DNA of 64,000 bases from Natronomonas salsuginis (GTDB lineage: Archaea > Halobacteriota > Halobacteria > Halobacteriales > Haloarculaceae): positions 434,001 through 498,000 of the forward strand of contig NZ_QKNX01000002.1 of assembly GCF_005239135.1 (NCBI RefSeq), in the 5' to 3' direction. Positions 1 to 64,000 of the stretch are shown here, one piece after another; within the stretch, counting starts at the first letter, position 1, and every line of letters begins with the position of its first letter. The translations under genes were made by a program, and so were the position numbers. The notes under the pieces are model-generated. The model was not told where the DNA came from. It worked only from the letters and a program-made list of their open reading frames with translations, and ran no database searches.

Positions 1-399
1 TACGAGACCGTCGACGCACGCGCGGAGCGAGTCAAAGAGTTGACCGACGGCGTGGGTGCCGACGTCGGGGTCGAGGTCGCGGGTGTGCCTCCGGCCTTCT
101 CGGAGGGGATCCATCTCGTCAGGAAGGGCGGTCGGTACCTCGAAATCGGCAACGTCAGCCCGGGCCACACCACGGAGTTCGATCCCGGACTGCTCACTCG
201 GCGGGCCATCGAGATCAACCCGGTCGTCCGGTACGATCCGTGGTACCTGCGGCGCGCCCTCGAATTCCTCGACGAACACGCCGAGGACTACCCCTACGAT
301 CAACTGATCGACACGGAGTTCGACCTCTTGGACGTCTCCGAGGCGCTCGAGCGTTCCGATAGCCGCGAGGTCACGCGGGCAACGCTGCTGCCGCACTAA
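1..399 (+). CDS. Zinc-type medium-chain alcohol dehydrogenase, C-terminal part
   Basis: The window opens inside this gene, so only the last 132 codons are seen. The fragment holds the end of a Rossmann NAD(P)-binding domain (DVGVEVAGVP, then RKGGRYLEIGN) and the closing part of the catalytic domain (ALERSDSREVTRATLLPH), the usual order in zinc-containing medium-chain dehydrogenases. Such enzymes interconvert alcohols and carbonyls with NAD(P). The catalytic zinc ligands would lie upstream and cannot be checked, so the substrate is open. It faces the same way as the SDR, MaoC and hydrolase genes that follow and probably belongs to the same catabolic block. Confidence 0.8.
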   Translation, partial: YETVDARAERVKELTDGVGADVGVEVAGVPPAFSEGIHLVRKGGRYLEIGNVSPGHTTEFDPGLLTRRAIEINPVVRYDPWYLRRALEFLDEHAEDYPYDQLIDTEFDLLDVSEALERSDSREVTRATLLPH

Positions 400-822
400 C
401 CGCCGGTACGTCTCGGTAGACGTGTTTCGCAGTGTCGAACGTGAACTGGAAGCTCGTCTATTGATCCGAAATAAGCGGACAGGGAACGGTTGAAGGGGAA
501 GTCGGAGACACCGCTCCAGTGGCCGATCCACGGACGGCCGCTCTTTGCACGTGTCGCTCCCGATCGTTCCGAGGCCTTTTTGCAGCACACGCTGTGGTCG
601 CCGAAAGACGTCTCGACCCGGTCTAGGAACCACTCGTCGTGGTAGACCTGCCCGATCCTACCCCACGAGTGAGCCAGTGAACACGGGCCCGATCGACAGT
701 GAGAATCCTCACGCACGGCCGCATTTGATGGCGATGTTGTCCGAAATGTCCGGACACAGAACCCAGTTCGTCCGCAACCCCGACAGACATCAGAATCGCC
801 GGCACCGAACACGGGGGCACGC
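400..822. other. Intergenic stretch without a recognisable gene
   Basis: About 420 bases between the alcohol dehydrogenase and the SDR. Open frames on both strands have no recognisable domain. A minus-strand frame contains a short protein-like patch (VYHDEWFLDRVETSFGDH, about 600-660), which might be a gene relic, but I cannot assign it. The 3' end carries the SDR promoter. Confidence 0.4.
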
Positions 823-829
823 TTAATAC
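823..829 (+). promoter_or_regulatory. TATA box of the SDR gene
   Basis: TTAATAC lies 26 bases before ATG 852. This spacing fits a leaderless haloarchaeal transcript and favours ATG 852 over the in-frame GTG at 834. Confidence 0.5.
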
Positions 830-851
830 GTCGGTGGGCGACCCATCCGAT

Positions 852-1634
852 ATGTCGAACGTCACATACGATTTCGACGGAGACACCGTCATCATCACGG
901 GCGGAAGCTCCGGAATCGGCAGACGGATCGCGCTGGATTTCGGAGCCGCCAGCGCGACGGTGTTGATCGCGGACATCGACGAGAAGCCGGGCGACGGCTC
1001 CGAGCCGACGCACGTCGCGATCGAGGACGCGGGCGGGACCGCAGCGTTCGTCGAGACGGACGTCTCCGATCCGGATCGGATCGCGGCGGTCGTCGAGGCG
1101 GCGCGCGACTACGGCGGCGTCGACGTGATGGTCAACAACGCGGGGACCATCGCCCGTAAGGGCGTCTTGGACGCGACTCCCGAGGAGTACGACCGCGTCC
1201 AGGCGATTAACGCACGAGCCGTCCTCCTCGGTTGTCAGTACGCCGCCGCGGACATGATCGACCGGGGCGTCGAGGGGACGATCCTCAACACGTCCTCGAT
1301 AAGCTCCGAACACTCGCTGCACGATCACATCAGCTACGACGCTTCGAAGGGCGCGGTCCGGATGATCACGCGGACGGCCGCGCTCGATCTCGCCGAGTAC
1401 GGCATTCGGGTGAACGCGATCGCCCCCGGATTCACCGCGACGCAGCTCTCGGCGTCGGGGCCAGAGGGCGTCCGAGAGGCCGTCGAGTCGGGCGAGATCA
1501 TGAAGCCGGTCCCGATCGGCCGGGCGGCCGAGCCCGAGGAGATCGCCGCCGGCGCGCTCTTTTTGTGCAGCGACGCGGCCTCGTACGTGACCGGCGAGCA
1601 GCTCTACGTCGACGGCGGCTACCAGATACTCTGA
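852..1634 (+). CDS. SDR family NAD(P)-dependent oxidoreductase
   Basis: A 260-residue classical short-chain dehydrogenase. The cofactor motif TGGSSGIG is at residues 16-23, VNNAG marks the fourth strand, and the catalytic Ser-Tyr-Lys set is visible as NTSSISS followed by SYDASK. The C-terminal SDAASYVTGEQLYVDGGY is the usual end of the 3-oxoacyl-ACP-reductase-like subgroup. It should interconvert a secondary alcohol and a ketone in the cytoplasm. A GTG six codons upstream is possible, but the TATA box supports the ATG. A MaoC hydratase follows after 39 bases, consistent with consecutive steps on an acyl-CoA or cyclic intermediate. Confidence 0.9.
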   Translation: MSNVTYDFDGDTVIITGGSSGIGRRIALDFGAASATVLIADIDEKPGDGSEPTHVAIEDAGGTAAFVETDVSDPDRIAAVVEAARDYGGVDVMVNNAGTIARKGVLDATPEEYDRVQAINARAVLLGCQYAAADMIDRGVEGTILNTSSISSEHSLHDHISYDASKGAVRMITRTAALDLAEYGIRVNAIAPGFTATQLSASGPEGVREAVESGEIMKPVPIGRAAEPEEIAAGALFLCSDAASYVTGEQLYVDGGYQIL

Positions 1635-1673
1635 ACCCCAAGAGCCAAGATTCGGACGGCGCTACGACGGGCA

Positions 1674-2132
1674 ATGACGCTGTATTTCGAGGATCTGTCG
1701 ATCGGCGATCGATACGAGGTCGGCGAGTACACAGTCGCGAAAGACGAGATCATCGCCTTCGCCGAGCAGTTCGACCCGCAGCCGTTCCACACGGACGAAG
1801 AAGCCGCGAAGGACTCGGTGTTCGGCGAACTTGTCGCGAGCGGACTCCACACGCTGTGTCTGTCGGTCCGGCTGTTCGTCGCGGAGTTCGTCAACCGCGA
1901 GGATGGGCTCGCCAACATGGGCGGGTTGGGCATGGACGACCTCCGGTGGCACGCGCCCGTTCGCCCGGGCGAGACGCTCCGCGTCGAGGTGGAGGTGGCC
2001 GAAAAGAACCCCTCAGAGAGCCACGACGATCGCGGCTACGTCGAGTTCGAGCGGCACGTCTACACCGACGACACCGAGGTCATGACCGTCCGCTCGTACA
2101 ACATCGTTCGGCGGCGGTCGGCGGTCGAGTGA
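1674..2132 (+). CDS. MaoC-family dehydratase (hotdog fold)
   Basis: A 152-residue protein with MaoC features: N-terminal YFEDLSIGDRYEVGEYTV, then FAEQFDPQPFHTDEEAA, where the Asp and His of the DPQPFH segment are the hydratase-2 catalytic pair, and GLHTLCLSVRLF, which forms the long hotdog helix. Family members hydrate enoyl-CoA or related thioesters. It lies 39 bases after the SDR on the same strand, so a hydration followed by dehydrogenation is plausible. The acyl substrate cannot be read from the sequence. Confidence 0.85.
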   Translation: MTLYFEDLSIGDRYEVGEYTVAKDEIIAFAEQFDPQPFHTDEEAAKDSVFGELVASGLHTLCLSVRLFVAEFVNREDGLANMGGLGMDDLRWHAPVRPGETLRVEVEVAEKNPSESHDDRGYVEFERHVYTDDTEVMTVRSYNIVRRRSAVE

Positions 2133-2177
2133 ACGCTGCCGGGGGCGGCGACGGAGCGACGACGCCCACCCCGAGAG

Positions 2178-2184
2178 CTATTAC
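2178..2184 (+). promoter_or_regulatory. TATA-like box before the SCP2-like gene
   Basis: CTATTAC lies 28 bases before ATG 2209, suggesting that the SCP2-like/hydrolase pair has its own leaderless transcript. Confidence 0.4.
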
Positions 2185-2208
2185 CGCGGGTTTCGAACGA
2201 GTTGACGC

Positions 2209-2592
2209 ATGTCCGACTTTCCAAGCGACGAATGGGCACAGGAGGTCGCAGCGACCGTGAACGACGACGCGGAGTTCGCCCGAATCGCCCGCGAGTTCGA
2301 CGCGACCGTCCGCTTCGATTTCGGCGACGACGCGTACGCGTTCGAACTCGGTGACGGGGGGGTCCGATCGGTCCGCGACGCAACGGCGTTTTCGAGCTGG
2401 GACCTCGTCTTGCGGGCCCCGATGGGGACCTGGGAGACGTTCCTCTCTGAGTCCCCGCCGCCGTTCTACAACGACCTCCGGAGCGTCTGGACCCAACACG
2501 ACATGACGATCGAGGGCGACGTACTGACGGCGATCCAACACTGGCGACCGCTGAAGTATCTGGTCGAGGTGTTCGGGGAGGTACGCCGATGA
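2209..2592 (+). CDS. Small SCP2-like (sterol carrier protein type) protein
   Basis: A 127-residue acidic protein with no catalytic motif. It has an amphipathic N-terminal helix (EWAQEVAATVNDDAEFARIA), alternating strands (TVRFDFGDDAYAFELGDGGV), and a C-terminal region reading VLTAIQHWRPLKYLVEVFGE, the pattern of SCP2-type lipid-binding domains. Such domains bind or present hydrophobic acyl ligands. The stop overlaps the next start (ATGA), so it is translationally coupled to the alpha/beta hydrolase, and the two probably handle the same substrate. The SCP2 call rests on pattern only. Confidence 0.55.
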   Translation: MSDFPSDEWAQEVAATVNDDAEFARIAREFDATVRFDFGDDAYAFELGDGGVRSVRDATAFSSWDLVLRAPMGTWETFLSESPPPFYNDLRSVWTQHDMTIEGDVLTAIQHWRPLKYLVEVFGEVRR

Positions 2593-3482
2593 CGCTCGGC
2601 GAGGACGTCGAGAACGGACACCACGACCCGATCGAGGGGCGATACGTGTGGCTCGAGTTCGACGACGAGACGTATCGAACATTCTACGAGGTGGCCGGCG
2701 ACGGCGATGTGCCCCTGATCGTCCTCCACACGGCGGGCGCTGACTCACGGGAGTATCGCCACCTACTCTGCGACGAGCGACTCGGCGAGCAGTTCACCAT
2801 CTACGCGTTCGACATGCCGTGGCACGGGCGGAGCTATCCGCCGCTCGCGGATCGGTGGTGGGAGCGCGATTACCGGCTCACCACGGACTTCTACGCGGGC
2901 TTCATCGTCCACTTTGCGCGCACGCTCGGACTCGACGACCCGGTCGTGATGGGCTGTTCGATGGGCGGGGAGATCATCCTCGAGTTGGCGAGCACGTACG
3001 CCGAGGAGGTCCGCGCCGTGATCGGCCTCGAGACGACTGACTTCGTGCCGAGTGATCGAGGATACATCGACGACCTTCAGACCATTCTCACGCACCCGGA
3101 GGTAGATCAGGAGGTGTTCCGTCCGGAGTGGATCCACGGACTGCAAGCGCCACAGAGTCCCGAACACAACAAGCGCGAGACGTGGTGGATATACAGCCAG
3201 GCGGGCCACGGCGTCTACGCCGGCGACATCGACTTCTACGCCCGCGAGTGGGACGCCAGAGAGCAGGTCGCCAATATCGACACCGACGAGTGCGGTGTGT
3301 ACCTCTTGACTGGCGAGTACGACTTCTCCGGTCGCCCGGAAGACACAGAGCGCGTGGCCGAGCGGATCGACGGCGCGACGATCGAGATCATGGACGAAAT
3401 GGGCCACTTCCCGCCGGTCGAGAACCCCGAGGCGTTCCGCGAGTACCTGTACCCGATCGCCGAGGAGATCGTCGAGGAGTAG
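2589..3482 (+). CDS. Alpha/beta-fold hydrolase
   Basis: A 297-residue single-domain hydrolase. The nucleophile elbow is GCSMGG near residue 120, the oxyanion strand is LIVLHTAGADSREYRHLL, an acid candidate lies in LTGEYDFSG, and the catalytic His is in DEMGHFPPVENP near the C-terminus. These fit the Ser-Asp-His triad of esterases and C-C bond hydrolases. It overlaps the upstream SCP2-like gene by four bases. Within a catabolic block it may cleave an ester or a ring-fission product. The substrate is unknown. Confidence 0.85.
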   Translation: MTLGEDVENGHHDPIEGRYVWLEFDDETYRTFYEVAGDGDVPLIVLHTAGADSREYRHLLCDERLGEQFTIYAFDMPWHGRSYPPLADRWWERDYRLTTDFYAGFIVHFARTLGLDDPVVMGCSMGGEIILELASTYAEEVRAVIGLETTDFVPSDRGYIDDLQTILTHPEVDQEVFRPEWIHGLQAPQSPEHNKRETWWIYSQAGHGVYAGDIDFYAREWDAREQVANIDTDECGVYLLTGEYDFSGRPEDTERVAERIDGATIEIMDEMGHFPPVENPEAFREYLYPIAEEIVEE

Positions 3483-3582
3483 CGGCCCGAACGGACGTTG
3501 ATCTGAAGAGATCTCGTAGCCGACCGAGTATACGCGATCCGCAGGCCGGGGTCAGAGGACGTTATAAAGAGCAAGGAGAATA

Positions 3583-3602
3583 CCCGCGCCTTTAGGCGCG
3601 GG
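3583..3602 (+). repeat. Left-end hairpin of the TnpB element
   Basis: CCCGCGCC-TTTA-GGCGCGGG is a perfect 8-bp stem with a 4-base loop, positioned as the subterminal recognition hairpin of an IS200/IS605 left end. Confidence 0.6.
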
Positions 3603-3717
3603 ATGAATCCGACAACCCCTCCACAATCCACCGTCGATAGCCCGACTGGATATTCCACGCTCGAATCCAAACTTTAACCACGAAACACCACATAACCAGT
3701 TATGGAAGCGTTTCACG

Positions 3718-5037
3718 ATGCACATCCACCGCACCTACCGAGCGAAAATCCTCAACCATCAGCAGGTAGAGGACTCGCTCGAACGGCACGGGTGGAGTGC
3801 GTCGAAACTCTGGAACGTTGCAAACTATCATTCCCGCCAAGTGTGGGATGAGACGGGCGAGATCCCCGACGATTCGGACTTGAAGAGCGAGTTGAAGACT
3901 CACAACAAGTACAAAGGACTGCACAGTCAGTCCAGTCAGCGCGTTCTGGAGGAACTCGCTGAAGCCTTCAACTCGTGGTACGAAACAAGGAAGTCTGATG
4001 ATCGTGCAAATCCGCCCGGCTACCGCAAGAAAAACTACTACGACTCAGAAGGCCGCCGTGTCCACGAAGAACACCGGCGTAGCACGGTGACGTGGAAGCA
4101 GAAAGGCATTCGTCACGATACCAACAACGGGCGAGTGCGCCTCTCTAAAGGAGCGAATCACAAGGACCACCCCCGAGCATGGGAATACATCCTTGTTGAA
4201 TACGAAACGCGCCCCGGAGTTACCGTCGAGAACCTGCAACAAGTCAGGGCCGTCTACGACAAGGCGAAAAGGCGCTGGGAACTGCACTTAGTGTGTAAGC
4301 ACGAAGTGGAGACGCCCGACTCTCCCGGTGACGAGACGGCGGGTATCGACCTTGGTATCCGCAACTTCGCCGCTGTCGCGTACAGTACCGAGGAAGCCGA
4401 CTTGTACCCCGGCAATCGTCTGAAACAGGACGGGTACTACTTCCCGAAAGAAATCGCAAAGTGTGACGATTCAGACGGCCAAGAAGCCACTCGATTGCAC
4501 TCGAAGTGGTCGGAGCGTCGAACCCACTTCTTCCACTCCTTAGCCAAACACATCGTTGAACGATGTGTCGAGCAAGAAGTGGGTCGAATCAACTTCGGGG
4601 AACTTGCTGGTGTTCGAGAAGACGGGAACGGCGAGTCAAAGAACTGGGGGAAGCACGGCAACCTCGACTTGCACGGGTGGGCATTCGACCGGTTCTCGAA
4701 CATCCTCGAATATAAGGCGAAAGTCAAGGGCATCGAAGTCGTAGAAGTATCCGAGAGCGACACGAGCAAGACGTGTTGTGTTTGCGGTAAGAAAGACGAC
4801 AGTCAGCGTGTTGAGCGTGGTCTATACGTCTGCGAGACGTGTGATGCGGCGTTCAACGCTGACGTGAACGGGGCGGAGAACATCCGTCTCGAGATCAACG
4901 ATGAAAGTAACTCTGAGTCTGCACCCAATTTGGGTAGGGATAGGAGTACCGGCTGGTTGGCACAGCCCGGAGTCTACCTTCACGACTTGTCCAGCGGATT
5001 CCAACCGAGGGAACAAGTGGTAGACTGCAAACCCTAA
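3718..5037 (+). CDS. tnpB: TnpB RNA-guided nuclease of an IS200/IS605-type element
   Basis: The 439-residue protein looks intact. The split RuvC active site is complete: D211 in GIDLGIRN, E295 in NFGELAG, and D382 in FNADVNGAENI. A zinc ribbon lies between the last two, with C353/C356 and C372/C375. TnpB proteins are RNA-guided DNA nucleases that help keep their element in the genome; the guide RNA is made from the 3' end of the gene plus the right end. Start ATG 3718 gives MHIHRTYRAKILNHQQVE, typical of haloarchaeal members. No tnpA is adjacent. Because all motifs are present, it may be active, unlike the relic at 10597-10957. Confidence 0.93.
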   Translation: MHIHRTYRAKILNHQQVEDSLERHGWSASKLWNVANYHSRQVWDETGEIPDDSDLKSELKTHNKYKGLHSQSSQRVLEELAEAFNSWYETRKSDDRANPPGYRKKNYYDSEGRRVHEEHRRSTVTWKQKGIRHDTNNGRVRLSKGANHKDHPRAWEYILVEYETRPGVTVENLQQVRAVYDKAKRRWELHLVCKHEVETPDSPGDETAGIDLGIRNFAAVAYSTEEADLYPGNRLKQDGYYFPKEIAKCDDSDGQEATRLHSKWSERRTHFFHSLAKHIVERCVEQEVGRINFGELAGVREDGNGESKNWGKHGNLDLHGWAFDRFSNILEYKAKVKGIEVVEVSESDTSKTCCVCGKKDDSQRVERGLYVCETCDAAFNADVNGAENIRLEINDESNSESAPNLGRDRSTGWLAQPGVYLHDLSSGFQPREQVVDCKP

Positions 5038-5100
5038 TATCCCAATCCAGCGGCGCGGTGCCGTGGGATTCCTCCGCGTTCACGCGGAGGAGGATGTCAA
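5038..5100 (+). ncRNA. Element right end, probable 3' scaffold of the TnpB guide (omega) RNA
   Basis: Directly after the tnpB stop lies a conserved right end containing GCGGTGCCGTGGGA and a perfect hairpin at 5071-5090 (CCTCCGCG-TTCA-CGCGGAGG). In characterised TnpB systems the omega RNA spans the end of tnpB and the right end, and the flanking DNA gives the guide. A diverged copy of this same right end occurs at 41850-41912, which supports its being a functional unit. Transcription is not shown by the sequence. Confidence 0.45.
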
Positions 5101-7160
5101 GTCCGGATGAGATAGTTGCCTGCGTCGGTTACCGTTGCCTCACTATCCGGTGGGAGCACTATCGTGGTGTTTTCATCGTCGATGAACGCCGGACCGTCGA
5201 TCGAGCAGTCGGCCGTGAGTCGCTCGGAGCGATATGCGGGGCAGGTAAGCATCGACTCTCCGAAGTATGCCTCCCGCTCGGCGTACGGTGCCGGATCGGA
5301 GGCGTCTGACGTCGGCGAGACGGGTGTCGAGAGCGGGTCTCCATCGTCGGTCGACCCCCTCGCATCGACCCGCCACTTGAGAAACTCGACGCTCTCGTCG
5401 GGCATGGCGTACCCGAACGTGGAGTCGTGTCGGTCGTGGAACCGCTCGACGAGTCGCTGTTCGTCGTCAGCACCGACCCGTGAAACCGGGAGCTCGATCT
5501 GCAGTTCGTCCATCTGTTGTGGATATCGAGCATCGGCGTAAAACGACAGTGACTGATCCGCTCGTTCGATTCCAGCTCGGTCGAAGAAGGCGCGGGCATC
5601 CGATTCGAGGTCGACGAGCGTGTCGTTGACCGCGTCGTGATCGAAGTGCTCGCTGTCGGTGAAGACGCTCGAAACGAAGTCCTGACGGATGTCAGAAGAG
5701 AGGCCACCGATCGAACTGACGACGCCAGCGTCCTTCGGAAGCGCGATCTCGTCGATCTGCAGTTGACGGGCGAGTTCGACCACGAACGTCCCGAGCGCAC
5801 CGCCGCCGCCGCTGAGGACGTAGTTCCGTGGATCGATCCCCTGTTCTATCGTCACGGTTTTGATGCCGTTCACCATGTCCTGGATCGTGGTTCCGTAGAT
5901 CGAGTAGGCGGCTTCGAGCGGGGGCAGACCCAATCTGGAACCGATCCGCTCTCGAATGGCTCGGTCGGCTGCTTGTCGATCGAGTTTCATCTCGCCGCCC
6001 AGAAAATACTCGGGATTCAGATATCCGAGAACGAGCGCGGCGTCAGTGACTGTCGGTGCTTCGTTTCCGCGGCGATAACACACCGGACCGGGATCGGCAC
6101 CGGCGCTTTCAGGTCCGACCCGGAGGAGGTTCCCGTCGTCCACCCACGCGATAGAGCCGCCGCCGGAGCCGATGCTCTTTATCCCGACTTTGTCGATGCC
6201 GAGCATGTAGTGGTCGCCGACGACCGCATCAGTGCTCCGGGGGATCGATCCGTCGGTGACGACGCACATGTCCAGACTGGTGCCGCCCATATCGAGCGCG
6301 ATAACGTCGTTCGAATCCAGTTCGCTCTTCGCCAACTGTCGGGTGGCGACGGGGAGCATCGTTGGGCCGGCGTCGACTGTCCAGATCGGACTGTCGGCGA
6401 CCTCTTCACTTCCCATCACCCCGCCGTTTGCGGTGATGATGAGGGGATCGCCCTCGAAGCCCCGGGACCGAAGTTCGTGCGAGAGACGGGAGAGATAGGA
6501 GTTCACTAGCTCGTACACCGCGGCGTCTAGCGCGGTCGAAGACGTCCGCCGGTGTTCTCTGATCGTAGGGTTGACTTCGTGACTGAGCGCGTAGTGTAGC
6601 TCCGGTGCGAGCTCGTCCAACAGCTCTCCGATCCGTTTCTCGTGGGCGGAGTTCGTATGCGACCACAACAGCGAGACGGCGACGGCGGTAACGTCGTCGT
6701 CGCGGATTTGCTCGATGATATCCCGAAGCTGCGTTTCGTCGAGTTCGGTTTCGATATCGCCCTCGGCCGTGATTCGCTCGGTAACGCCGTACGTCGACTC
6801 CCTGGGAACGAACGGATCCGGGAACGGACGCCACTCGTAGGTGTTCTTTTGGATTTCGGGGCGAAGCCAGAGGATATCACGGAAGCCCGCCGTCGTGATC
6901 AACGCCGTGTCCCGAGTGGTCCCTTCAATAATCGCGTTGGTCGAAACCGTCGTTCCGTGGACGAACTGCTCCGTGTCTGCGAGGAGCTCTCGAACAGTCA
7001 CGCCGTAGCTGTCCGCGGCTTTTTCCACGCTGTTGACGATCCCCAGTGTGAAGTCGTCGGGCGTGGTCGAGGTCTTGAACGAGTCCGCGTTACCGGATTC
7101 AGCGCGGAGATAGAGGTCGGTGAACGTCCCACCGACGTCGACGCAGATTCGGTACGTCAT
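5097..7160 (-). CDS. hyuA: Hydantoinase/5-oxoprolinase family, subunit A (HyuA-like)
   Basis: A 687-residue protein with the ASKHA-type ATPase signatures of HyuA: N-terminal ICVDVGGTFTDLYL, HGTTVSTNAIIEG, ALDMGGTSLDMCVV and SIGSGGGSIAW. Family members couple ATP hydrolysis to amide-ring opening of hydantoins or 5-oxoproline, or carboxylate acetone or acetophenone, together with subunit B. Its start overlaps the end of hyuB by four bases (ATGA). The stop codon lies within the last bases of the neighbouring TnpB element, so the native C-terminus may have been altered by the insertion. The substrate is not predictable. Confidence 0.92.
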   Translation of the reverse strand: MTYRICVDVGGTFTDLYLRAESGNADSFKTSTTPDDFTLGIVNSVEKAADSYGVTVRELLADTEQFVHGTTVSTNAIIEGTTRDTALITTAGFRDILWLRPEIQKNTYEWRPFPDPFVPRESTYGVTERITAEGDIETELDETQLRDIIEQIRDDDVTAVAVSLLWSHTNSAHEKRIGELLDELAPELHYALSHEVNPTIREHRRTSSTALDAAVYELVNSYLSRLSHELRSRGFEGDPLIITANGGVMGSEEVADSPIWTVDAGPTMLPVATRQLAKSELDSNDVIALDMGGTSLDMCVVTDGSIPRSTDAVVGDHYMLGIDKVGIKSIGSGGGSIAWVDDGNLLRVGPESAGADPGPVCYRRGNEAPTVTDAALVLGYLNPEYFLGGEMKLDRQAADRAIRERIGSRLGLPPLEAAYSIYGTTIQDMVNGIKTVTIEQGIDPRNYVLSGGGGALGTFVVELARQLQIDEIALPKDAGVVSSIGGLSSDIRQDFVSSVFTDSEHFDHDAVNDTLVDLESDARAFFDRAGIERADQSLSFYADARYPQQMDELQIELPVSRVGADDEQRLVERFHDRHDSTFGYAMPDESVEFLKWRVDARGSTDDGDPLSTPVSPTSDASDPAPYAEREAYFGESMLTCPAYRSERLTADCSIDGPAFIDDENTTIVLPPDSEATVTDAGNYLIRT

Positions 7161-8950
7161 CGCGTTTCCCCCTGTTCGTCGCGCAGCGAGTGCGTCGCTT
7201 CGTCGTCTATTTCGAATCGAGACTCGGTCTCGGAAATCGCAACGCCGTACGCCGTACGGGCTCGATCAGGGCTGATTAACCCGCTCTCGACATCCGCCAA
7301 CACTCGGTGTCGGTCCCGCGAAAACGGATCGCCGTATCCACCGGATCCGGAATCTTCGATCACGACAGTCTCGTTCGGCTCGATCTCTTCGACGCCGAAA
7401 TACGGGAGGTCGATCTCGCGCCCGTCGCTCGTGATTTTCCGAAGCCGCGAGCACGCGGCCTCGTCGCCGCCGAGGATTCCGCGAGCAGGGGAATCGCGGT
7501 GGTTCCCCGTATACGCCAAGTTCATCGAGCGTCGGCGAGGTTCGATCACGTTGATCGATCCGGGGGCTCCGCGCCACCTGCCTGCCCCTTCGGAGTCGGG
7601 ACGAAGTTCGCTCCTCCTGATGAGGATCGGGAATTTCCCCTCGTCGAGTTCGACGCTGTCGCGGTTGGGAACTGCGCCGCCGCCCGGCGACGTGTAGGTC
7701 AACCATCCGTCGAACCCGGAGCCAGCCGGGCCGCCGCCGGCGGTGAGAAAGATCTGGTTGATGTACTCCTCGTCGTCGCGGCGAAAGTCCGTCCCCGAGA
7801 TCACGGGATAGTCGAGGATCCCGGTCGTCGCCTCGCTCAGTCCGTGCGGCTCCCCGAGTTCACCGAATGCAGCCTGGACCGCGTTGATGAGCACGTGACA
7901 GACCTCGGTGGTCGCGACAGCGGTTCCGGCTGGATACGTCTGTTTGCCGATTATTTTGCCCTCGTCCATCTCAATCTGAATCGGTTCGATTGCACCGTGA
8001 TTGTGCGGAATATCCGTGTCGAGGTTGTTGAAAATTCCCGCATACACGGCGGCCGTCGTCGTCGCTTCGGAGAGATTGAACCCCGAGGGGACCGATTCCA
8101 TATTCTCCGTGACGTCGACCGAGATCTGTTCCGCTTTCGGATCGATAGATAGTGTCACCCGAACCTCGACCCCATCCGGAGCGCCGGGGATCGGATCGTG
8201 ATACGCCGCGTATTCGAGCTCTCGTTCCGGAAGGTCAGCGATGTGCTTTCGCATCATTCGATTGCCGTATTCGAGCCACGCGTCCACGAAATCTCGAATT
8301 CGGTCGACGCCGTACTCCTCGCAGATCTCTTGGAGCCGCGCCTCTCCTTTACGGACGGCCGCAACCTGTCCCCGATAGTCACCGAGCCACTGTGTCTCAC
8401 CGAGGCGGACGTTGAGCGCTATCATTCGGACGATATCCGCACGGTCCTCGAAGCCCTCCTGAATACGCACGGCCGGGAAATGGGGTCCCTCCTGGTAGAT
8501 GTTCGCCGCTTCGGCCGGGTACGTCGTTGGCTCGGGCGCGCCGACGTCGGCCTGGTGGGCTCGGTTTATCACCCAAAACAGCGGTTCGCCTTCGTAAAAA
8601 ACCGGAACGGACAGCGTGTAGTCGGCGTGGTGTGTCGAACCGGCGTACGGCGAATTGGTGAGAAAACAATCACCGGGGGAGATGTCGTCGAAATGCTCGA
8701 GGATGTATTCCGGCGTTAAATGCAGATTCGCGGCATGCACGGGAAGGCCCTCGTCGATCATGAACTGACGGCCGTCGAAGAGGGTGAAGCCGGACGAGAA
8801 GTCTCGCGCCTGTGCGATAACGCCCGATCTGGCGGATTTTTGCAGCACCTGCGAAACCTCGCGAGTGGCCATCTCGAATTTCTTCGAGAGCACGCTCATT
8901 TCGAACGGATCGATTCCGTAATCTACCTCCGGTCCGCGTTCCGCGTTCAT
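7157..8950 (-). CDS. hyuB: Hydantoinase/5-oxoprolinase family, subunit B (HyuB-like)
   Basis: A 597-residue HyuB-type protein with family blocks SPGDCFLTNSPYAGSTHHAD, HQADVGAPEP, TTTAAVYAGIFNNLD, YTSPGGGAVPNRD and a closing GSGGYGDPFSRD. It is the partner of HyuA in ATP-dependent hydrolysis or carboxylation. I place the start at ATG 8950 rather than 8968, because a TATA-like box at 8974-8981 lies 28 bases upstream. It precedes hyuA in a two-gene operon with a four-base overlap. Confidence 0.92.
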   Translation of the reverse strand: MNAERGPEVDYGIDPFEMSVLSKKFEMATREVSQVLQKSARSGVIAQARDFSSGFTLFDGRQFMIDEGLPVHAANLHLTPEYILEHFDDISPGDCFLTNSPYAGSTHHADYTLSVPVFYEGEPLFWVINRAHQADVGAPEPTTYPAEAANIYQEGPHFPAVRIQEGFEDRADIVRMIALNVRLGETQWLGDYRGQVAAVRKGEARLQEICEEYGVDRIRDFVDAWLEYGNRMMRKHIADLPERELEYAAYHDPIPGAPDGVEVRVTLSIDPKAEQISVDVTENMESVPSGFNLSEATTTAAVYAGIFNNLDTDIPHNHGAIEPIQIEMDEGKIIGKQTYPAGTAVATTEVCHVLINAVQAAFGELGEPHGLSEATTGILDYPVISGTDFRRDDEEYINQIFLTAGGGPAGSGFDGWLTYTSPGGGAVPNRDSVELDEGKFPILIRRSELRPDSEGAGRWRGAPGSINVIEPRRRSMNLAYTGNHRDSPARGILGGDEAACSRLRKITSDGREIDLPYFGVEEIEPNETVVIEDSGSGGYGDPFSRDRHRVLADVESGLISPDRARTAYGVAISETESRFEIDDEATHSLRDEQGETR

Positions 8951-8973
8951 CTTGCTGAACGATAGCATTGACC

Positions 8974-8981
8974 GTATTTAT
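8974..8981 (-). promoter_or_regulatory. TATA box of hyuBA
   Basis: On the minus strand ATAAATAC lies about 28 bases before ATG 8950, supporting a leaderless hyuB transcript. Confidence 0.5.
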
Positions 8982-9173
8982 CCCTTTGTTTATCCGGAGG
9001 CACCCACGGAGGCCCGAAACCGGGACACCGAGGCGAGGCTATCGAGACTAATTAGTGAAACCGGTCGGGAGACGAATTCCCCGGCTACGAAGCGATTAAG
9101 TGTGCGAGGTGCATTCAGTTCTCAACGTGACATTCCCAGTCTCGATCCGTCGCGAACGGCGGTGGAACCGATC

Positions 9174-10577
9174 ATGAACGAAGAACGCTACGACGTCGTC
9201 ATCGTCGGCTGTGGCGTCGCCGGCCTGACGGCCGGACTCCGTGCGTCTGAACTGGGCGCGTCGGTGTGCGTCCTCGAGAAGTCCCCGAAGAAACATCGCG
9301 GTGGACACACGCGCTTTACCGAATCGTTCCGCATCCCCGCCGCCGACATCGACCTCGACGTCGAGTTCAACGTCCCCGATTACACGAGCTCGGATTTCTA
9401 CAGCGACATCATGAACGTCACCGACTACCGAGCGGACCCGGACCTCGCTGAGGAGGTCGCGAACGGCTCGGCGGAGACGTTCGAGTGGCTCACGGCGCAC
9501 GGCATCGACTGGGAGTACCAAGCGCCCCACCCCGGCTACACCGCGGGCCGCGTCTGGCTCGACGGTGAACAGTTCGTCGACGAACTCGTCGAGTTGGTCG
9601 AGGACGAGGGCGGCGAGTTCTTCTACGAGGCCGAGGCCCGATCGCTCCTCCGCAACGACGCCGGGCGCACCGTCGGCGTCGAAGCCAGAGTCGAGGGGGA
9701 GGCGACGCGCTTCGAGGGCGAGGCGGTTATCTTGGCGGCGGGCGACTACGGCTCCAGCAAGGAAAAGCGCACCCGGTATTACGGCCCCGGATACGGCAAC
9801 ATGAAGGTGCGCGGCAGCCGGTACAACACCGGCGAGGCGATCGAGGCCGCGATGGACGTCGGCGCGAAGTCCGACGGCGAGTGGGGCGACGCCCACATGG
9901 CGCTCATCGACGCCGGCTCGCCGGACGTCGAGGGCGGGATCACCCGCATCGACGGCTACCAGTACGGGCTCATCATCAATCACGACGGCGAGCGGTTCGT
10001 CGACGAGGGCGAGGACGCCCGAGCGCACACCTACGCCAAATTCGGCCGACGCATCTTCGAGCAGCCCTACCACGAGGCGTTCATCATCGTCGACTCGAAG
10101 GTCGTCGACGATGTCGCCCACATGGGCCCCTCACGGGCGATCACGGGCGATACGATCGAGTCGCTCGCGAACCGCCTCGGGATCGAGAAGGTCGATAAGG
10201 CGGTCGAGACCGTCGAAGCGTACAACGCGGCCTGCGACCCGGACGCCGTCGACAGCTACGACGCGAACAGTCTCGATGGCAACGCTACGGAAGGGCTGGA
10301 CCTGCCGAAGTCGAACTGGGCGCTCGCTCTCGACGAACCGCCGTACACCGGCTATCCCGTCACGGGCGGGATGACGTTCGCCTTCGGCGGCGTCGCGACC
10401 AACACGGACGCCGAGGTGCTCGACACCCGCGACGATCCGATCCCGGGGCTGTACGGCGCGGGGAACGCGACCGGTGGGCTGTTCTACGGGAACTACCCCG
10501 GCGGGACCGGCCTCACGAACGCTGCGGTCTTCGGGAAGATCGCCGCCGAAAACGCGGTCGACGACGTGCAGAAGTAA
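9174..10577 (+). CDS. FAD-dependent fumarate-reductase/tricarballylate-dehydrogenase-like flavoprotein
   Basis: A 467-residue flavoprotein. VVIVGCGVAGLTAGL near the N-terminus is the GxGxxG dinucleotide fold, followed by CVLEKSPKKHRGGHTR, an AAGDYGSS segment, and the C-terminal FAD-binding GLYGAGNATGGLFYG and YPGGTGLTNAAVFG. This layout is that of the FAD_binding_2 family (fumarate reductase, 3-ketosteroid dehydrogenase, tricarballylate dehydrogenase), which introduces or removes double bonds in carboxylates or steroids. The frame stays open upstream to 8952, but MNEERYDVVIVG is the natural start. It is divergent from hyuBA. Confidence 0.85.
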   Translation: MNEERYDVVIVGCGVAGLTAGLRASELGASVCVLEKSPKKHRGGHTRFTESFRIPAADIDLDVEFNVPDYTSSDFYSDIMNVTDYRADPDLAEEVANGSAETFEWLTAHGIDWEYQAPHPGYTAGRVWLDGEQFVDELVELVEDEGGEFFYEAEARSLLRNDAGRTVGVEARVEGEATRFEGEAVILAAGDYGSSKEKRTRYYGPGYGNMKVRGSRYNTGEAIEAAMDVGAKSDGEWGDAHMALIDAGSPDVEGGITRIDGYQYGLIINHDGERFVDEGEDARAHTYAKFGRRIFEQPYHEAFIIVDSKVVDDVAHMGPSRAITGDTIESLANRLGIEKVDKAVETVEAYNAACDPDAVDSYDANSLDGNATEGLDLPKSNWALALDEPPYTGYPVTGGMTFAFGGVATNTDAEVLDTRDDPIPGLYGAGNATGGLFYGNYPGGTGLTNAAVFGKIAAENAVDDVQK

Positions 10578-10596
10578 ACTACCCCATCCTACTCGC

Positions 10597-10957
10597 TCAC
10601 GGCTTCTTCTCGCGGGCCGGAGGCCCGCTCGAATGGTCCGCGGAACTTCGTTCCGCGCTATCGCCGTTCGCTTCGTTGAGGGTGGGGCTTTCGCGTGGAC
10701 TCCCGCTCTGGCCGGACTCTCCGGCAGGAGGTTCATACTCTCCGTTCACGTTCAACGTCCCGCGATTCAAGCGCACGCCTACGGGTGCGCCGCCGCCGTC
10801 CCCAGTTTGGTTACGGCGGAGATACCGCAGTCCAATATTCTTCGCGGCGTGGTTCTCGTAGCCACATTTCAGGCACGCGAAGTCCTCGCCGTCACGGTTG
10901 TCTAGGTGCGTGAATCCACACGTCGAGTTTCACCGGGACAGTTCGCCGCACCTCCAT
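10597..10957 (-). pseudogene. tnpB: Internally deleted TnpB relic (MITE-like)
   Basis: On the minus strand the 5' end reads [13 protein letters not shown], a typical haloarchaeal TnpB start. It then jumps directly to the C-terminal zinc-ribbon region ([31 protein letters not shown]) and the tail [20 protein letters not shown]. Roughly 1 kb in the middle, including most of RuvC, is missing and the frame shifts at the junction. The segment that normally reads NHADYNAAKN is shortened to NHAAKN, removing the third catalytic Asp. It is therefore dead as a protein but keeps both gene ends. Confidence 0.85.
10612..10657. repeat. Two perfect palindromes with three-base loops in the TnpB tail
   Basis: GCGGGCC-GGA-GGCCCGC (10612-10628) and CGCGGAAC-TTC-GTTCCGCG (10639-10657) lie in the extended C-terminal coding tail of the TnpB relic. 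Both have a 7-8 bp stem and a three-base loop. Confidence 0.7.
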
Positions 10958-11203
10958 ACGTCAGACGTATGCTTGGCGATTTATAAACACTTGGGGGAAA
11001 GGGCGGCTACAGTCCGCGGTTTGTGTCGGAGTTGTCGGCTTCTGCGCGCGGGCCGCAGGCCCGCTCGCACGGCCCGAGGCGCGCAGCGCCTCGCTGTCCT
11101 CTCCGGCCGACTCGCGTCGTCCTTCCGACCGGGGGCGGAAGGCCTCGCTCCTTGAGGCCGGAGGCTCCGCCTCCAAACTGCTGACGCTCGATCTGTCGGT
11201 GTT
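10958..11203. repeat. Left flank of the TnpB relic with triplet-loop palindromes
   Basis: This stretch contains a TATA-like GTTTATAAAT on the minus strand (about 10978-10987) just upstream of the TnpB start. Three more perfect palindromes with three-base loops follow: 11048-11064 (loop GCA), 11075-11093 (loop GCA) and 11160-11174 (loop TCC). Open frames here have low-complexity composition and I do not accept them as genes; part may be the tail of another decayed transposon protein. Confidence 0.5.
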
Positions 11204-11460
11204 TCACGACGGTAGATCGATCGGATCGCCCCTCGGCGGATACGTCTCGTCGGGGGCCGGGGTCGGTGCGTCGCGAACGTTTCTGTCGCTCGTCTCGAAG
11301 ACGACGCCGTTGAGTTCCTCGCCCGTGTCGAAGTACCAGAAGGTACCGTCGTGGATGGAACCAGATTGGAGGACGGACATCCCGGCCGCCTCGAACCAGA
11401 AACACGCGAGGTGGTGCATTCCCCCGCCGTGCTCGTCGAGGTGGTCCGCGTGGATGTTCG
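11204..11460 (-). pseudogene. VOC-family (glyoxalase/dioxygenase fold) gene relic, C-terminal part
   Basis: The minus-strand frame reads IHADHLDEHGGGMHHLACFW and then AAGMSVLQSGSIHDGTFWYF and DTGEELNGVVFE. This is the metal-binding GGGxHHLA segment and the last strand of a vicinal-oxygen-chelate domain. The N-terminal domain half is absent or frame-shifted, so the gene is broken. It ends just where the palindrome-rich TnpB-associated DNA begins, suggesting decay after transposon activity. Confidence 0.6.
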
Positions 11461-11671
11461 GTCCCCTCGTCGGGCCCGACGTTCGGATGGGCCGATCGGA
11501 GGGAGTCGACGGCCTCGGTCAGCGCCGTTTTGAACTCGGTGTCGGAAGGCACGGTCACAGTCGCCGGTCGAGACGATTACTTGTTGGCCATCCGCCCAGA
11601 TCGAGCCCGTATCACGGCGGCCGAGAGTGTCTGACCGCACGTTTTTCACGGATGGCGAAGAACGGTCGGAT

Positions 11672-12808
11672 ATGAGATTCGAACCGACGGACGTTCAACG
11701 GGCGTTGCGCGAGGAAGTGCGGTCGTTCGCGAGCGAGGAGGTCGCCCCGATCGCCGCGGAGTGCGATCGCAGCGGGGAGTTCCCCGAGGACGTGCTCGCG
11801 AACCTGAGTGAGCTGGGACTGACGGGGCTGACCCTCCCCGAGGAGTACGGCGGGGAAGGAGCGGGGCTCGTCGAACTCGTCATCGCCATCGAGGAACTCT
11901 CTGCGGCGATGATGCCCGCCGCGAGCGCGCTCGCGCTGCATCTCGGCGTCGCCACCGTCGTCGAGCGGTTCGGCACCGACGAACAGAGAGACGAACTGCT
12001 CGCCGACATGGCGAGCTACGACACCGTCGGCGCGCTCGGGTACTCCGAGGACGACGCCGGCAGCGACAAGAGCCACATGGAGACGACGGCCGAGCGCGAC
12101 GGCGACGAGTGGGTCATCGACGGCCACAAGCGCTGGGTGACGAACTTCTTCGGCGCGGACTACGTCCTCACGTACGCGAAGACCGGACCGGAAGCCGACG
12201 CGCCGAACGACGTGAGCGCCTTCCTCGTCCCGACCGAGGCGTTCGAAGTCGACCACGTCTGGGACACCCTCGGTGCGCGAGCGCTCAAGTCGCCGCGGGT
12301 CACGCTCTCGAACGTTCGCATTCCCGACGACCGCCGCGTCGGCGACGTCGGCTCAGCCGCGGTCGACCGCGGAACCGTCTACAACGGCGTCAACGTCCCC
12401 GCTCGGGCGGTGGGGATCGCACGGGCCGCCCTCGAGGAGACGATCGAGTATACGGCCGATCGCGAGCAGTTCGACCGGCCGATCGGGGAGTTTCAGGGCG
12501 TCCGCTGGCGGGTCGCTGAGCTGGCCCGCGATGTCGACGCCGCGCGGCTGTTGACGCTTCGCGCAGCCGATCTGGCCGACCGCGGGCGCGATGCCAGACG
12601 GGAGCTCGCGATGGCGAAGATCGACGCCACGGAGACGGCCGTCGACGTGACGAACGAAGCGCTCCAGCTCCACGGCGGCGTCGGCTACACGGCTTCGAGA
12701 GACGTCGAGCGGTACCTCCGGGACGCGAGGCTGTTGACGATCGCGGGCGGCCCGAACGAGCTACACCGCGACTCGCTGGGGGATGCGGTGTACGGCGGAG
12801 GAAACTGA
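11672..12808 (+). CDS. Acyl-CoA dehydrogenase family protein (unusual active-site loop)
   Basis: A 378-residue acyl-CoA dehydrogenase fold: N-terminal helical domain (VQRALREEVRSFASEEVAPI), LTLPEEYGGEGAG, the beta-domain flavin contact ALGYSEDDAGSD, and the C-terminal FQGVRWRVAEL plus LQLHGGVGYT. Where most members carry the catalytic Glu as YEGTxEI, this one reads IAGGPNELHR, so the usual base is missing and it may use another Glu or act on a different substrate. ATG 11672 fits the family start; an in-frame ATG at 11627 also exists. The surrounding genes point to acyl-CoA catabolism. Confidence 0.85.
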   Translation: MRFEPTDVQRALREEVRSFASEEVAPIAAECDRSGEFPEDVLANLSELGLTGLTLPEEYGGEGAGLVELVIAIEELSAAMMPAASALALHLGVATVVERFGTDEQRDELLADMASYDTVGALGYSEDDAGSDKSHMETTAERDGDEWVIDGHKRWVTNFFGADYVLTYAKTGPEADAPNDVSAFLVPTEAFEVDHVWDTLGARALKSPRVTLSNVRIPDDRRVGDVGSAAVDRGTVYNGVNVPARAVGIARAALEETIEYTADREQFDRPIGEFQGVRWRVAELARDVDAARLLTLRAADLADRGRDARRELAMAKIDATETAVDVTNEALQLHGGVGYTASRDVERYLRDARLLTIAGGPNELHRDSLGDAVYGGGN

Positions 12809-12830
12809 CTGATTGCCGTCTCGCGGCGAG

Positions 12831-14504
12831 TTACGCCGCCAGCGGATCGTCCGGCAGCGCCTCGTCGGGGACGACGCCGTCGTTCCAGCCCCGAAGTTCG
12901 TAGTACTCCTCGATCCCGCGGTCCAGTTCGGGGATCTCGTAGGGTAGCACGTCGTCCGAGTCGTCGAAGCCGCGCTGGTTGTTGAAATGGCGTTCGAGCG
13001 TGACGGTTTGCGCGCCGACCTCGAGTAACTCCTCGAAGTCCGCGCCGAAGAGCGCCTCGTAGCGCTCTTCGTTCATGTAGTCGCGGGAGAACTTACAGAC
13101 GATGCCGCTGTCGTTGAGCGCCATCAGGTTCTCGCGTTCGATGAGGCGTTCGGCCTTGCCGTCCATGCCGATGGGTTCCATCGCCTCGCTGGCCTCGACG
13201 AGCGGATACTCGACGGAGTAGAAGGTTGCGTACATGTGGTCCGCTCCGCGGTTCGCGACCGCGTACGAGAGCGCCTGGCCGTGCAGAACGCGTCCCTCGT
13301 GGGCCGCGAAGTCCATTCCCTTGACCGACCAGTTACCGACCCCCAGCTCCTCGTGTGCGCGGGCGATTCCTTCGGCGAGCGTGTCGCCGATCCCCTCGCG
13401 GTAGGCGATCTTCTCGACGAGGTCGTGGATGAGGTCGGTGTTTCCGAACTCGTCCTCGCTGTCGAGGTACGCGGCGATCGTGTTGCCGGCCGAGATCGAG
13501 TCGAGGCCGTAGCGATCGCAGAGTTCGTTCGAGATCATCACGTCGACGATGTCGTCGACGCCGCTGTTGGAGCCGAACGCCATCGCCACCTCGAACTCCG
13601 GCCCCTCCGTCTCGACGCCGCGCTCCTCGTCTCGCGTCGGAAGCTTGCAGGCGAACGCGCAGGACGAACAGGTCCCCTTCTTGTACTTCTTCCGCTCGAC
13701 GGCGTCGCCGTTGATACCTTCGACGCCCTCGAAGGACTGCTCGGAGAAGTAGTACGACGGGAGGCCGTCCATCTCGTTCGCGAGATCCATCACGGCGACG
13801 GTACCCTGTCGCTTCATGATGTGATCGTCCGTAGCCGCCTCGCGGTGGATCTCCATCTGCGTCGCGGGGATCTCGAGCTCGAGTCGGGAGTCACCCTCGA
13901 CGGTGAGCGCCTTGACGTTCTTCGATCCCATGACGGCACCCAGCCCGCCGCGGCCGAACGCGCGCTCCTCGGTCGTCATGATCGAGGCGAACCGGACCCC
14001 GTTCTCGCCGGCCGGGCCGATGATCGCCGTCTTGTCGCTCTCGATGCCGTGTTCGGATTCGAGATACGCGGCCGTCTCGGGGACGGTCGCGCCTTCGAGG
14101 TCCGGCACCGCCTCGAACTCGACGCCCTCGTCGGTGACGTGGACGATGGTGAGCTCGTCGGCGCGGCCGGTGAACTCGATCGCGCCGTAGCCCGTGTCGG
14201 CGAAGTTTCGCGACATGAACCCGCCGGCGTTCGAGGAGACGAGCCCGTCGGTCAGCGGCGAGACGGCCGTGCAGTTCATCCGGCCGGTGAAGCTCATCGT
14301 CGCGGTCTGCATCGGCCCAGTGGTGAAGATGAGCCGGTTCTCCGGGCCGAGCGGGTCGGCGTCGAACGGGATGCGGTCGTGGGCGAGTTTCGTCGCGAGC
14401 CCCCGACCCCCGATGTATCGCTCGGAGGCGGCTTCGATATCCGTCTCTACGGTGGTCGACCCCTCCAGATCGACCGTCAACAGCGGACTCGGGTTGTGTA
14501 GCAT
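12831..14504 (-). CDS. aor: Aldehyde ferredoxin oxidoreductase (tungsten enzyme)
   Basis: A 557-residue AOR-family protein. The N-terminal domain has YIGGRGLATKLAHDRIP and FTTGPMQTATMSFTGR, typical of the tungstopterin-binding fold. The [4Fe-4S] ligands appear as CSSCAFAC with a fourth Cys in SGIVCKFSR. Family enzymes oxidise aldehydes to acids and pass electrons to ferredoxin. It is somewhat shorter than the roughly 600 residues of the hyperthermophile enzymes. It is convergent with the acyl-CoA dehydrogenase at 11672 and could feed acids into the same pathway. A TATA-like box lies 28 bases upstream. Confidence 0.93.
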   Translation of the reverse strand: MLHNPSPLLTVDLEGSTTVETDIEAASERYIGGRGLATKLAHDRIPFDADPLGPENRLIFTTGPMQTATMSFTGRMNCTAVSPLTDGLVSSNAGGFMSRNFADTGYGAIEFTGRADELTIVHVTDEGVEFEAVPDLEGATVPETAAYLESEHGIESDKTAIIGPAGENGVRFASIMTTEERAFGRGGLGAVMGSKNVKALTVEGDSRLELEIPATQMEIHREAATDDHIMKRQGTVAVMDLANEMDGLPSYYFSEQSFEGVEGINGDAVERKKYKKGTCSSCAFACKLPTRDEERGVETEGPEFEVAMAFGSNSGVDDIVDVMISNELCDRYGLDSISAGNTIAAYLDSEDEFGNTDLIHDLVEKIAYREGIGDTLAEGIARAHEELGVGNWSVKGMDFAAHEGRVLHGQALSYAVANRGADHMYATFYSVEYPLVEASEAMEPIGMDGKAERLIERENLMALNDSGIVCKFSRDYMNEERYEALFGADFEELLEVGAQTVTLERHFNNQRGFDDSDDVLPYEIPELDRGIEEYYELRGWNDGVVPDEALPDDPLAA

Positions 14505-14528
14505 ACGCGTAGGTCCGTCCTGCCTCGG

Positions 14529-14535
14529 AATAAAT
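14529..14535 (-). promoter_or_regulatory. TATA box of the aor gene
   Basis: TTTATTC-type sequence on the minus strand, 28 bases before ATG 14504. Confidence 0.5.
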
Positions 14536-14603
14536 GTTGATACGACAGCGACACCGGTGGCCGCGGTTTCCGGGCGCGTCGGCCGGCCGGATCCGACGGC
14601 CGA

Positions 14604-15002
14604 CTACCCGGTTCGGTAGCTTCCCCGGGCGACCGCGACCGCCTCGCCGTCCTCGTCCTCGACGACGATGTCGGCGACGGCGACGGATCCGCCGAACCGA
14701 AGCACCTCGGCCTCGCCGAACAGGTCGCTCGTGGCCGCGGCGAGATAATCGATCCGCAGATCGATCGTGAACGCCGGCCGCGTCTCCTCGAAGTGCGACA
14801 TGACCGCCGCCGCGCCGACGTTGTCCGCGAGCGCGAAGCTCGCCGCGCCGTGCATCGTGACGAATCGGCCGGTGTCGAACGTGAGCTCCTCGCGGAAGGG
14901 CAATCGAGCCTTCGCGTGGCCGTCGTCGGCTTCGGTGATCTCCATACCGAGAAACTCGGTCATGGGCATTCCGTTGATGAACTCCGGCGGGTTCGATGAC
15001 AT
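14604..15002 (-). CDS. PaaI-type hotdog thioesterase
   Basis: A 132-residue hotdog protein with TGRFVTMHGAASFALADNVG, matching the HGG(A/x)xxxLxD-type active-site helix of PaaI thioesterases, followed by paired strands (FTIDLRIDYLAAATSD, GEAEVLRFGGSVAVADI). It would hydrolyse acyl- or aryl-CoA thioesters in the cytoplasm. The start is supported by a TATA box 29 bases upstream. It is one of several hotdog enzymes in this block and probably relieves stalled CoA intermediates. Confidence 0.8.
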   Translation of the reverse strand: MSSNPPEFINGMPMTEFLGMEITEADDGHAKARLPFREELTFDTGRFVTMHGAASFALADNVGAAAVMSHFEETRPAFTIDLRIDYLAAATSDLFGEAEVLRFGGSVAVADIVVEDEDGEAVAVARGSYRTG

Positions 15003-15027
15003 CGATATCGGATCCGCGCAGCGCGGC

Positions 15028-15035
15028 GTTAAATC
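15028..15035 (-). promoter_or_regulatory. TATA box of the PaaI-type thioesterase
   Basis: GATTTAAC on the minus strand, 29 bases before ATG 15002. Confidence 0.5.
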
Positions 15036-15059
15036 GTTTCCGCCGGGGGCCCGAACGAC

Positions 15060-16055
15060 TCACTCGACGACGTGCCTCCACCGATCGCCACCGTCGAACG
15101 GCGTGTACAGCGAGACGCGGTCGACGTGCTCGTATCGATCCTCGAGTGCGTCCCGGAGGTCCGGCCAGTCGGCTTCGACGCTGAACGCGTCGAGCATCTC
15201 GTCGGTGACGTGTTCGGAGAGTTCGTCCCACCGCCCTGCGGTCGAGAGGTCGTGTAGCGTGTCGGAGACATCGCCCCAGCCGTGGACGTCGAAGATCGTC
15301 CGGTACGTCCGCGTCGAGCCGTAGAAGCCGATCTGCTGGCGGACCGCTTCTCGGGCCTTCTCGCGCTCCTCTCCCTGCCCGGTGATCGCGAACGTCTGTG
15401 CGGACAGCGTCACCTCGTCGGGGTCGCGGTCGCCGATCGCCGCGCCCTTCTCGACGTTCGGGACGACGACCTCCTCGATGTATTCGGGGGAGTTGATCGG
15501 GTGGATGTGCAATCCATCGCAGAGGTCGCCAGCGAGCTTGAGATTAAACGGGTTGACGCCGGCGACGTAGAGTTCGGGCGGGTCGTCCCCGGACGGCTCC
15601 GGGCGGAAGTCCTCGGGACAGAGCGTGATCTCGTAGAAGTCGCCGCGGAAGTCGACCTCCTCGCCGGACTCCCAGACGTCCCAGAGGTGTTTGAGCACCT
15701 GCACGTACTCCCGGAGGCGCGGCCCCGGTTTCTCCCACTCGAACTCGACCGAAAAGCGCCGCTCCATGTGGCCTTTGACCTGCGCGCCGAGGCCGAGGAG
15801 CAGGCGACCGCCGGTGAGCTGTTGGATGTCGCGGGCGGTGTAGGCGGTCACCATCGGGCTTCGAGGGAACGCCACGGCGATGGCCGAGCCGATCTCGATC
15901 TCGTCGGTCCGTTCGCCGGCAACGGTCAACAGCGTGTACGGCGAGCGCTTCGTCTCCGTGACCCAGAAGCCGTCGAACTCCAGCCGTTCGGCATCGGCCG
16001 CGATGTCGCCGATCTCTGTAATCTCCGGCGACGGCGTGTAGGCGTCGATTCGCAT
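15060..16055 (-). CDS. Luciferase-like (LLM) flavin/F420-dependent oxidoreductase
   Basis: A 331-residue TIM-barrel protein of the bacterial luciferase family. Recognisable blocks are AERLEFDGFWVTETKRSPYT, the SAIAVAFPRSPMVTAYTARD segment, and GGRLLLGLGAQVKGHMERRF. In archaea these enzymes usually take F420 rather than FMN and reduce or oxidise secondary alcohols, imines or pterins. The sequence does not decide between cofactors. It is transcribed alone from a promoter 27 bases upstream, next to the NTF2-like gene. Confidence 0.87.
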   Translation of the reverse strand: MRIDAYTPSPEITEIGDIAADAERLEFDGFWVTETKRSPYTLLTVAGERTDEIEIGSAIAVAFPRSPMVTAYTARDIQQLTGGRLLLGLGAQVKGHMERRFSVEFEWEKPGPRLREYVQVLKHLWDVWESGEEVDFRGDFYEITLCPEDFRPEPSGDDPPELYVAGVNPFNLKLAGDLCDGLHIHPINSPEYIEEVVVPNVEKGAAIGDRDPDEVTLSAQTFAITGQGEEREKAREAVRQQIGFYGSTRTYRTIFDVHGWGDVSDTLHDLSTAGRWDELSEHVTDEMLDAFSVEADWPDLRDALEDRYEHVDRVSLYTPFDGGDRWRHVVE

Positions 16056-16077
16056 ACGCGTCGCACGAACGGCGGGG

Positions 16078-16086
16078 TGAAATAGG
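16078..16086 (-). promoter_or_regulatory. TATA box of the LLM oxidoreductase
   Basis: CCTATTTCA on the minus strand, centred 27 bases before ATG 16055. Confidence 0.45.
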
Positions 16087-16120
16087 TTGGCGTGGAAGCC
16101 GTGGCGTCGGCTCGACCGCC

Positions 16121-16477
16121 CTACGAGTCGTTGACGTAGACGGTAATCTGCTCGATCGCCTCGTCAGCGTCGTCGAACTCGAAGACGTCGCAGAACGCCG
16201 CTTCGGCCGGTTCGCCGTCGGGGCCGGTTCCGGTCACCACGCCGACAGTCACGGAAACGTCGTCGTCGTGGATCCGGCGCTGGATGTCGTGGGTCGACTC
16301 GGTCGTCGATCGGTGTTCGGTGATGTAGTCCGCGAGGCCGTCGAACCCCTCCAACTGGCCGGCCAGCGACCCGTAGACGAACTCGTCCGAGAGCGCCGGA
16401 CGGGCGAGTTCGGGGGTCGATTCGTCCAGTGCGGCGAAGTACGCGTCGATCAGCTCGTTTCGGGTGTCGCTCGACAT
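16121..16477 (-). CDS. NTF2-like / SnoaL-type small protein
   Basis: A 118-residue protein with the NTF2-like cone pattern: N-terminal helices (TRNELIDAYFAALDESTPEL), the strand after LSDEFVYGSLAGQLEGFDGL, and four C-terminal strands ending EAIEQITVYVND. Members include ketosteroid-isomerase-like and polyketide-cyclase enzymes and non-catalytic binders. I choose ATG 16477, because a TATA box (CATTTTAAG) lies 28 bases upstream; the frame stays open to 16531. It is divergent from the MBL-fold gene. Function is unassigned. Confidence 0.7.
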   Translation of the reverse strand: MSSDTRNELIDAYFAALDESTPELARPALSDEFVYGSLAGQLEGFDGLADYITEHRSTTESTHDIQRRIHDDDVSVTVGVVTGTGPDGEPAEAAFCDVFEFDDADEAIEQITVYVNDS

Positions 16478-16501
16478 GGTGGAACGATCCTCGCGCGACG
16501 G

Positions 16502-16510
16502 CTTAAAATG
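16502..16510 (-). promoter_or_regulatory. TATA box of the NTF2-like gene
   Basis: CATTTTAAG on the minus strand, 28 bases before ATG 16477; it decides the start of the gene. Confidence 0.5.
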
Positions 16511-16538
16511 AACCGTGTGTGAGGGACGCATACGTCCC

Positions 16539-16546
16539 CTTTTTCA
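16539..16546 (+). promoter_or_regulatory. TATA-like box of the MBL-fold gene
   Basis: CTTTTTCA lies 27 bases before ATG 16569. Confidence 0.35.
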
Positions 16547-16568
16547 TCCCCCGTGGAGAATTTCGGAT

Positions 16569-17408
16569 ATGAATGCGACCGACGAGTGGTACGAAGTGTC
16601 ACGGCTGACGGAGAACGGCTATCGGATAACCGAGGCCAACGACTACGGGATGTTCCTCGTCGAGGGTGACGAGCGGGCGGTGCTCGTCGACGCGGGTGCG
16701 GGCGTCGGCGAGCTTCACAGCGTCGTGACCGACCTCGTCGACACGCCGATAACGCTCGTGCTCACCCACACACACTGGGACCACATCGGTGCGGCCAGCC
16801 AGTTCGACGACGTGCTCGTGAGCCCGCTCGAACTCCCGCCTGACGGTCGGATCCGGGTCGACAGCCTCTCCGGGGAGTTCGTCGAGCGACCAACGCAGTT
16901 CACGAACCGCTGGGTCGACGCGGGCAAGGAACTCCCGAACGATTTCGATCCCAGCGAGCACGCGATCGAACCGACGGACGCCGATCCGCTGCCCGCCGAC
17001 GGGCGGATCGACCTCGGCGACCGATCGCTCGAGGTGATCGAGCTTCCCGGCCACTCGCCCGGCCACGTCGGACTCCTCGATTCGGCGACTGACACCCTCT
17101 ACGGCGGCGACGTGATCCACTTCGATCACAACCTCTACGTCATGTTCGAGGACTGCGATCTCGAAGCGTACGCCGACTCGATTGCGCGGCTCAAAGACCT
17201 GCGCGACGACGGCGCGTTCGAGGTGCTCGCGACGAGCCACAACGAGCCACTCTCCGGGGACGACCTCGACATCGTCGACGACCTCCTCGAGGGGCTTCAC
17301 GAGATTGCCGCCGACGGGCGCGAGTACGAGATCGTCGAGACCGACTGGGGAGAGGCGCGCTCCTACGAGATCGGCGACTCCGATGTGCTCACCAAGACCA
17401 CCATTTAA
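16569..17408 (+). CDS. MBL-fold metallo-hydrolase
   Basis: A 279-residue metallo-beta-lactamase-fold protein. The metal-binding signature is LTHTHWDHIGA near residue 78. The next ligands are in ELPGHSPGHVGL and LYGGDVIHFDH, and a closing His is in ATSHNEPLSG. Such enzymes hydrolyse thioesters, lactones or phosphodiesters at a dinuclear metal site. In a CoA-catabolic block a thioester or lactone is most likely. Start ATG 16569 is placed by the promoter spacing. Confidence 0.88.
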   Translation: MNATDEWYEVSRLTENGYRITEANDYGMFLVEGDERAVLVDAGAGVGELHSVVTDLVDTPITLVLTHTHWDHIGAASQFDDVLVSPLELPPDGRIRVDSLSGEFVERPTQFTNRWVDAGKELPNDFDPSEHAIEPTDADPLPADGRIDLGDRSLEVIELPGHSPGHVGLLDSATDTLYGGDVIHFDHNLYVMFEDCDLEAYADSIARLKDLRDDGAFEVLATSHNEPLSGDDLDIVDDLLEGLHEIAADGREYEIVETDWGEARSYEIGDSDVLTKTTI

Positions 17409-17409
17409 C
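17402..17409 (+). promoter_or_regulatory. TATA box of the double-hotdog hydratase
   Basis: CATTTAAC lies 29 bases before ATG 17434 and overlaps the end of the MBL gene, so the hydratase can be transcribed independently. Confidence 0.45.
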
Positions 17410-17433
17410 TCACCGGCCCGGGAGCCTCTACCA

Positions 17434-18363
17434 ATGCCAACGAGGACGCTCGAGGAACTGCGGTCGATGGTCGGCACGTCGGCTCGGACCGCCGAGGGGC
17501 TCCGGATCGAAGCCGGGAAGGTCGCGGAGTTCGCGGCGGCGATCGGCGACGAGAGTCCGATCTACCGGGACGCGGCGGTCGCGCGTGAGCGAGGCTACGA
17601 GGCGATCCCGGCCCCGCTCACCTTCACCCGGACCGCCGAATTCCCCCGCTACCGACCGGCCGAGTTCGTCGAACCGCGCGGCTTCGGCCTCGGGTTGGAC
17701 CCGACGACCACGCTCCACGGCGAACAGTCCTACGAGTATCACGCCCCGGCGGTCGTCGGGGACGTGCTGTCGGCGACGGCCACCCTCACCGACGTGCGCC
17801 GTCACGAGGGCGACCGGGGCGGCGAGATGACGTTCGCCGAGATCGAACAGGTCTTCGAGGATCGAACGGGGCGGCCGATCGTCACCGTTCGGAGCACGTA
17901 CATCGAGACGGAGGGAGCGGAAGTGTTGGACGAATCGAGCGGGTCACGGGACCCCGAACCCCCGGACGCCGAGGCAGACCTGCGGCTCATCTCAGAGGAG
18001 CTCAATCGAACGGACTTCGTCGAGTACGCCGGCGCGAGCGGCGACTTCACGCCGCTTCACTTCGACGAGCCCTACGCCCGCTCGTGCGGCTTCGAGACGG
18101 TGTTCGCACAGGGGATGTTGACTGCCGGGGCCGCCTCGCGAGTTCTCACCGATCGGTTCGGCGTCGGTGCCGTCCGACGGTATCGGACGCGGTTCGAGGA
18201 CATCGTCTTCCCCGGCGAATCCGTCGTCGTCCGGGGGACGGTGACGGGGGAACGGTCCGACGTCGGAACGCCGCTCGTCGACGTCGAACTCACCGCCGCG
18301 ACGCGAGATGGGCGGCGGGTGCTGTCCGGAAGCGCGACCGCGGTGAGAGACGTGGAGAGCTAA
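17434..18363 (+). CDS. Double-hotdog MaoC-like dehydratase
   Basis: A 309-residue protein with two hotdog modules. The N-terminal half resembles FAS1-type/MaoC N-terminal dehydratases (KVAEFAAAIGDESPIYRDAA, LHGEQSYEYHAPAVVGDVLS). The C-terminal half carries the catalytic MaoC pattern FVEYAGASGDFTPLHFDEPY with Asp and His, then VFAQGMLTAGAASRVL. It should hydrate an enoyl-CoA, in the style of mycobacterial HtdXYZ or mesaconyl-type hydratases. It is co-directional with the MBL hydrolase. Confidence 0.85.
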   Translation: MPTRTLEELRSMVGTSARTAEGLRIEAGKVAEFAAAIGDESPIYRDAAVARERGYEAIPAPLTFTRTAEFPRYRPAEFVEPRGFGLGLDPTTTLHGEQSYEYHAPAVVGDVLSATATLTDVRRHEGDRGGEMTFAEIEQVFEDRTGRPIVTVRSTYIETEGAEVLDESSGSRDPEPPDAEADLRLISEELNRTDFVEYAGASGDFTPLHFDEPYARSCGFETVFAQGMLTAGAASRVLTDRFGVGAVRRYRTRFEDIVFPGESVVVRGTVTGERSDVGTPLVDVELTAATRDGRRVLSGSATAVRDVES

Positions 18364-18382
18364 CCGACGACGGCCGGCCGAA

Positions 18383-18784
18383 TCAGGCCATCCTCTCGTC
18401 CAGTCGGGTCCGGACCGCGTCCGGAACCGGAACCGAACGCCCGTCCGAATCGCCGACGAACACCACGACGACCTCGGCCTCGAAGACCTCGACGCCGTCG
18501 CGTCGCCCAACCGCCTCGAACGTGATCGAGGAGCCGCCGACCGCGTGCGACAGCGAAATCGTCACCAGATCGCCGACTTCGATCGCCTCGAGGTAGTCGA
18601 TCTCCGCGTGTGCGATCGGGTACAATAACCCCTCGCGCTCGTGAATCTGGTAGGCGGAGTGGTCGATATCCTCCATGAGCTGGTTGATCGCGCGGACCGT
18701 GTAATCGAGGACCGCGGGCGTGTACACACGGCGGGAGAAGTCCGTGTCGGCGGCTCGGAGCTTCCAGTCGAACTCGTAGGCCAT
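18383..18784 (-). CDS. Acyl-CoA thioesterase, 4-hydroxybenzoyl-CoA thioesterase type
   Basis: A 133-residue hotdog protein starting MAYEFDWKLRAADTDFSRRV. The ADTDxxRRVYTPAVLDY pattern matches the Asp-containing DxD/HxxVY(N/P) active site of YbgC/4HBT enzymes, although the usual first motif is altered. The SLSHAVGGSSITFEA and EVFEAEVVVVFV strands complete the fold. It would release free acids from CoA thioesters. It is convergent with the double-hotdog hydratase and 46 bases downstream of the enoyl-CoA hydratase on the same strand. Confidence 0.8.
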   Translation of the reverse strand: MAYEFDWKLRAADTDFSRRVYTPAVLDYTVRAINQLMEDIDHSAYQIHEREGLLYPIAHAEIDYLEAIEVGDLVTISLSHAVGGSSITFEAVGRRDGVEVFEAEVVVVFVGDSDGRSVPVPDAVRTRLDERMA

Positions 18785-18830
18785 ACGTTCGGTAGCCGGA
18801 CGGCGACCGTTAGTGTTGTGTTGGCTCCGA

Positions 18831-19589
18831 TTACTCGAAGAACTCCGCGACGCGGCGTTGCGTCTCGGGCTCTTGATACGCCGCGATCGCGTGGTGGATC
18901 GCCTGCGACATCGACTCGTCGAGGTTCGGCGGTCTGACGGAGTGGACCTGCCGTTTGGCGAGTCCGTGGATGTAGGCCGGCTTCGAGGCTAGCGTCGCCG
19001 CGAGGTCGTCGACGGCGTCGTCGAACGCGCCCGGTTCGTGGAGTTCCTCGACCAGGCCGACCTCGTGGGCCCGATCGGCGTCGATGGGCTCGCCGGTCAT
19101 GATCAGGTACTTCGTCATCCCTTCGCCGATCATGCCGGGGAGCTTCTGCGCGCCGCCGAGGTCCATCGCCAGCCCCATCGTCGACTCGGGGAGGCCGAAC
19201 TGCGCGGTCGTGTCGGCGATGCGGATGTCGCACGCCACGGCGAGTTCGAGACCGCCGCCGAGGACGTGACCCTCGAGTGCGGCGACGACGGGGCCGTCGA
19301 ATGCCTCGATCGTCCGGAGCGCCTCGTGAACCGGTTCGAGCAGGTCGCGAACGTCGAGAGGGTTCATCTCGGCCCACTCGGGGACGTCGGACATGTCCAC
19401 GCCCGCGGAAAAGTTCCCCCCGGTACCGCGGATCGTGACGACCGAGACGTCCTCGTCGGCCAGCTCCTCGAAGATTTCTCCCAGCCGAACGTACATGCCG
19501 CCGGTCATGGCGTTCGATTTTTCCGGCCGGTTCAGCGTGATGTCGACGCGGCCGTCGGTCCGGTCGACGAGGACGTTGTCGGATGCCAT
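18831..19589 (-). CDS. Enoyl-CoA hydratase/isomerase (crotonase) family
   Basis: A 252-residue crotonase. Key blocks are VDITLNRPEKSNAMTGGMYV, GTGGNFSAGVDMSDV forming the oxyanion hole, and GPVVAALEGHVLGGGLELAV forming the second oxyanion peptide, followed by ADTTAQFGLPESTMGL with the Glu position. It should hydrate or isomerise enoyl-CoA. The start MASDNVLVDRTDG at 19589 fits the family; the frame is open further upstream only because it is antisense to the divergent thioesterase. Confidence 0.9.
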   Translation of the reverse strand: MASDNVLVDRTDGRVDITLNRPEKSNAMTGGMYVRLGEIFEELADEDVSVVTIRGTGGNFSAGVDMSDVPEWAEMNPLDVRDLLEPVHEALRTIEAFDGPVVAALEGHVLGGGLELAVACDIRIADTTAQFGLPESTMGLAMDLGGAQKLPGMIGEGMTKYLIMTGEPIDADRAHEVGLVEELHEPGAFDDAVDDLAATLASKPAYIHGLAKRQVHSVRPPNLDESMSQAIHHAIAAYQEPETQRRVAEFFE

Positions 19590-19698
19590 GGCGACCGTTG
19601 CGGTGGCACCCACTTCGGTGTTCCGCCCGGTGTCGGATCGGGGGTCGACGCGTCCGAACGATCGGACGACACAAATATCGCCCCGTCGAACGGCCGTC

Positions 19699-20112
19699 AT
19701 GACCGACGCGAACGAGTGGTTCCTCGAAAACCACGACCACCTGCAGGACCTCGGAATCACGTTGGAGGAACAGCGCGAGGGGTACGTCAGGCTTTCGCTG
19801 CCGTACGACGAATCGCTGGCGAACCCGGGAACGGGCGTCATGCAGGGGGGGATCGTCGCCACACTGATCGACCACGGCGGCGGCGCGGCGATACGGACGA
19901 CGTTCGAAAACCCGCGGGAGACGACGCACGCCACGACGGAGTTGAACGTCAGCTATCTGCGCCCCGCGACCGCCGATCTGACCGCCGAGGCGACGGTCGT
20001 CCGGTCCGGGCGAACCCGCGGCGTCGTCCGCGTCGATGTGACTGCCGACACGCCGAAGGGGGTAAAGGAGATCGCCGTCGGGCGCGTCTCGCTGTATTTG
20101 GATCGGAGCTAG
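19699..20112 (+). CDS. PaaI-family hotdog thioesterase
   Basis: A 137-residue hotdog protein. GTGVMQGGIVATLIDHGGGA is the catalytic helix of PaaI-type thioesterases, and TTELNVSYLRPATADLTAEA the following strands. A TATA-like CAAATATC lies about 24 bases before ATG 19699. It is divergent from the enoyl-CoA hydratase and immediately upstream of an acyl-CoA dehydrogenase, so it probably hydrolyses a CoA ester in the same pathway. Confidence 0.83.
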   Translation: MTDANEWFLENHDHLQDLGITLEEQREGYVRLSLPYDESLANPGTGVMQGGIVATLIDHGGGAAIRTTFENPRETTHATTELNVSYLRPATADLTAEATVVRSGRTRGVVRVDVTADTPKGVKEIAVGRVSLYLDRS

Positions 20113-20180
20113 TCGCGCGTCGGCGACCGTTGGGTCTATGACGATCCGCACCGTAATGTTCGACGAGTGAACACCACCGC

Positions 20181-21344
20181 ATGAACCGTGACTACGCGTT
20201 GACAGAGGAACACGAGGAGCTGCGCGAGGAGGTTCGATCGTTCGCCGAAGCCGAGATCAAACCCGAGATCGAACGGTATCGCGAGTCCGGGGCGTTCCCC
20301 CACAACGTGTTGGATCGCGTCGCCGAGGCCGGCTACCGCGGCTACCCCTATCCGGAGCGCTACGGCGGCGAGGGCGAGGAACTCGACGCCCGCGCGATGG
20401 CCATCATCCAGGAGGAACTATCGCGCGTCTGGAAGTACCCGGCCGGCGTGTTGAACGTCTCGTGGGCGCTCGTCGGCAATCCCATCTACGAAGAGGGCAC
20501 GGAGCGACAGCGCGAGGAGTGGCTCGGCGGGCTGTTGACCGGCGAACTGCTCGGCGCACTCTCGATGACCGAGCCCGAGGCCGGAAGCGACGTCACCCGC
20601 GCGACGACGACGGCCGAGCGCGACGGTGACGAGTGGGTGATAAACGGGCACAAACACTGGACGTCCTACGGCGAAGTCGCAGATCTCATCGTCGTCCTCG
20701 CGAAGACCGGCGACGGCGGCCACGACCTCAGCCTGTTCGGCGTTCCGATGGAGACGCCAGGCGAGCGCGACGGCGTCGAGTTCGTCCGCAACATTCGGAG
20801 TATGGCCGGCGACTACGGGGTCGAGAGCGAGATCAAGTACCACGATCTCCGCGTGCCCGAGGGGAACCTGATCGGCGAGGTCGACGAAGGGTTCAAGTAC
20901 GCGATGGCGGCGCTAGATCTCGGGCGGATCGGGACCGCAGCGCAGGGCGTCGGGCTGGCGCAAGGGGCCTACGAGGCGGCCCGCGAGTACGCCGACTCGC
21001 GCGAGCAGTTCGACCGCCCCATTCGGACCTTCCAGGGCGTCGGCTTTAAGATCGCTGACATGTGTATGGACGTCGATGCGGCGCGGCTGTTGACGTTGCA
21101 GGCCGCGGGGACGATGGATCGCGGCGAGCGGAAACAGGCAAGTTTCGAAGCGGCCAAGGCGAAGACCTACGCTACCGACGTGGCGATGGACGTGACGACG
21201 GAGGCGGTACAGGTACACGGCGGCGTCGGCTACTCGACTGACTACCCCGTCGAGCGCTTCATGCGCGAGGCCAAGGGAACCCAAATATACGAGGGGACAA
21301 ACGAGATCAACCGACAGGTCATCCTGAATCAACTGTACGGATGA
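20181..21344 (+). CDS. Acyl-CoA dehydrogenase
   Basis: A 387-residue acyl-CoA dehydrogenase with all canonical parts: EEHEELREEVRSFAEAEIKP, YPERYGGEGEELDA, the flavin contact GALSMTEPEAGSDVTRA, FQGVGFKIADMCMDVDAARL, and the catalytic Glu in TQIYEGTNEINRQVIL. It should oxidise an acyl-CoA to the enoyl-CoA and pass electrons to ETF. Of the three family members in this window it is the only one with the classical YEGTNEI active-site loop. It follows the PaaI thioesterase by 68 bases and precedes the aldehyde dehydrogenase. Confidence 0.93.
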   Translation: MNRDYALTEEHEELREEVRSFAEAEIKPEIERYRESGAFPHNVLDRVAEAGYRGYPYPERYGGEGEELDARAMAIIQEELSRVWKYPAGVLNVSWALVGNPIYEEGTERQREEWLGGLLTGELLGALSMTEPEAGSDVTRATTTAERDGDEWVINGHKHWTSYGEVADLIVVLAKTGDGGHDLSLFGVPMETPGERDGVEFVRNIRSMAGDYGVESEIKYHDLRVPEGNLIGEVDEGFKYAMAALDLGRIGTAAQGVGLAQGAYEAAREYADSREQFDRPIRTFQGVGFKIADMCMDVDAARLLTLQAAGTMDRGERKQASFEAAKAKTYATDVAMDVTTEAVQVHGGVGYSTDYPVERFMREAKGTQIYEGTNEINRQVILNQLYG

Positions 21345-21377
21345 CCGAGACGCGGCGCGGAACGCGCACTGAGCGCG

Positions 21378-21389
21378 AATATTGATATT
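21378..21389 (+). promoter_or_regulatory. TATA box of the aldehyde dehydrogenase
   Basis: AATATTGATATT is centred 28 bases before ATG 21412. Confidence 0.45.
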
Positions 21390-21411
21390 CCCTCGGCCGA
21401 TTGTACGAACC

Positions 21412-22863
21412 ATGTCGCGATCCCCCGTAGAGATCCCGGAGGAGTATGGGTTGTTCATCGACGGCGAGTGGGTCGACGCATCGAGCGGCGAGACGTTTGA
21501 GACGATCGACCCCGCCAGCGAGGAGGTGGTCGCGACGGTAGCCGCGGCGAACGCCGACGACGTCGACGCCGCAGTTTCGAACGCGGCGGACGCGCTCGAC
21601 GAGTGGCGATCGGTTCCCGGCCGCGAGCGAGGGCGGATTCTCATGGACGTCGCGGACGCGATCCGCGAGGACGCGGACCGGCTCGCGTGGATCGAGACGG
21701 TCGACAACGGGAAGCCCCTCTCGCAGGCGAAAACCGACGTGCTCCGGTGTGGGGAGTACGTCGCGTACTACGCGGGAATGGCCGACAAAATCGAGGGCGA
21801 GAGCATCCCCATGTCCGAGGGGTACGTCGACTACACGGTCCACGAGCCGCTCGGCGTCACGGGACACATCATCCCGTGGAACTTCCCGGTCGGCATCCTC
21901 GGCCGCGGACTCGCACCCGCCCTCGCCGCAGGGAACACGGTCGTCGCCAAACCCGCCGAGCAGACGCCGCTGTCGGCCCTGGAGATCGGCGCGCTCGCCG
22001 TCGAGGCTGGACTTCCGGCGGGCGTGTTCAACGTCGTTCCGGGCTTCGGCCCCGACGCGGGCGAACCGCTCGTCCGACACGACGACGTCGCGCAGGTGAC
22101 GTTCACCGGATCGGTTCCGACCGGACGGCTCGTCGGAAAAGCCGCGATCGAGGGGCTCAAACCGGTCCACCTCGAACTGGGCGGGAAGAACCCGAACGTC
22201 GTCTACCCGGACGCGGACCTCGACCGCGCGGTCGAGAGCACGGTCAAATCCATCTTCAGTCGAAACGCCGGCCAGGTCTGTTCGTCGGGATCGCGGCTCC
22301 TCCTGCACGAGGACGTCCACGACGAGTTCCTCGATCGGCTCCTCACCGCCGTCGACGACCTCTCGATCGCCCCCGGCGTGGAGGATCCGGACGTCGCGGC
22401 GATCACGTCGAAAGAACAGTTCGACTCCATCATGGAGTACATCGAGATCGGACGCGAGGAGGCCGGCGAGCCGCTCATCGGCGGTGAGGCGGTCGACCGG
22501 ACGGGCTACTTCATCGAGCCGACGATCTTCGACGGGGTCGAGATGGACATGCGGATCGCCCGAGAAGAGATCTTCGGGCCGGTGCTGTCGGTGTTGACGT
22601 TCTCCGACGAGCGGGAAGCGATCGAGATCGCGAACGACGTCGACTACGGCCTCGTCTCCGGGATCTTCACGAGCGACATCGGACGGGCCCACCGGTTTGC
22701 CCGTGAGGTCGACGCCGGCGGCGTCTACATCAACGAGTGGTTCTCGAGCGGCATCGAGGCGCCGTTCGGCGGCTACAAAGATAGCGGCCTCGGACGCGCG
22801 AAGGGGCTCGCGGCGCTGGAGGAGTACACACAGACCAAAAACGTCTGTGCCCGGATCGACTGA
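21412..22863 (+). CDS. Aldehyde dehydrogenase, NAD(P)-dependent
   Basis: A 483-residue aldehyde dehydrogenase. The Rossmann segment contains IIPWNFPVGI and VAKPAEQTPLSALE, the catalytic Glu is in HLELGGKNPNVV, and the catalytic Cys in NAGQVCSSGSRL. NEWFSSGIEAPFGGYKDSG closes the family pattern. It oxidises an aldehyde to the acid, complementing the ferredoxin-linked enzyme at 12831-14504. The start MSRSPVEIPEEYGLFIDGEW is set by promoter spacing. Confidence 0.93.
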   Translation: MSRSPVEIPEEYGLFIDGEWVDASSGETFETIDPASEEVVATVAAANADDVDAAVSNAADALDEWRSVPGRERGRILMDVADAIREDADRLAWIETVDNGKPLSQAKTDVLRCGEYVAYYAGMADKIEGESIPMSEGYVDYTVHEPLGVTGHIIPWNFPVGILGRGLAPALAAGNTVVAKPAEQTPLSALEIGALAVEAGLPAGVFNVVPGFGPDAGEPLVRHDDVAQVTFTGSVPTGRLVGKAAIEGLKPVHLELGGKNPNVVYPDADLDRAVESTVKSIFSRNAGQVCSSGSRLLLHEDVHDEFLDRLLTAVDDLSIAPGVEDPDVAAITSKEQFDSIMEYIEIGREEAGEPLIGGEAVDRTGYFIEPTIFDGVEMDMRIAREEIFGPVLSVLTFSDEREAIEIANDVDYGLVSGIFTSDIGRAHRFAREVDAGGVYINEWFSSGIEAPFGGYKDSGLGRAKGLAALEEYTQTKNVCARID

Positions 22864-22902
22864 GCGAAATCGCGTCAGAGTCACGACTGATCGGGGAGCG
22901 AC

Positions 22903-23799
22903 CTATCGAACGCCCTGGCCGGACTCCCACGCTCGAACCAGCCACGCGAGCGTCCGATTGATCGGAGCGTCGACCCCGCGCTCGCTCGCTCGCTCGGCGA
23001 TAAACCCGTTTATTGCGTCGACCTCGGTCCGGCGATCGGCGAGCACGTCCTGGTGCATCGAGGAGGTGTTCTCGGCAGTCGCCTCGGCCACCCGTCGGAC
23101 CGCCCCTTCGGCCGCCGCATCGGAGATCTCGATCCCTTCGCGCCGAGCCACGGCGGCGGTTTCTCGGGCGGCCGCCGCCGCGACCGACCACGCGTCGCCG
23201 TCGAGCACCGATCCGTTGTCGATCCGAGCCAGCGCGGTCGTCGCGTTGATCCCCGCGTTGACGGCCAGTTTCTCCCAGAGCCTCGTCGGCATGTTGTCGG
23301 CGACCGAGGTGACGACCTCAGCGCGGTCGAACGCCGTTCCGACGCGATCGGCGAGCGGGGATGCCCCACCCGTTCGCGGCCCGAGGACGATTTCACCGAC
23401 GCCCGTACAGCGGACCTCGCCGGGGGCCGGCCGGAGCGCGCCGTACGAGCAGGTGCCGGCGAGGACGGGCGCGTCGAGTCGCTCGGCGAGCACCGTCTCG
23501 TTTCCCATGCCGTTCTGGACGGAGAGACAGGCATCGAGGTCGCAGTCGGCGAGTTCGGCCGCGGCGGCGGGCGTGTCGAACGCCTTCACGCAGACGATCG
23601 CGAGGTCGGCCGCGTCGGGAGCGTCGAGACGCGCCGCCGGATAGACGGTCGCGTCGATCGCGCCGGAGATACGGAGCCCGCGCTCCTCGATCGCTCGCAC
23701 GTGTGGGTCCCGCCCGACGAGCGTCACGTCGTGTTCGCGGGCGAGGAGCCCGCCGAGCAGGCTTCCGAGGCTTCCGGCACCGAAGACGGCGATCTCCAT
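22903..23799 (-). CDS. Ketopantoate reductase-type 2-dehydropantoate 2-reductase
   Basis: A 298-residue protein: N-terminal MEIAVFGAGSLGSLLGGLLA is an NADP-binding GxGxxG fold, VCVKAFDT and VQNGMGNE are the ApbA/PanE hallmarks, and LWEKLAVNAGINATTALARI carries the catalytic Lys region. True PanE makes pantoate for CoA synthesis. The location in a catabolic block, convergent with an aldehyde dehydrogenase, leaves open a paralogue acting on another 2-oxoacid. I therefore give no symbol. Confidence 0.85.
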   Translation of the reverse strand: MEIAVFGAGSLGSLLGGLLAREHDVTLVGRDPHVRAIEERGLRISGAIDATVYPAARLDAPDAADLAIVCVKAFDTPAAAAELADCDLDACLSVQNGMGNETVLAERLDAPVLAGTCSYGALRPAPGEVRCTGVGEIVLGPRTGGASPLADRVGTAFDRAEVVTSVADNMPTRLWEKLAVNAGINATTALARIDNGSVLDGDAWSVAAAAARETAAVARREGIEISDAAAEGAVRRVAEATAENTSSMHQDVLADRRTEVDAINGFIAERASERGVDAPINRTLAWLVRAWESGQGVR

Positions 23800-23874
23800 G
23801 GGGGCTCCAGGGGGCCGTCGATCAAAACGCTGTCCACTCGGTCGAGACGGGGCGTTCGATCGCCGCCTCGCGCG

Positions 23875-24048
23875 TCAGTCTTCGTCGACGTATCCGATCT
23901 CCTCCCCGGGAGCGCCACAGGACGGACAGGACGGCGGAACGCTGTCGAGCGAGCCGAGTTCGCCACAGACCCCGCAGCGCCACAAGAGGTTCTTCTCGCC
24001 CGAGCGGTTCTCGGCCCGCGAAGTGGTAGATGCGTGTTGTGGTCTCAT
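23875..24048 (-). CDS. Small rubredoxin-like zinc-ribbon protein
   Basis: A 57-residue protein with two CxxC knuckles, WRCGVCGELG and SCPSCGAPGEEIGYVDED, spaced like the metal site of rubredoxin/rubrerythrin C-terminal domains common in haloarchaea. It may bind iron or zinc for electron transfer or be a structural zinc ribbon. I chose MRPQHASTTS at 24048; the frame extends upstream through AT-rich DNA with a non-protein-like composition. It lies 75 bases before the reductase gene on the same strand. Confidence 0.7.
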   Translation of the reverse strand: MRPQHASTTSRAENRSGEKNLLWRCGVCGELGSLDSVPPSCPSCGAPGEEIGYVDED

Positions 24049-24376
24049 CGGTGTTGGTACGTCGTATCGAGTGATATCGTTGTCGACGAAAGCGCGTTTC
24101 GAAGGTGTTTGACGGACCGATATATAAATATACAATAACATACAGTAGCCGTTAATATATAATCTCAGTAACAAATCGCGCTGATAAAACGACCCGATAG
24201 CGAGAGTCGGCAAGACGCATAATCTCTTATAAATCGTTCGCACTACACACCGGATTTTCAGTGGATTAAACCGCCGGCTCGGTAGCCGCTAGTGAATGAA
24301 ATCAACCACTAACATAATTCAAAATGTAATTTAAATGGTCGATAATTTCTGAGAAGGTACCCGCAGTCTCGTCGTC
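24049..24376. other. AT-rich intergenic island
   Basis: Roughly 330 bases, strikingly AT-rich against the GC-rich surroundings, with TATATAAATA-like runs around 24120-24180 and 24300-24340. It separates the divergent-side regulatory region of the zinc-ribbon gene from the 3' end of the PrpD gene. I see no gene in it. It probably holds promoters and is a hotspot for insertion or relics. Confidence 0.5.
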
Positions 24377-25732
24377 CTACAAGTGCGCGAGCAACTCGCG
24401 CGTCGATGACTGCTCGCGGAGCGACTCGAGCGCCGCCCAACTGGCTTCGACATCAGTCTCCGAGAGCGCCCGTTCGGCGCACATCTCGTATTTCGCCCGG
24501 AGTTCGGGAATCGACAGCGGGTTCTCGTGGATTCCCGGCGGGTTCTCGCGAACCTGCTCGTACACCGTCCCGTCGGTCGTTTCGAGGCGAAGCCGGCTCT
24601 CGTGGGAGTCGTAGTGGAGGTCGGAGTTCAGCTCGAGGGTGACGCGCTCGCGGACCGCTTGTACCGCCGGATCGTCGACGTGTTCGTCCTCGAACGCGGC
24701 AAGGTCGACGCGGCGGGTGACCACGCCGTAGGCGACGGTGTAGGGCATCGAGAACTTGGCTTCGAGCCCCGTATTTGGATCGTCGTGTGCGAGGGCGTCG
24801 ACCGCGCCGCCCGCCGCGTGGACGGCGATCGACGCGACCGACTCGGGATCGATTCCGTGTTCGGTGACGAGGTCGATCACGTTCGCGATGCTCGTGTGGG
24901 TGAAATAACAGCACGGATACTTCTTCACGTGGACGCCCTCCGTCAGGATCGCCCACTCCGAACCCAGTTCGTGGCCGGCCGTCGGGTCGACGCCCTCCTC
25001 GCCGGCGTAGAGGTCCCAGAAGCCGTCGTCGCCCGCGATTGCCGCCGAATCCGCCGTGAACCCCTCGTCCGCGAGCCGAGCGGCGGTGAGGCCGGACCGA
25101 ACCGCGTGCCCGGCGTGCAGGGGCTTCGTCATCGACCCGAAGTTCCGCTTGAGCCCCGACGCCATCGAGGCGGCGATATGCAGCGCGTGACGCGTCTCCT
25201 CGGCGGAGCACTCCAGAAGCGAGGCGGCGACAGCCGCAGCGCCGAACACGCCGAAGGTCGAGGTCGGGTGCCAGCCGCGCCCGTAGTGGCTCGGGCTGAT
25301 CGGCGCGGCGATCGCGCACTCGGTCTCGAAGCCGGCGACGAACGCCGTCACCAACTCGCGGCCGGTCGCGTCCAGTCGCTCGCCCACCGCCAGCGCCGGG
25401 GCGACCAGCGCGACGCTGGGGTGGCCGTCCATCCCCCACGAGACATCGTCGAAATCGAGACCGTGACCCGCGGTTCCGTTCGCGAGAGCGGCGTCCGACA
25501 TCGACGCGGACTCGTCGCGGCCGAGCACCGTCGTCTCACCGAGGTCGGCGATGGCCGCCGCGGCCGCGCCCGCGCCGGTCTGTGCGCCCGCGAGCGTCAC
25601 GCCGACGGTGTCGACGAAACAGCGTTCTGCGAGCCGGACGGCGTCCTCCGGGATCTCCTCGAAGGACAGCGTCGAGACGAACGACGCGATCGGTTCGGAC
25701 GGGTTCGGGGGGCGATGGCGTTGTTCGGACAT
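24377..25732 (-). CDS. MmgE/PrpD family protein
   Basis: A 451-residue protein of the 2-methylcitrate dehydratase/aconitate-decarboxylase-like fold. Family blocks include FVDTVGVTLAGAQTGAG, NGTAGHGLDFDDVSWGMDGH, HYGRGWHPTSTFGVFGAAAV, and FGSMTKPLHAGHAVRSGLTA. PrpD dehydrates 2-methylcitrate in propionate breakdown, but the family also includes decarboxylases and isomerases. No methylcitrate synthase is adjacent, so a role in the local pathway is as likely. MSEQRHRPPNP at 25732 is the natural start. Confidence 0.9.
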   Translation of the reverse strand: MSEQRHRPPNPSEPIASFVSTLSFEEIPEDAVRLAERCFVDTVGVTLAGAQTGAGAAAAAIADLGETTVLGRDESASMSDAALANGTAGHGLDFDDVSWGMDGHPSVALVAPALAVGERLDATGRELVTAFVAGFETECAIAAPISPSHYGRGWHPTSTFGVFGAAAVAASLLECSAEETRHALHIAASMASGLKRNFGSMTKPLHAGHAVRSGLTAARLADEGFTADSAAIAGDDGFWDLYAGEEGVDPTAGHELGSEWAILTEGVHVKKYPCCYFTHTSIANVIDLVTEHGIDPESVASIAVHAAGGAVDALAHDDPNTGLEAKFSMPYTVAYGVVTRRVDLAAFEDEHVDDPAVQAVRERVTLELNSDLHYDSHESRLRLETTDGTVYEQVRENPPGIHENPLSIPELRAKYEMCAERALSETDVEASWAALESLREQSSTRELLAHL

Positions 25733-25788
25733 GCGTATACCCACCGCACAGAGCGGCTTAGAGGTACCGCCGACGATGACGCACGCGG

Positions 25789-26997
25789 TCAGTACGAGCG
25801 AGGCATCCCGAGCACCGTCTCTCCGAGGTAGTTCAGAATGAGCTGTTGGGTGATCGGAACCAGCCGCGTCAGCCGCGCCTCGCGCAGGTACCGTTCGACG
25901 TCGTACTCGGTCGCGATGCCGAACCCGCCGTGCGTCTGCACCGCGGCGTCAGCGGCTTCGAACGCGGCCTCCGAGGCGAGGTACTTCGCCATGTTGGCGC
26001 GAGCACCGACCTCTTGGCTCTCGGCGTCCTCGACGGCCTCCGCGCCGTCGAAGGTCATCTGCTTGGCCGCCTGAACGTGCGCGTACGCCTCGGCGAGGGG
26101 GTGTTGGACGGCCTGGTTCGAGCCGATCGACTCGCCGAACACCTCGCGCTCGGTGGCGTACTCGACGCCGCGTTCGATGGCTGCCTCGCCCAGGCCCACG
26201 CACTCTGCGGCGATGACGAGCCGCTCCTCGTTGAGGCCGTCGAGGACCTGGTAGAACCCCTCACCCTCCTCGCCGATCAGGTTCCCCCCGGGGATCCGCA
26301 GGTCCTTGAACCACATCTCGTAGGAGTGGACACAGCCGCTCGCCGTCTTCGGGATCGCCGACGTTTCGAGGCCGCCCTGGTCGAAGGCGTCCTCCTTGTC
26401 GACGAGGAACATCGAGATACCGCGGGTCCGCTTTTCGACCTCGGACTTCGGCGTCGTCCGCGCGACGACGACGATGTAGTCGGTCGCGTCGACGCGGGAG
26501 GTCCAGATCTTCTGCCCGTTGAGGACGTACTCGTCGCCGTCTTTCTTGGCGAACGTCTCGATGGAGGTCGAATCGGAGCCGGCGTTCGGTTCCGTGAGCG
26601 CAAAGGACTGGATCGATACCTCACCGCGGGCGACCTTCGGGAGCAGTTCGGACTTCATCTCCTCGCTCCCGTAGTTGACGATCGGCGGCGTGTTGTAGAT
26701 CCCGCCGTGAATCGCCTGCGCCGCGCTGAACCCGCCGCCCGAAGCCGCGATCTCGTCCATCATGACGACGACCTCCTTCGTCGTCATTGCCGCGCCGCCG
26801 TACTCCTCGGGGACGAGCGCGCCCATCCACCCCTCCTCGGAGAGCACGTCGACGAACTCCTGTGGATACTCTCCTTCGACGTCCTTCTCGCGCCAGTAGT
26901 CGGCGCCGAAGTCGTCACAGATCTGTTGGACGCTTCGCTGGACGAGTCGCTGCTCCTCGGACAACCGTACCGTATCGGTGTCGACGGTTACCATCAT
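25789..26997 (-). CDS. Acyl-CoA dehydrogenase family protein (no YEGT-type Glu)
   Basis: A 402-residue acyl-CoA dehydrogenase: LVPEEYGGAAMTTKEVVVMM, SFALTEPNAGSDSTSIE as flavin contact, and TQQLILNYLGE near the end. The C-terminal loop reads LTRLVPITQQLILNYL where YEGTxEI would normally be, so the classical catalytic Glu is absent. This resembles a clade seen in cyclic or branched acyl-CoA degradation, but I cannot prove the reaction. Two ATG codons at 26997 and 26994 are possible. A TATA-like box at 27020-27027 precedes them. Confidence 0.87.
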   Translation of the reverse strand: MMVTVDTDTVRLSEEQRLVQRSVQQICDDFGADYWREKDVEGEYPQEFVDVLSEEGWMGALVPEEYGGAAMTTKEVVVMMDEIAASGGGFSAAQAIHGGIYNTPPIVNYGSEEMKSELLPKVARGEVSIQSFALTEPNAGSDSTSIETFAKKDGDEYVLNGQKIWTSRVDATDYIVVVARTTPKSEVEKRTRGISMFLVDKEDAFDQGGLETSAIPKTASGCVHSYEMWFKDLRIPGGNLIGEEGEGFYQVLDGLNEERLVIAAECVGLGEAAIERGVEYATEREVFGESIGSNQAVQHPLAEAYAHVQAAKQMTFDGAEAVEDAESQEVGARANMAKYLASEAAFEAADAAVQTHGGFGIATEYDVERYLREARLTRLVPITQQLILNYLGETVLGMPRSY

Positions 26998-27019
26998 TCG
27001 AACGGTTCGGGGGCGATGG

Positions 27020-27027
27020 GATAAAGC
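27020..27027 (-). promoter_or_regulatory. TATA box of the acyl-CoA dehydrogenase at 25789-26997
   Basis: GCTTTATC on the minus strand, 26-29 bases before the two candidate ATG codons. Confidence 0.45.
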
Positions 27028-27497
27028 TATAGAACCCGGTATCGGCCACCGACGTCGAGTTGGCATATCACTGTAACACGGCTGAATCCGTCACGCATCG
27101 GTAGGTGCGGATCGTTTGATTGGCTCATTAATATAAATAATATTTAACTTTGAGTATATATAAATAAACAAATATTTAAAGAGATCTGTGGAGACAGAAC
27201 GGTCGGTGTGTGGTTCGAGCGCAGTGCATATTTAAAAACCGATAATGGTGTCAACGAATAACTGGGATTGAGGGGCCAATTACGGCCACACAGCCACAAT
27301 TAGTTTAGATGGAGATATACCATTCGAACACACGTACCTCAGGAATTTGTATGATATATTGACATGTTCTGTTGTATATATAAATATTCAAAATATCCAT
27401 TAAATTAGACAAAAAGTCCATCGCAGCGATGAACGGATGCTCATGAGTGAGAGGCGACTCGAGGAACACCCGACACCGGTCGGAGACCGACGAGCCG
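27028..27497. other. AT-rich intergenic island without a clear gene
   Basis: About 470 bases, with long A/T runs at 27120-27180 (repeated ATATTTAA/TATAAATA units) and 27360-27400. No open frame looks protein-coding. It lies between the 3' end of sufU and the promoter of the acyl-CoA dehydrogenase. Base composition differs sharply from the neighbouring genes, suggesting either an old insertion or a nucleosome-free regulatory spacer. Confidence 0.45.
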
Positions 27498-27914
27498 CTA
27501 CTCCGTCGTCGTCTCGTCGACCTCGATCTCGCCGTTGTGGATCGCGATCCCGTCCTGGGCCACCTTCTCGGCGAGCACCGCGCACTTGATCCGCATCGGG
27601 CTGAGTTCGACGCCGAGCATGTCGACGATGTCGTCTCGGTCCATCGCTTCGACGTCCGCCATCGACCGCCCGCGGAGCTCCCCCGAGAGCATGCTCGCGG
27701 AGGCCTGGCTGATCGCACAGCCGTCGCCGACGAAGCTCACGTGCTCGATCGTGTCGCCGTCGTCGGCCAGCTGGATGAACATCTTGACCGTGTCGCCGCA
27801 CATCGGGTTCTCCCCGACGTGTTCGATATCCGCATCCTCGAGTTCCCCGTAGTTTCGGGGGTTCTTGTAGTGGTCGAGGATCTGCTGTCGGTACATATCA
27901 GATCCGAGTCCCAT
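27498..27914 (-). CDS. sufU: SufU/IscU-type Fe-S cluster assembly protein
   Basis: A 138-residue SufU-like protein. MYRQQILDHYKNPRNYGEL is the family start, and the three ligand cysteines are in NPMCGDTV, GDGCAISQASASM and RIKCAVLAEK. SufU receives sulfur from the SufS desulfurase or scaffolds clusters. It lies 66 bases downstream of sufS on the same strand. The sufBCD genes are not in the window. I use ATG 27914 (MGLGSDMYRQQ); a start at MYRQQ is also possible. Confidence 0.92.
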   Translation of the reverse strand: MGLGSDMYRQQILDHYKNPRNYGELEDADIEHVGENPMCGDTVKMFIQLADDGDTIEHVSFVGDGCAISQASASMLSGELRGRSMADVEAMDRDDIVDMLGVELSPMRIKCAVLAEKVAQDGIAIHNGEIEVDETTTE

Positions 27915-27980
27915 CGTTATCGATACGGAGGGGAGTGAAACGCAAAAGCCCACCGGTCGCGGTGACGGCGTCGACGGCGC

Positions 27981-29222
27981 TCAGGCGAACAGCTGTCGCG
28001 CGTCGTCGACCGCGGCGACGAGTTTGTCGATCTCCGCCTTCGTGTTGTAGACGTAAAACGAGGCCCGTGCGGAGGCCGCAGTGCCGAGCACGTCGTGTAG
28101 CGGCTGCGTGCAGTGGTCGCCGGCGCGGATCGCGACGGCGCTGTCGTTGAGGATGCTCGAGAGGTCGTGGGCGTGGACGCCGTCGACGTTGAACGCGACG
28201 AGGCCGCCGCGGTCGTCGCCCGGCGGGCCGTACACCTCAACGTCGTCCTGTTCCGTGAGGCGGTCGTGGGCGTAGGCGGCGAGGTCGGCCTCGTGGCGCT
28301 CGATACGCTCCATTCCGATATCGTCGAGGTAGTCGCAGGCCGCCGCGAGCGCGATCCCCTGGCAGATGGGGGGCGTCCCCGCCTCGTACTTCCAGGGGAG
28401 TTCGTTCCACGTCGCGTCATCGAACGTGACCTTCAGGATCATCTCGCCGCCGTAGAGGTACGGCTCCATGGTTTCGAGGAGGTGTTTCTTGCCGTAGAGG
28501 ACGCCAATCCCCGTCGGGCCAGCCATCTTATGCCCCGAGAAGGCGAGGAAGTCCGCGTCGATCGCCTCGACATCGACCGGGCGGTTGGGCACCGACTGCG
28601 CGCCGTCGACGAAGATGTGGGCGTCGTGATCGTGGGCCAGATCGGCCAACTCGGAGACGGGGTTGATCGTTCCGAGCGTGTTCGAGACGTGGACGACCGA
28701 GACCATCTTCGTGTCGTCGGTGATCAACTCGGCGGCCGCGTCCATGTCGAGTCGCCCCTCGTCGGTGATCGGGACGTACTTGCAGGTCGCGCCGGTCCGT
28801 TTCGCGATCTGTTGCCAGGTGACGAGCGAGGCGTGGTGTTCCATCTCCGTCAACACGACCTCGTCGCCGGGACCGAGTTCCGCGAGCCCCCACGCGTAGG
28901 CAACGAGGTTCATCGACTCAGTGGTGTTCTTCGTGAAGACGATCTCCTCGCGGCCGCCCGACGCGCCGATGAACTCCGCGACGCGGTCGTGGGCGTCCTC
29001 GTAGGCGATCGAGGCCTCCTGGCTCAGCTGGTGGATCCCGCGGTGGACGTTGGCGTTGTACGTGCGGTAGTAGTCGACGATCGTCTCGACGACCGGTTCG
29101 GGCGTCTGCGTCGTCGCGGCGTTGTCGAGGTAGACCAGTTGCGTGCCGTCGAACTCCCGCTGAAGGATGGGAAAATCTCCACGGATCCGCTCGACATCGA
29201 GCGCGTCGGCCTGTGTACTCAT
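27981..29222 (-). CDS. sufS: Cysteine desulfurase SufS
   Basis: A 413-residue class-V aminotransferase-fold enzyme. VYLDNAATTQTPEPV is the N-terminal SufS signature, FSGHKMAGPTGIGVLYGKK carries the PLP-binding Lys, and RAGDHCTQPLHD contains the active-site Cys loop. It removes sulfur from cysteine as a persulfide for Fe-S cluster assembly, passing it to SufU encoded next door. A TATA-like box at 29247-29255 supports ATG 29222. Confidence 0.95.
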   Translation of the reverse strand: MSTQADALDVERIRGDFPILQREFDGTQLVYLDNAATTQTPEPVVETIVDYYRTYNANVHRGIHQLSQEASIAYEDAHDRVAEFIGASGGREEIVFTKNTTESMNLVAYAWGLAELGPGDEVVLTEMEHHASLVTWQQIAKRTGATCKYVPITDEGRLDMDAAAELITDDTKMVSVVHVSNTLGTINPVSELADLAHDHDAHIFVDGAQSVPNRPVDVEAIDADFLAFSGHKMAGPTGIGVLYGKKHLLETMEPYLYGGEMILKVTFDDATWNELPWKYEAGTPPICQGIALAAACDYLDDIGMERIERHEADLAAYAHDRLTEQDDVEVYGPPGDDRGGLVAFNVDGVHAHDLSSILNDSAVAIRAGDHCTQPLHDVLGTAASARASFYVYNTKAEIDKLVAAVDDARQLFA

Positions 29223-29246
29223 TGTCAGCTGTTGGATCCGAAGACT

Positions 29247-29255
29247 GGTTATTCC
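29247..29255 (-). promoter_or_regulatory. TATA box of sufS
   Basis: GGAATAACC on the minus strand, 29 bases before ATG 29222. Confidence 0.4.
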
Positions 29256-29311
29256 TTCGATTGGGTACACGTGCGTCCGGCCGCGAGAGGGCGACGGAAA
29301 TCATTCGGTTC

Positions 29312-29319
29312 TTTATATA
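29312..29319 (+). promoter_or_regulatory. TATA box of the GAF histidine kinase
   Basis: TTTATATA, 27 bases before ATG 29342; one of the clearest TATA boxes in the window. Confidence 0.6.
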
Positions 29320-29341
29320 CTCGATCGCTATACGTGAACCA

Positions 29342-30895
29342 ATGGATCCGTTGGACGCGACGAGCTCGGTGCCGAGGTGGGTGGGGCCGACCGCGTTGAC
29401 CGTGCTCGGCGCGACCCTCGCCGCGACCCACGGCTACCACCTCTGGTCCGAATCGGCCGCGAGCGCCGCATCGTTCTTCGGCAGTGGGGTTCCGATGCTT
29501 CTGGCGCTCGCCGTGGCCGGGGGTGGTCCGCTCCTGTATCGAAGCCGGCTGGATACCGCCGCTCTCACCACAACGGTCGTGTGGGGCTACATCGGCGGCT
29601 TCGTGTTGGGCTGCATCTCGCTTCTCATCGCGGCCCACCAGGCGCTCAAAGGCAACCCGCTCCACGAGTCGGCGTACATGGTCGCCACCACGGTCACCGG
29701 CGGCGCGCTCGTCGGTACGGTTACCGGTCGTTTCGACGCCTTGAATCGACAGAAAGCCGATCTCATCAGCTCGCTTCAGGAGGCGACGACCGCCCTCTCG
29801 ACTGCGACGACGACCGACGAGGTCAGCCACCGCGCGGTCGAGATCGCGAACGACGTGTTGCAGATCCCGCTCACCGGGATCTGGCTTTACGATGAGCGAG
29901 CGGACGCGCTCGCCCCAGCCGCCGTCACCGAACCGGCGCTCGAAGCGTTCGACGAGCCGCCGACGTATCGGCCGGGGGAGGGCCTCTCGTGGGACGCGTT
30001 CGAGTCCGGCCGCGTCGAGCGGTACGACGATCTCTCGACGGAAGACAGCAGACACAACCCCGAGACGGTCATCCGCTCGGAGATCATCGTCCCCTTGGGC
30101 GAAACCGGCGTGATGAACTTTGGATCGACGGAACCGAGCCGGTTCGACGACCTCGACGAGACCGTCGCGGAGTTGCTCGGCACCGCGACCGAGGCCGCGC
30201 TCGTTCGCGCCGACCGCGAGGAGGTGCTCCGGACACAGCGTCGCTTGCTCCGGCGACAGAACGAGCGCTTAGAGGAGTTCACCTCCGTCGTCAGCCACGA
30301 CCTCCGAAACCCACTGTCGGTCGCCCGCGGCCGGACGGAGCTCGCTCGCGAGGACCGTACCGACGCCGAGACTCACCTCGACGCGGCTACCGCCGCGCTG
30401 GACGACATGGAATCGCTCATCCAGGACCTCCTCGCGCTCGCGAAACAGGGTCAGACCGTCGGCGAAACGGAACGAGTCTCGGCCGAGGCGATCGCCGGGG
30501 ACGCCTGGCGGAATCTCGGCACCATCGGCGCGACGTTCGAGATCGAGGAGTTCGAACTCGATGCCGATCCGGATCGACTCCGACAGCTCCTCGAGAACCT
30601 GTTCGGAAACGCCGCCGTCCACGCGGACGACGAACCGGCCGTCCGACTCGGACCACTGCCGGACGGCGCGGGGTTCTTTGTCGAGGACGACGGCCCGGGA
30701 ATCGACCTGGACGCTCGCGATCGGATATTCGACATCGGCTACACGGACCACGAGGACGGGACCGGGTTCGGCCTCTCGATTGTCCGCCGGATCGCCGACG
30801 CGCACGGCTGGTCGGTTCGGGCGACGGAAAGCGGCTCCGGCGGCGCGCGGTTTGAGTTCCGTTTTGACGGGACCGGGGCCGAAAGCTCGACGTAG
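29342..30895 (+). CDS. Membrane sensor histidine kinase with GAF domain
   Basis: A 517-residue sensor kinase. Three or four membrane segments occupy about residues 15-125 (for example PTALTVLGATLAAT and VVWGYIGGFVLGCISLLIAA). A GAF-like sensory domain spans about 140-290. The phosphoacceptor His is near residue 319 in VVSHDLRNPLSVARG. The ATP-binding domain has ENLFGNAAVHA, EDDGPGIDLDARDRIF and GTGFGLSIVRRIADAHG. It should autophosphorylate in response to a signal sensed by the membrane or GAF part. No response regulator lies beside it. Confidence 0.93.
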   Translation: MDPLDATSSVPRWVGPTALTVLGATLAATHGYHLWSESAASAASFFGSGVPMLLALAVAGGGPLLYRSRLDTAALTTTVVWGYIGGFVLGCISLLIAAHQALKGNPLHESAYMVATTVTGGALVGTVTGRFDALNRQKADLISSLQEATTALSTATTTDEVSHRAVEIANDVLQIPLTGIWLYDERADALAPAAVTEPALEAFDEPPTYRPGEGLSWDAFESGRVERYDDLSTEDSRHNPETVIRSEIIVPLGETGVMNFGSTEPSRFDDLDETVAELLGTATEAALVRADREEVLRTQRRLLRRQNERLEEFTSVVSHDLRNPLSVARGRTELAREDRTDAETHLDAATAALDDMESLIQDLLALAKQGQTVGETERVSAEAIAGDAWRNLGTIGATFEIEEFELDADPDRLRQLLENLFGNAAVHADDEPAVRLGPLPDGAGFFVEDDGPGIDLDARDRIFDIGYTDHEDGTGFGLSIVRRIADAHGWSVRATESGSGGARFEFRFDGTGAESST

Positions 30896-30898
30896 CCG

Positions 30899-31198
30899 CT
30901 ACATCCGGAGATACTGCGCGTGCAGCGTCTCCTCGAACTCGAGGACGTTTGCCTCGTCGACGAAGCCGGCGGCGATCGCCGTCTCGACCGCCTCCGTACC
31001 GACGAGGTTCGCGACCGACGCCTCGGCGAGGCTCGCCGTGACCTCGTCTGAGGTCGCCTCGTCGCCGTCGTAAAAGTCGGGCTCGACGGTCAACGAGACG
31101 TCGCCGTCCTCGAAGGTTTCGCCGAGCACGTCGGCGTCACAGACGGAGACGAGCAGCCCCTCCGGGGTCGACCGCTCGCGGAGCAGCATCGACGTCAT
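30899..31198 (-). CDS. DUF424 family protein
   Basis: A 99-residue protein with the archaeal DUF424 pattern: LLVSVCDADVLGETFEDGDV, a central variable loop, then ANLVGTEAVETAIAAGFVDE and a C-terminal FEETLHAQYLR. The family is conserved in archaea but has no firm function. Its start overlaps the TPR gene stop by four bases (ATGA), so the two are translationally coupled. A start three codons later (MLLRERS) is possible. Confidence 0.8.
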   Translation of the reverse strand: MTSMLLRERSTPEGLLVSVCDADVLGETFEDGDVSLTVEPDFYDGDEATSDEVTASLAEASVANLVGTEAVETAIAAGFVDEANVLEFEETLHAQYLRM

Positions 31199-31938
31199 TC
31201 GTCGTGCGCGTCGACCAGTTTGCTCTCGGCCGCACCGCGCAGTTCTTCGGCCTCGTCGGCGAGTTCCTCGGCGCGCTCGTCCTCGCCGAGCTCCTCGAGC
31301 GCGCGGGCCTTCTCCTCGAGCACGTCGGCGTTGCGGTAGCCGAGGCGGAGCGCGTTGTCGAAACAGGAGACGGCGTCCTCGGCGAGCCCCCGTTCGAGCA
31401 GGAAAAAGCCCCGGTTGTACCACCCTTGCGGGAAGCGCGGGTCGAGTTCGACGGCACGTTCGGCGTGTTCGAGCGCCTGTTCGCCACGGCCGTCGTTCCA
31501 GAGCGCGTACGCGAGGTTCGTCTCCGCAGAGGCGGCGTGCTCGGAGTTGCGGTCGATTCTGAGCGCCTCGCGGTAGGCGTCGATGGCCTCCTGAAACTCC
31601 TCGAGCTCGGCGTGTGCGGCCCCCTTGTTGACCCACGCCTCCTGTTCGATCCCCTCGTCGCTCGCGTACTGGGCGACGCGCTGGAGGGCGTCGGTCGCCT
31701 GCTCGTGCCGTTCGATTCGCATGTACTCGATGCCGACGTCGAGCAGTTCCTCGGCATCGACCGCGTCGGCCGGGATCTGTCGACGATCGAGCGTGTCGGC
31801 GACGACGCGGGAGTCGACGGGGTCGACCATTCCGGGGTCGACGTCGAGCTCCGGCGGGTCGAGATCGAACCCCTCGTAGGGGTCGCCGAAGCCCTGCCCC
31901 TCGGAGAACTCGTGTCTGTCTGGCCCTTCGTCACTCAT
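31195..31938 (-). CDS. Tetratricopeptide-repeat protein
   Basis: A 247-residue acidic protein made mostly of TPR units: LDVGIEYMRIERHEQATDAL, AWVNKGAAHAELEEFQEAID, NLAYALWNDGRGEQALEHAE, YNRGFFLLERGLAEDAVSCF, and a final helix pair near ALEELGEDERAEELADEAEE. TPR stacks mediate protein binding. There is no signal peptide or membrane segment, so it is cytoplasmic. It is coupled to the DUF424 gene and may be its partner. The specific target is unknown. Confidence 0.9.
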   Translation of the reverse strand: MSDEGPDRHEFSEGQGFGDPYEGFDLDPPELDVDPGMVDPVDSRVVADTLDRRQIPADAVDAEELLDVGIEYMRIERHEQATDALQRVAQYASDEGIEQEAWVNKGAAHAELEEFQEAIDAYREALRIDRNSEHAASAETNLAYALWNDGRGEQALEHAERAVELDPRFPQGWYNRGFFLLERGLAEDAVSCFDNALRLGYRNADVLEEKARALEELGEDERAEELADEAEELRGAAESKLVDAHDE

Positions 31939-32069
31939 ACCTCCCGATTGGCCACGAATACGCCTAAGGGTTGCGTTCCCGACCGTCGTCGGACGCGAAC
32001 CGGCCGCGATCGTTTGCGGATCGCTACGGGTCGTCCGGCTGGCGCGTGCCGTCGCGTCGAGCGATAGCG

Positions 32070-32708
32070 TCAGCGCCAGTTCGACTCGTGTCCAGACGCG
32101 TCGATTCCGTTGGGCAGATACAGATGTGCGAGCGATGCGAGCCCGAAGGCGGCGGCGATGCCGAGCGCGACGGCGCTGCCCGGAACGGAGCCGAACGGGC
32201 CAACGCCGATCCAAAACAGGAGCGTCGCGGCGACGCACAGCCCCGCCAACAGGAGGTACAGCCGGCTCCAGAAGCGCTCGCGCTCGGGGGCGAACGTCAT
32301 GTAGCGGAGCACGTCGTCGACCTCCCCGGAGAGTTCGATCGATCCCCGCTGGGAATCGAACTTGACGACGCCCAGCCTGTCGAGTTTCGGCAGGTGCGTC
32401 TGGCGCAACGCCGTGTACACGCACTTTCGGTCGCCCGAATCGAGCCGATCGGGCGACGTGTCGTTCTCCCACGCAGCGACCTGGTCGACGAGCGCGCGAA
32501 AATCGATCGTCCCGCTGTCAGCGTGTGCTCTGAGGTATCGGAGGACCAATCGGCGGCGCTCGTTGCTCAGGATCTCGAAGATCTGCTCGCGGGTCCGCGT
32601 CCCGTCCGAGCGATCGGTGAACGCCAGCGGGTCGTCCCGTTCCGGTCGATCGGCGTCCGCATCCCGCGGGCCGTCGCGTAGTTCCGCCCTACTCGCCACG
32701 AGAGCCAC
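32070..32708 (-). CDS. DUF7344-type winged-helix regulator with two membrane helices
   Basis: A 212-residue protein. The winged helix starts at QIFEILSNERRRLVLRYLRA, continues with LVDQVAAWENDTSPDRLDSG and KCVYTALRQTHLPKLDRLGV, a signature shared with the proteins at 33503, 35539 and 39760. Two membrane helices follow (LYLLLAGLCVAATLLFWIGV and SAVALGIAAAFGLASLAHLY). It looks like a membrane-anchored DNA-binding protein. Translation appears to begin at GTG 32708. It opens the run of secretion-related genes that follows. Confidence 0.75.
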   Translation of the reverse strand: MALVASRAELRDGPRDADADRPERDDPLAFTDRSDGTRTREQIFEILSNERRRLVLRYLRAHADSGTIDFRALVDQVAAWENDTSPDRLDSGDRKCVYTALRQTHLPKLDRLGVVKFDSQRGSIELSGEVDDVLRYMTFAPERERFWSRLYLLLAGLCVAATLLFWIGVGPFGSVPGSAVALGIAAAFGLASLAHLYLPNGIDASGHESNWR

Positions 32709-32960
32709 CCCACAGCGGAGAGTATGTCATGCGTCGTGTTCCCCAAGAGGGGGTAGTGAGCAGTATCCATTAGTTAGCCGCGAGCTACATGATTGAAATA
32801 TATCATTTTCTGCGACGGCGTGTACACCGAGAGACAGCCGTTCGAGAGATGCAGCTGAACGCCAAAAGACGCACACTCCGAGGCGGTAAACACGTACTAA
32901 TCGAAGATAATCACGTATTAAATACAGTTTTACACCGATGACTATCCAATGCGGTGAGAA
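32709..32960. other. Intergenic stretch between two regulator genes
   Basis: About 250 bases with an AT-rich patch (GAAATATATCATTTTCTG near 32793-32810) and no coding signal. It holds the promoter of the regulator at 32070-32708. Confidence 0.4.
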
Positions 32961-33503
32961 TCATCGACGACGGTACGTCCAGGCCGTCGGACGGTGGGCC
33001 CACCACGCGTATCCGATCGAGGTGACGAAGGTGGTACCGACGCAGCAGCCGACCAGCCAAAGCGCCGGTATCCCCGCGAGCGGCGCCACGTCGAGCCGCG
33101 CGGCGAGCACGACGACGATCCAGACGAACGACTGAGCCAGAAACGCCCGGTTCCACACGCCGTGCTCGGTTCGAGTGGCGGCGGCATTTCGAAATCGGTG
33201 ACCGCGATCGGTGAGTGCGATCCGGCGCGTGTCCGCGTCGTAGGCCACCACCCCGGCGTCGATCAGCGCCGGAACGTGCGTCAGAGACAGCGACGCGTAC
33301 ACGGTGGCGTGGTGATCCAGGTCGGGCGGGACGGCGTCCAGCTCCCGTTCGCGGATCGCGACCCGATCGACCAGTTCGTCGAACGCCATCGGTCCCGCCT
33401 GGGAGAGACAACGGACGACGGCGCGATGACGGCGGCGAGCGATCGACCGAGTCTCGGCTTCCTCGCGCGGCGAGACGCCCGATCGTAGTCGATCGATCAC
33501 CAT
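32961..33503 (-). CDS. Divergent DUF7344-like winged-helix protein with membrane helices
   Basis: A 180-residue protein with a winged-helix core: RRRHRAVVRCLSQAGPMAFD, ELVDRVAIRERELDAVPPDL, ATVYASLSLTHVPALIDAGV. The last is a diverged form of the VYTALRQTHLPKLD signature in neighbouring regulators. Two hydrophobic helices follow (AFLAQSFVWIVVVLAARLDV and ALWLVGCCVGTTFVTSIGYA). It is likely a membrane-tethered transcription regulator. ATG 33503 gives MVIDRLRSGVSPREE. Confidence 0.65.
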   Translation of the reverse strand: MVIDRLRSGVSPREEAETRSIARRRHRAVVRCLSQAGPMAFDELVDRVAIRERELDAVPPDLDHHATVYASLSLTHVPALIDAGVVAYDADTRRIALTDRGHRFRNAAATRTEHGVWNRAFLAQSFVWIVVVLAARLDVAPLAGIPALWLVGCCVGTTFVTSIGYAWWAHRPTAWTYRRR

Positions 33504-33684
33504 CGCTCTATTCGCCCCGTGAGGGGGCGATGGCGGACGAGCAGGGCAGGTTGGCGACTCGTTTTGGACATGGGGCTACGGCTCCTATCGACGGAGATCC
33601 AGTTAACTAATCGCGAGTTGTTCGTCGACAGCGGATCGTTACGCGTCGAAGTAGGACTGGCACAGACCGGAGACCTCGGGAACG

Positions 33685-34830
33685 TCACCACCAGCCCGTC
33701 GGGGACTCGCGTTTTCGCTCGCGGGTTCGGACCGGTCCGAACCCGGTGACGAACAGAACGGGGACGACGAACACGGTCGAAATTACGGCGGTGACCGCGC
33801 TCATCGCGAGCCAAGGGTGGATCGCGTGCAGGGACAGGATGACCGACGGCGGGAGGACCACGAAGTACCGGTACTCGGCGTACGACCGGACGTACGCACC
33901 CGTCTCCGGCGGGGCCGTGACCGTCACCGTCACATTCGCTGACTCGCCGCGCGAGAGCCGCACGTGATCTGGCGGGCCGGTTTCGATCCCGCCGCTGGTC
34001 GGTTCGAGCGTGGTGACGACCGGGATGACGCCGCCGTTGTAGAACGTGTCGTTCCATTGTCGTTGTTCGCCGGCCGGGATGACCGTCGGCCGCTCGGAAT
34101 CGAAGCTCGCGCTGACGATATCGATCCGTTCGGTCCCGGACATGGCCCCCATCGTCCCCATCGACACCGTGGCGATGAACAGAATCGAGGCGAGGAGGAT
34201 CGTTCGGCCGTCGTAGACGTGCGGTCGGGAGCGCGACCGCGACCGGTCACCCCGCGGCCGACCCGAGCGCTCCTCGAACAGCCCGATCGCGTAGACGAGG
34301 GTTCCGAACCCGAAGAGCAGATACGACAGCCCCTGCGTCCCGAGAAGCGCGCTGGTCCCGAGCGTGGCGGCGAGCCCCTGTTGCGCCCGTCCGAGCCCGT
34401 CCTGTAGCCCCATCACCGCGGTCCCGAGATGGGGGATCACGACGACATCGCCGTCGACCCGGAGCGCCTTCGCCTTGATCTGGCCGTCGGAGACTGGCGG
34501 CTCCGTGTCCGCTTGGTCGGTTACGGTGTTGGCGTCGCCCTGCGTGACGTATCCCTGGTTGGTCTCGCCGACGACGCGGTGGGTCGTGAGCCCGCCGCCG
34601 TGGAGGTTCCGTGCCTCGAACGTGACGACGTCGCCGCGCTCGACCGGGCCGGCGACCGCGGCCGGGATCGCGACGAACCCGTCGCCAGCCTCCATCGTCG
34701 GCGCCATGCTCCCGGTTTCGACGAATGAGAGCAACACCGGCGTTCCGTAGAACTGCCCGACGAGAATCGCGGCGACCGACAGGAGGAGCCCCAACTCGAC
34801 GGTGTAGACGGCCGCGGATCGTAGATTCAT
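33685..34830 (-). CDS. ER-type (SipW-like) signal peptidase I with extra external domain
   Basis: A 381-residue S26-family peptidase. The nucleophile Ser41 is in VETGSMAPTM and His84 in GGLTTHRVVGE; a conserved GDAN follows near 98-101. His in place of Lys marks the ER/archaeal type to which Bacillus SipW belongs. The N-terminal membrane anchor is VELGLLLSVAAILVG. Unusually, two more membrane helices (TILLASILFIATVSMGTM and SAVTAVISTVFVVPVLFVTG) enclose an external beta-rich domain of about 90 residues. It lies just upstream of the DUF1102 genes and probably processes their signal peptides. Confidence 0.85.
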   Translation of the reverse strand: MNLRSAAVYTVELGLLLSVAAILVGQFYGTPVLLSFVETGSMAPTMEAGDGFVAIPAAVAGPVERGDVVTFEARNLHGGGLTTHRVVGETNQGYVTQGDANTVTDQADTEPPVSDGQIKAKALRVDGDVVVIPHLGTAVMGLQDGLGRAQQGLAATLGTSALLGTQGLSYLLFGFGTLVYAIGLFEERSGRPRGDRSRSRSRPHVYDGRTILLASILFIATVSMGTMGAMSGTERIDIVSASFDSERPTVIPAGEQRQWNDTFYNGGVIPVVTTLEPTSGGIETGPPDHVRLSRGESANVTVTVTAPPETGAYVRSYAEYRYFVVLPPSVILSLHAIHPWLAMSAVTAVISTVFVVPVLFVTGFGPVRTRERKRESPTGWW

Positions 34831-34870
34831 TGCTCGTGTGGCCTCAAAGGACCCGCGAATCCTTGGGTAA

Positions 34871-35539
34871 TCACCGATTACCCGCGGTCGGTGCGTCCGA
34901 ATCGGAATCCGAATCCGACGCCAGATAGTGGATCTCTGCGGGCTTTTCGGTCCGACCGAGTCGCTGTCTCGTCATGTGGTAGTGGTGTGCGGCCGCGAAC
35001 ACCGCGACGGTCACGAACATGAATATCCCCAAGGCGATGTCCGGCAGCGTCGACAGCGGCCACAGCCCGATCCAGGCCGCCGTCATGACGGCGAGCCCGA
35101 CCACCGAAAGGCCGAGGTAGTATCCGCTCCACGGGATGTCCCGCCCTTCGACGAGGTCGACGTAGATATCCATCGCCCCCATGGCGATCGTCGGTTCGAC
35201 GACCCCGCTCCGATCGTCGAACTCGATCACGCCCGCCTCGGCCATCTGTGGCAGGTGGATCTGTTGGAGCGCCGTGTACACGCGTTTTCGTTGCGCACAG
35301 GAGACGGCGTGGAGCTCGATCTCGTTCTCCCAGGCGGCGATCTGCTCGGCGAGCGTCCCGATCCCGACCGGCGCGTCCTCGCGTTTGAGGAAGTGTATCG
35401 CGTACCGCCGCCGCCGGTTCGAGAGCACGTCGAACAGTTCGTCTTCAGTGAGCGCGGGGGAGACGTGAGCGTCCGACGTGCTGTCGACGGATTCGACGAC
35501 GGTCTCGACGGCCTCGATCATACGATCACCCGTCCTCAT
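34871..35539 (-). CDS. DUF7344-type winged-helix regulator with membrane helices
   Basis: A 222-residue protein. The winged helix has DELFDVLSNRRRRYAIHFLK, LAEQIAAWENEIELHAVSCA and KRVYTALQQIHLPQMAEAGV. Two membrane helices follow (YYLGLSVVGLAVMTAAWIGL and IALGIFMFVTVAVFAAAHHY). A serine/aspartate-rich tail ends it. It lies 40 bases upstream of the signal peptidase on the same strand, so it is likely in one transcription unit with it, and is divergent from the DUF1102 genes it may control. Starts at 35539 or 35521 are possible. Confidence 0.77.
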   Translation of the reverse strand: MRTGDRMIEAVETVVESVDSTSDAHVSPALTEDELFDVLSNRRRRYAIHFLKREDAPVGIGTLAEQIAAWENEIELHAVSCAQRKRVYTALQQIHLPQMAEAGVIEFDDRSGVVEPTIAMGAMDIYVDLVEGRDIPWSGYYLGLSVVGLAVMTAAWIGLWPLSTLPDIALGIFMFVTVAVFAAAHHYHMTRQRLGRTEKPAEIHYLASDSDSDSDAPTAGNR

Positions 35540-35876
35540 CAGAGGGGTATTAGTATTGACAGCGTAGCCGAATCGGCGTTGGAGACAACCGATCGTTGTC
35601 GCTCGACCGAATTCGCAAATCGAGGCAGAGCGGGACGGGGTTCGCCGAAATCACGTCGGAATCACGATGGACGGCACACCACATAGACAGGGTGTCCGTA
35701 CGCTCACGAAAGCGACCCGTTGTTCGCGAGCAACCAGTCGTTGTTCGCGAGCAACCAGTCGTTGTCGGCGTTCAGACGGCTCAATACGAGGGTGGATACG
35801 GTCATAGAGCAGAGTGCGGCGTTCCCCTCTCGCGGCGCGGTACAGGGGGTGGGAACGCACCCAACGGAGTACAACA
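35540..35876. promoter_or_regulatory. Divergent regulatory region before the first DUF1102 gene
   Basis: About 340 bases between divergent genes. It contains a 21-base tandem repeat (35719-35760) and then a block from 35761 that recurs almost unchanged upstream of the third DUF1102 gene (38724-38837). I see no separate gene. The repeated block ends at the start codon, so it probably holds the promoter and leader. Confidence 0.45.
35719..35760 (+). repeat. 21-base tandem direct repeat, two copies
   Basis: GTTGTTCGCGAGCAACCAGTC occurs twice head to tail. The unit contains a near-palindrome (GTTGTTCGCGAGCAAC), so it could be a regulator binding site upstream of the DUF1102 gene. It is absent before the second copy of the duplicated leader. 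Confidence 0.65.
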
Positions 35877-36150
35877 ATGCAACGACGCAAATTCGTAATC
35901 GGCATGGGGGCGCTCGCATCCGGCGCGGCCGCCTCCGTCGGTACCGGCGCGTTCACCGCCATGCAGGCGGACGGACGCGAAGCAAACATCAACGTCGTCA
36001 ACGACGAAAGCGCGCTTATCGGCCTCAAGGCCGGTGACACCGATCTCGTCACCGGCACCAGCGACGGCCAGCTCGCGATCAACTTCAACCTCGACGACGC
36101 CGGCGACGGCGTCAACCCGAACTCCACCTACCAGGTCGGTGGACTCGGCG
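35761..36150 (+). repeat. Duplicated leader plus 5' coding block, copy 1
   Basis: From GTTGTCGGCGTTCAG through the first ~90 codons of the DUF1102 gene this DNA is almost identical to 38724-39110, including the non-coding leader. The rest of the two genes has diverged. Confidence 0.85.
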
Positions 36151-36608
36151 GGTTCGACACGGGGAATCTCCAGTACCTTCCGGGCGATCCGACCGCGAGC
36201 CCGAACGTCGAAAGCGTGGCCATCGACACGCAGACGCCCATCATAGACGAGCACGCGTTCATGGTCATGAACCAGTCGGGGGCCGAACAGCAGATCGAGG
36301 TCGCCTACGAGGCGAACGAGGAGTTCCCGGATGACGCGCAGGTCTACCTGGTCGCGTTCTACCCCGAGGGATCGGGAACGTCGTCCCAAGAGGAGGGCCT
36401 GGCCGTCGGCGACGTGACCGGGGAGAACCCCAAATCTGCGAGCATTATCTACGCCGACCAGCAGTACTCGGACCCGATCGGAGCCGGCAACAGCTTCTAC
36501 GTGACGATCATCGTCAACGTCGGTGACGCCGACCCGGGCACCGATCTCGGCGGGCAGATCACCGTCCGCGCCGGAAGCCACGACGACTTCACCAACGCGG
36601 ACGCGTAA
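35877..36608 (+). CDS. Secreted DUF1102-type protein, copy 1
   Basis: A 243-residue secreted protein. The signal region MQRRKFVIGMGALASGAAAS-VGTGAFTA has a twin-Arg near the start and the short GTGAF end typical of SipW-dependent signals. The mature part is beta-rich and acidic, with TYQVGGLGGF, FMVMNQSGAEQQIEV, NSFYVTIIVNVGDAD and the closing GGQITVRAGSHDDF. It is likely an exported structural or matrix subunit. It heads a run with the second DUF1102 gene 18 bases downstream. Start ATG 35877 is chosen because its first codons match the other copy exactly. Confidence 0.8.
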   Translation: MQRRKFVIGMGALASGAAASVGTGAFTAMQADGREANINVVNDESALIGLKAGDTDLVTGTSDGQLAINFNLDDAGDGVNPNSTYQVGGLGGFDTGNLQYLPGDPTASPNVESVAIDTQTPIIDEHAFMVMNQSGAEQQIEVAYEANEEFPDDAQVYLVAFYPEGSGTSSQEEGLAVGDVTGENPKSASIIYADQQYSDPIGAGNSFYVTIIVNVGDADPGTDLGGQITVRAGSHDDFTNADA

Positions 36609-36626
36609 CGGAGCAACGGACCACTC

Positions 36627-37265
36627 ATGAACAGACGCGACATCGTGCTCGGGCTCGGCGGGCTGATCGGCAGCGCCGGCGTTCTCGGTACGGGGGCGTT
36701 CACCGCGAACGAGTTCGAGCGGGAGTCGAGCATCTCGGTCGTCGACGACAGCGCCGGCTTGCTCGGTTTGGTTCCGAACGCGTCGATTGCGGGCGTGATG
36801 ACCAACGGTGGCGCGCTAACGATCGCTATCGACGAGGAGAACGGCGGTGTGAACGTCGACTCGGTGTATCAGTTCGGCGCGTTCGTCGACGGCGTGGGCG
36901 ACCTCACCGACGGGAAGTTCACGCTCGTCACCGACGACAACCCGGCTGACATGAGCGACGGGCAGGCTGGCCTCGAATCGGCGTTCGCCATCGTGAACCA
37001 GTCGGGGCAAACGCGAGACGTCACCGTCGACTTCGAGCTGAACGACGACATCGAGAGCGGTTCGCAGACAGAATACGCCTTCGAGCTCCAGCGTTCGATC
37101 GGCGGTAGTGGCCAGCGAATCGGCATCGCGACCAGTCCGATCGACGGCGACGTGACGTTCGGGATGGAGCCAGGAGACTCGGTCGGCGTCTCGTTCATCG
37201 TGAACGCCTTCGGTGGCTCCATTGGCGACGCGATCGACGGAAGCCTCGCGATCAGCGCGAACTAA
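36627..37265 (+). CDS. Secreted DUF1102-type protein, copy 2 (diverged)
   Basis: A 212-residue protein. Signal region MNRRDIVLGLGGLIGSAGVL-GTGAFTANEF again has twin Arg and the GTGAF end. After it comes RESSISVVDDSAGLLGLVPN, the block shared with its neighbours. The beta-rich body has VDSVYQFGAFVDGVG, FAIVNQSGQTRDVTVDFELN and a C-terminal VSFIVNAFGGSIG. It lies 18 bases after the first copy and is probably co-transcribed, yielding two related exported subunits. Confidence 0.78.
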   Translation: MNRRDIVLGLGGLIGSAGVLGTGAFTANEFERESSISVVDDSAGLLGLVPNASIAGVMTNGGALTIAIDEENGGVNVDSVYQFGAFVDGVGDLTDGKFTLVTDDNPADMSDGQAGLESAFAIVNQSGQTRDVTVDFELNDDIESGSQTEYAFELQRSIGGSGQRIGIATSPIDGDVTFGMEPGDSVGVSFIVNAFGGSIGDAIDGSLAISAN

Positions 37266-37440
37266 CGCAGCACCTTTTTTCGAGAGCGCGGGATCGAACG
37301 GCGAGTCGACCGAGTACCGGGGAGATCTGATCGATCGCCCCGGCAGAAGCAACTTCGAATGCGGAACGTGCCAACGTTTCGGTCGAAATCGCCCGCCTCA
37401 GCGCGCTCAAACGCGACCCGGTCGTATTCGGCCAGATTGC

Positions 37441-37448
37441 TTGTATAC
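37441..37448 (+). promoter_or_regulatory. TATA box of the lipoprotein gene
   Basis: TTGTATAC, 27 bases before ATG 37471; it decides the start, since the frame is open further upstream. Confidence 0.5.
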
Positions 37449-37470
37449 ATCGTCGGCGAATACAGCGACA

Positions 37471-38547
37471 ATGGTCCCCCAGAGACGCGACCTGTTGAAG
37501 ACGTTGACCGCACTTCCGGTAGCGACGGTCGCCGGTTGCACCGGCGTTCTCGATGACGGCGCGGTACCGGACTACGCCGAATCGTTGCCACGCGATGGGG
37601 CCAACGACGACGATGGTGTCTTTTTCGTTCATAGTAACGCTGAGTGGCTCCGTGGATTCAACGGAGAAGAGGAACTCCCCTACGCCGAGGAGTTGCCCGA
37701 TGCGTTCGATGTCGACATCGATCCGGATACGCCGCCCCTCGACGCCGATCCGCTGATCGCGTACCCGTCGGCCGGCCTCGTGCTCGGAGCGCTCGGCATC
37801 GGATTCGGACTCGTACCCTACGGGTTCGGCGATCTCCTTCTCGGTGGACTTGACGAGGAGGTCGCTCCCAACGACACGAAGTCGGAGCAAACATCCGAAA
37901 CGGATTCGGACGTGAGCGGGACCGTACGGATCGATTCGATGCTCCTCGTCGACGGGGTCGGCATCTTCCGTGGTGAGTTCGACGCTCGAACCGTCGTGGC
38001 TGCCGCCGGCGAGTTCGAACCCGCCGGCGAACAGGAAGAGTTCGACATCTACGAGGGGACTGACGATGGATTCCTGGGGACGGAAGAGCTGGCGTTCGCC
38101 GTCCGCGATGGCGTTCTCGTGACGCGGCTCGATGACGGCGCCGACATCGGCGCGGCTCTCGGCGCGATCGCCGGTGACGCCGAACGCCTGAACGATACCG
38201 ACGATGGGGGCTGGGCCCTCACGGAGGCAGGCCAGGGCAACGTCACGCTGGGTGTCTGGGGCGTCGACCCGGAGCAGGCCACCGAGCAGGAGACCGATCG
38301 CGAACTGGTCGACACGCAAGATGTCTTCGGAGACGCCGACGGGCTCGTGAGTTCGCTCACACTCGATCCCGAAGAGGGTGTCGGAACGATCACCGCCGTG
38401 TTCCCGGCCGAGCAGACGCCACAACGGGCCGCCCTCGAGAGTCGGATCGGGACGTCCGCCAGCACCCGCGAGATCGAAATCGACGGTACCAGGGTGTCGA
38501 TCGCTGGAATCTGGCGGGTGCCTGATGAGACGAACGACGATTCCTGA
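37471..38547 (+). CDS. Predicted lipoprotein of unknown function
   Basis: A 358-residue protein. MVPQRRDLLKTLTALPVATV-AGCTGVLDDG combines a twin-Arg (QRRDLLK) signal with a lipobox ending in Cys, so it is a Tat-exported lipoprotein. The mature chain is very acidic. It has a hydrophobic stretch (SAGLVLGALGIGFGLVPYGF) and a C-terminal domain with EGVGTITAVFPAEQTPQRAA. I do not recognise a family. Its place between DUF1102 copies suggests a cell-surface role in the same locus. Confidence 0.7.
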   Translation: MVPQRRDLLKTLTALPVATVAGCTGVLDDGAVPDYAESLPRDGANDDDGVFFVHSNAEWLRGFNGEEELPYAEELPDAFDVDIDPDTPPLDADPLIAYPSAGLVLGALGIGFGLVPYGFGDLLLGGLDEEVAPNDTKSEQTSETDSDVSGTVRIDSMLLVDGVGIFRGEFDARTVVAAAGEFEPAGEQEEFDIYEGTDDGFLGTEELAFAVRDGVLVTRLDDGADIGAALGAIAGDAERLNDTDDGGWALTEAGQGNVTLGVWGVDPEQATEQETDRELVDTQDVFGDADGLVSSLTLDPEEGVGTITAVFPAEQTPQRAALESRIGTSASTREIEIDGTRVSIAGIWRVPDETNDDS

Positions 38548-38567
38548 CAGAGAACCAATATTTTTAG

Positions 38568-38618
38568 CGTGAGATCAGCGTTCGCGCCGGCAGCCACGAC
38601 GAGTTCGGCCCGAACTGA
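38568..38618 (+). pseudogene. C-terminal fragment of a fourth DUF1102 gene
   Basis: The frame reads REISVRAGSHDEFGPN followed by a stop, matching the ends GEIVVRAGSHDEF and GQITVRAGSHDDF of the intact copies. Nothing else of the gene remains. It lies between the lipoprotein and copy 3 and shows that a further copy was lost by recombination. Confidence 0.8.
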
Positions 38619-38723
38619 ACCGGCACCGATCCCACCGATGTTCCGCGCGTTCGGATCGCTACCGAGCGGACTCCGCAGACGATGGGACACGACAACGGGT
38701 CGTTACCGCACGCACAGTCAGTC

Positions 38724-39110
38724 GTTGTCGGCGTTCAGACGGCTCAATACGAGGGTGGATACGGTCATAGAGCAGAGTGCGGCGTTCCCCTCTCGGCGCG
38801 GTACAGGGGGTGGGAACGCATCAAAGGTACTACCACTATGCAACGACGCAAATTCGTAATCGGCATGGGGGCGCTCGCATCCGGCGCGGCCGCCTCCGTC
38901 GGCACCGGCGCGTTCACCGCCATGCAGGCGGATGGACGCGAAGCAAACATCGACGTCGTCGCCGACGAGAACGGCCTCATCGGCCTCGAAGCCGGCACCA
39001 CCGATCTCGTCACCGGCACCAGCGACGGCCAGCTCGCGATCAACTTCAACCTCGACGACGCCGGCGACGGCGTCAACCCAAACTCTACCTACCAGGTCGG
39101 CGGCCTGGGT
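38724..39110 (+). repeat. Duplicated leader plus 5' coding block, copy 2
   Basis: Near-identical to 35761-36150, including about 115 bases of non-coding leader and the first ~90 codons. The last bases before the start codon and one CG-rich spot differ. Confidence 0.85.
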
Positions 39111-39572
39111 GACGTCGAGGACCTCCACTGGCTCCTCGACGGCAGTTCCAATGTGCCGACGGTCGATCAGATCGCGATCGACACGCAGACGCCCATCAAA
39201 GACGAGCACGCGTTCAAACTGCTGAACCAATCGGGCGAGGACCGGGCGGTCGAGCTGACCTACGTGCCGGACGAGGATCACGACAGCCTCCCCGGCGACA
39301 CGACAATCTACATGATCGCGGTCACCGACGACGACAACGCGCCCTCCTCGGAAACCAGAGAGGAGCTCGCGACGGCCGCGAGCAAGGACCGCGACGGAAG
39401 CATCCTGTTCACCGACGACGCGAAGTGGTCGGCAGATCTCAAATCCGGGAGCAGCGCCTACGTCACCATCCTCGTGAACGTGGGCGACGTCGATCCCGAC
39501 GAGACGGACCTCAGCGGTGAGATCGTCGTGCGGGCGGGCAGCCACGACGAGTTCACCGAAGACGATCTCTGA
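38838..39572 (+). CDS. Secreted DUF1102-type protein, copy 3
   Basis: A 244-residue paralogue of the gene at 35877-36608. Its signal region and first ~90 residues are nearly the same, while the rest has diverged (DQIAIDTQTPIKDEHAFKLL, SAYVTILVNVGDVDPDETDL). It ends GEIVVRAGSHDEFTEDDL. High DNA identity in the 5' part with divergence afterwards suggests recent duplication or gene conversion followed by selection on the exposed part. It should be exported and processed like the other copies. Confidence 0.8.
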   Translation: MQRRKFVIGMGALASGAAASVGTGAFTAMQADGREANIDVVADENGLIGLEAGTTDLVTGTSDGQLAINFNLDDAGDGVNPNSTYQVGGLGDVEDLHWLLDGSSNVPTVDQIAIDTQTPIKDEHAFKLLNQSGEDRAVELTYVPDEDHDSLPGDTTIYMIAVTDDDNAPSSETREELATAASKDRDGSILFTDDAKWSADLKSGSSAYVTILVNVGDVDPDETDLSGEIVVRAGSHDEFTEDDL

Positions 39573-39759
39573 TCGGCACCGACGACGATCGGCGATCGGG
39601 GACGGACGCCTTCGTTTTTCCACCATCGCGGAGCTGCACGGATGGCGCGAGGTAGTTATCGAGTTCCTAGACGCACCGACACCGACACAGGCTGTGATTA
39701 CCTTTACCCACAGCGGTCGTGCGTCGTGATATCGACGTCGCAGGAGCCGACGGACGACA

Positions 39760-40371
39760 GTGATGATCATGGATTCGACGACACGTTCGAAACGGGGCGG
39801 AAGGACCGGAGCGCCAGCCGGAACGCCGGAGAGACCCTCGCGCCACGACGTCTTCGACGTGTTGCGCAACCGGCGTCGCCAGTGGCTCATCCAGTATCTC
39901 CGGCGGAACGGCGGGGACGGCCCGTTCGAACTCGGAGAGCTCGTAGAGCACGTCGCGGCCCGGGAGACGGGGACGACTCGGGCGGAGATCACCGCCGCCG
40001 AACGCAAGCGCGTCTACAACGCGCTTCGACAGACACACCTGCCGAAACTCGACGACGCCGGCATGGTGACGTACGACCGCGAGGCGAACCGAATCGAGTT
40101 CGCGGCGGCGACCCGTTACGCCCACCGATATCTCGAACGCGCGCCCGGAACGGACGTGCCGTGGCACCGGTGGTATCTCGGCCTCTCGGTCGCGGTGACC
40201 GCGGTGATCGCCGCACATTGGCTCGAGATCGCACCGCACGGCGGCGGCTCCGGCAGCACGATCGCCGGCATCGTCCTCTCGCTCTTCGTGATCACGGCCG
40301 TCGTCCACGCGGTCGAGACGCGGACGGTACGCGGACGGATCGGCGACCGACTGGAGGTGACCAACGGGTGA
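39760..40371 (+). CDS. DUF7344-type winged-helix regulator with membrane helices
   Basis: About 200 residues. The winged helix has DVFDVLRNRRRQWLIQYLRR, ELVEHVAARETGTTRAEITA and KRVYNALRQTHLPKLDDAGM, as in the regulators at 32708 and 35539. Two membrane helices follow (YLGLSVAVTAVIAAHWLEIA and GIVLSLFVITAVVHAVETRT). ATG codons at 39760, 39763 and 39769 are all possible. Its stop overlaps the start of the secreted protein gene (TGATG), so regulator and exported protein are coupled. Confidence 0.77.
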   Translation: MMIMDSTTRSKRGGRTGAPAGTPERPSRHDVFDVLRNRRRQWLIQYLRRNGGDGPFELGELVEHVAARETGTTRAEITAAERKRVYNALRQTHLPKLDDAGMVTYDREANRIEFAAATRYAHRYLERAPGTDVPWHRWYLGLSVAVTAVIAAHWLEIAPHGGGSGSTIAGIVLSLFVITAVVHAVETRTVRGRIGDRLEVTNG

Positions 40372-41009
40372 TGTACAGACGAATCACCGCAGGCGCGTTC
40401 GCGTTCGCGCTGGTGCTGGCGCTCGTCGCGAGCGGCGGCTTTAGCGCGGCGGGAGTGGACAGAGACGCCTCGATCACCGTCGTCGGCGACGACCGAGCGG
40501 CGGTCGGCGTACAAGCGTGTCACCTCCCGAACCACGCGGGTCGGGGGGTGAGCGGCGGCGACAATGGCGATCCATCCGGGAACGAAAACGGCGGTCAGGC
40601 GAACCGCGTCACGCCGATCAGCGTCGAGATCACGAACCGTCTCGGAGCCGAACTCACCGTCCGAGAACTCACGGTGAACGGCGCGATCGTCAACAATCGA
40701 CCGTACGCGATGACGATCGCTCCCCACGGGAGCGAGCGCGTCACGGTTCCGGTTCGGCACGAAGCGAGCGAGGTGACGGTGGTCGTCTCGGCGAACGGCG
40801 TGAGCACCCGGGTAACGGTCTCAGAGATCAGCAGCGACGGGTGTCCGTTCCACGTGGCCGCCCCGCCGGTCACGGAAGGTGAAACGGGCGGCGACGAGTC
40901 GGGTGGAGCCAACGGAGGAAACGGCGGACACAGTCGAGAGAACGGTAGCGGTCAGGGCGGCGGTCAAGGCGACGACACCCGAAACGGCGATCCGCCGGGC
41001 AACGACTAG
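40371..41009 (+). CDS. Secreted DUF1102-related protein with Gly/Asn-rich tail
   Basis: A 212-residue protein with a signal peptide (MYRRITAGAFAFALVLALVA-SGGFSA). The first mature block, VDRDASITVVGDDRAAVGVQ, matches the RESSISVVDDSAGLLGL block of the DUF1102 proteins, so it is a distant relative. A beta-rich middle (VEITNRLGAELTVRELTVNG) follows. The last ~50 residues are Gly, Asn, Ser and Asp-rich and look disordered. Two Cys (VQACHLP, DGCPFHV) could pair. It is coupled to the upstream regulator gene. Confidence 0.65.
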   Translation: MYRRITAGAFAFALVLALVASGGFSAAGVDRDASITVVGDDRAAVGVQACHLPNHAGRGVSGGDNGDPSGNENGGQANRVTPISVEITNRLGAELTVRELTVNGAIVNNRPYAMTIAPHGSERVTVPVRHEASEVTVVVSANGVSTRVTVSEISSDGCPFHVAAPPVTEGETGGDESGGANGGNGGHSRENGSGQGGGQGDDTRNGDPPGND

Positions 41010-41029
41010 AGCCCGAACCGCCGCCTCGC

Positions 41030-41529
41030 TCAGACCGTCTCGACGTCCGGGTCGATCCCGGCGTCTCCCTCGCGTAGTTTGAACTTCTGAACCCTGCCGA
41101 TCGGGTTCTTCGGTAGCTCGTCGACGAAGTAGTACTTCCGCGGCCGCTTGAACTCGGCGACGGCGTCGCTCTCGACGAAGTACGCCTCCAGATCGTCGGC
41201 CGCGAGATCGTCGTCGCCTCAGCGTCGTTGACGATGTACTCGATCTCGTCGGCCGGGAGCCGGAAGTTCAGCGGCGTGAAGACGGCGCCGATCTTCGCGC
41301 AGGCGTACACGGAGAGGGTCATCTCAGAGCCGTTGTGCAGCACCGTCGCGACACGGTCGCCCTTCTCGACTCCCAACTCGAGTAGCGAGTTTGCCAACCG
41401 ATTGACCCGGTCGTTGAACTCCCGATAGGTCCATCGCTGCTCCTTTCGAGGGGAGACGATCGCGTCGGCATCGGGGTAGCGTGCGACGGTTTGCTCCAGC
41501 GTGTCGCCGATCGTAGCGTAGTGTGCCAT
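41030..41529 (-). pseudogene. Acyl-CoA synthetase (AMP-forming) with a large internal deletion
   Basis: On the minus strand the gene begins MAHYATIGDTLEQTVARYPD, continues through ELGVEKGDRVATVLHNGSEM to PLNFRLPADEIEYIVNDAEA, a normal N-terminal ~105 residues. Near 41215 it jumps, out of frame, to the far C-terminal end FVDELPKNPIGRVQKFKLRE, whose PKNPxGxxxK contains the conserved AMP-ligase Lys. About 1.1-1.2 kb is missing, including the P-loop and the main adenylation motifs, so no active ligase remains. It is the only acyl-CoA-ligase sequence in the window. Confidence 0.85.
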
Positions 41530-41849
41530 CGTAGGCCAGGCTATCTTTGTTCAAGGGGAGAATCCCGTTGTTCACGACGAGCGTGAATCGGACAACGCCG
41601 ACACGAACCTTGTTCAACAGCAATACGGATAGGTACGTAGAATCGTTAGGTACCATGACGTACACCGAAGCGGTCAGACCGCCCACTCAAATGCACAATA
41701 TCGGGACTCCGAGGCCCAGAACGTTCGAGACACCCTCCCGAACCGCTGTGGTGTCTCCGTCAAGATACCTCCGAGTCCCCAGCCGGGAGAGGAGTACCGG
41801 CGGTGTGGCCCCGCCATCGGCCCGTCATGCCGACAGCTCCTAAACCAGC
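41530..41849. other. Degraded transposon-associated DNA
   Basis: About 320 bases between the ligase relic and a TnpB right-end relic. A plus-strand frame near 41715-41850 may be the tail of a decayed TnpB-type gene, since it runs into a recognisable right end, but no zinc ribbon or RuvC motif remains. Otherwise I see nothing assignable. Confidence 0.4.
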
Positions 41850-41912
41850 AAACATCCCAACCCAGCGGTGCGGTGCCGTGGGAAGCCTCGCCGGCTACCG
41901 CGAGGAGGAGGA
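41850..41912 (+). repeat. Relic right end of a TnpB-type element
   Basis: CATCCCAACCCAGCGG followed by TGCGGTGCCGTGGGA matches the right end of the intact element (5038-5100: TATCCCAATCCAGCGG then CGCGGTGCCGTGGGA), then a GAGGAGGA tail. The hairpin arms have diverged. It marks a former IS200/IS605-type insertion. Confidence 0.75.
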
Positions 41913-41916
41913 CACG

Positions 41917-42014
41917 TCTACCGTGCCCGGGCACGACGACGCCGATCGGGCCGTGTGCCTCGATGCCTGCGTCGGCTGCTGTTCTCGGGCAGCGGGGTCG
42001 TCGGCCAGGAGTCC
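41917..42014 (-). pseudogene. PIN-domain (DUF3368-type) toxin fragment
   Basis: On the minus strand it reads GLLADDPAARE and, after a one-base slip, AADAGIEAHGPIGVVVPGHG. This aligns with TDDLAAREAASDAGVDVHG and SIGVIALGYG of the intact PIN protein at 46236-46706. At the DNA level the two stretches align almost without gaps. Only about 33 codons remain, so it is a dead fragment. Confidence 0.75.
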
Positions 42015-42023
42015 ACATCGCCG

Positions 42024-42845
42024 TTAGGTGTCGGTCGCGAGGCGATCGAGCCCGGCGAAGGCGGCCGACAACAAGACGAGCAACACCACCGCCAGCAGGA
42101 GGACAGTCGAGACGACGCTGACGAGCGGGTCGAGGCTCTGCCGGAGCGAGTTCCAGGCCTGGACCGGGACGGTCCGCGTATCTGGCCCCGAGAGGAACAG
42201 CGCCATCACGAACTCCTGGAGGCTGACGATGAACGCGACCAGGGCGGCCACCAGCAGGCCCGCACGAACCTCCGGAACGACGACGGAACGGAACGCTTGG
42301 AACCGGGAGGCCCCGAGGTCCATTGCGGCCTCGTGGAGCCGCCAGTCGAAGCGTGCGAACGCCGACTGCGCGACCGAGAAGGTCAATGGCACGGCCCACA
42401 GCGAGTGGGCGAGAACCAGCGCCGCATAGCTCTGCTGGAGTCCAAAGCGGCTGAAGAATGTAAGCAGCGTTACGCCGATGATCACGCCGGGGACCAGTAG
42501 TGGGAGCACGACCACCCCGACCACCACCGTCTGTGTCCGGCCGGTGTACTGCCGGACTGCGAGGGCAGCGGGCACGCCGACGAGGAGCGAGACGAACATT
42601 GTCCCGGACGCGACGAGCACGCTGTTCACCAGCGACCGGAGCCAGATCGGCGAGTCCAGCAGCGCTGCGAACCACCGCAAAGAGAGTGATTCCGGGGGGA
42701 CGGCCATGGTTACCGAGGCGTCGAACGCGGTAACGACTACGATTGCCAGTGGCGCGACGAGGAATGCAAACAGCAGGGCGACGAGCGCCTGAAAGCCTAG
42801 GGATCGGACGCGTGCCAATCCGGACGACTCAGCCAAGCAGATCAC
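42024..42845 (-). CDS. ABC transporter permease, PotC-like
   Basis: A 273-residue inner-membrane permease with about six helices (ALVALLFAFLVAPLAIVVVT, VVVGVVVLPLLVPGVIIGVT, LLVAALVAFIVSLQEFVMAL). The cytoplasmic EAA loop is EAAMDLGASRFQAFRSVVVP, which contacts the ATPase. It is the last gene of a four-gene importer operon and overlaps the preceding permease gene by 17 bases. The order and sequence are those of the polyamine/thiamine/iron class; substrate is not decided. Confidence 0.87.
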   Translation of the reverse strand: MICLAESSGLARVRSLGFQALVALLFAFLVAPLAIVVVTAFDASVTMAVPPESLSLRWFAALLDSPIWLRSLVNSVLVASGTMFVSLLVGVPAALAVRQYTGRTQTVVVGVVVLPLLVPGVIIGVTLLTFFSRFGLQQSYAALVLAHSLWAVPLTFSVAQSAFARFDWRLHEAAMDLGASRFQAFRSVVVPEVRAGLLVAALVAFIVSLQEFVMALFLSGPDTRTVPVQAWNSLRQSLDPLVSVVSTVLLLAVVLLVLLSAAFAGLDRLATDT

Positions 42846-43722
42846 CCGCGTCGAATCGCCAGAGACTGGCCATGAGCGTCGTCAGCACCACCGCGACGGT
42901 GACAACCGCGAGCGCGGCAGCGGGCGGCCAGTCGAACTCCGTCAGCAACAGCTGTGAGATGAGGATGGCGGTCGTCTGCTCGCTGCCTGAGCCGAGCAGG
43001 AACGGACCAGGGTACGCCCCGACCGACCACGTGAAACTGATGATGGCCGCAACGGTGATACCGGGCCGAACGTGTGGAATAACCACCTCGCGGAACACTG
43101 CAAAGCGGTCGGCACCGAGGTCTAGGGCAGCCTCGACGAGTCGCTCGTCCAGCGTCGAGAGCACCGCGTACACCGAGAGGATAGCGTACGGGATAACGAT
43201 GTAGAGCTGCCCAATGACGGCGCCCGGGAGGTTATCGATGAGCAACAGCGGCTCGGCGAGTGGCCCCGCTGTGAGCAGCTCGTTGAGCACGCCGCGTGGC
43301 GAAAAGACGAGTACCACCGCGAACAGCTTCACGACGATGGTCGTGAACAGCGAGAGGACGGCCCCACCGAGCAGGAGCGTCCGAGCGGGGCCGGTGGCTC
43401 GCCACGTTGCGTAGGCATAGACGACGGCGATAGCGACGGCGAGCACCGTAACCAGGACGCCGAACAGGATGGTGAACCTGAAGATCTCGTAAACGAGCGG
43501 GGTTTCCAGGAGGTAGCGGTAGCCTTCGACCGACCACGTTCCCTCGGCGAAGGCCCCGCCGGTGGCTCGCTCTGCGAGGCTGAGACGGATCAGGTACCCC
43601 ATCGGCACCAGAAACACGCTGACGTCGAGTACCAGTAACGGGACCAGTAGGGCGACCGCGCGCCAGCGTGAGGGGACCGCTGAGAGGCGGCCACGCCAGG
43701 ACCCTGGCACGCTCAGCGACAC
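42829..43722 (-). CDS. ABC transporter permease, PotB-like
   Basis: A 297-residue permease with six predicted helices (AVALLVPLLVLDVSVFLVPM, FTILFGVLVTVLAVAIAVVY, LLGGAVLSLFTTIVVKLFAV, VIPYAILSVYAVLSTL). The EAA loop is EAALDLGADRFAVFREVVIP. It pairs with the next permease to form the channel of an importer. It overlaps the ATPase gene by 10 bases, so the operon is tightly coupled. Confidence 0.87.
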   Translation of the reverse strand: MSLSVPGSWRGRLSAVPSRWRAVALLVPLLVLDVSVFLVPMGYLIRLSLAERATGGAFAEGTWSVEGYRYLLETPLVYEIFRFTILFGVLVTVLAVAIAVVYAYATWRATGPARTLLLGGAVLSLFTTIVVKLFAVVLVFSPRGVLNELLTAGPLAEPLLLIDNLPGAVIGQLYIVIPYAILSVYAVLSTLDERLVEAALDLGADRFAVFREVVIPHVRPGITVAAIISFTWSVGAYPGPFLLGSGSEQTTAILISQLLLTEFDWPPAAALAVVTVAVVLTTLMASLWRFDAGDLLG

Positions 43723-44831
43723 CGCTCCCCCGTGCTATCGAAGTAGACCGCTTCGCTCGGCTCGAACTCGACGACGAACTCGTCGCCGACTGACAGCGTC
43801 CTCGCGGCTCTGACCGGTCGCTCGACGAACAGCGTCGCGTCTCCGACCGAGAGTCGAACCCGGACGTGCGAGCCACGATGGACGGTCTCGGCTACGCTTC
43901 CTGTCACGCGTACTGCTCCACTCCCGCCGTCACCGACACGGGGATTCACACCCGCCAGCGCTTCGGGGTCGCTCCCGACGGCCAGGCGCTCGGGCCGCAG
44001 CGAGACGCTGATCGAGTCGCCTACCCTTACCGACGCGTCGATGGGAGCACGAAACGAGACGCCGAGCGGTGTCTCCAAAAGCGGGTGGTCGCCGGCCGCC
44101 GCAACCTCACACTCGACGAACTTTGTGGTCCCGAGAAACGACTCGACGAACCGGTCAGTCGGGTCCTGATATACGTTCTCGGGGACACCGACTTGCACGA
44201 GTTCACCGTCACTCATCACGCCCATCCGGTCGGCCAGGGTGAACGCCTCTTCCTGATCGTGGGTGACGTAGAGCATCGCGGTCCCGATCCGCTCGTGGAT
44301 CTGTTTCAGTTCCAGTTGCATCGTCTCGCGCAGGAGCCGGTCGAGGTTCGATAACGGCTCATCGAGCAACAGCAGATCCGGGTCGACAGCAAGCGAACGG
44401 GCCAGCGCCACCCGCTGTTTCTGTCCCCCTGAGAGCTGTCCGGGCGTACTGTCGGCGTACTCACTCATCTCCACAAGTTCGAGCGTCTCGCGCGCCTGCT
44501 CGTGGCGCTCCGCCCGGCCAATTCCGGCCATCTTTTGGCCGAACGCGACGTTCTCGAGGACAGTCTTCTGCGGGAACAGCGCCCAGTCTTGGAACACCAT
44601 CGAGCATGCCCGGTCGTACGGGGGATGCTCTGTCACGTCGGTGTCGCCGAGCGTGATGCGGCCGCAACCCGGGCGTTCGAACCCGGCAATGGTCCGCAAC
44701 ACGGTCGACTTCCCGGAGCCACTCGGGCCGAGCAGGCAGAACAGCTCGCCCTCCTCGATGCAGAGAGAGACGTTTTCGACGGCGGTGAGGTCGCCGTAAC
44801 TGACGCTGAGCCCCTCGAGTTCGAGCATCAT
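43713..44831 (-). CDS. ABC transporter ATPase, PotA-like
   Basis: A 372-residue ATPase. Walker A is GPSGSGKST (about 35-43), the signature LSGGQKQRVALARSLA, and Walker B LLLLDEPLSNLD, followed by the switch His in MLYVTHDQEEAF. The C-terminal third is a TOBE-type regulatory domain (DSISVSLRPERLAVG, HVRVRLSVGDATLF). This domain plan is that of PotA/FbpC/ThiQ importers. Start at either of two adjacent ATGs (44831 or 44828). Confidence 0.92.
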   Translation of the reverse strand: MMLELEGLSVSYGDLTAVENVSLCIEEGELFCLLGPSGSGKSTVLRTIAGFERPGCGRITLGDTDVTEHPPYDRACSMVFQDWALFPQKTVLENVAFGQKMAGIGRAERHEQARETLELVEMSEYADSTPGQLSGGQKQRVALARSLAVDPDLLLLDEPLSNLDRLLRETMQLELKQIHERIGTAMLYVTHDQEEAFTLADRMGVMSDGELVQVGVPENVYQDPTDRFVESFLGTTKFVECEVAAAGDHPLLETPLGVSFRAPIDASVRVGDSISVSLRPERLAVGSDPEALAGVNPRVGDGGSGAVRVTGSVAETVHRGSHVRVRLSVGDATLFVERPVRAARTLSVGDEFVVEFEPSEAVYFDSTGERCR

Positions 44832-44832
44832 C

Positions 44833-45927
44833 TTAGTTGTCCTGTACGAACGTCCGGAACCGGTCGCTCATCTCACCGGAAAACTCGGCGACACGGGCGA
44901 AGTTCTGGAACGCCACCTGGTTGAGTTCCTCGTCCGTTATCGGGAGCTTCTCGGCTGTCTGGTCGGGATACTCCGTCTCCTCGTTGGAGAATCCGAGGCT
45001 GAACTCCGCGGCGTAGGCCGACTGTATCTCCGGGTCGAGCAGGAAGTCGATGAACTCCTCGGCCATCGGCTTCCGGTCGGTCCCGCGGACGATCTGGTAG
45101 TAGTCGATGTAGCCGGTGGTCGGTTCGGGTACCGTGACGCCGATGGGATACTCGTCGGTCGTCTGTGCTCGCTTCAGCCCGTAGGCTAAAAAGTAGTGGC
45201 CGACGTCGGCGAGGCCCTGGCCAAGCGCCGTCCAGAGCTGCTGGGTGCCCTGGTAGAACGTCGCGACCGGCAGCTCCTCAAGGGTCTCGAAGAGGGAGTC
45301 CATATATTTCCGGTCGTACACTTCGTCGGCCAGCGGCTCGTCGTTGCGCAGCAGCGCCGACATCATGAACAGTTTGAGCCAGAAGTCACTCGGCAACGCG
45401 AGGTTCTCGGCCTGGGACGATTGGACGTCGGCCCAGGACTCCGGCGTCCAGGAGGCGGTGTCCTCGTTGTAGACGTACGCGTGGACCCCGTACGCGACTG
45501 GAACGCCAGTCTCGGACATCTGGTACGACCGGAGCCGTGGCTTGATCGCCCCGGCGTTCGAGAGGTTGTCGTACTCGACGGGCTCCCAGAGGTCATCTTG
45601 CCCGCCGAGGTAGTTCGTCCGCCCGACACCCACGGTGACGTCGAACGGCGGGTCATCTTCGGGCGACTGGCGTATCTTCGAGAGTATACCTTGCCAGTTC
45701 CCGATCACTTCGAGGGTGTTACCGGTCCGGTCCTCGTACCGAGGCTTGATTACCTCCTTGAAGACCGTCTCGTTGGTGCCGCTCCACGCCGACACACGGA
45801 GAGTATCGCCGCCAGTTGATCCCGTCAGGCCAGCGCAGCCACTCAGTGCAGTTACGGTCGCTGCACCGCCGGCCAAGACGGCCCGTCGTCCGACTGCTCG
45901 CCGCCGGCTCGGGTCTTGATCTGCCAT
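44833..45927 (-). CDS. Extracellular solute-binding lipoprotein, PotD/F-like
   Basis: A 364-residue binding protein. The N-terminus has an Arg-rich Tat-like region (SRRRAVGRRAVLAGGAA) and a lipobox (VTALSGCAG), so it is an exported lipoprotein. Family-1-type binding-protein blocks are LRVSAWSGTNETVFKEVIKP, YGVHAYVYNEDTASWTPESW and YIDYYQIVRGTDRKPMAEEF. It captures the ligand for the importer encoded by the next three genes. I use ATG 45927, 27 bases from a TATA box, rather than the adjacent GTG. Confidence 0.88.
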   Translation of the reverse strand: MADQDPSRRRAVGRRAVLAGGAATVTALSGCAGLTGSTGGDTLRVSAWSGTNETVFKEVIKPRYEDRTGNTLEVIGNWQGILSKIRQSPEDDPPFDVTVGVGRTNYLGGQDDLWEPVEYDNLSNAGAIKPRLRSYQMSETGVPVAYGVHAYVYNEDTASWTPESWADVQSSQAENLALPSDFWLKLFMMSALLRNDEPLADEVYDRKYMDSLFETLEELPVATFYQGTQQLWTALGQGLADVGHYFLAYGLKRAQTTDEYPIGVTVPEPTTGYIDYYQIVRGTDRKPMAEEFIDFLLDPEIQSAYAAEFSLGFSNEETEYPDQTAEKLPITDEELNQVAFQNFARVAEFSGEMSDRFRTFVQDN

Positions 45928-45949
45928 CACGTTTCATTGGGGCGAGAAT

Positions 45950-45958
45950 GAATAAATC
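45950..45958 (-). promoter_or_regulatory. TATA box of the ABC importer operon
   Basis: GATTTATTC on the minus strand, 27 bases before ATG 45927; the only promoter seen for the four-gene operon. Confidence 0.55.
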
Positions 45959-46235
45959 ATCCGTCCGAGGCCACAGAATCGCCGGGTTCCAGTAGGTCGA
46001 TGCACACTTCCAGCGTCGACTCCGGGACCGAAACCGCCGCCAGGAATCCGCGTCTGCAATGCTGGAGCGGGCGCCCACCCTCGCTCGGGCGCGATCGGCT
46101 TCGTCGAGCGATATCGGGCCGCGCGCGTTGTTGTTTCACGAAGCTACACGGACCGAAAGCTGGCCTCGGCACTCACGACTCACAATCTATCCATAGTGGA
46201 TGTGCTTATAGCGTCTATCGGGCCTTCTCGTTCCG
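45959..46235. other. Intergenic stretch between importer and PIN genes
   Basis: About 280 bases. A minus-strand frame ends in ESTLEVCIDLLEPGDSVASD, which has a protein-like composition and could be the end of a lost gene, but no family is recognisable. No RNA gene is visible. Confidence 0.35.
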
Positions 46236-46706
46236 TTATAGCTCGTCCAGCATCTGGATGCCGCGCTCAACGACCGCGTCGGTCACGAAGAGGCTTGTCT
46301 CACGCTGGAGTGCCCGCATATGGGACGCCGCTTCGTCTCTGTCGAGCAATCCGCGGCCGTACCCGAGAGCGATGACGCCGATGGAACCGTGTACGTCGAC
46401 GCCCGCGTCAGATGCTGCCTCTCGGGCTGCGAGGTCGTCGGTCAGGAGAACGACTCCCCGCTCTTTTGCGACCGCAATTGCAGCGCGTTCCCCGGCATCC
46501 AGTTCTTCCGCTCCGATTCGGCTTTCGTCGGCCTCGACGAGTTCGTACGAGAGGGCGGCCAGCCCGTCCGGAACACCACCGGCCTCGATTTCCTTGTAAA
46601 CCACCTCTGGAACGATGAGCGTGTCAAACGCCGAGAGCAGTTCGAGCGAATCGATTTCGGCGAGATGAATGAGCGGTCCGGCGTCAGAAACGGCCGCGAG
46701 CGTCAC
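46236..46706 (-). CDS. PIN-domain (DUF3368-type) toxin
   Basis: A 156-residue PIN nuclease. The first acidic residue is in VSDAGPLIHLAEID, the next in AGERAAIAVAKERGVVLLTD and DDLAAREAASDAGVDVHG, giving the usual quartet of Asp/Glu for metal binding. Such proteins cleave RNA as VapC-like toxins. The start overlaps the end of the upstream small gene by four bases (ATGA), the standard toxin-antitoxin arrangement. A fragment of a paralogue lies across the ABC operon at 41917-42014. Confidence 0.87.
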   Translation of the reverse strand: MTLAAVSDAGPLIHLAEIDSLELLSAFDTLIVPEVVYKEIEAGGVPDGLAALSYELVEADESRIGAEELDAGERAAIAVAKERGVVLLTDDLAAREAASDAGVDVHGSIGVIALGYGRGLLDRDEAASHMRALQRETSLFVTDAVVERGIQMLDEL

Positions 46707-46954
46707 GCGTTCAGGCCCCAGTCGACGTCCTCCTCGACGACCTCACGCTCTCGTTCCGCCCGCTCGACTTTCGTCCGGCCGACGTGTTCGATGGCTTCCT
46801 CGCGGTCGAGTTCGTCATCGAGGTACTGTGCGAGCACGAGGTCCTCCCACAGGTCTTCGAGACCGCGTTCGAGTGCCTGTTCGAACACTTCAGACTCCGG
46901 GAGGCCCCGAGTCTCGGCGATTTCTCGAACGCGGTCGGAGATTTCAGCGGCCAT
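46703..46954 (-). CDS. Small antitoxin-like protein (UPF0175-type)
   Basis: An 83-residue protein with a helical DNA-binding-like start (SDRVREIAETRGLPESEVFE) and a charged tail (RAEREREVVEEDVDWGLNA) that would grip a PIN toxin. Position and overlap with the PIN gene argue for antitoxin function. A TATA box (GATTTAAG, 46979-46986) lies 28 bases upstream of ATG 46954. The family name is less certain than the role. Confidence 0.7.
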   Translation of the reverse strand: MAAEISDRVREIAETRGLPESEVFEQALERGLEDLWEDLVLAQYLDDELDREEAIEHVGRTKVERAEREREVVEEDVDWGLNA

Positions 46955-46978
46955 ACTGTGTGATTGCTCGGCAACGTT

Positions 46979-46986
46979 CTTAAATC
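46979..46986 (-). promoter_or_regulatory. TATA box of the PIN/antitoxin pair
   Basis: GATTTAAG on the minus strand, 28 bases before ATG 46954. Confidence 0.5.
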
Positions 46987-47188
46987 CGTGTCTGCCTGAT
47001 CGTGGGGAGACCTGACTGGGGCCTATGTCTACCGTGGCCACACCCAGATGCCCTTAGAGACGCTTTCTACCGTCAAAAATAGGGGCCTCTGCACTCATAG
47101 GGCTCGTCACCGCCGGCTGCCTACACCGACTCGGGAGGAGCGCTCGTCATTGGCCGGCGAACCGTACGCGCGGAGAAGTAAAAAGGCC

Positions 47189-48562
47189 TCAGTCGTCGGT
47201 CGGCGTTTCGAGCGCCCCCGGGGCGTCCTCGGGGTGTCGATCGAACAGCGGGCTCTGTCGCCCGGGGACGAACGTGTTCAACAGGAGCGCCGACAGCGCC
47301 GTCACGATGACGGGCTGGCCGAAGAACGTCTCAGCGGCTTGGGGGAGCCCGGAGAGCGCGTCGGGGCGGGTGGAGACACCGAGGCCGAGCCCCAAGGCGA
47401 CGGCCATGATGACCATGTTCCGGCGGTTGAGGTCGGTATGGAGCATCACCAATCGGGCCCCGCTCGCGGCGACCATCCCGGCCATGAGCAACACGGCCCC
47501 GCCGAAGACGGCGCTCGGGATCGTCGTGACGACCGCGCCGATCTTGGGGCTGAGCCCCAGCGCCGCGAGAATGACGCCGCCGATTCCGACGACGTAGCGG
47601 CTCATCACGCCGGTGAAGCTCACGATACCGACGTTTTGGGAGAATGAGGTGATCGGGAAGGCGGCGAAGAGCGCGCCGACGGAGCTGCCGAGGCCGTCGG
47701 TGAAGAGGCCGCCGCGGAACTCCTCGTGGGTGGGGTTTCGCCCCTCGGCGGCGGTGACGCCGGACATGTCGCCGACGGTCTCCATCGCGGAGACGAGAAA
47801 CAGGAAGGCGAACGTGACGATCGCGACCGGATCGAACTCGAAGCCGAACCGGCCAGGGGCGGGCACGGAGAGCCAAGCCGCCTCGGCGACGCTCGAAAAG
47901 TCGACGAGACCCATGCCCAGGGCGGCGACGTAGCCGACGACGATGGCGACGAGTACGCTGAGCAGTCGGGTGACGCCGCGAGTGAACAGGTTGAGTGCGA
48001 CGGCGACGCCGAGCACGAGCGACGCCAAACCGATGTTGTACATCGCGCCGTAGTCGGCCGCGCCGACGCCGCCGGCAGCGTAATCCATCGCGACGGGGAT
48101 GAGATACAGCCCGATGATGACGACCACGAGACCGGTGACGAGCGGCGGGAAGAACGGCTTGACCCGTTTGAACTGCCAGCCGATGAGCCCCTCGACGACG
48201 AAGCCGGTGACGAGGATCGCGCCGAACACCGCCGCCAGCCCCGCGCTCGCGCCGATACTCGACGCCGCCCCGACGAAGGTGAAGCTCGATCCCATCACGA
48301 TCGGCAGTTTCGCCCCGACCGGACCGATCGTGTACGACTGTACGATTGTCGCGAGCCCCGAGAAGAGCAGGACCATCTGCACGAGGTAGGCGGTGTCGCC
48401 CGCCCCGAGCCCGACCGACCCGGCGACGATGAACGCGACCGCAGTCGCCGGGACAATCATCACCGCGACGTGCTGTAACCCCAGCAGGATCGATTTCGAC
48501 AGCGGTGGCTTATCCTCCAGCCCGTATTCGAGCTGAATCCGCCCGTCCGTATCTGTTGACAT
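47189..48562 (-). CDS. NCS2-family nucleobase permease
   Basis: A 457-residue membrane protein with about 12-14 helices. Family motifs are LLGLQHVAVMIVPATAVAFI, KLPIVMGSSFTFVGAASSIG and the conserved ITSFSQNVGIVSFTGVMSRY, typical of uracil/xanthine permeases. The Gln in SFSQN and the Glu in VSAMETVGDMSG are the usual substrate-site residues. It imports a purine or pyrimidine base with H+ or Na+. The phosphoribosyltransferase gene just upstream on the same strand suggests a purine. The two are separated by a short AT-rich spacer. Confidence 0.92.
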   Translation of the reverse strand: MSTDTDGRIQLEYGLEDKPPLSKSILLGLQHVAVMIVPATAVAFIVAGSVGLGAGDTAYLVQMVLLFSGLATIVQSYTIGPVGAKLPIVMGSSFTFVGAASSIGASAGLAAVFGAILVTGFVVEGLIGWQFKRVKPFFPPLVTGLVVVIIGLYLIPVAMDYAAGGVGAADYGAMYNIGLASLVLGVAVALNLFTRGVTRLLSVLVAIVVGYVAALGMGLVDFSSVAEAAWLSVPAPGRFGFEFDPVAIVTFAFLFLVSAMETVGDMSGVTAAEGRNPTHEEFRGGLFTDGLGSSVGALFAAFPITSFSQNVGIVSFTGVMSRYVVGIGGVILAALGLSPKIGAVVTTIPSAVFGGAVLLMAGMVAASGARLVMLHTDLNRRNMVIMAVALGLGLGVSTRPDALSGLPQAAETFFGQPVIVTALSALLLNTFVPGRQSPLFDRHPEDAPGALETPTDD

Positions 48563-48654
48563 CTATGCTCGGCATGTGCGATCCCCCACACATAATGCTT
48601 GCGTGAATGAGCTTATATACTCGAAATAAAAAACAGAATTATGCACAAACATGT

Positions 48655-49200
48655 TCAATAAATCGTGACTTCGCCGTCCTCGACGGTGATGTCGACGAGG
48701 CTCGTGGCCTCGTGGTCGGTGTCGTCGAGTGCCGACTCGCCGACCTTCCGAATGACGACGACGATGTCCGCGATGTCGGCCCCAATATCGTCGAGCGCGT
48801 CGCAGATCGCGGCGAGCGTCCCACCGGTCGAGAGCAGGTCGTCGACGATGAGCACCCGATCGTCCGGCTCGATGTCGTTGATGTACATCTCCGATTCGGA
48901 GTAGCCGGTCGTCTTGTGGAGCGACACTTCGTTCTCCAGCCCGTAGGAGCGCTTCCGGATGACGACGAGGGGGATGTCGGTCTGCAACGAGAGCGCGGTC
49001 GCCAGGTGGATCCCCATGGCCTCGGGGGCGACGATCTTGTCGACGTCGAGATCCGCCGCGCGCATCACCTCGACGACGACCTCGCGCAACAGCCCCGGAT
49101 CGAGCACCGGGACGCCGTTGCTGATCGGGTGAACCATGTACTCGTAGCCGTCCTTGTCGATGATCGGGGCCTCGTGCAGCGATTCGTACAACAGCTCCAT
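48655..49200 (-). CDS. hpt: Purine phosphoribosyltransferase (hypoxanthine/adenine type)
   Basis: A 181-residue type-I phosphoribosyltransferase. The PRPP loop is [20 protein letters not shown], with [20 protein letters not shown] and [20 protein letters not shown] before it, the pattern of the archaeal HGPRTase-like/adenine enzymes. It salvages purine bases to nucleotides, fitting the nucleobase permease downstream. ATG 49200 ([12 protein letters not shown]) is chosen over an upstream in-frame GTG/ATG. An IS6-family element ends 53 bases upstream. Confidence 0.9.
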
Positions 49201-49252
49201 GGTGACCGTTCGCCGACGGGGCACAAAGGGGGTTCGTTCTCCCGTTCGGGCG

Positions 49253-49941
49253 GTGTTCAGATAAGGATGAAGAGTGAGGCGGTACGTTTTTTTGAGTGTC
49301 TATGTCGAAAAACGCCCGCCTCAACGGCTATTTGGACGAGATTGACTTAGAGTTTGTTGAACGAGAAGCGACACCACGATTGCTGATGAAGCTCAGTATT
49401 CAGCTCCATCTTGCTGGACTATCACTTTCGAATACTGTTTCTATCCTTGAGATATTTGGTGTCGAACGCGCTCGATCCACCGTACATAACTGGGTTCACA
49501 AAGCTGAGTTACAGCCGAGATCAGGACAAAATCCGGATCACGTTGCGGTTGATGAGACTGTGATCCGACTCAACGACGAGCAGTATTGGCTGTATGCTGC
49601 TGTCGATCCTGAAACAAACGATTTACTCTATACAAAGCTTGAACCGACGACAAACAGGGTAATCGCTCACGCATTCTTTGCCGAGCTTCGTGAGAAACAC
49701 GACGTAGAAGACGCTGTGTTTCTCATCGACGGCTCACACTCGCTGAAAGACGCTTGTCGTCGTCATAGTCTCGATTTCAGATATGAAAAGCATGGAAATC
49801 GGAACAATGTTGAACGTGTCTTTCGAGAAATAAAACGACGAACTATCAGTTTCTCAAACTGCTTCAGCAACGCCAAAGCAGAAACTGCCAACGATTGGCT
49901 TCAATCATTCGCCTTCGCATGGAATCAGCTTATCTGAACAC
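49253..49941 (+). mobile_element. IS6-family insertion sequence, 689 bp
   Basis: Perfect 13-base terminal inverted repeats, GTGTTCAGATAAG at 49253-49265 and CTTATCTGAACAC at 49929-49941, enclose one transposase gene. The right repeat overlaps the transposase stop codon. The flanking eight bases (TTCGGGCG left, TACCCCCG right) do not match, so no target duplication is visible. That is compatible with old insertion, recombination or cointegrate resolution. Base composition is more AT-rich than the surroundings. Confidence 0.9.
49302..49937 (+). CDS. IS6-family transposase
   Basis: A 211-residue DDE transposase, normal length for the haloarchaeal IS6 group. Catalytic candidates are D84 in VAVDETVI, D143 in FLIDGSHSL and E171 in NNVERVFREIKRR. 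The N-terminal part (LSNTVSILEIFGVERARSTV) forms the helix-turn-helix. No frameshift or internal stop is present, so it may be active. Codon use is visibly less GC-biased than in neighbouring genes. Confidence 0.93.
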   Translation: MSKNARLNGYLDEIDLEFVEREATPRLLMKLSIQLHLAGLSLSNTVSILEIFGVERARSTVHNWVHKAELQPRSGQNPDHVAVDETVIRLNDEQYWLYAAVDPETNDLLYTKLEPTTNRVIAHAFFAELREKHDVEDAVFLIDGSHSLKDACRRHSLDFRYEKHGNRNNVERVFREIKRRTISFSNCFSNAKAETANDWLQSFAFAWNQLI

Positions 49942-49993
49942 TACCCCCGTTCGAGAGCATGGATTTATGTGTATAAACGCGGTACCATACATC

Positions 49994-50143
49994 ATGGGGG
50001 GTAGTGAAATCCACCGCTGCCGACGATGCGGTTTCGAGGCGCCGTCGGACGCCGAGGGATGGGGATCCGTCCATCACCCGCCGCTCGGGGAGTTGACGCA
50101 GTGTCCGGAGTGCGGAAGCACGGATACGATCACGCTCTCGTAG
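49994..50143 (+). CDS. Small zinc-ribbon protein
   Basis: A 49-residue protein with two CxxC pairs, HRCRRCGFEAPS and TQCPECGSTDTITLS, separated by a His-containing loop. It is one of the very small zinc-finger proteins common in haloarchaea. TATA-like TTTATG and GTATAAAC lie 20-30 bases before ATG 49994. It begins only 53 bases from the IS6 element, so part of its upstream region may have been replaced. Confidence 0.7.
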   Translation: MGGSEIHRCRRCGFEAPSDAEGWGSVHHPPLGELTQCPECGSTDTITLS

Positions 50144-50172
50144 TTCCGGCGTCGTGTTCAGTATTCGATCTG

Positions 50173-51198
50173 TTACTCGATAGCGTCGAGCGCGCCGGCG
50201 ACGACGAGCGGGAGCGTGATCGTCGCGTCCGCGTACACGGAGACGTTTCTGGCTCCTTTCTTGAGTTTCCCCCATGACCGAGCCTCGTCGAGCGTCGCCC
50301 CCGAGAGGCCGCCCGTCTGCGGCGGGTCCATCGTCAGTTGGACGGCGTAATCGTACGCGCCGGGCGTCACGAGCATCGTCTGGAGGACGTAGTTCTTCGG
50401 GACGCCGCCGCCGACCACTATCGCCGCCGTCGAGTCGGCCCCGTAGGCCAGATCGTTCAGCGGCGACATGTCCGCGAGCGCGTCGAGCGAGAAGCCGCTG
50501 ACCTGCGAGCGAAGCCACGCCTGCAGCCCGAGGACGGAGTCTTGAATCGCCGGCACGTGGACCGGTACATCGTGTTCGTACGCCGCGGCCGCGATCCCCG
50601 CGTCTTCGTTGATCTCCTCGCGACCGTTCACCTCGGCGTTGGCGCGGCCGAGTTCGCGCGTGAACTCGGCGATCGAGACGACCTCCTCGCCGATCGCGTC
50701 GAACACCTCCGTTCGCAGGTGCTTCTCGAACAGGGTGAAGTGTTCCTGCGGGAGGTAGACGTTGTAAATCCGGTCGACGCCTTCATCCCTGAGCCGTTCG
50801 TCGAACTCCCGCTCGCCATAGTCAGGGTGGTCGTGCGTTCCGTGGTGGTGTTTCCCCCCGATCGCCTCGATCGAATCGTGGGTCAGGTTCGCCCCGGTCG
50901 TCACCAGCGCGTCGATGTGGCCTTCACGCACGAGGTCCGCGACGATCGCTCGCATTCCTGCGGGAACCATCGCGCCGGCCAATCCGAGAAAGACCGTCGT
51001 TTCTTGGCGGTCGAGCGCCTCCGCAGTCACGTCAATCGCTTCCGCAAGGTCCGCCGCGCCAATACCCGCATTGCCGTACTCGGCGGCCAGTTCGGCGACG
51101 GTCATCCCCGCCGAAATCCGTGCGTGCCCGATCGGGTCGTGATCGAACGCCTCCCGCGCTGGAGACGAGTCGTGTCCGTCGGTCGCGTCGTCGGTCAT
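50173..51198 (-). CDS. dys: Deoxyhypusine synthase
   Basis: A 341-residue enzyme that transfers the aminobutyl group of spermidine (or agmatine in some archaea) to a Lys of aIF5A. The NAD-binding part includes VFLGLAGAMVPAGMRAIVAD and ALVTTGANLTHDSIEAIGGK. The catalytic Lys is in SWGKLKKGARNVSVYADATI, and VVGGGVPKNYVLQTML is also typical. The gene is normally single and essential in archaea. A TATA-like AACTTAACC (51222-51230) lies 28 bases upstream. Confidence 0.96.
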   Translation of the reverse strand: MTDDATDGHDSSPAREAFDHDPIGHARISAGMTVAELAAEYGNAGIGAADLAEAIDVTAEALDRQETTVFLGLAGAMVPAGMRAIVADLVREGHIDALVTTGANLTHDSIEAIGGKHHHGTHDHPDYGEREFDERLRDEGVDRIYNVYLPQEHFTLFEKHLRTEVFDAIGEEVVSIAEFTRELGRANAEVNGREEINEDAGIAAAAYEHDVPVHVPAIQDSVLGLQAWLRSQVSGFSLDALADMSPLNDLAYGADSTAAIVVGGGVPKNYVLQTMLVTPGAYDYAVQLTMDPPQTGGLSGATLDEARSWGKLKKGARNVSVYADATITLPLVVAGALDAIE

Positions 51199-51221
51199 TG
51201 TGGACCCCTCGACTGGCGGTC

Positions 51222-51230
51222 GGTTAAGTT
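51222..51230 (-). promoter_or_regulatory. TATA box of dys
   Basis: AACTTAACC on the minus strand, centred 28 bases before ATG 51198. Confidence 0.5.
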
Positions 51231-51347
51231 CGCCGTTCTCTTGTCCTCGTTGGGTGTGTCGGCCGCGCTTCGGTGCGGACCACGCGACTCAAGAATTCGA
51301 CCGATACTGTCCCCTCGCGGTTGATTTTCGGCGGCCAATGGGGAGTC

Positions 51348-51354
51348 TTTATTA
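51348..51354 (+). promoter_or_regulatory. TATA box of the ferredoxin/NrfD operon
   Basis: TTTATTA lies 28 bases before ATG 51379, pointing to a leaderless transcript that begins at the small open frame rather than at the ferredoxin gene. Confidence 0.5.
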
Positions 51355-51378
51355 CCGTTCGGTCAAAGACCCACCTTG

Positions 51379-51861
51379 ATGGCAGAGCCCGGTGCCGACA
51401 GGCGGGAATCCACCGACGGACGCCGGACGGACGGGGTCGATCCGATGACGCCCGGCCGTTCGAGATCCGGTGGTTTACCCACGGCGTTCGACTCCGACGA
51501 CCCGAACGGTGTCGTCGGCGGTAGATACGCCGACATGGGACCGTTCGCCGACAACACGGGCAAACGCGACGTTCAGATACTGTGCGAGTTCACCGAAACG
51601 GACGACGGCTTCGCTACCGAACCTCCAGCCATCGAGGTCGCCACGGTGCCGACCGTCGTCACGGAGTCGTCCGGCGGCACTCCCGGCCGGAGGTCCGGTT
51701 CGGACGGCAACTTCGGTGCGACACGACAGCTATCTGTGCTGGTTGGACCCCGATCTGAGTGCGTATCGAGGTGCGGTGACCGCCGGACGATACGAGCCGG
51801 CCGGCACTCGGATGGGACAGTACCCGTGGTGGGACCACGGAACACGGTGATTACTAAATGA
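51379..51861 (+). CDS. Hypothetical protein leading the ferredoxin/NrfD operon
   Basis: A possible 160-residue protein without a recognised family. Support comes from a TATA box exactly 28 bases before its ATG and from an ATGA overlap with the downstream ferredoxin gene, the usual sign of translational coupling. The first ~85 residues (GRYADMGPFADNTGKRDVQI) look protein-like. The second half is rich in Arg and Gly and less convincing. Another frame at 51717-51850 (GTG start) reads YLCWLDPDLSAYRGAVTAGR and is equally protein-like, so a frameshift is possible. Confidence 0.4.
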   Translation: MAEPGADRRESTDGRRTDGVDPMTPGRSRSGGLPTAFDSDDPNGVVGGRYADMGPFADNTGKRDVQILCEFTETDDGFATEPPAIEVATVPTVVTESSGGTPGRRSGSDGNFGATRQLSVLVGPRSECVSRCGDRRTIRAGRHSDGTVPVVGPRNTVITK

Positions 51862-53291
51862 GTAGAGACGACGACTCCTGTGGCCACGGCAGTTGTGGCT
51901 GCGGGGACAACGACAACACAGCGGACGAATCGTTTCACCCGATGGGTGCCGATTACGAAGACGAGATGCGGGAGATGCTCGACGACACCGAGTACGACAC
52001 CGAACTCGGCATGGACATGGCCGAAGATTCCATGCGCCTCATCCAGGGTGAGATCTCCGAGGCGGAGTTCCACGAAAAATACAACGACGCGGTCCTCGAG
52101 GAGTTCGACGTCGACGATCGGCCGACCGTCGACGCATTCGAGGAAATGCACGCGGACGACGAGGAGAGCATCTTCGGCAAGCTCACCGGCGAAGGCGGTA
52201 TCGCCGACAAGCTGGCGAATCTCGACACCGAGATGAACCAGAGCCGACGGGACACGATGAAGAAGATGGGTGCCGGGGCTGCGGCACTCGGTCTCGGCGG
52301 CGTCGCCTCTGCGCAGAGTTCCGGCGACCCGAAGGACGACGAGTACGGCGCGAGCCCGATCGACCAGACCGAGACGGACGTCCAGATGGGTATGGTCATC
52401 GACCTCGAACGCTGTGACGGCTGTCTCGAGTGCGTCGTCGGCTGTATCGAGGAGAACCAGACTTCGACGGGCGCCAACTGGATGTACGTCCTCGCCTACG
52501 AGGACGAGAACACGGAGCAGGAGAACCTCCTCGTTCGCCCGTGTCAACACTGCAGCAACGCGCCGTGTGAGAAGGTCTGTCCGGTCCGCGCGCGACACAC
52601 GCGAGAGAAGGACGGTATCGTCCTCACGAACTACGAGGTCTGTATCGGTTGCCGATACTGTCAAGTCGCCTGCCCGTACGGTGTCAACTACTTCCAGTGG
52701 GGCGAGCCCGACGTTCCGTACGACGAGCTCCCCGGCTCGGAGAACGACTACGAGCAGCTCAAACAGATGCCCGACGAGGAGCGCAACCAGCAGCTCGTCG
52801 AGACCAACGACCACATCCACGACGGGCGGGGCCAGTGGAACGACATGCGCCCCCCGCAGGGTGTCATGGGCAAGTGTACGTACTGTCCGTCGCGACAGGA
52901 CGGCCACCAGGGCGAAGAGAAGGTCGGAACGACTGCCTGTCAGGATGCCTGCGACGCGGCCGGCATGAGCGCGATCCACTTCGGGGACATGCACGACCCC
53001 GAGAGCCGACCCCAGCAGTTCCTGCGCCAGCGCGCGGAACTGGAGTACGAGCAGGACACCGAACTCGACAACGGCGAGGAGTGGGGCGAGACGGTCACGC
53101 CGTGGGGGAAGCTCTCGGCGTTCAAACTGCTCGAGGACCTCGGTACAAACCCGAACGTCGTGTATCTGGGTAACGAACCTGGACCGGACGCAGAGCAGGT
53201 CGAAGGGCCGGTCACCTACGAACAGATCGGCGTCGAGGACAACCGGAAACACCACCTCGATCAGTTCACTTTCGGGACGGGTGATGACTGA
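51858..53291 (+). CDS. Four-cluster ferredoxin subunit with long N-terminal domain and internal Tat motif
   Basis: A 477-residue protein. Sixteen Cys form four [4Fe-4S] sites: 186/189/192/196, 229/232/237/241, 262/265/268/272 and 340/343/361/365, as in DmsB/PsrB/NrfC subunits. Ahead of them lies an acidic domain (about 20-120) and, at 129-136, a twin-Arg motif SRRDTMKK followed by a hydrophobic stretch ending GVASAQ. A Tat-like signal 130 residues into a protein is unusual. It should pass electrons between a catalytic subunit and the NrfD membrane protein encoded next, which it overlaps by one base. Confidence 0.88.
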   Translation: MSRDDDSCGHGSCGCGDNDNTADESFHPMGADYEDEMREMLDDTEYDTELGMDMAEDSMRLIQGEISEAEFHEKYNDAVLEEFDVDDRPTVDAFEEMHADDEESIFGKLTGEGGIADKLANLDTEMNQSRRDTMKKMGAGAAALGLGGVASAQSSGDPKDDEYGASPIDQTETDVQMGMVIDLERCDGCLECVVGCIEENQTSTGANWMYVLAYEDENTEQENLLVRPCQHCSNAPCEKVCPVRARHTREKDGIVLTNYEVCIGCRYCQVACPYGVNYFQWGEPDVPYDELPGSENDYEQLKQMPDEERNQQLVETNDHIHDGRGQWNDMRPPQGVMGKCTYCPSRQDGHQGEEKVGTTACQDACDAAGMSAIHFGDMHDPESRPQQFLRQRAELEYEQDTELDNGEEWGETVTPWGKLSAFKLLEDLGTNPNVVYLGNEPGPDAEQVEGPVTYEQIGVEDNRKHHLDQFTFGTGDD

Positions 53292-54628
53292 TGTCGTCGC
53301 AAACACCTTCCGTCGACGACATTGTTCGCCCGATGCAGAGCACCTCGAAGGGATACTACATCGTCTTCGCGGTCGCCAGCGTCCTCGCGCTCATCTGGTT
53401 CGGTCTCTGGTCGATTCAGCTCCAGCGCGGACTGGCGGTCACGAACCTCGCCGACTGGGGCTCCGCGGGTGGCGTCACCTGGGGTCTCTACATCGGCGCG
53501 TTCATCTGGTGGGTCGGGATCGCTCACGGCGGGATCATCCTCTCGGCCGCGGTGCGGCTGTTCGGGATGAAGCGATACCTACCGGTCGCCCGTCTCGCTG
53601 AACTGCTCACGATCGGCGCGCTGAGCATGGCGGGACTCTACATCGTCATCCACGTCGGTCGACCCGACCGGATCGTGACGAGCGTCGTGCAGGCGTACCC
53701 AGTCACCGTTCACCAGTCGCCGCTGGTGTGGGACGTGACGGTCATCACGATGTACATGGTGATGACGCTCACCTACCTCGGACTGACGATCAGATACGAT
53801 CTCGCACGCATTCGCGACGATCTGCCGAACATCCTCGAACCGGTGTACAAAATCGCGACGATCGGCTACTCGGAAGCCGAAGACGAGGTCGTCGAACGGA
53901 TCGTCTGGTGGCTCGCGCTGGGCGTCATCGTGATGGCACCGCTGTTGCTCCACGGTGGGGTCATCCCGTGGCTGTTCGCGCTGTTGCCGTCGATGCCCGG
54001 CTGGCAGGGCGCCATTCAGGGGCCGCAGTTCCTCACGATCGCACTCACGTCGGCGATCGCCGGCGTCATCATCCTCGCGCTCGTGCTCCGGCGCGCCTAC
54101 AACTGGTATCACATCCTCACTGACGACGTCGTCCGCGGGTTGACGCTGTGGCTCGGGCTGTTCGGGCTGCTCTTCCTGTGGCTGCAGCTCCAGCAGGTCA
54201 TCACCGGAGTCTACGCCGCGCCGCTCGACCAGCGGGCGCTCGCACACGCGAAGATCTCTGCGCCGGCCTACCAGTTCGCGATCGGTGTCGTCGTCCTCTC
54301 GATGGCGTACATCTTCGCGCAGGCGGTCAACGCGGACTTCTTTAGCGTCCGACGATCGCTCGCCGCATCGCTGTTGATGCTCGCCGGCACGCTGACCGAG
54401 AAGGTGCTCTTCGTCTTCGAGGGACTCGAGTACCCGACGTTCGACATGTACTACAACACGCCGGGACACTACTTCCCGAGCCCCATCGAGCTCGGCTCGC
54501 TCATCGGCACGATCGCGATATGTGTGCTCTTCTTCCTCATCGTTCTGAAAGCCGTCCCGGTGATCGAACTGCACGCGATCGAAGAGCTCCGTGGCGAGGG
54601 CCACGGTCACTCGGAGGCTGATGACTGA
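53291..54628 (+). CDS. NrfD/PsrC-type membrane subunit
   Basis: A 445-residue membrane protein with eight to ten helices (GYYIVFAVASVLALIWFGLW, IALTSAIAGVIILALVLRRA, LTLWLGLFGLLFLWLQLQQV). The pattern fits NrfD/PsrC quinol-binding subunits. Its job would be to exchange electrons between menaquinone and the ferredoxin subunit. It overlaps both neighbours by one base (TGATG), so all three genes are coupled. The C-terminus is His/Asp-rich (EGHGHSEADD). Confidence 0.9.
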   Translation: MSSQTPSVDDIVRPMQSTSKGYYIVFAVASVLALIWFGLWSIQLQRGLAVTNLADWGSAGGVTWGLYIGAFIWWVGIAHGGIILSAAVRLFGMKRYLPVARLAELLTIGALSMAGLYIVIHVGRPDRIVTSVVQAYPVTVHQSPLVWDVTVITMYMVMTLTYLGLTIRYDLARIRDDLPNILEPVYKIATIGYSEAEDEVVERIVWWLALGVIVMAPLLLHGGVIPWLFALLPSMPGWQGAIQGPQFLTIALTSAIAGVIILALVLRRAYNWYHILTDDVVRGLTLWLGLFGLLFLWLQLQQVITGVYAAPLDQRALAHAKISAPAYQFAIGVVVLSMAYIFAQAVNADFFSVRRSLAASLLMLAGTLTEKVLFVFEGLEYPTFDMYYNTPGHYFPSPIELGSLIGTIAICVLFFLIVLKAVPVIELHAIEELRGEGHGHSEADD

Positions 54629-54858
54629 TGGCAGACTTCGACATCTGGCAGGTCCTCTACCCCGGTACGTGGGTCATCTTCGGCATCATCGGCCTGCCGA
54701 TCTACACCGCGATCCTGGGGTGGTTCCTCGGCAAACCCCGCGACTTCGGTAAGGCGCTGATGGCGCTGACGTATCTCGTCGGCTTCATCGTCTCGATGTG
54801 GACCGGTCTCTACATTCTGACGCTGCTCATCGGCATCGTCTTCCCGCCCGCGATGTAG
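54628..54858 (+). CDS. Small two-helix membrane protein of the NrfD operon
   Basis: A 76-residue protein with two membrane segments (WVIFGIIGLPIYTAILGWFL and LMALTYLVGFIVSMWTGLYI). Small membrane subunits of this kind often stabilise a larger respiratory subunit. Its start overlaps the NrfD stop by one base, so it is surely made with it. I do not recognise a family. Confidence 0.7.
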   Translation: MADFDIWQVLYPGTWVIFGIIGLPIYTAILGWFLGKPRDFGKALMALTYLVGFIVSMWTGLYILTLLIGIVFPPAM

Positions 54859-54976
54859 GCGGGCCGCGGTCCGACCTTTCCGTTCTCGTTCTCTCGTATC
54901 GTCGCTGAGCCCCACCGTTCCCCACCGCCCGAAGATAAAGTGTCATAGGTCTCCACGCCCTAGGACGGCTGATCAG

Positions 54977-56140
54977 ATGACGGAACCCGAATCGGAACTC
55001 GAAGCGCAGCTCCGGGAGGTCGAAGATCCCCTCGTCGGCGAGGACATCGTCACGATGGGCTTAATAAACGATGTCACGATCGACGACGGAACGGCATCGA
55101 TCTCGCTCGCGTTCAACACCCCCTTCGCGCCCGCAGAACTCGAACTGGGCGACGCGATCAGGGCGGCGGTCAAGGACGTCGGGCTCGAACCGGACCTGTA
55201 CGCTCAGGCCGGCGAGGAACACGGCTTCGACGAGGAGGTCATGCCGAACGTCCGAAACGTCATCGCCGTCGCCTCCGGGAAGGGCGGCGTCGGGAAGACG
55301 ACGGTCGCCGCGAACCTCGCTGCCGGGCTCGAACAGATGGGCGCGCGCGTTGGCTTGCTCGACGCCGACATTCACGGGCCGAACGCGCCGCGCGTCCTCC
55401 CCGTCGAGGACGATCCGGGCGTCACGCCCGACGAGAAGATCGTTCCACCGACCGCCGACGGCGTGAAGGTGATGAGCATGGGCTTTCTGCTCGGCGAGGA
55501 GGACGACCCGGCTATCCTCCGCGGCCCGATGGTCAACAACGTGATGACGCACTTCTTCGAGAACGTCGAGTGGGGCGCGCTCGACTACCTCGTCGTCGAC
55601 CTCCCGCCGGGGACCGGCGACGCCTCCTTGGACCTCGTCCAGACGCTCCCCGTCGCCGGCGTCGTCATCGTCACGACGCCCCAGCAGATGGCCGTCGACG
55701 ATGCCCGGAAGGGGCTTCGCCTCTTCGAGAAACACCACACCCCCGTGTTGGGGATCGTCGAGAACATGAGCCTGTATCACTGTCCGAACTGCGATGACGT
55801 CCACGATCCGTTCGGCCGGGGCGGTGCGGAGGAGATCGCCGAGGCCTACGAGGTCGATCTCCTCGGACAGATCCCGATCCACGAGGACTTCGGGGCCGAC
55901 GGTACGGCCTCCCCGGCAGTCAAACTCGAGGACAGCCCTGTCCGAGAGTCCATGATCGAGTTGATCGATACGATCGCTGATCACGTCGGCGAGGTCAACC
56001 GCCGCAAGGTCGCCGGGATGCTCGAGGTGGGTCGCGAGGAGAACCGGAGCCCGGTCGACGACTCGCCGCAGGGCGGCACTCCCGGTTCCCAAGGGCCGCC
56101 CCGAGGCGGTCAGCAGGGCGGTCCGGGGCCGAAGCTGTAG
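54977..56140 (+). CDS. mrp: Mrp/NBP35-family Fe-S carrier ATPase
   Basis: A 387-residue protein. The N-terminal DUF59-like domain (LVGEDIVTMGLINDVTIDDG) precedes a MinD-type ATPase with the deviant Walker A SGKGGVGKTTVAANLA, and LLDADIHGPNAP and LVVDLPPGTGDASLDLVQ. A CxxC that carries a Fe-S cluster is in HCPNCDDVHDPFGRGG. It is an ApbC/Mrp Fe-S carrier. The Gly/Pro/Gln-rich end (GGQQGGPGPKL) is a disordered extension. A TATA-like GATAAAGTG lies about 45 bases upstream, so a short leader is expected. Confidence 0.93.
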   Translation: MTEPESELEAQLREVEDPLVGEDIVTMGLINDVTIDDGTASISLAFNTPFAPAELELGDAIRAAVKDVGLEPDLYAQAGEEHGFDEEVMPNVRNVIAVASGKGGVGKTTVAANLAAGLEQMGARVGLLDADIHGPNAPRVLPVEDDPGVTPDEKIVPPTADGVKVMSMGFLLGEEDDPAILRGPMVNNVMTHFFENVEWGALDYLVVDLPPGTGDASLDLVQTLPVAGVVIVTTPQQMAVDDARKGLRLFEKHHTPVLGIVENMSLYHCPNCDDVHDPFGRGGAEEIAEAYEVDLLGQIPIHEDFGADGTASPAVKLEDSPVRESMIELIDTIADHVGEVNRRKVAGMLEVGREENRSPVDDSPQGGTPGSQGPPRGGQQGGPGPKL

Positions 56141-56172
56141 CCCGATTCGTCAGAACGGTCGTGGTGTTCGTT

Positions 56173-56496
56173 TCAGTTGTACTCTCGCCACCGATAGCCG
56201 CACTCCTGGCATTTGAAAAACCGCGTCGGCGGTTCGTCGGCCGCGCCGGTCTGTTTGATCGCATACCACGCCTTCTCGTGGCCACATTTGTCGCAGATCA
56301 CGTCGTTGGCGGTCGGTTTCCCCTCGAAATCCGCGTCCGGCGAGGACTCGATCACGTCGTCGTCGGTCTGGGCCTCCGTGCTGACGAACGACTCGGCGCG
56401 CGCCGCGTCCTTTCGTTGGACGGCACCGCACGACGAACAGATCATCTCGTCGCCGTCGGCGTGCGTCAGCGAGCCGCAGTCGTCGCAAAACTGCAT
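56173..56496 (-). CDS. tfs: Transcription factor S (TFS/RPA12-like)
   Basis: A 107-residue protein with two zinc ribbons: MQFCDDCGSLTHADGDEMIC with CSSCG, and VICDKCGHEKAWY ending RFFKCQECGYRW. The acidic AADEPPTRFFKC carries the Asp-Glu pair that stimulates RNA cleavage by stalled archaeal RNA polymerase. Length and arrangement match archaeal TFS. A TATA-like GGCTTTTGC lies 27 bases upstream. It is convergent with mrp. Confidence 0.93.
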   Translation of the reverse strand: MQFCDDCGSLTHADGDEMICSSCGAVQRKDAARAESFVSTEAQTDDDVIESSPDADFEGKPTANDVICDKCGHEKAWYAIKQTGAADEPPTRFFKCQECGYRWREYN

Positions 56497-56518
56497 AGCG
56501 GACCTTCGGTCGGCCCGT

Positions 56519-56527
56519 GCAAAAGCC
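56519..56527 (-). promoter_or_regulatory. TATA-like box of tfs
   Basis: GGCTTTTGC on the minus strand, 27 bases before ATG 56496. Confidence 0.35.
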
Positions 56528-56540
56528 TGCGGTCTCAGCG

Positions 56541-56951
56541 CTACTGGGCGTCGGAAACGACGGATTCCTCGCGGTGGCGCTCGACGACGGGGCAGTTTCG
56601 AACGCGAAAGGAATCGACGCCGACCAGCTCGACGATCTCGGTTCCAGGGTTCGTGCAGGCGGTCTCGGGCGGTTTCGAAAAGTACTCACAGGTCGCACAG
56701 TAGCGCTCTTTCGGCACGACTGTCTCGGCCTCCGTCGCCCCGTTCAGGGCGGTTGTCAGTTCGTCGCTCCCGTCGCCCGCCTCGTCGATCGCCGCCCACA
56801 CGTCTGCCTTGTCGACGGGATCGATCTCCATCTCCTCGAACGGGTCGTCGGTTTCGATCCCCGCGGCGTCGATGTCGTCCAGTTCGGCGAACGGATCGCT
56901 ACCGTCGAATCTGCCTCTCACGATCGATTCGTCGCTCGGTCCGTCACTCAT
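56541..56951 (-). CDS. Acidic protein with C-terminal four-Cys zinc site
   Basis: A 136-residue protein. The first ~75 residues are very acidic and low in structure (RGRFDGSDPFAELDDIDAAG). The C-terminus has four Cys, YCATCEYFSKPPETACTNPG and VRNCPVVERH, likely a zinc or cluster site. No family is recognised. Its start overlaps the end of the coiled-coil gene by eight bases, so the two are in one operon and may form a complex. Confidence 0.7.
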   Translation of the reverse strand: MSDGPSDESIVRGRFDGSDPFAELDDIDAAGIETDDPFEEMEIDPVDKADVWAAIDEAGDGSDELTTALNGATEAETVVPKERYCATCEYFSKPPETACTNPGTEIVELVGVDSFRVRNCPVVERHREESVVSDAQ

Positions 56952-57765
56952 CGGTCGCCTCCGCTCGATCCGGTTCGACGACCAGCGTCGGTGATCCGAG
57001 CCAGCCGAGGAGTGAGTCCGGCGCGTCGAGGCGGTCGACCCGTCGATCGCAGTGCGGACACGCCAGCTCCGAGAGGAGGCCGATCCGGACCGATTCGCCG
57101 CAGCCGCCGCAGTCGGCACTCGCGGTCCCGAGCCGATTCGCTGCCCGCTGTAGCTCGGCCAGTTCGGCCTCTGTGGCTGCGTCGTCCGCCGCGATCCGCT
57201 GGCGGGCGACGACGGTGCGAGCGAGCCGATCGAGCTTGTCGTCAACCGTTTCGAACCGTCCGTCGATCGACGCGACCGTCTCGGTGATCTCGTCGAGTTC
57301 GCCCTCCAGTTCGTCGATGCTTTCGGTCGTCACCTCCAGGTCCTCGGCGAGCGTATCCAGCCGATCCAACGGTGTTCGAAACTCGTCGTGAGAGTGTTCG
57401 GCGGGGGCTCGCTCCTCGACTGCGTCACGCAACTGGAGAACGCGCTCGCGAAGGTCCTCGACGTTGTTCGTGATCTTCGCGTCGAGCTCGGTCGTCCGCT
57501 CCGTGGCTTCGGTCAACCGCTCGTCGAGCGTCTCGAACCGGTGATCGACCTCGCTCAGCACGTGGTCGCCGTCCTCGGCCGACCCGAACAGTGGTCCCGT
57601 CCCGTTCGCGTCGAACGATGCGGCCGTCCGATGCGTCTCGAGCAGTTGGACGAGCAGCGCCTCGCGCTCGATCCCGAGCGCGGCCGCTCGCTCGTCGAGC
57701 CATTCGTGTAACGACGGCGGAAGCGCGATCGACAGCTCGGAATCGCCGGCCGATTCGGTATCCAT
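56944..57765 (-). CDS. Coiled-coil protein with N-terminal RHH-like and C-terminal zinc-ribbon parts
   Basis: A 273-residue protein in three parts. Residues 10-50 (LSIALPPSLHEWLDERAAAL) resemble a ribbon-helix-helix. The middle (about 75-190) is a long coiled coil (DHRFETLDERLTEATERTTE, DELEGELDEITETVASIDGR). The C-terminus has two CxxC pairs (DCGGCGESV and ACPHCDRRVD). It could be a DNA-binding or scaffold protein. A TATA box at 57791-57797 sits 29 bases before ATG 57765. Confidence 0.75.
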   Translation of the reverse strand: MDTESAGDSELSIALPPSLHEWLDERAAALGIEREALLVQLLETHRTAASFDANGTGPLFGSAEDGDHVLSEVDHRFETLDERLTEATERTTELDAKITNNVEDLRERVLQLRDAVEERAPAEHSHDEFRTPLDRLDTLAEDLEVTTESIDELEGELDEITETVASIDGRFETVDDKLDRLARTVVARQRIAADDAATEAELAELQRAANRLGTASADCGGCGESVRIGLLSELACPHCDRRVDRLDAPDSLLGWLGSPTLVVEPDRAEATDE

Positions 57766-57790
57766 CGACGAGTAGTACGGCGGACCTACT

Positions 57791-57797
57791 GTTAAGG
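57791..57797 (-). promoter_or_regulatory. TATA-like box of the coiled-coil gene
   Basis: CTTAAC on the minus strand, about 29 bases before ATG 57765; it decides the start, since the frame is open upstream. Confidence 0.4.
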
Positions 57798-57862
57798 GTT
57801 CGGCCGATTCAGCGCTCAGAACGATCGTCTCTGGTGACCGTTCGCGAAAACGCGTCGGACGC

Positions 57863-58699
57863 TCACCTGATCTTTCGGACATCGCTGATGTCGAATCCGG
57901 CGTCGCTGATCTCTGTTTCGAAGCGAACGATATCCTCTGCTTCGATGCGCGAGAGCACCCCGCGGAACTGTTTTACCACCATCGTCCGCCCCCGCGTCGA
58001 GCCGCCGCTTTCCCACTCGAACAGGAGCGTTCCGTCCGCGGCGTCCACCAACTGACCGTGCCGCTGCTCGTCGAGCGACTCCCGGTTGACGTGGACGAGC
58101 ACCATCCCACCCCACTCAGCGGCGGCGCGGGAGATCCCCTTCAGGAGAACGGGTACGTCCTCACCCGTCAGATCGTCGCCCGGCGAGTCGATGAGGTCGG
58201 CGATCGAGTCGAGGATAACGAGGTTGCCGGGCGCGTGCTCGGTCAGGGTGTCCCCGAGCGCCGCCGGGACGCTCTTTCGATCTCCGCCGGTGCCCAACTC
58301 CGATATCAGGTTCGCCTGCTCCGTGTACCACGCCCGCGGGACCGGACTGAGGTGGAAGTACTCGGCCGAGAGATCGTGAAACGTGACGCCGTCGATAGCC
58401 GCGTCGACGATCTCTTCGTCCATCGCCAGCGTCATCTCCGACTGGAGCTGTCTTTTTTCGGCGGTGAACGAGAGATAATGTACCTCGGGCGGGACGCGCA
58501 CGTCTTCGGGGAGCGATCCGTAATACAGTTCGAAGAGCTCCGGGTCGCGCTCGACGAGTCCGTTCATGAGCGCGGTCGTGTAGACGAACTCCCGGGCTCC
58601 GGCCCCGGCCTCCCCGGAAAGCAACACGACGCTTCCGGCCGGCGCACCGCCGTCGATCGTCGTATCCAATCGACGGATTCCGAAGGGGATCCGATCCAT
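57863..58699 (-). CDS. RAD55/KaiC-like protein with degraded P-loop
   Basis: A 278-residue RecA-superfamily protein. The Walker A region reads LLSGEAGAGAREF, where the Lys and Ser/Thr of GxGK(S/T) are replaced, so ATP hydrolysis is doubtful. Walker B looks kept (LVILDSIADLID), and the fold is seen in VHYLSFTAEKRQLQSEM and MVLVHVNRESLDEQ. In haloarchaea such proteins are often called HTR-like and may be signalling adaptors. A TATA box at 58723-58730 lies 28 bases upstream. Confidence 0.82.
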   Translation of the reverse strand: MDRIPFGIRRLDTTIDGGAPAGSVVLLSGEAGAGAREFVYTTALMNGLVERDPELFELYYGSLPEDVRVPPEVHYLSFTAEKRQLQSEMTLAMDEEIVDAAIDGVTFHDLSAEYFHLSPVPRAWYTEQANLISELGTGGDRKSVPAALGDTLTEHAPGNLVILDSIADLIDSPGDDLTGEDVPVLLKGISRAAAEWGGMVLVHVNRESLDEQRHGQLVDAADGTLLFEWESGGSTRGRTMVVKQFRGVLSRIEAEDIVRFETEISDAGFDISDVRKIR

Positions 58700-58722
58700 A
58701 CGCGCCCTCTCGGACGCGACAC

Positions 58723-58730
58723 GCTTAAAC
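58723..58730 (-). promoter_or_regulatory. TATA box of the RAD55-like gene
   Basis: GTTTAAGC on the minus strand, 28 bases before ATG 58699. Confidence 0.55.
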
Positions 58731-58732
58731 GG

Positions 58733-59707
58733 TCACTGGATTTCGGTGATCCGTGCGCCATCGTTTCGGGGGCGAACGACCCGAACCCCTCCGTCCACGC
58801 CGATCGACGAGAGGGCGGCGTCGGCCGCGTCGCGTGCATCGCCCGCCAGCGATCGGTCGGTGACGCCGTACACCGCGGGGCCCCACGAGGACTGGCCGAC
58901 GCCGCGAACGGCGGGGGAGTCGGCCAACTCGTCGATGAGTCGTCCGGCGGGCGGTCGGTAGACGCCGCCTTGTTCGTCGGCGTACCACGCGCCGTTGAGA
59001 CGACCGAAATCGCCGACCGTGTCTCCGAACGCTTCGAGCCGCCCCTCGGCGGCGGCCGGGAGTAGCCGACGGATGAGCAGCGTCGCGAGCGAATCGGCGA
59101 TGGACGGATCGGCATTCTCGACGACGCTCCGCATGCTCTCGTCCTCGGTTTCGCCGCTTCGTCCCTCATCGGCATCGGGGAGGACGACCAGAAACCGCCA
59201 CTCCTCGGGAAGGTCGTGTCGCGCCGTGATCGCCGGGACGGTCCACTCGCCGGCTGGCGGCGGGGCGGTGGTGAACCGCTCCGTCGGATGGCCCGCGTCG
59301 ACGACGAATCCGCCGTGTTCGAAACTCGCGACCCCGACGCCGCTCCGACCGCCGCGGTTGAGCGATGGAGCCAACTCCCGAACGCTCGCTGGCTTCCCGT
59401 GTGCCCGCGCGACCGCGGCGAGCGTCGCGAGGGCGGTCTGCGTCCCGCTCCCGACGCCGACGTGTCTCGGGAGAGCATCGACCACGTCGATCGAGACGCC
59501 GTCGACGCCGAGCAGTTCGCAGCTCCGTTCGGCGTACGTTCCGACGAGCGTATCGGGACAGTCGATCCCGACTGCGGGCTCGGCTTCCAGGGCGACTCGC
59601 GGCGACTCGAGCGCCACACCGACGCCACCGTACAGCCGCTCGTGGGCCAACGAGAGGTTTTGAAACCCCACGTGTAGTCTAGCACCGACGTCGACGCGAA
59701 CGCGCAT
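58733..59707 (-). CDS. mptG: GHMP-family protein, beta-RFAP synthase type
   Basis: A 324-residue protein. It opens MRVRVDVGARLHVGFQNLSL, as in beta-ribofuranosylaminobenzene 5'-phosphate synthases, and has the GHMP glycine loop PRHVGVGSGTQTALATLAAV, then LNRGGRSGVGVASFEHGGFV and a closing GVGQSSWGPAVYGV. In methanogens this enzyme joins 4-hydroxybenzoate or pABA to PRPP for methanopterin. Haloarchaea use folate-like pterins, so the exact product here is uncertain. The overall match to the family is good. Confidence 0.8.
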   Translation of the reverse strand: MRVRVDVGARLHVGFQNLSLAHERLYGGVGVALESPRVALEAEPAVGIDCPDTLVGTYAERSCELLGVDGVSIDVVDALPRHVGVGSGTQTALATLAAVARAHGKPASVRELAPSLNRGGRSGVGVASFEHGGFVVDAGHPTERFTTAPPPAGEWTVPAITARHDLPEEWRFLVVLPDADEGRSGETEDESMRSVVENADPSIADSLATLLIRRLLPAAAEGRLEAFGDTVGDFGRLNGAWYADEQGGVYRPPAGRLIDELADSPAVRGVGQSSWGPAVYGVTDRSLAGDARDAADAALSSIGVDGGVRVVRPRNDGARITEIQ

Positions 59708-59773
59708 TGGCGGCCGTACGCGGACGGGACGGTTGTGCGTTTCGACAGCGTGTTCCGGTTGCCGTAACCGTGT

Positions 59774-59914
59774 TTACAGATCTCGGGATCGACCGAGGTG
59801 CAACAACTCGCCGCCGCACTCCTCGCACCTTCCCGGAGCAGCGTCCTCGACTCGGGCGCCACATTTGAAACATTCGTGCATTTTTACAGCTGTTTGTACA
59901 TCACTCGGCCTCAT
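59774..59914 (-). CDS. Very small zinc-ribbon (rubrerythrin-like) protein
   Basis: A 46-residue protein, or 35 residues if MHECFKCGA at 59881 is the start. It has two CxxC pairs, HECFKCGARV and RCEECGGELLHLG, in the spacing of rubredoxin-like zinc ribbons. A longer open frame upstream is antisense to ilvD and not credible. No function can be assigned. Confidence 0.6.
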   Translation of the reverse strand: MRPSDVQTAVKMHECFKCGARVEDAAPGRCEECGGELLHLGRSRDL

Positions 59915-60055
59915 ATTTCTCACTATAGTTTCGATACTGATGACCCTACGCCTAATATGCCTAGTAGTGTGTAAACATTTATTGCGATGATGGTGGACGA
60001 ACGAACAGTCTCTCACCGCCGACCCCTCGTCCCACGGTGTGGGTGAGATGCGGGT

Positions 60056-60062
60056 GATTAAG
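60056..60062 (+). promoter_or_regulatory. TATA box of ilvD
   Basis: GATTAAG, 27 bases before ATG 60086. Confidence 0.5.
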
Positions 60063-60085
60063 TCGTTCGGCATCTTGGCACACGT

Positions 60086-61843
60086 ATGGGCCAGCAGACT
60101 CCACCTAAACGGGAGCCGGGCGATTACGGGAAGGACGAGACGCTTCGAAGCCGCGACGTGACCGAGGGCCCCGAACGCGCCCCGCATCGGGCGATGTTCC
60201 GGGCGATGGGGTTCGACGACGAGGATCTGGCCTCTCCGATCGTCGGCGTGGCGAACCCGGCGGCGGACATCACACCGTGTAACGTCCACCTCGACGACGT
60301 GGCCGACTCGGCGATCGAGGGAATCGACGAGGCCGGCGGGATGCCGATCGAGTTCGGCACGATCACCATCTCCGACGCCATCTCGATGGGCACGGAGGGG
60401 ATGAAGGCGTCGCTCATCAGCCGCGAACTCATCGCCGACTCCGTCGAGTTGGTCTCCTTCGGCGAGCGGATGGACGCGCTGGTGACCGTCGCGGGCTGCG
60501 ATAAGAACCTCCCCGGGATGATGATGGCCGCGATCCGGACCGACCTTCCCTCCGTGTTCCTCTACGGCGGCTCGATCATGCCCGGCCAACACGACGGGCG
60601 CGACGTGACGATCGTGCAGGTGTTCGAGGGCGTCGGTGCGTACGCCCAAGGCGAGATGAGCGGCGAGGAACTCGACGACCTCGAACGGCACGCCTGTCCC
60701 GGAGCCGGCTCCTGCGGCGGCATGTTCACCGCCAACACGATGGCGTCGATCTCTGAAGCCCTGGGGCTCGCGCCGCTCGGCAGTGCCTCCGCGCCGGCCG
60801 AAGACCACGAACGCTACGCCATCGCCCGACGGGCCGGCGAACTCGCCGTCGAGGTCGTCGAGGCCGATCGACGCCCCTCCGACATCATCTCGAAGAAATC
60901 CTTCGAGAACGCCATCGCACTCCAGACCGCGATCGGCGGTTCGACGAACGGCGTGCTCCACCTGCTCGCGCTGGCCGCCGAGGCGGGCATCGACCTCACG
61001 ATCGAGGAGTTCGACGAGATATCCCGACGGACGCCGAAGATCGCCGACCTCCAGCCCGGCGGCTCGCGCGTGATGAACGATCTCCACGAGGTCGGCGGCG
61101 TGCCCGTCGTCATCCGACGGCTGCTCGATGCGGGGCTGTTCCACGGCGACGCGATGACGATCACTGGTCGAACCATCGAGAAGGAACTCGCCGTCTTGGA
61201 GGACGAGCACGGTCTCCCTGCGGACGACGAGATCGAGGCGGACTTCCTCTACGCGATCGACGACCCGAAGGAGGAAGAGGGCGCGATCAAGATCCTCAAG
61301 GGCAATCTCGCGCCCGAGGGCGCGGTGCTGAAGGTGACCGGCGACGACGAGTTCTACCACGAGGGACCCGCCCGGATCTTCGAGAACGAGGAAGACGCAA
61401 TGGCCTACGTCCAAGACGGGGAGATCGAGTCCGGCGACGTCATCGTCATCCGCAACGAGGGCCCGAGGGGCGGCCCCGGAATGCGCGAGATGCTCGGCGT
61501 CACCGCGGCGGTCGTCGGTGCTGGCCACGAGGACGACGTCGCGTTGCTTACCGACGGGCGGTTCTCGGGGGCGACTCGGGGGCCGATGATCGGTCACGTC
61601 GCCCCCGAGGCGTTCGTCGGCGGCCCGATCGCCGCCTTGGAAGACGGCGATCACGTGACGGTCGACATCCCCGAGCGGAGCCTCGATGTCGACCTCTCTG
61701 AAGACGAACTCGACGCGCGACTCGACGCGCGCGAACAGCCCGAACCCCCCTACGACGGCGGCGTGCTCAGGAAGTACGGCGACGCCTTCGACTCGGCGTC
61801 CAACGGCGCGGTCACGAACCCCGGCATCAAGCGCGACGAGTGA
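60086..61843 (+). CDS. ilvD: Dihydroxy-acid dehydratase
   Basis: A 585-residue IlvD. Cluster ligands and family blocks are visible: [56 protein letters not shown], and the C-terminal [20 protein letters not shown]. It dehydrates 2,3-dihydroxy-isovalerate and -methylvalerate in valine, isoleucine and CoA precursor synthesis in the cytoplasm. No other ilv gene is in the window. Confidence 0.96.
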
Positions 61844-61856
61844 GCGGTGAATCGCT

Positions 61857-62540
61857 TCAAAACAGCCCCTCGTCGTCCCCGATCCCGAGCCGTTCGACGA
61901 ACCGGTTGAGTTCGTCGTTGATGTCTGCGCCCTCGGACTCGCCGGGGAGAATGTCACCCAGCGCGCCGCCGAAGGCGGCCGCCGTCCAGACGACGGAGAT
62001 CCGAGCGAAGACAACAGCCGGATCGCTCCAGTCGCCGACGCGACCCCACAGCGTCATCGTGAACGCCGCGGTGAAAAGGGAGATGACGATGACCGCGGTC
62101 AATCGTCGCAGGAGAAAGCCCAGTGTAGGTCGGTGGATGTGCACGTCGCGGAAGTCCGCGTGGTAGAGCAGGCTGATCGTCATCGCGACGACGAACGTCG
62201 CGTTGAGTCTGAAAAAGAGGGGCGTTTCGACGAAGTGCGCCGCGATGTCGAAGACGCCGCCCTCGACGAGTAACGGCAGCGAAATGAGAATGCTTCCAGC
62301 GAACGCCTCGGCGATGTCCCATCTGATGTACTTTCGAATGTGGTCGCGAATCGACGGTGCCGGCAGTCAATCGATGAGGCCGATCGTTCGCCGAACTTCC
62401 CGGCGTTCGTCGGGGTGGTCGACGGCTCGTTCGAGCGCTTCGAGCCTGCTCCGGATCGTCTCGATGTCGATGTCGCCGTCTCGCGCCCCCGGATCGCTAT
62501 CGCGGGTGACCCGGTCGCCGTCGCGCGCGTCGTCGTCCAT
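61857..62540 (-). pseudogene. Membrane protein gene split by one in-frame TGA (DUF2391-like)
   Basis: One continuous minus-strand frame of 228 codons has a single stop at 62367-62369. The first part (MDDDARDG to REVRRTIGLID, 57 residues) holds a short coiled coil (IRSRLEALERAVDHPDERRE). After the TGA the same frame goes on LPAPSIRDHIRKYIRWDIAE and a membrane domain (AFAGSILISLPLLVEGGVFD, LTAVIVISLFTAAFTMTLWG, ARISVVWTAAAFGGALGDIL). TGA lies where CGA (Arg) would restore the chain. A promoter is present 27 bases before ATG 62540. The family name is tentative. Confidence 0.75.
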
Positions 62541-62562
62541 TGTCGAATGTCCGCCGAGCGAT

Positions 62563-62570
62563 CGAAAAAG
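62563..62570 (-). promoter_or_regulatory. TATA-like box of the split membrane protein gene
   Basis: CTTTTTCG on the minus strand, 27 bases before ATG 62540. Confidence 0.4.
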
Positions 62571-62590
62571 GCTCCCACGGCGTTGATCGA

Positions 62591-62944
62591 CTAACGCTCC
62601 GGTTCGATCGTCGTTTCGTGACCGTCGGCGTGGCCGAGCGACACCTCGTGGCCGGTGTGACGCGCGTGCGTCTCCGCCCACCGCCGCGCCGGACGTTCGG
62701 TGAGGAACTCGTCGCCGTCGGGACACGCCGCGCAAGCCACACACCACGGCTGCACGTCGTCCGGAAAGTGACCCGCGTGACGCTTGTGATCGAGCGCGAA
62801 CCGCTCGACGGCTCGGTTACCGACGCGGAGCGTATCGAGTTCGTAATCGAGCGCCCACTCCTCGTCACACTGGCTGCAGGCCACCGCCGGGGTGTCGTCG
62901 ATATCGTCCGGCGCAAGCCCGCCGCCGTCGAACTGGTCTGACAC
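62591..62944 (-). CDS. Double Cys/His zinc-finger-like protein, GTG start
   Basis: A 117-residue protein with a repeated unit: VACSQCDEEWAL followed by ALDHKRHAGH, then WCVACAACPDGDEF followed by AETHARHTGHEVSLGHADGH. Each pairs a CxxC knuckle with a HxxHxxGH motif, suggesting two zinc sites. It is cytoplasmic. I place the start at GTG 62944, because the TATA box (62967-62972) lies 26 bases upstream; the frame is open to 63010 but that extension would overlap the promoter. Confidence 0.65.
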   Translation of the reverse strand: MSDQFDGGGLAPDDIDDTPAVACSQCDEEWALDYELDTLRVGNRAVERFALDHKRHAGHFPDDVQPWCVACAACPDGDEFLTERPARRWAETHARHTGHEVSLGHADGHETTIEPER

Positions 62945-62966
62945 ACTCGTCCGTTGGGCGGGATCG

Positions 62967-62972
62967 TATATA
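62967..62972 (-). promoter_or_regulatory. TATA box of the double zinc-finger gene
   Basis: TATATA, 26 bases before GTG 62944; it decides the non-ATG start. Confidence 0.55.
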
Positions 62973-63054
62973 GTCGCACGGACCAGCCCGCGTCGCCCGC
63001 GCGCACCCAATACTGTCGATCGGATGTTGTATAATCGTATTCCACATTAATGTC

Positions 63055-63063
63055 ACATATATA
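63055..63063 (+). promoter_or_regulatory. TATA box of the PhoU-type gene
   Basis: CATATATAG lies about 42 bases before ATG 63100, implying a short 5' leader. Confidence 0.45.
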
Positions 63064-63099
63064 GTGAATATTATGTTCTTGGACCACGATTGAAGTGAT

Positions 63100-64000
63100 A
63101 TGGAGACACGGAAGGTACAGCGGTTAGGCCCGTCGACGCTCGCGATGACGCTGCCCGCCGAGTGGGCGAGCGCGCAGGGCGTCGAGAAGGGGGACGAGGT
63201 CTCCCTGCGGATCGGGAGCAAGGGTACGCTGACGGTGATGCCCGAATCCGTCGAAAAAGAGGAGAGCGAAGCGGTCATCCACGCGCAGAACCTCGATGCG
63301 GACTCCGTCGAGCGCGCAATCGTCGCCCAGTACGTCCTCGGTCGGCGGATCATCCACGTCGAGGTCGAAGACGAGGGGACGCTCGACTCCTCGCAGATCA
63401 ACGCCGTCTACAACGCCGAAACGCAGCTGATGGGGCTCGGCGTGATCGAGGAGACGCCCGAGCGGATCGCGATCCGCTGTTCGGTCGATCCGGAGGACTT
63501 CACGCTCGATAACCTCCTCGAACGGCTGGAGTCGACCGGCTCGACGATGCGGAACGAGGCGATCAAGGCGCTCGCTCACGGCAACCCGGATCTGGCTCAG
63601 CGGGCGCTGAACCGCGAACGACAGGCGAACAAGATTTTCGTTCTCCTCTTGCGGTTGATTTTCACCTCGTATCAGAACCCCAACCTGGCGCGGGCGGTCG
63701 GCCTGGATTCGGGCTTTCCGCTCATCGGCTACCGGTCGATCGCGAAGAACCTCGAGTTGACCGCCGACAACGCCGAGGACATCGCCGAGATCGTCCTCGA
63801 AACCGAGGGGCACACCCTCAACGTCGATTCGGGGACGATGCGGCGTATCCGGGAGTTCACCGATCAGGTCAACGAGATCACCGAACTGGGCGTACAGGCC
63901 GCGGTCAACCGCGATTACGACATGGCGATCGACACGAGAAACACCTTCGCGGAGGTCCGCAATCGCGAAGTCGAGATCCTCAACGATCTCGAGGAGATGC
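63100..64000 (+). CDS. PhoU-domain regulator with AbrB-like N-terminus (cut by window end)
   Basis: The first 300 codons of a gene that runs off the window. Residues 1-50 (METRKVQRLGPSTLAMTLPA, GVEKGDEVSLRIGSKGTLTV) form a SpoVT/AbrB swapped-hairpin DNA-binding domain. Residues from about 110 (LMGLGVIEETPERIAIRC) onward are helical PhoU repeats (GSTMRNEAIKALAHGNPDLA, DNAEDIAEIVLETEGHTLNV). In haloarchaea this combination is linked to phosphate uptake control. No pst genes are visible. Confidence 0.88.
   Translation, partial: METRKVQRLGPSTLAMTLPAEWASAQGVEKGDEVSLRIGSKGTLTVMPESVEKEESEAVIHAQNLDADSVERAIVAQYVLGRRIIHVEVEDEGTLDSSQINAVYNAETQLMGLGVIEETPERIAIRCSVDPEDFTLDNLLERLESTGSTMRNEAIKALAHGNPDLAQRALNRERQANKIFVLLLRLIFTSYQNPNLARAVGLDSGFPLIGYRSIAKNLELTADNAEDIAEIVLETEGHTLNVDSGTMRRIREFTDQVNEITELGVQAAVNRDYDMAIDTRNTFAEVRNREVEILNDLEEM

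Follow-up and report, generated by a model that had tools for sequence, protein, structure and literature searches.

Tat-fimbriae ("tafi") were described in haloarchaea in 2025 (Galeva et al., iScience, as cited in PMC12687288), and PDB entry 9P0A is entitled "Structure of Natrinema sp. J7-2 Tafi pilus". In a reference locus (L024, genome G083), TafA (250 bits), TafC (568 bits), TafE (225 bits), and TafF (582 bits) all score above cut-off, and the gene order is TafF, TafE, TafA, a DUF7344 gene, TafC, and a peptidase gene. The DUF7344 and peptidase genes of this locus may be TafB and TafD. A structural relation between the archaeal bundling pili (AbpA, Pyrobaculum, 7UEG) and TasA has been reported (PMC9674648); TasA is the fibre protein of the Bacillus SipW/TasA/TapA system. 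Sulfolobus threads (Saci_0406, 7PNB) are fibres of the donor-strand kind, and signal peptidase I processes them.

The window analysed here is a stretch of 64,000 nt from Natronomonas salsuginis (GTDB lineage Archaea; Halobacteriota; Halobacteria; Halobacteriales; Haloarculaceae; GCF_005239135.1, NZ_QKNX01000002.1, 434,001–498,000 of the forward strand), and all positions refer to it. Ten genes lie in 32070–41009, with R1, R2, PEP, and R3 on the minus strand and F1, F2, a Tat lipoprotein, F3, R4, and X on the plus strand. This confirmed the gene set that a sequence-only reading had placed within 9 kb, comprising a peptidase, pilin-like proteins, a remnant, a Sec-type relative, and four regulators. 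The locus is a divergent variant of the Tat-fimbriae, a system already described. It shares with tafi the Tat-exported RR/GTGAF pilins of one sequence family, related in sequence and fold to the 9P0A pilin, as well as the peptidase family and the DUF7344 regulator of full-score Taf loci (the reference locus carries homologues of PEP, E 4e-67, and R3, E 2e-46) and a TafC-like protein encoded immediately after a DUF7344 gene. In contrast to tafi, no full-score TafA, TafC, or TafE was found, three pilins form an F1-F2-F3 cassette, X has no lectin domain, and there are four regulators rather than one. TafF gave no match in the host genome in a search run without a positive control, and a DUF5305 gene was not found at the locus. 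Two features look new: a second extracytoplasmic domain of the peptidase with a predicted pilus-chaperone-like fold, and the partial homogenisation of F1 and F3.

F1 (35877–36608), F2 (36627–37265), and F3 (38838–39572), all on the plus strand, are intact reading frames for predicted Tat-exported pilins. Sequence reading and a motif search identified RR and GTGAF signal regions in each, and one profile is common to all three (E 8.4e-30 for F1). F2 is a second pilin type, whereas F3 is a paralogue of F1 (63% amino acid identity overall). Earlier, the three had been called secreted DUF1102-type proteins with twin-Arg/GTGAF signals. The signals held up; the DUF1102 name was rejected, since the Pfam model matched neither F1–F3 nor anything else found in the host genome. 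The model itself is functional, as it matched a Sec-type protein adjoining the peptidase in another locus (L104).

The pilin profile, built from 76 relatives and searched against all PDB sequences, gave a single strong match, the 9P0A pilin (E 8.1e-20), with nearly the whole profile aligned. The modelled 9P0A chain has 188 residues, the last numbered 215, which, if the model is gap-free, puts its mature start at F28, equivalent to F26 of F1. The NCBIfam TafA and TafE models matched the N-termini of F1–F3 at 20–39 bits, under the curated cut-offs of 190 and 155, respectively. These cut-offs do not define the system, because the 9P0A pilin fails them too (54 and 77 bits). In a profile comparison, the pilin alignment and TafA of the reference locus could be aligned only at the cleavage site, over 17 residues, and homology to TafA itself therefore rests on this region; the link is full-length for the solved Tafi pilin and for proteins of the TafE type.

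The AlphaFold2 model of mature F1 was of moderate confidence (pLDDT 74.9, pTM 0.74). Its best VIA folds were the Pyrobaculum bundling pilus 7UEG (Z 8.3), the Sulfolobus thread 7PNB (Z 7.8), and the Tafi pilus 9P0A (Z 7.4), followed by a row at 6.7; Z-values in this range are modest taken alone. Foldseek E-values for the model were weak. The fold assignment is nevertheless firm, because the top three are all archaeal donor-strand pili and one of them is also the sequence match. The fold comparison suggested by the sequence-only reading, run on the F1 model, thus placed the pilin in the fold class of the archaeal bundling pili, with AbpA ranking best and TasA absent from the VIA rows listed. By sequence, neither AbpA, which belongs to another archaeal lineage, nor the thread subunit, which is exported by Sec, showed detectable similarity (E up to 10 for AbpA).

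PEP (33685–34830, minus strand) is an ER/archaeal-type signal peptidase with four membrane segments and an extra C-terminal extracytoplasmic domain. It matched archaeal signal peptidase I (TIGR02228) with E 1.1e-13 and 51.3 bits, against a cut-off of 51.85. Ser41, His84, Asp99, and Asp105 are invariant in 13 aligned sequences, which bears out the earlier assignment as an ER-type enzyme based on Ser41/His84. A weak match of PEP to the SipW model (E 5.7e-6), together with the reported relation between TasA and the bundling pili that are the best fold match here, would suit a genuine matrix-fibre system of the TasA/camelysin kind, with a SipW orthologue as its maturation enzyme. We consider this very unlikely. 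The export signals are of the Tat instead of the Sec type, the peptidase carries an additional domain, the nearer relative in sequence is the Tafi pilus, and no camelysin or TasA family match was obtained in Pfam or NCBIfam (E up to 1). TasA was also missing from the PDB search with the pilin profile (E up to 10), and TasA/camelysin membership of the pilins was rejected on these searches. The locus has in common with Bacillus SipW/TasA/TapA an ER-type peptidase adjoining its fibre subunits and the general donor-strand fibre principle, whereas the Bacillus system uses Sec export and camelysin-family subunits, and a subunit sequence link was not found. Of the proposed haloarchaeal equivalent of SipW/TasA, the fibre subunits, the dedicated peptidase, and the bundling-pilus fold class were retained, while kinship with SipW/TasA and the idea of an undescribed system gave way to tafi (9P0A) as the closest relative.

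Among 145 haloarchaeal genomes, a TafA-type match was present in 110 and PEP in 119, with both in 109, TafA-type only in 1, PEP only in 10, and neither in 25 (Fisher p 6e-19, a value that overstates the case because the test ignores shared ancestry). Several of the 10 PEP-only genomes rest on weak, generic matches. The co-location result is independent of the ancestry problem: the best TafA-type match lay within 10 kb of a PEP gene in 61 of 69 genomes. In a separate set of 79 named loci retrieved with PEP, the pilin family (64/79) and DUF7344 (61/79) were found within 8 kb, and pilin density dropped with distance from PEP, with 33, 69, 29, 15, and 4 genes per 2-kb bin. PEP occurs at three loci in the host genome, accompanied at each by a pilin-family gene and an R3-type regulator, and a further, orphan pilin gene lies on contig C7. 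A dedicated ER-type peptidase for secreted fibre subunits, as had been proposed, is borne out by both co-occurrence and co-localisation; the predicted pilin fold is of the archaeal bundling-pilus class and the peptidase occurs with the pilins across genomes, and neither result that the sequence-only reading had named as refuting it was obtained. Locus L155, in genome G008 of another haloarchaeal family, carries the F1-F2-F3 cassette without a peptidase nearby; the peptidase can therefore act from elsewhere.

X (40371–41009, plus strand) is a short TafC-like protein (TafC model E 2.6e-4) in which a Gly/Asn-rich tail replaces the TafC lectin domain; the Pfam match of TafC to a lectin-like domain has no counterpart in X. 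Its Sec-type signal ends in a cleavage-site region of the same kind as in F1–F3, in agreement with its earlier description as a related secreted protein with a Gly/Asn tail. The L155 counterpart of X matched TafC with E 2e-15. X directly follows R4, as TafC directly follows its DUF7344 gene in the reference locus, and in about 27 other loci a DUF7344 gene is likewise followed by X, the two in most cases overlapping by 4 nt.

Similarity between F1 and F3 is concentrated in their 5' tracts (35756–36125 and 38719–39086, plus strand), which cover the leader, the signal peptide, and the first mature part. A similarity search showed 98% identity over 82 nt and 91% over 300 nt, in a block with an abrupt start near 35756 and 38719. 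In L155, the F2 counterpart has 62% and the two outer genes 51% identity to those of the window. Within the outer pilin pair of both genomes, the signal peptide is 100% identical, the next stretch 89–92%, and the part beyond 44–56%. In a region-by-region test, third-position identity at same-residue codons in the 5' part is 97/88% in the window and 90/79% in L155, against 38–56% between the genomes; in the last part it is 48% in the window, 41% in L155, and 40–45% between the genomes. These within- and between-genome values indicate that the 3' parts are about as old as the lineage split and that homogenisation of the 5' parts took place separately in the two genomes. A recent duplication of F1 and F3 with a fast-changing 3' half would also produce high identity in one sharp-edged block, but we regard it as rather unlikely: silent-site identity in the 3' part is equally low within and between genomes, and in the 5' part it is high within each genome separately and low between them. 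Partial gene conversion between the outer pilin genes, apparently independent in the two genomes, fits the sequences best.

The homogenised part takes in the export signal and the cleavage site as well as the N-terminal strands, and in TasA fibres the donor strand is the N-terminal strand (PMC9674648). Selection may hold the assembly part constant while the exposed part varies. In a scan for partly homogenised pilin pairs (203 pairs in 89 loci; >85% over 100 nt), the L155 pair was the only genuine case; two further rows came from reading frames that overlap on one piece of DNA, and the whole F1/F3 alignment, at 84.7%, fell just below the threshold. As a natural experiment, the cassette can show which half of a Tafi pilin is under constraint from assembly.

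With homology, fold, conserved neighbourhood, and co-occurrence computed as above, the locus very probably encodes a Tat-fimbria. F1, F2, and F3 would fold in the cytoplasm and be exported by Tat. PEP would cut after GTGA of GTGA/F, freeing the N-terminal strand, and the subunits would polymerise outside the cell by donor-strand exchange. X would be a minor subunit, probably terminal (a putative fibre-tip protein), and DUF7344 membrane regulators would control expression. We infer that PEP cleaves the pilins, that the fibre of this organism assembles by donor-strand exchange, and what X and the DUF7344 regulators do. For this organism the fibre is a prediction, and both the homogenised pair and the shortness of X could be signs of decay or of an altered function, so that F1–F3 might instead be secreted monomers or cell-surface decorations with a pilin fold. 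Such non-polymerising proteins seem highly improbable, given that a family member, 9P0A, is a solved pilus, that several subunit types lie side by side, that none of the three pilin frames is disrupted, and that the cassette recurs in another haloarchaeal family.

The second extracytoplasmic domain of PEP (33814–34167, minus strand) sits between membrane segments three and four and should lie on the same membrane side as the catalytic site. It was found in 76 of 76 aligned PEP relatives and also in the peptidase of the TafA locus. Its AlphaFold2 model (pLDDT 90.9) is a predicted MSP/PapD-like beta-sandwich. Nearly all of the best 50 VIA rows were MSP, ASH, or PapD-like (top Z 7.6), the usher-pathway chaperones PapD, FimC, and Caf1M gave Z 5.2–5.7, and Foldseek gave a probability of 1.00 for several MSP-type rows. 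A PDB profile search with the domain returned chance-like matches only. The model thus supports an MSP/PapD-like assignment well, at the level of fold class only since Z is under 8. PEP has one such domain, compared with two in the chaperones, and to our knowledge SipW has no PapD-like domain. Any chaperone function of the domain is putative. As a tentative and rather doubtful possibility, PEP could be a peptidase-chaperone fusion whose PapD-like domain binds the pilin during cleavage, covers the open groove, and hands the subunit on to the fibre; in parallel, partial gene conversion would preserve identity in the assembly half of two pilins as their exposed halves diverge. If true, this would constitute a membrane-tethered, usher-free route for archaeal donor-strand pili. 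The authors of the Sulfolobus thread structure saw no clear chaperone in the thread gene cluster (PMC9715654). PEP accompanies almost all haloarchaeal loci of the tafi type and has an outer domain resembling chaperones, and it is thus a specific candidate for this role that experiments can address.

The four membrane-anchored regulators noted earlier all matched Pfam DUF7344 above the cut-off, each with two hydrophobic C-terminal segments: R1 (32070–32708, minus strand; E 4.7e-28), the divergent R2 (32961–33503, minus strand; E 1.1e-14), R3 (34871–35539, minus strand; E 9.7e-30), and R4 (39760–40371, plus strand; E 4e-28), which overlaps X by one base. R3 is of the type found in the TafA–TafF locus; it lies 40 nt upstream of PEP and is oriented divergently from F1. 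Between R3 and F1, a repeat search found two adjacent copies of the palindromic 14-mer TTGTTCGCGAGCAA (35720–35754), which is a candidate operator. At up to 1 mismatch it occurs in only these two places genome-wide; its count in the window was reached by 0 of 100 shuffles, and the hairpin z was −3.7. The copies end where the F1/F3 similarity begins, and none lies ahead of F3.

The Tat lipoprotein (37471–38547, plus strand, with 37471 as the best start placement) had been counted as part of the system and was rejected as a component, as homologues occur where the system is absent and none lies near the peptidase in other loci. Its relatives in 20 of the 145 genomes include one in a genome without peptidase and pilins (G098), which argues for an insertion; it is probably a bystander that came to lie among the pilin genes. 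Between the lipoprotein and F3 lies the "fourth fragment" of the sequence-only reading (38568–38618, plus strand), which proved to be the leftover 3' end of a pilin gene of the F1 type, REISVRAGSHDEFGPN*, with 87–89% identity to the F1/F3 3' ends (E 4.8e-9).

A tafi-type (Tat-fimbriae) locus carrying the F1-F2-F3 cassette of Tat-exported pilins was identified in a genome of another haloarchaeal family (L155:5349-11595), where genes for a DUF7344 membrane regulator and a TafC-like protein are both present. No peptidase gene was found in the 18 kb that this locus comprises, and the peptidase of the same genome sits on a separate contig. The locus also encodes a long Sec-type protein related to one located beside the peptidase in another comparison locus (L104:7659-9074), which matches Pfam DUF1102 and CARDB; a gene of this latter kind is missing from the window.

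In many loci, the gene directly 3' of the peptidase encodes a DUF5305 membrane protein, as represented by L060:11147-12307. The window has no DUF5305 gene downstream of its peptidase, and three such genes were detected elsewhere in the window genome.

A 1458-residue protein encoded inside a tafi-type locus (L029:9544-13920) has a signal region of the same FGFSSFAADRGV type, and is possibly a giant adhesin. Additional secreted proteins of the C4 locus of the window genome (L020:3325-7139) display a different cleavage region, TAGADF, and may represent another pilin subfamily.

At the right edge of the window locus, the end of X, the short TafC-like Sec-type protein, is adjoined by a remnant of an AMP-binding acyl-CoA ligase gene (41200-41529, minus strand). 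This gene is cut by the locus edge, with only the first ~110 residues left.

Follow-up and report, generated by a model that had tools for sequence, protein, structure and literature searches.

Near-identical leaders and heads joined to divergent tails in two Tat-fimbria-like genes of Natronomonas salsuginis, with evidence for partial gene conversion

The Tat-fimbriae of haloarchaea ("tafi"; TafA, TafC, TafE; Galeva et al. 2025 iScience 28:111793, as described in PMC12687288) are among the described systems closest to the genes reported here. Further filaments to be compared are TasA fibres and the archaeal bundling pili or threads, which are donor-strand filaments (PMC9674648), and the type IV pilins PilA1-6 of Haloferax with their conserved N-terminal H-domain (PMC4371748). 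With regard to recombination, highly efficient gene conversion with long tracts between chromosome copies is described for Haloferax volcanii in the part of PMC8223754 used here. A report on the homogenisation of gene heads in Tat-fimbria genes was not found in the open-licence papers searched, which do not include the tafi paper.

We analysed a stretch of 64,000 nucleotides from Natronomonas salsuginis (contig NZ_QKNX01000002.1, positions 434,001 to 498,000), referred to as the window, which contains two genes, A and C, both intact and in direct orientation, with a shared N-terminal part (head) and different C-terminal parts (tails). The genes of the region are the following:

33685..34830, minus strand: signal peptidase, archaeal or SipW-like, 381 aa (NCBIfam sigpep_I_arch E 1.1e-13, 51.3 bits, cut-off 51.85; NCBIfam SipW E 5.7e-6; Pfam Peptidase_S26 E 0.0017, below cut-off)
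34871..35539, minus strand: DUF7344 protein, probably a winged-helix-like regulator, oriented divergently from A (Pfam PF24035 E 9.7e-30)
35877..36608, plus strand: gene A, 243 aa, twin-arginine signal, type 1 tail
36627..37265, plus strand: gene B, 212 aa, a related member of the family, placed second after A (TafE model E 5.6e-9, below cut-off)
37471..38547, plus strand: putative lipoprotein gene, 358 aa, between copies A and C
38568..38618, plus strand: 3'-end remnant of a further A/C-like gene, 16 codons and stop (E 2.9e-6 within the window)
38838..39572, plus strand: gene C, 244 aa, head as in A, tail divergent
39760..40371, plus strand: second DUF7344 protein (Pfam E 4e-28)
40371..41009, plus strand: secreted protein, weakly TafC-like (NCBIfam TafC E 2.6e-4, 20 bits, cut-off 410)

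Orthologs of gene B sit behind A in other genomes, and a DUF7344 relative is present in 34 of the 36 loci compared for the fimbria-like family. These 36 loci do not equal 36 genomes, as L036/L086 and L044/L090 each denote one region; from a separate locus comparison L036, L038 and L044 were dropped as duplicates of other loci, together with frame-chance ORFs. Among the 19 other genomes of the genus, 3 have relatives of the lipoprotein gene at 55-57%, and weaker ones occur in more. Its membership in the fimbrial set was considered and dropped, the relative in G003 being located on a different contig from the fimbria-like genes. A scan of 34501-40500 against Rfam gave chance-level matches only.

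The twin-arginine signal is seen in the sequence as a start of MQRRKF or MNRRDI followed by a hydrophobic stretch. The DUF1102 label given by the first-pass annotation had to be abandoned: A, B and C have no Pfam match above cut-off, the DUF1102 model (PF06510) finds none of the three, and its best match in the genome scores 16.9 bits (cut-off 22.2) on a different contig. In their N-terminal part the proteins resemble the TafE and TafA models, and this is, together with the twin-arginine signal of secreted haloarchaeal filament-type proteins, the likeness to Tat-fimbriae (PMC12687288). The difference is that all scores stay far below the curated cut-offs of the TafA/TafE models (NCBIfam NF052520, NF052522; for A 38.8 bits compared to 155 for TafE and 24.7 compared to 190 for TafA). 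This genome has better Taf matches at other places, on contigs C4 and C7. A profile match to PDB 9p0a, a solved "Pilin", was obtained with E 4.8e-25. The predicted model of A (pLDDT 69.7) is mostly beta with an unplaced N-terminal stretch (12-44); Foldseek of the model against the PDB returned no match at E<=0.001, and the top structural rows were 7ueg (Z 6.5) and 7pnb (Z 6.4), all rows having Z <= 6.5. These two top rows, the beta-rich model with its unplaced N-terminal stretch and the SipW-like peptidase in the neighbourhood are points of likeness to TasA and the bundling pili (PMC9674648), whereas a sequence match to these is absent and Z values of this size may reflect a common arrangement only. 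The proteins look like relatives of the haloarchaeal Tat-fimbriae, and a role in filaments is predicted by similarity.

The two loci had been described as near-identical through the leader and about the first 90 codons. Base-by-base alignment agrees that this stretch is shared, but it is an interrupted patchwork and not continuous. The likeness starts at 35756 and 38719, five bases ahead of the start given by the first-pass annotation, and the 20 bases preceding it agree at 6 of 20 positions. In the leader 102 bases (35756-35857) match save one 2-nt indel, and 7 of the final 17 bases up to the ATG differ. Within the coding sequence nucleotides 1-114 contain 2 differences (codons 1-38 near-identical), nucleotides 115-161 contain 13 (a changed patch, codons 39-54) and nucleotides 162-242 none (codons 55-80 identical), with divergence mounting beyond; the shared head comprises about 80-90 codons. 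The C-terminal halves have indeed diverged, 269 of 447 bases being identical in the tail compared to 250 of 270 in the head (first 90 codons). The synonymous divergence is likewise not uniform, with dS values of 0.066 for codons 1-41, 0.63 for codons 42-57, 0.24 for codons 58-90 and 0.82 for codons 91-243. The blastn match between A and C extends over 570 columns with E 1.9e-179, well outside what chance would give. The C-terminal fragment reported between the copies is real, its length being 16 codons and a stop and not 17 codons: its match to the 3' end of C (38569-38606) is at 87% and that to the 3' end of A (38572-38606) at 89%, with E 2.9e-6 each within the window. Beyond this remnant no further close copy of A or C was found in the genome.

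The shared part ahead of the genes contains the following features:

35756..35876, plus strand: leader of A, common with C over 35756-35857
38719..38837, plus strand: leader of C
35770..35787, plus strand: promoter-like box GTTCAGACGGCTCAATAC of A, putative in function
38733..38750, plus strand: promoter-like box of C, 18 bases identical to those of A
35819..35858, plus strand: inverted repeat GCGTTCCC...GGGAACGC in the leader of A, with weak folding support
38782..38819, plus strand: inverted repeat in the leader of C, loop shorter by 2 nt

The exact form of the box (R = A/G) occurs at four sites in 20 genomes of the genus, namely at A, at C and once each in G002 and G016, both times ahead of fimbria-like genes. 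Folding of the entire 145/143-nt leaders is no better than that of shuffles; in one leader folding analysis "first" and "second" genes were assigned from their position. For the hairpin in 14 Haloferacaceae leaders 95.5% of cells are paired compared to 31-61% when slid, with covariation not above shuffles (178/500). The layout of the leader is seen again in other genomes. As R1, a model made from the leaders of Haloferacaceae, gives no match to the leaders of the window, the likeness between the two leader types is confined to their layout. The 23 leader-bearing genes compared were 21 of the 22 R1 matches at E<=1.1e-13 plus G155 (8.7e-6) and Halobellus captivus L037; left out were G199 (no in-frame head ORF after the match) and the weak matches G113, G350 and G268. 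Among ten R1 matches examined, eight have a head ORF directly behind. Since a single conserved leader type is followed in Haloferacaceae by heads that resemble each other and tails that do not, modularity of head and tail may be a trait of the family.

Partial gene conversion, or an equivalent homologous recombination anchored in leader and head, is well supported. The recombination suspected by the first-pass annotation is supported: orthologous pairs lack the head/tail contrast, the trees of head and tail disagree, and a second genome shows the pattern again. For synonymous difference, the ratio of tail to head is 3.36 both in A/C and in the pair of a Halorubrum genome (G040), compared to 0.71-1.57 in 17 of 17 orthologous pairs (cross-species, of the same tail type, not independent, as sequences are shared between pairs). 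Identical codons are clustered in A/C and the G040 pair (p 0.001 and 0.00015; Fisher p 8e-6 and 3e-8). In G040 the genes follow each other as A-B-C, with the head/tail pattern seen in Natronomonas, and these were the only two genomes found with A-type pairs. Locally A and C are more alike than their history predicts, synonymous sites included, as known from concerted evolution of copies in one genome, and the tracts are a few hundred bases or less; the difference is that A and C are alike in promoter, leader and head only, with unlike tails. The conversion tracts described for H. volcanii in PMC8223754 are much longer.

The head of A is identical to that of C in 84/90 positions. The closest relatives of A's tail are Haloferacaceae genes and not the tail of C, with identities of 96/153 (G149) and 90/153 (H. 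aidingense) compared to 62/149. The AU test rejects a head of A placed with the G149 and H. aidingense genes (p 0.0055 protein, 3.6e-6 DNA). Tails of A and C forced together are not rejected (p 0.082), C's tail being a long branch, and therefore a fast evolution of C's tail after late duplication, which counts against recombination, retains some residual probability.

We consider it fairly probable that A and C are paralogous filament subunits with heads homogenised by recombination and tails from older, separate lineages. They would be Tat-fimbria/TasA-like surface-filament subunits whose genes form a small cluster together with gene B, the signal peptidase and the divergently oriented DUF7344 regulator. 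Homologous recombination between A and C, presumably non-reciprocal, within the genome and in several short tracts, could have kept a module of promoter box, leader, Tat signal peptide and first strands of the mature domain near-identical, and the two tails may each go back to a lineage of their own. Export by Tat might be followed by cleavage by the neighbouring peptidase and polymerisation via the N-terminal strand. The shared head would keep export and subunit contact alike, which might enable both subunits to enter one filament, and the tail, which we infer to be the exposed part, would be free to diverge. The earlier picture of a constant export module with a variable part fits this anatomy of Tat signal, conserved head and divergent tail. 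A constant assembly part with a diverse remainder across the subunits of one organism is also found in PilA1-6, which differ in belonging to an unrelated protein family with Sec/PibD export, and for which the part of PMC4371748 used here describes no homogenisation of leaders.

It is rather unlikely that A and C are instead recent duplicates, one of which recombined in the shared head with an incoming homologous gene and received the tail of the newcomer. This would be in agreement with the grouping of A's tail with Haloferacaceae and with the restriction of a close A-type gene to this one of 20 Natronomonas genomes. In Haloferacaceae, moreover, the heads behind the one leader type carry dissimilar tails, two of which most resemble genes with other leaders. 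However, a single swap predicts a uniformly near-identical head, and additional events would have to be assumed for the patches in codons 39-54 and in the 17 bases ahead of the ATG. In addition, it is the A-B pair as a whole, and not the tail alone, that resembles Haloferacaceae.

Purifying selection at the nucleotide level on leader and head only, after an old duplication and without recombination, is very unlikely: the recurring leader layout and the better amino acid conservation of the head in many pairs would fit, yet orthologs of the same tail type are near-equal in head and tail synonymous difference, and the conflict of the trees speaks against it. A programmed antigenic or phase variation, in which cassettes would be exchanged at a constant expression site and to which the first-pass annotation had likened the pattern, is highly improbable. 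A constant head, a divergent tail, direct repeats and the 3' remnant are what it would lead one to expect, but each copy is complete and has a promoter-like box and a leader of its own, an invertible arrangement and silent cassettes were not found, and the subset of neighbouring ORFs scanned contains no recombinase except a TnpB-type gene 30 kb off. The chance of an assembly artefact is negligible despite the draft state of the genome (12 contigs), given many differences inside the shared block, intact ORFs, distinct flanks and the same arrangement in G040.

The diversification of archaeal filament subunits is little studied. A/C and the G040 pair add natural cases of short-tract homogenisation in a haloarchaeal protein-coding family, in contrast to the long tracts described in PMC8223754. 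A common promoter and head with unlike tails predicts different subunits in one filament, and the shared head makes the part that has to be constant for export and assembly directly testable. We tentatively propose, as a possibility still open to considerable doubt, that haloarchaeal Tat-fimbria-like subunits consist of a portable 5' cassette and exchangeable tails, and that recombination in the cassette homogenises paralogs and splices new tails, leading to an evolutionary, non-programmed diversity of the surface. The portable cassette would then comprise the promoter box, the hairpin leader, the Tat signal and the first strands making the subunit contact, and such a two-part system would display unlike tails on one mixed filament.

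The genome holding the window comprises 2.9 Mb in 12 contigs (the window being C2 434001-498000), and the locus around the fimbria-like paralogs A and C is arranged in the following order.

Gene order along the locus (window coordinates)
Minus strand, signal peptidase gene
Minus strand, DUF7344 protein gene
35877-36608, gene A, preceded by a 121-bp leader
36627-37265, gene B, related to A and starting 18 bp behind it
Lipoprotein gene
38568-38618, remnant of a further A/C-like gene, 16 codons
38838-39572, gene C, preceded by a 119-bp leader
Second DUF7344 protein gene
Gene for a secreted protein weakly resembling TafC

The roughly 8 kb surrounding the fimbria-type genes (32070-40371) encode four DUF7344 proteins. 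A TnpB/OrfB gene of IS605 type with a Cas12f1-like TNB domain lies 30 kb from the array (3718-5034).

The likeness of A and C starts at 35756 and 38719, respectively. The leaders match across 102 bases with one 2-nt indel, which sits within the inverted repeat GCGTTCCC...GGGAACGC, and 7 of the final 17 bases ahead of the ATG differ. Two tandem copies of the 21-base unit TTGTTCGCGAGCAACCAGTCG (35718-35760) run up to the start of the shared leader ahead of A. Within the coding sequences there are 2 differences in nt 1-114, 13 in nt 115-161 and none in nt 162-242, after which the genes diverge; dS is 0.066 in codons 1-41 compared to 0.82 in codons 91-243. The near-identity of leader and head (the first ~90 codons) described in the first-pass annotation is thus present, but as an interrupted patchwork with differences clustered by tract instead of a single clean block. 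The C-terminal fragment of a further copy at 38568-38618 proved real.

Head and tail (the remainder of the gene) were also compared with related genes. The tail of A is identical at 96 of 153 positions to a gene of genome G149, at 90 of 153 to one of Halorubrum aidingense (G356), and at 62 of 149 to the tail of C. The heads of A and C agree at 84 of 90 positions, that of A with G149 at 62 of 90 and with H. aidingense at 62 of 89. In trees of 17 sequences the tail of A groups with three genes of the G149/H. aidingense kind (support 87/88), and its head with that of C (97/99). Placing the head of A in its tail group is rejected by the AU test (p 0.0055 for protein, 3.6e-6 for DNA); a tree constrained to unite the A and C tails is disfavoured without being rejected (p 0.082), the tail of C being a long branch.

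Constraint confined to the head fails to account for the synonymous pattern of A and C. The tail/head ratio of synonymous difference is 3.36 for A/C and 0.71-1.57 in all 17 pairs of orthologs with matching tail types (these pairs have sequences in common with one another). At positions where both proteins have an identical residue, excluding Met and Trp, codons are identical at 71 of 79 in the head versus 40 of 69 in the tail (Fisher p 8e-6), and the identical codons are more clustered than under permutation (p 0.001).

The A-type profile matches in 24 of the 392 genomes of the order at E<=1e-25, and two A-type genes besides B-type ones occur only in the window's genome and in G040, a Halorubrum of the same genus code as H. 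aidingense; the three matches in G181 are of another type and were kept apart from this count. Among the 170 genomes of the G040 family, 23 have a match at E<=1e-40, two such genes again occurring only in G040. There the order A-B-C is that of the window, leaders and heads are near-identical (head 262/285 bases, tail 258/447), and the ratio is likewise 3.36 (Fisher p 3e-8). Behind C in G040 (L085, about 5250-5362) lies what is left of a second, decayed B (16 residues at 94%), so the duplication there took in a whole A-B unit. As the C tails of the window and G040 are not clear partners (66/148, compared to 64/147 for the window's A tail and the C tail of G040), both duplications may be independent. 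In G181, the first two of three tandem members, which are without separate leaders, have 91% of their bases in common over codons 1-42, falling to 53% in the remainder. Head identity of at least 0.91 was found only in the A/C, G040 and G181 pairs among 48 same-locus pairs.

A conserved leader is noteworthy since most transcripts of Haloferax volcanii are leaderless (PMC3986360). Support for leader structure is mixed. The mean folding z is -1.48 for 39 leaders labelled first versus -0.21 for 18 second genes, and -0.86 and -1.63 for the two window leaders, which as a whole fold no better than shuffles. Among 14 Haloferacaceae leaders, the hairpin has 95.5% of cells paired, with covariation not above shuffles.

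A model, R1, built from 14 Haloferacaceae leaders does not find the window leaders. It matches in 24 of the 392 genomes (26 matches at E<=0.001, 22 of them at E<=1.1e-13), and the matched leaders precede similar heads of otherwise quite different proteins, as in eight of ten further matches. Between 23 genes with such leaders, 124 of 253 pairs lack detectable tail similarity (blastp E<=1e-3); mean identity of leader plus 27 codons is 0.80 in these and 0.81 in the other 129. The tails of loci L097 and L098 are closest to genes that carry other leaders and stem from other families (59% to L096, 57% to L017). This suggests cross-species recombination between heads and tails, though part of the likeness may reflect descent plus selection on the leader. 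Across 20 genomes of the window's genus, the promoter-like box GTTCAGACGRCTCAATAC is present in its exact form four times, preceding A, C and, in G002 and G016, genes whose tails are of a further type. The G016 gene (contig C22, L018 11512-12440) is frameshifted at an A4G7 run near codon 52, its tail continuing in a different frame; this may reflect a phase-variable tract or an error in the draft genome.

Several observations point to A and C as filament subunits. A, B and C each start with a twin-arginine signal, and their N termini match TafE/TafA models of haloarchaeal Tat-fimbriae (E 7.6e-10 to 4.1e-4, far below the cut-off). A search with the family profile retrieves the solved 'Pilin' 9p0a (E 4.8e-25), and the predicted model of A is mostly beta (pLDDT 69.7, residues 12-44 unplaced); its two best structural rows, Pyrobaculum bundling pili (Z 6.5) and Sulfolobus threads (Z 6.4), may reflect a common arrangement only. 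DUF7344a matches at 34 and the signal peptidase at 10 of 36 compared loci, which include some regions counted twice, and DUF7344 might regulate from the leader. Genome G004 encodes a 511-aa protein of the A/C head type (L012 1501-3033) whose later part resembles, by eye, a von Willebrand A domain. A haloarchaeal-type gene of the family (48% over 85 aa) also lies on a MAG contig labelled Spirochaetaceae (L040 1111-1674), which is probably mis-binned; L042, labelled Lentisphaerae, may be likewise.

The proposed antigenic or phase variation is unsupported, as A and C are both complete with their own leaders, no silent cassette was found in the genome and the nearby ORFs that were scanned include no recombinase. 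In two genomes, tandem filament-type genes show recombination limited to promoter, leader and head. Such a mechanism belongs to a known class; for this family, the literature that could be searched contains no report of its being confined to a 5' cassette joined to unlike tails. The subunits would be exported by Tat and cut by the neighbouring peptidase, an N-terminal strand would join them, and the homogenised head would then be the part required to fit the neighbouring subunit.
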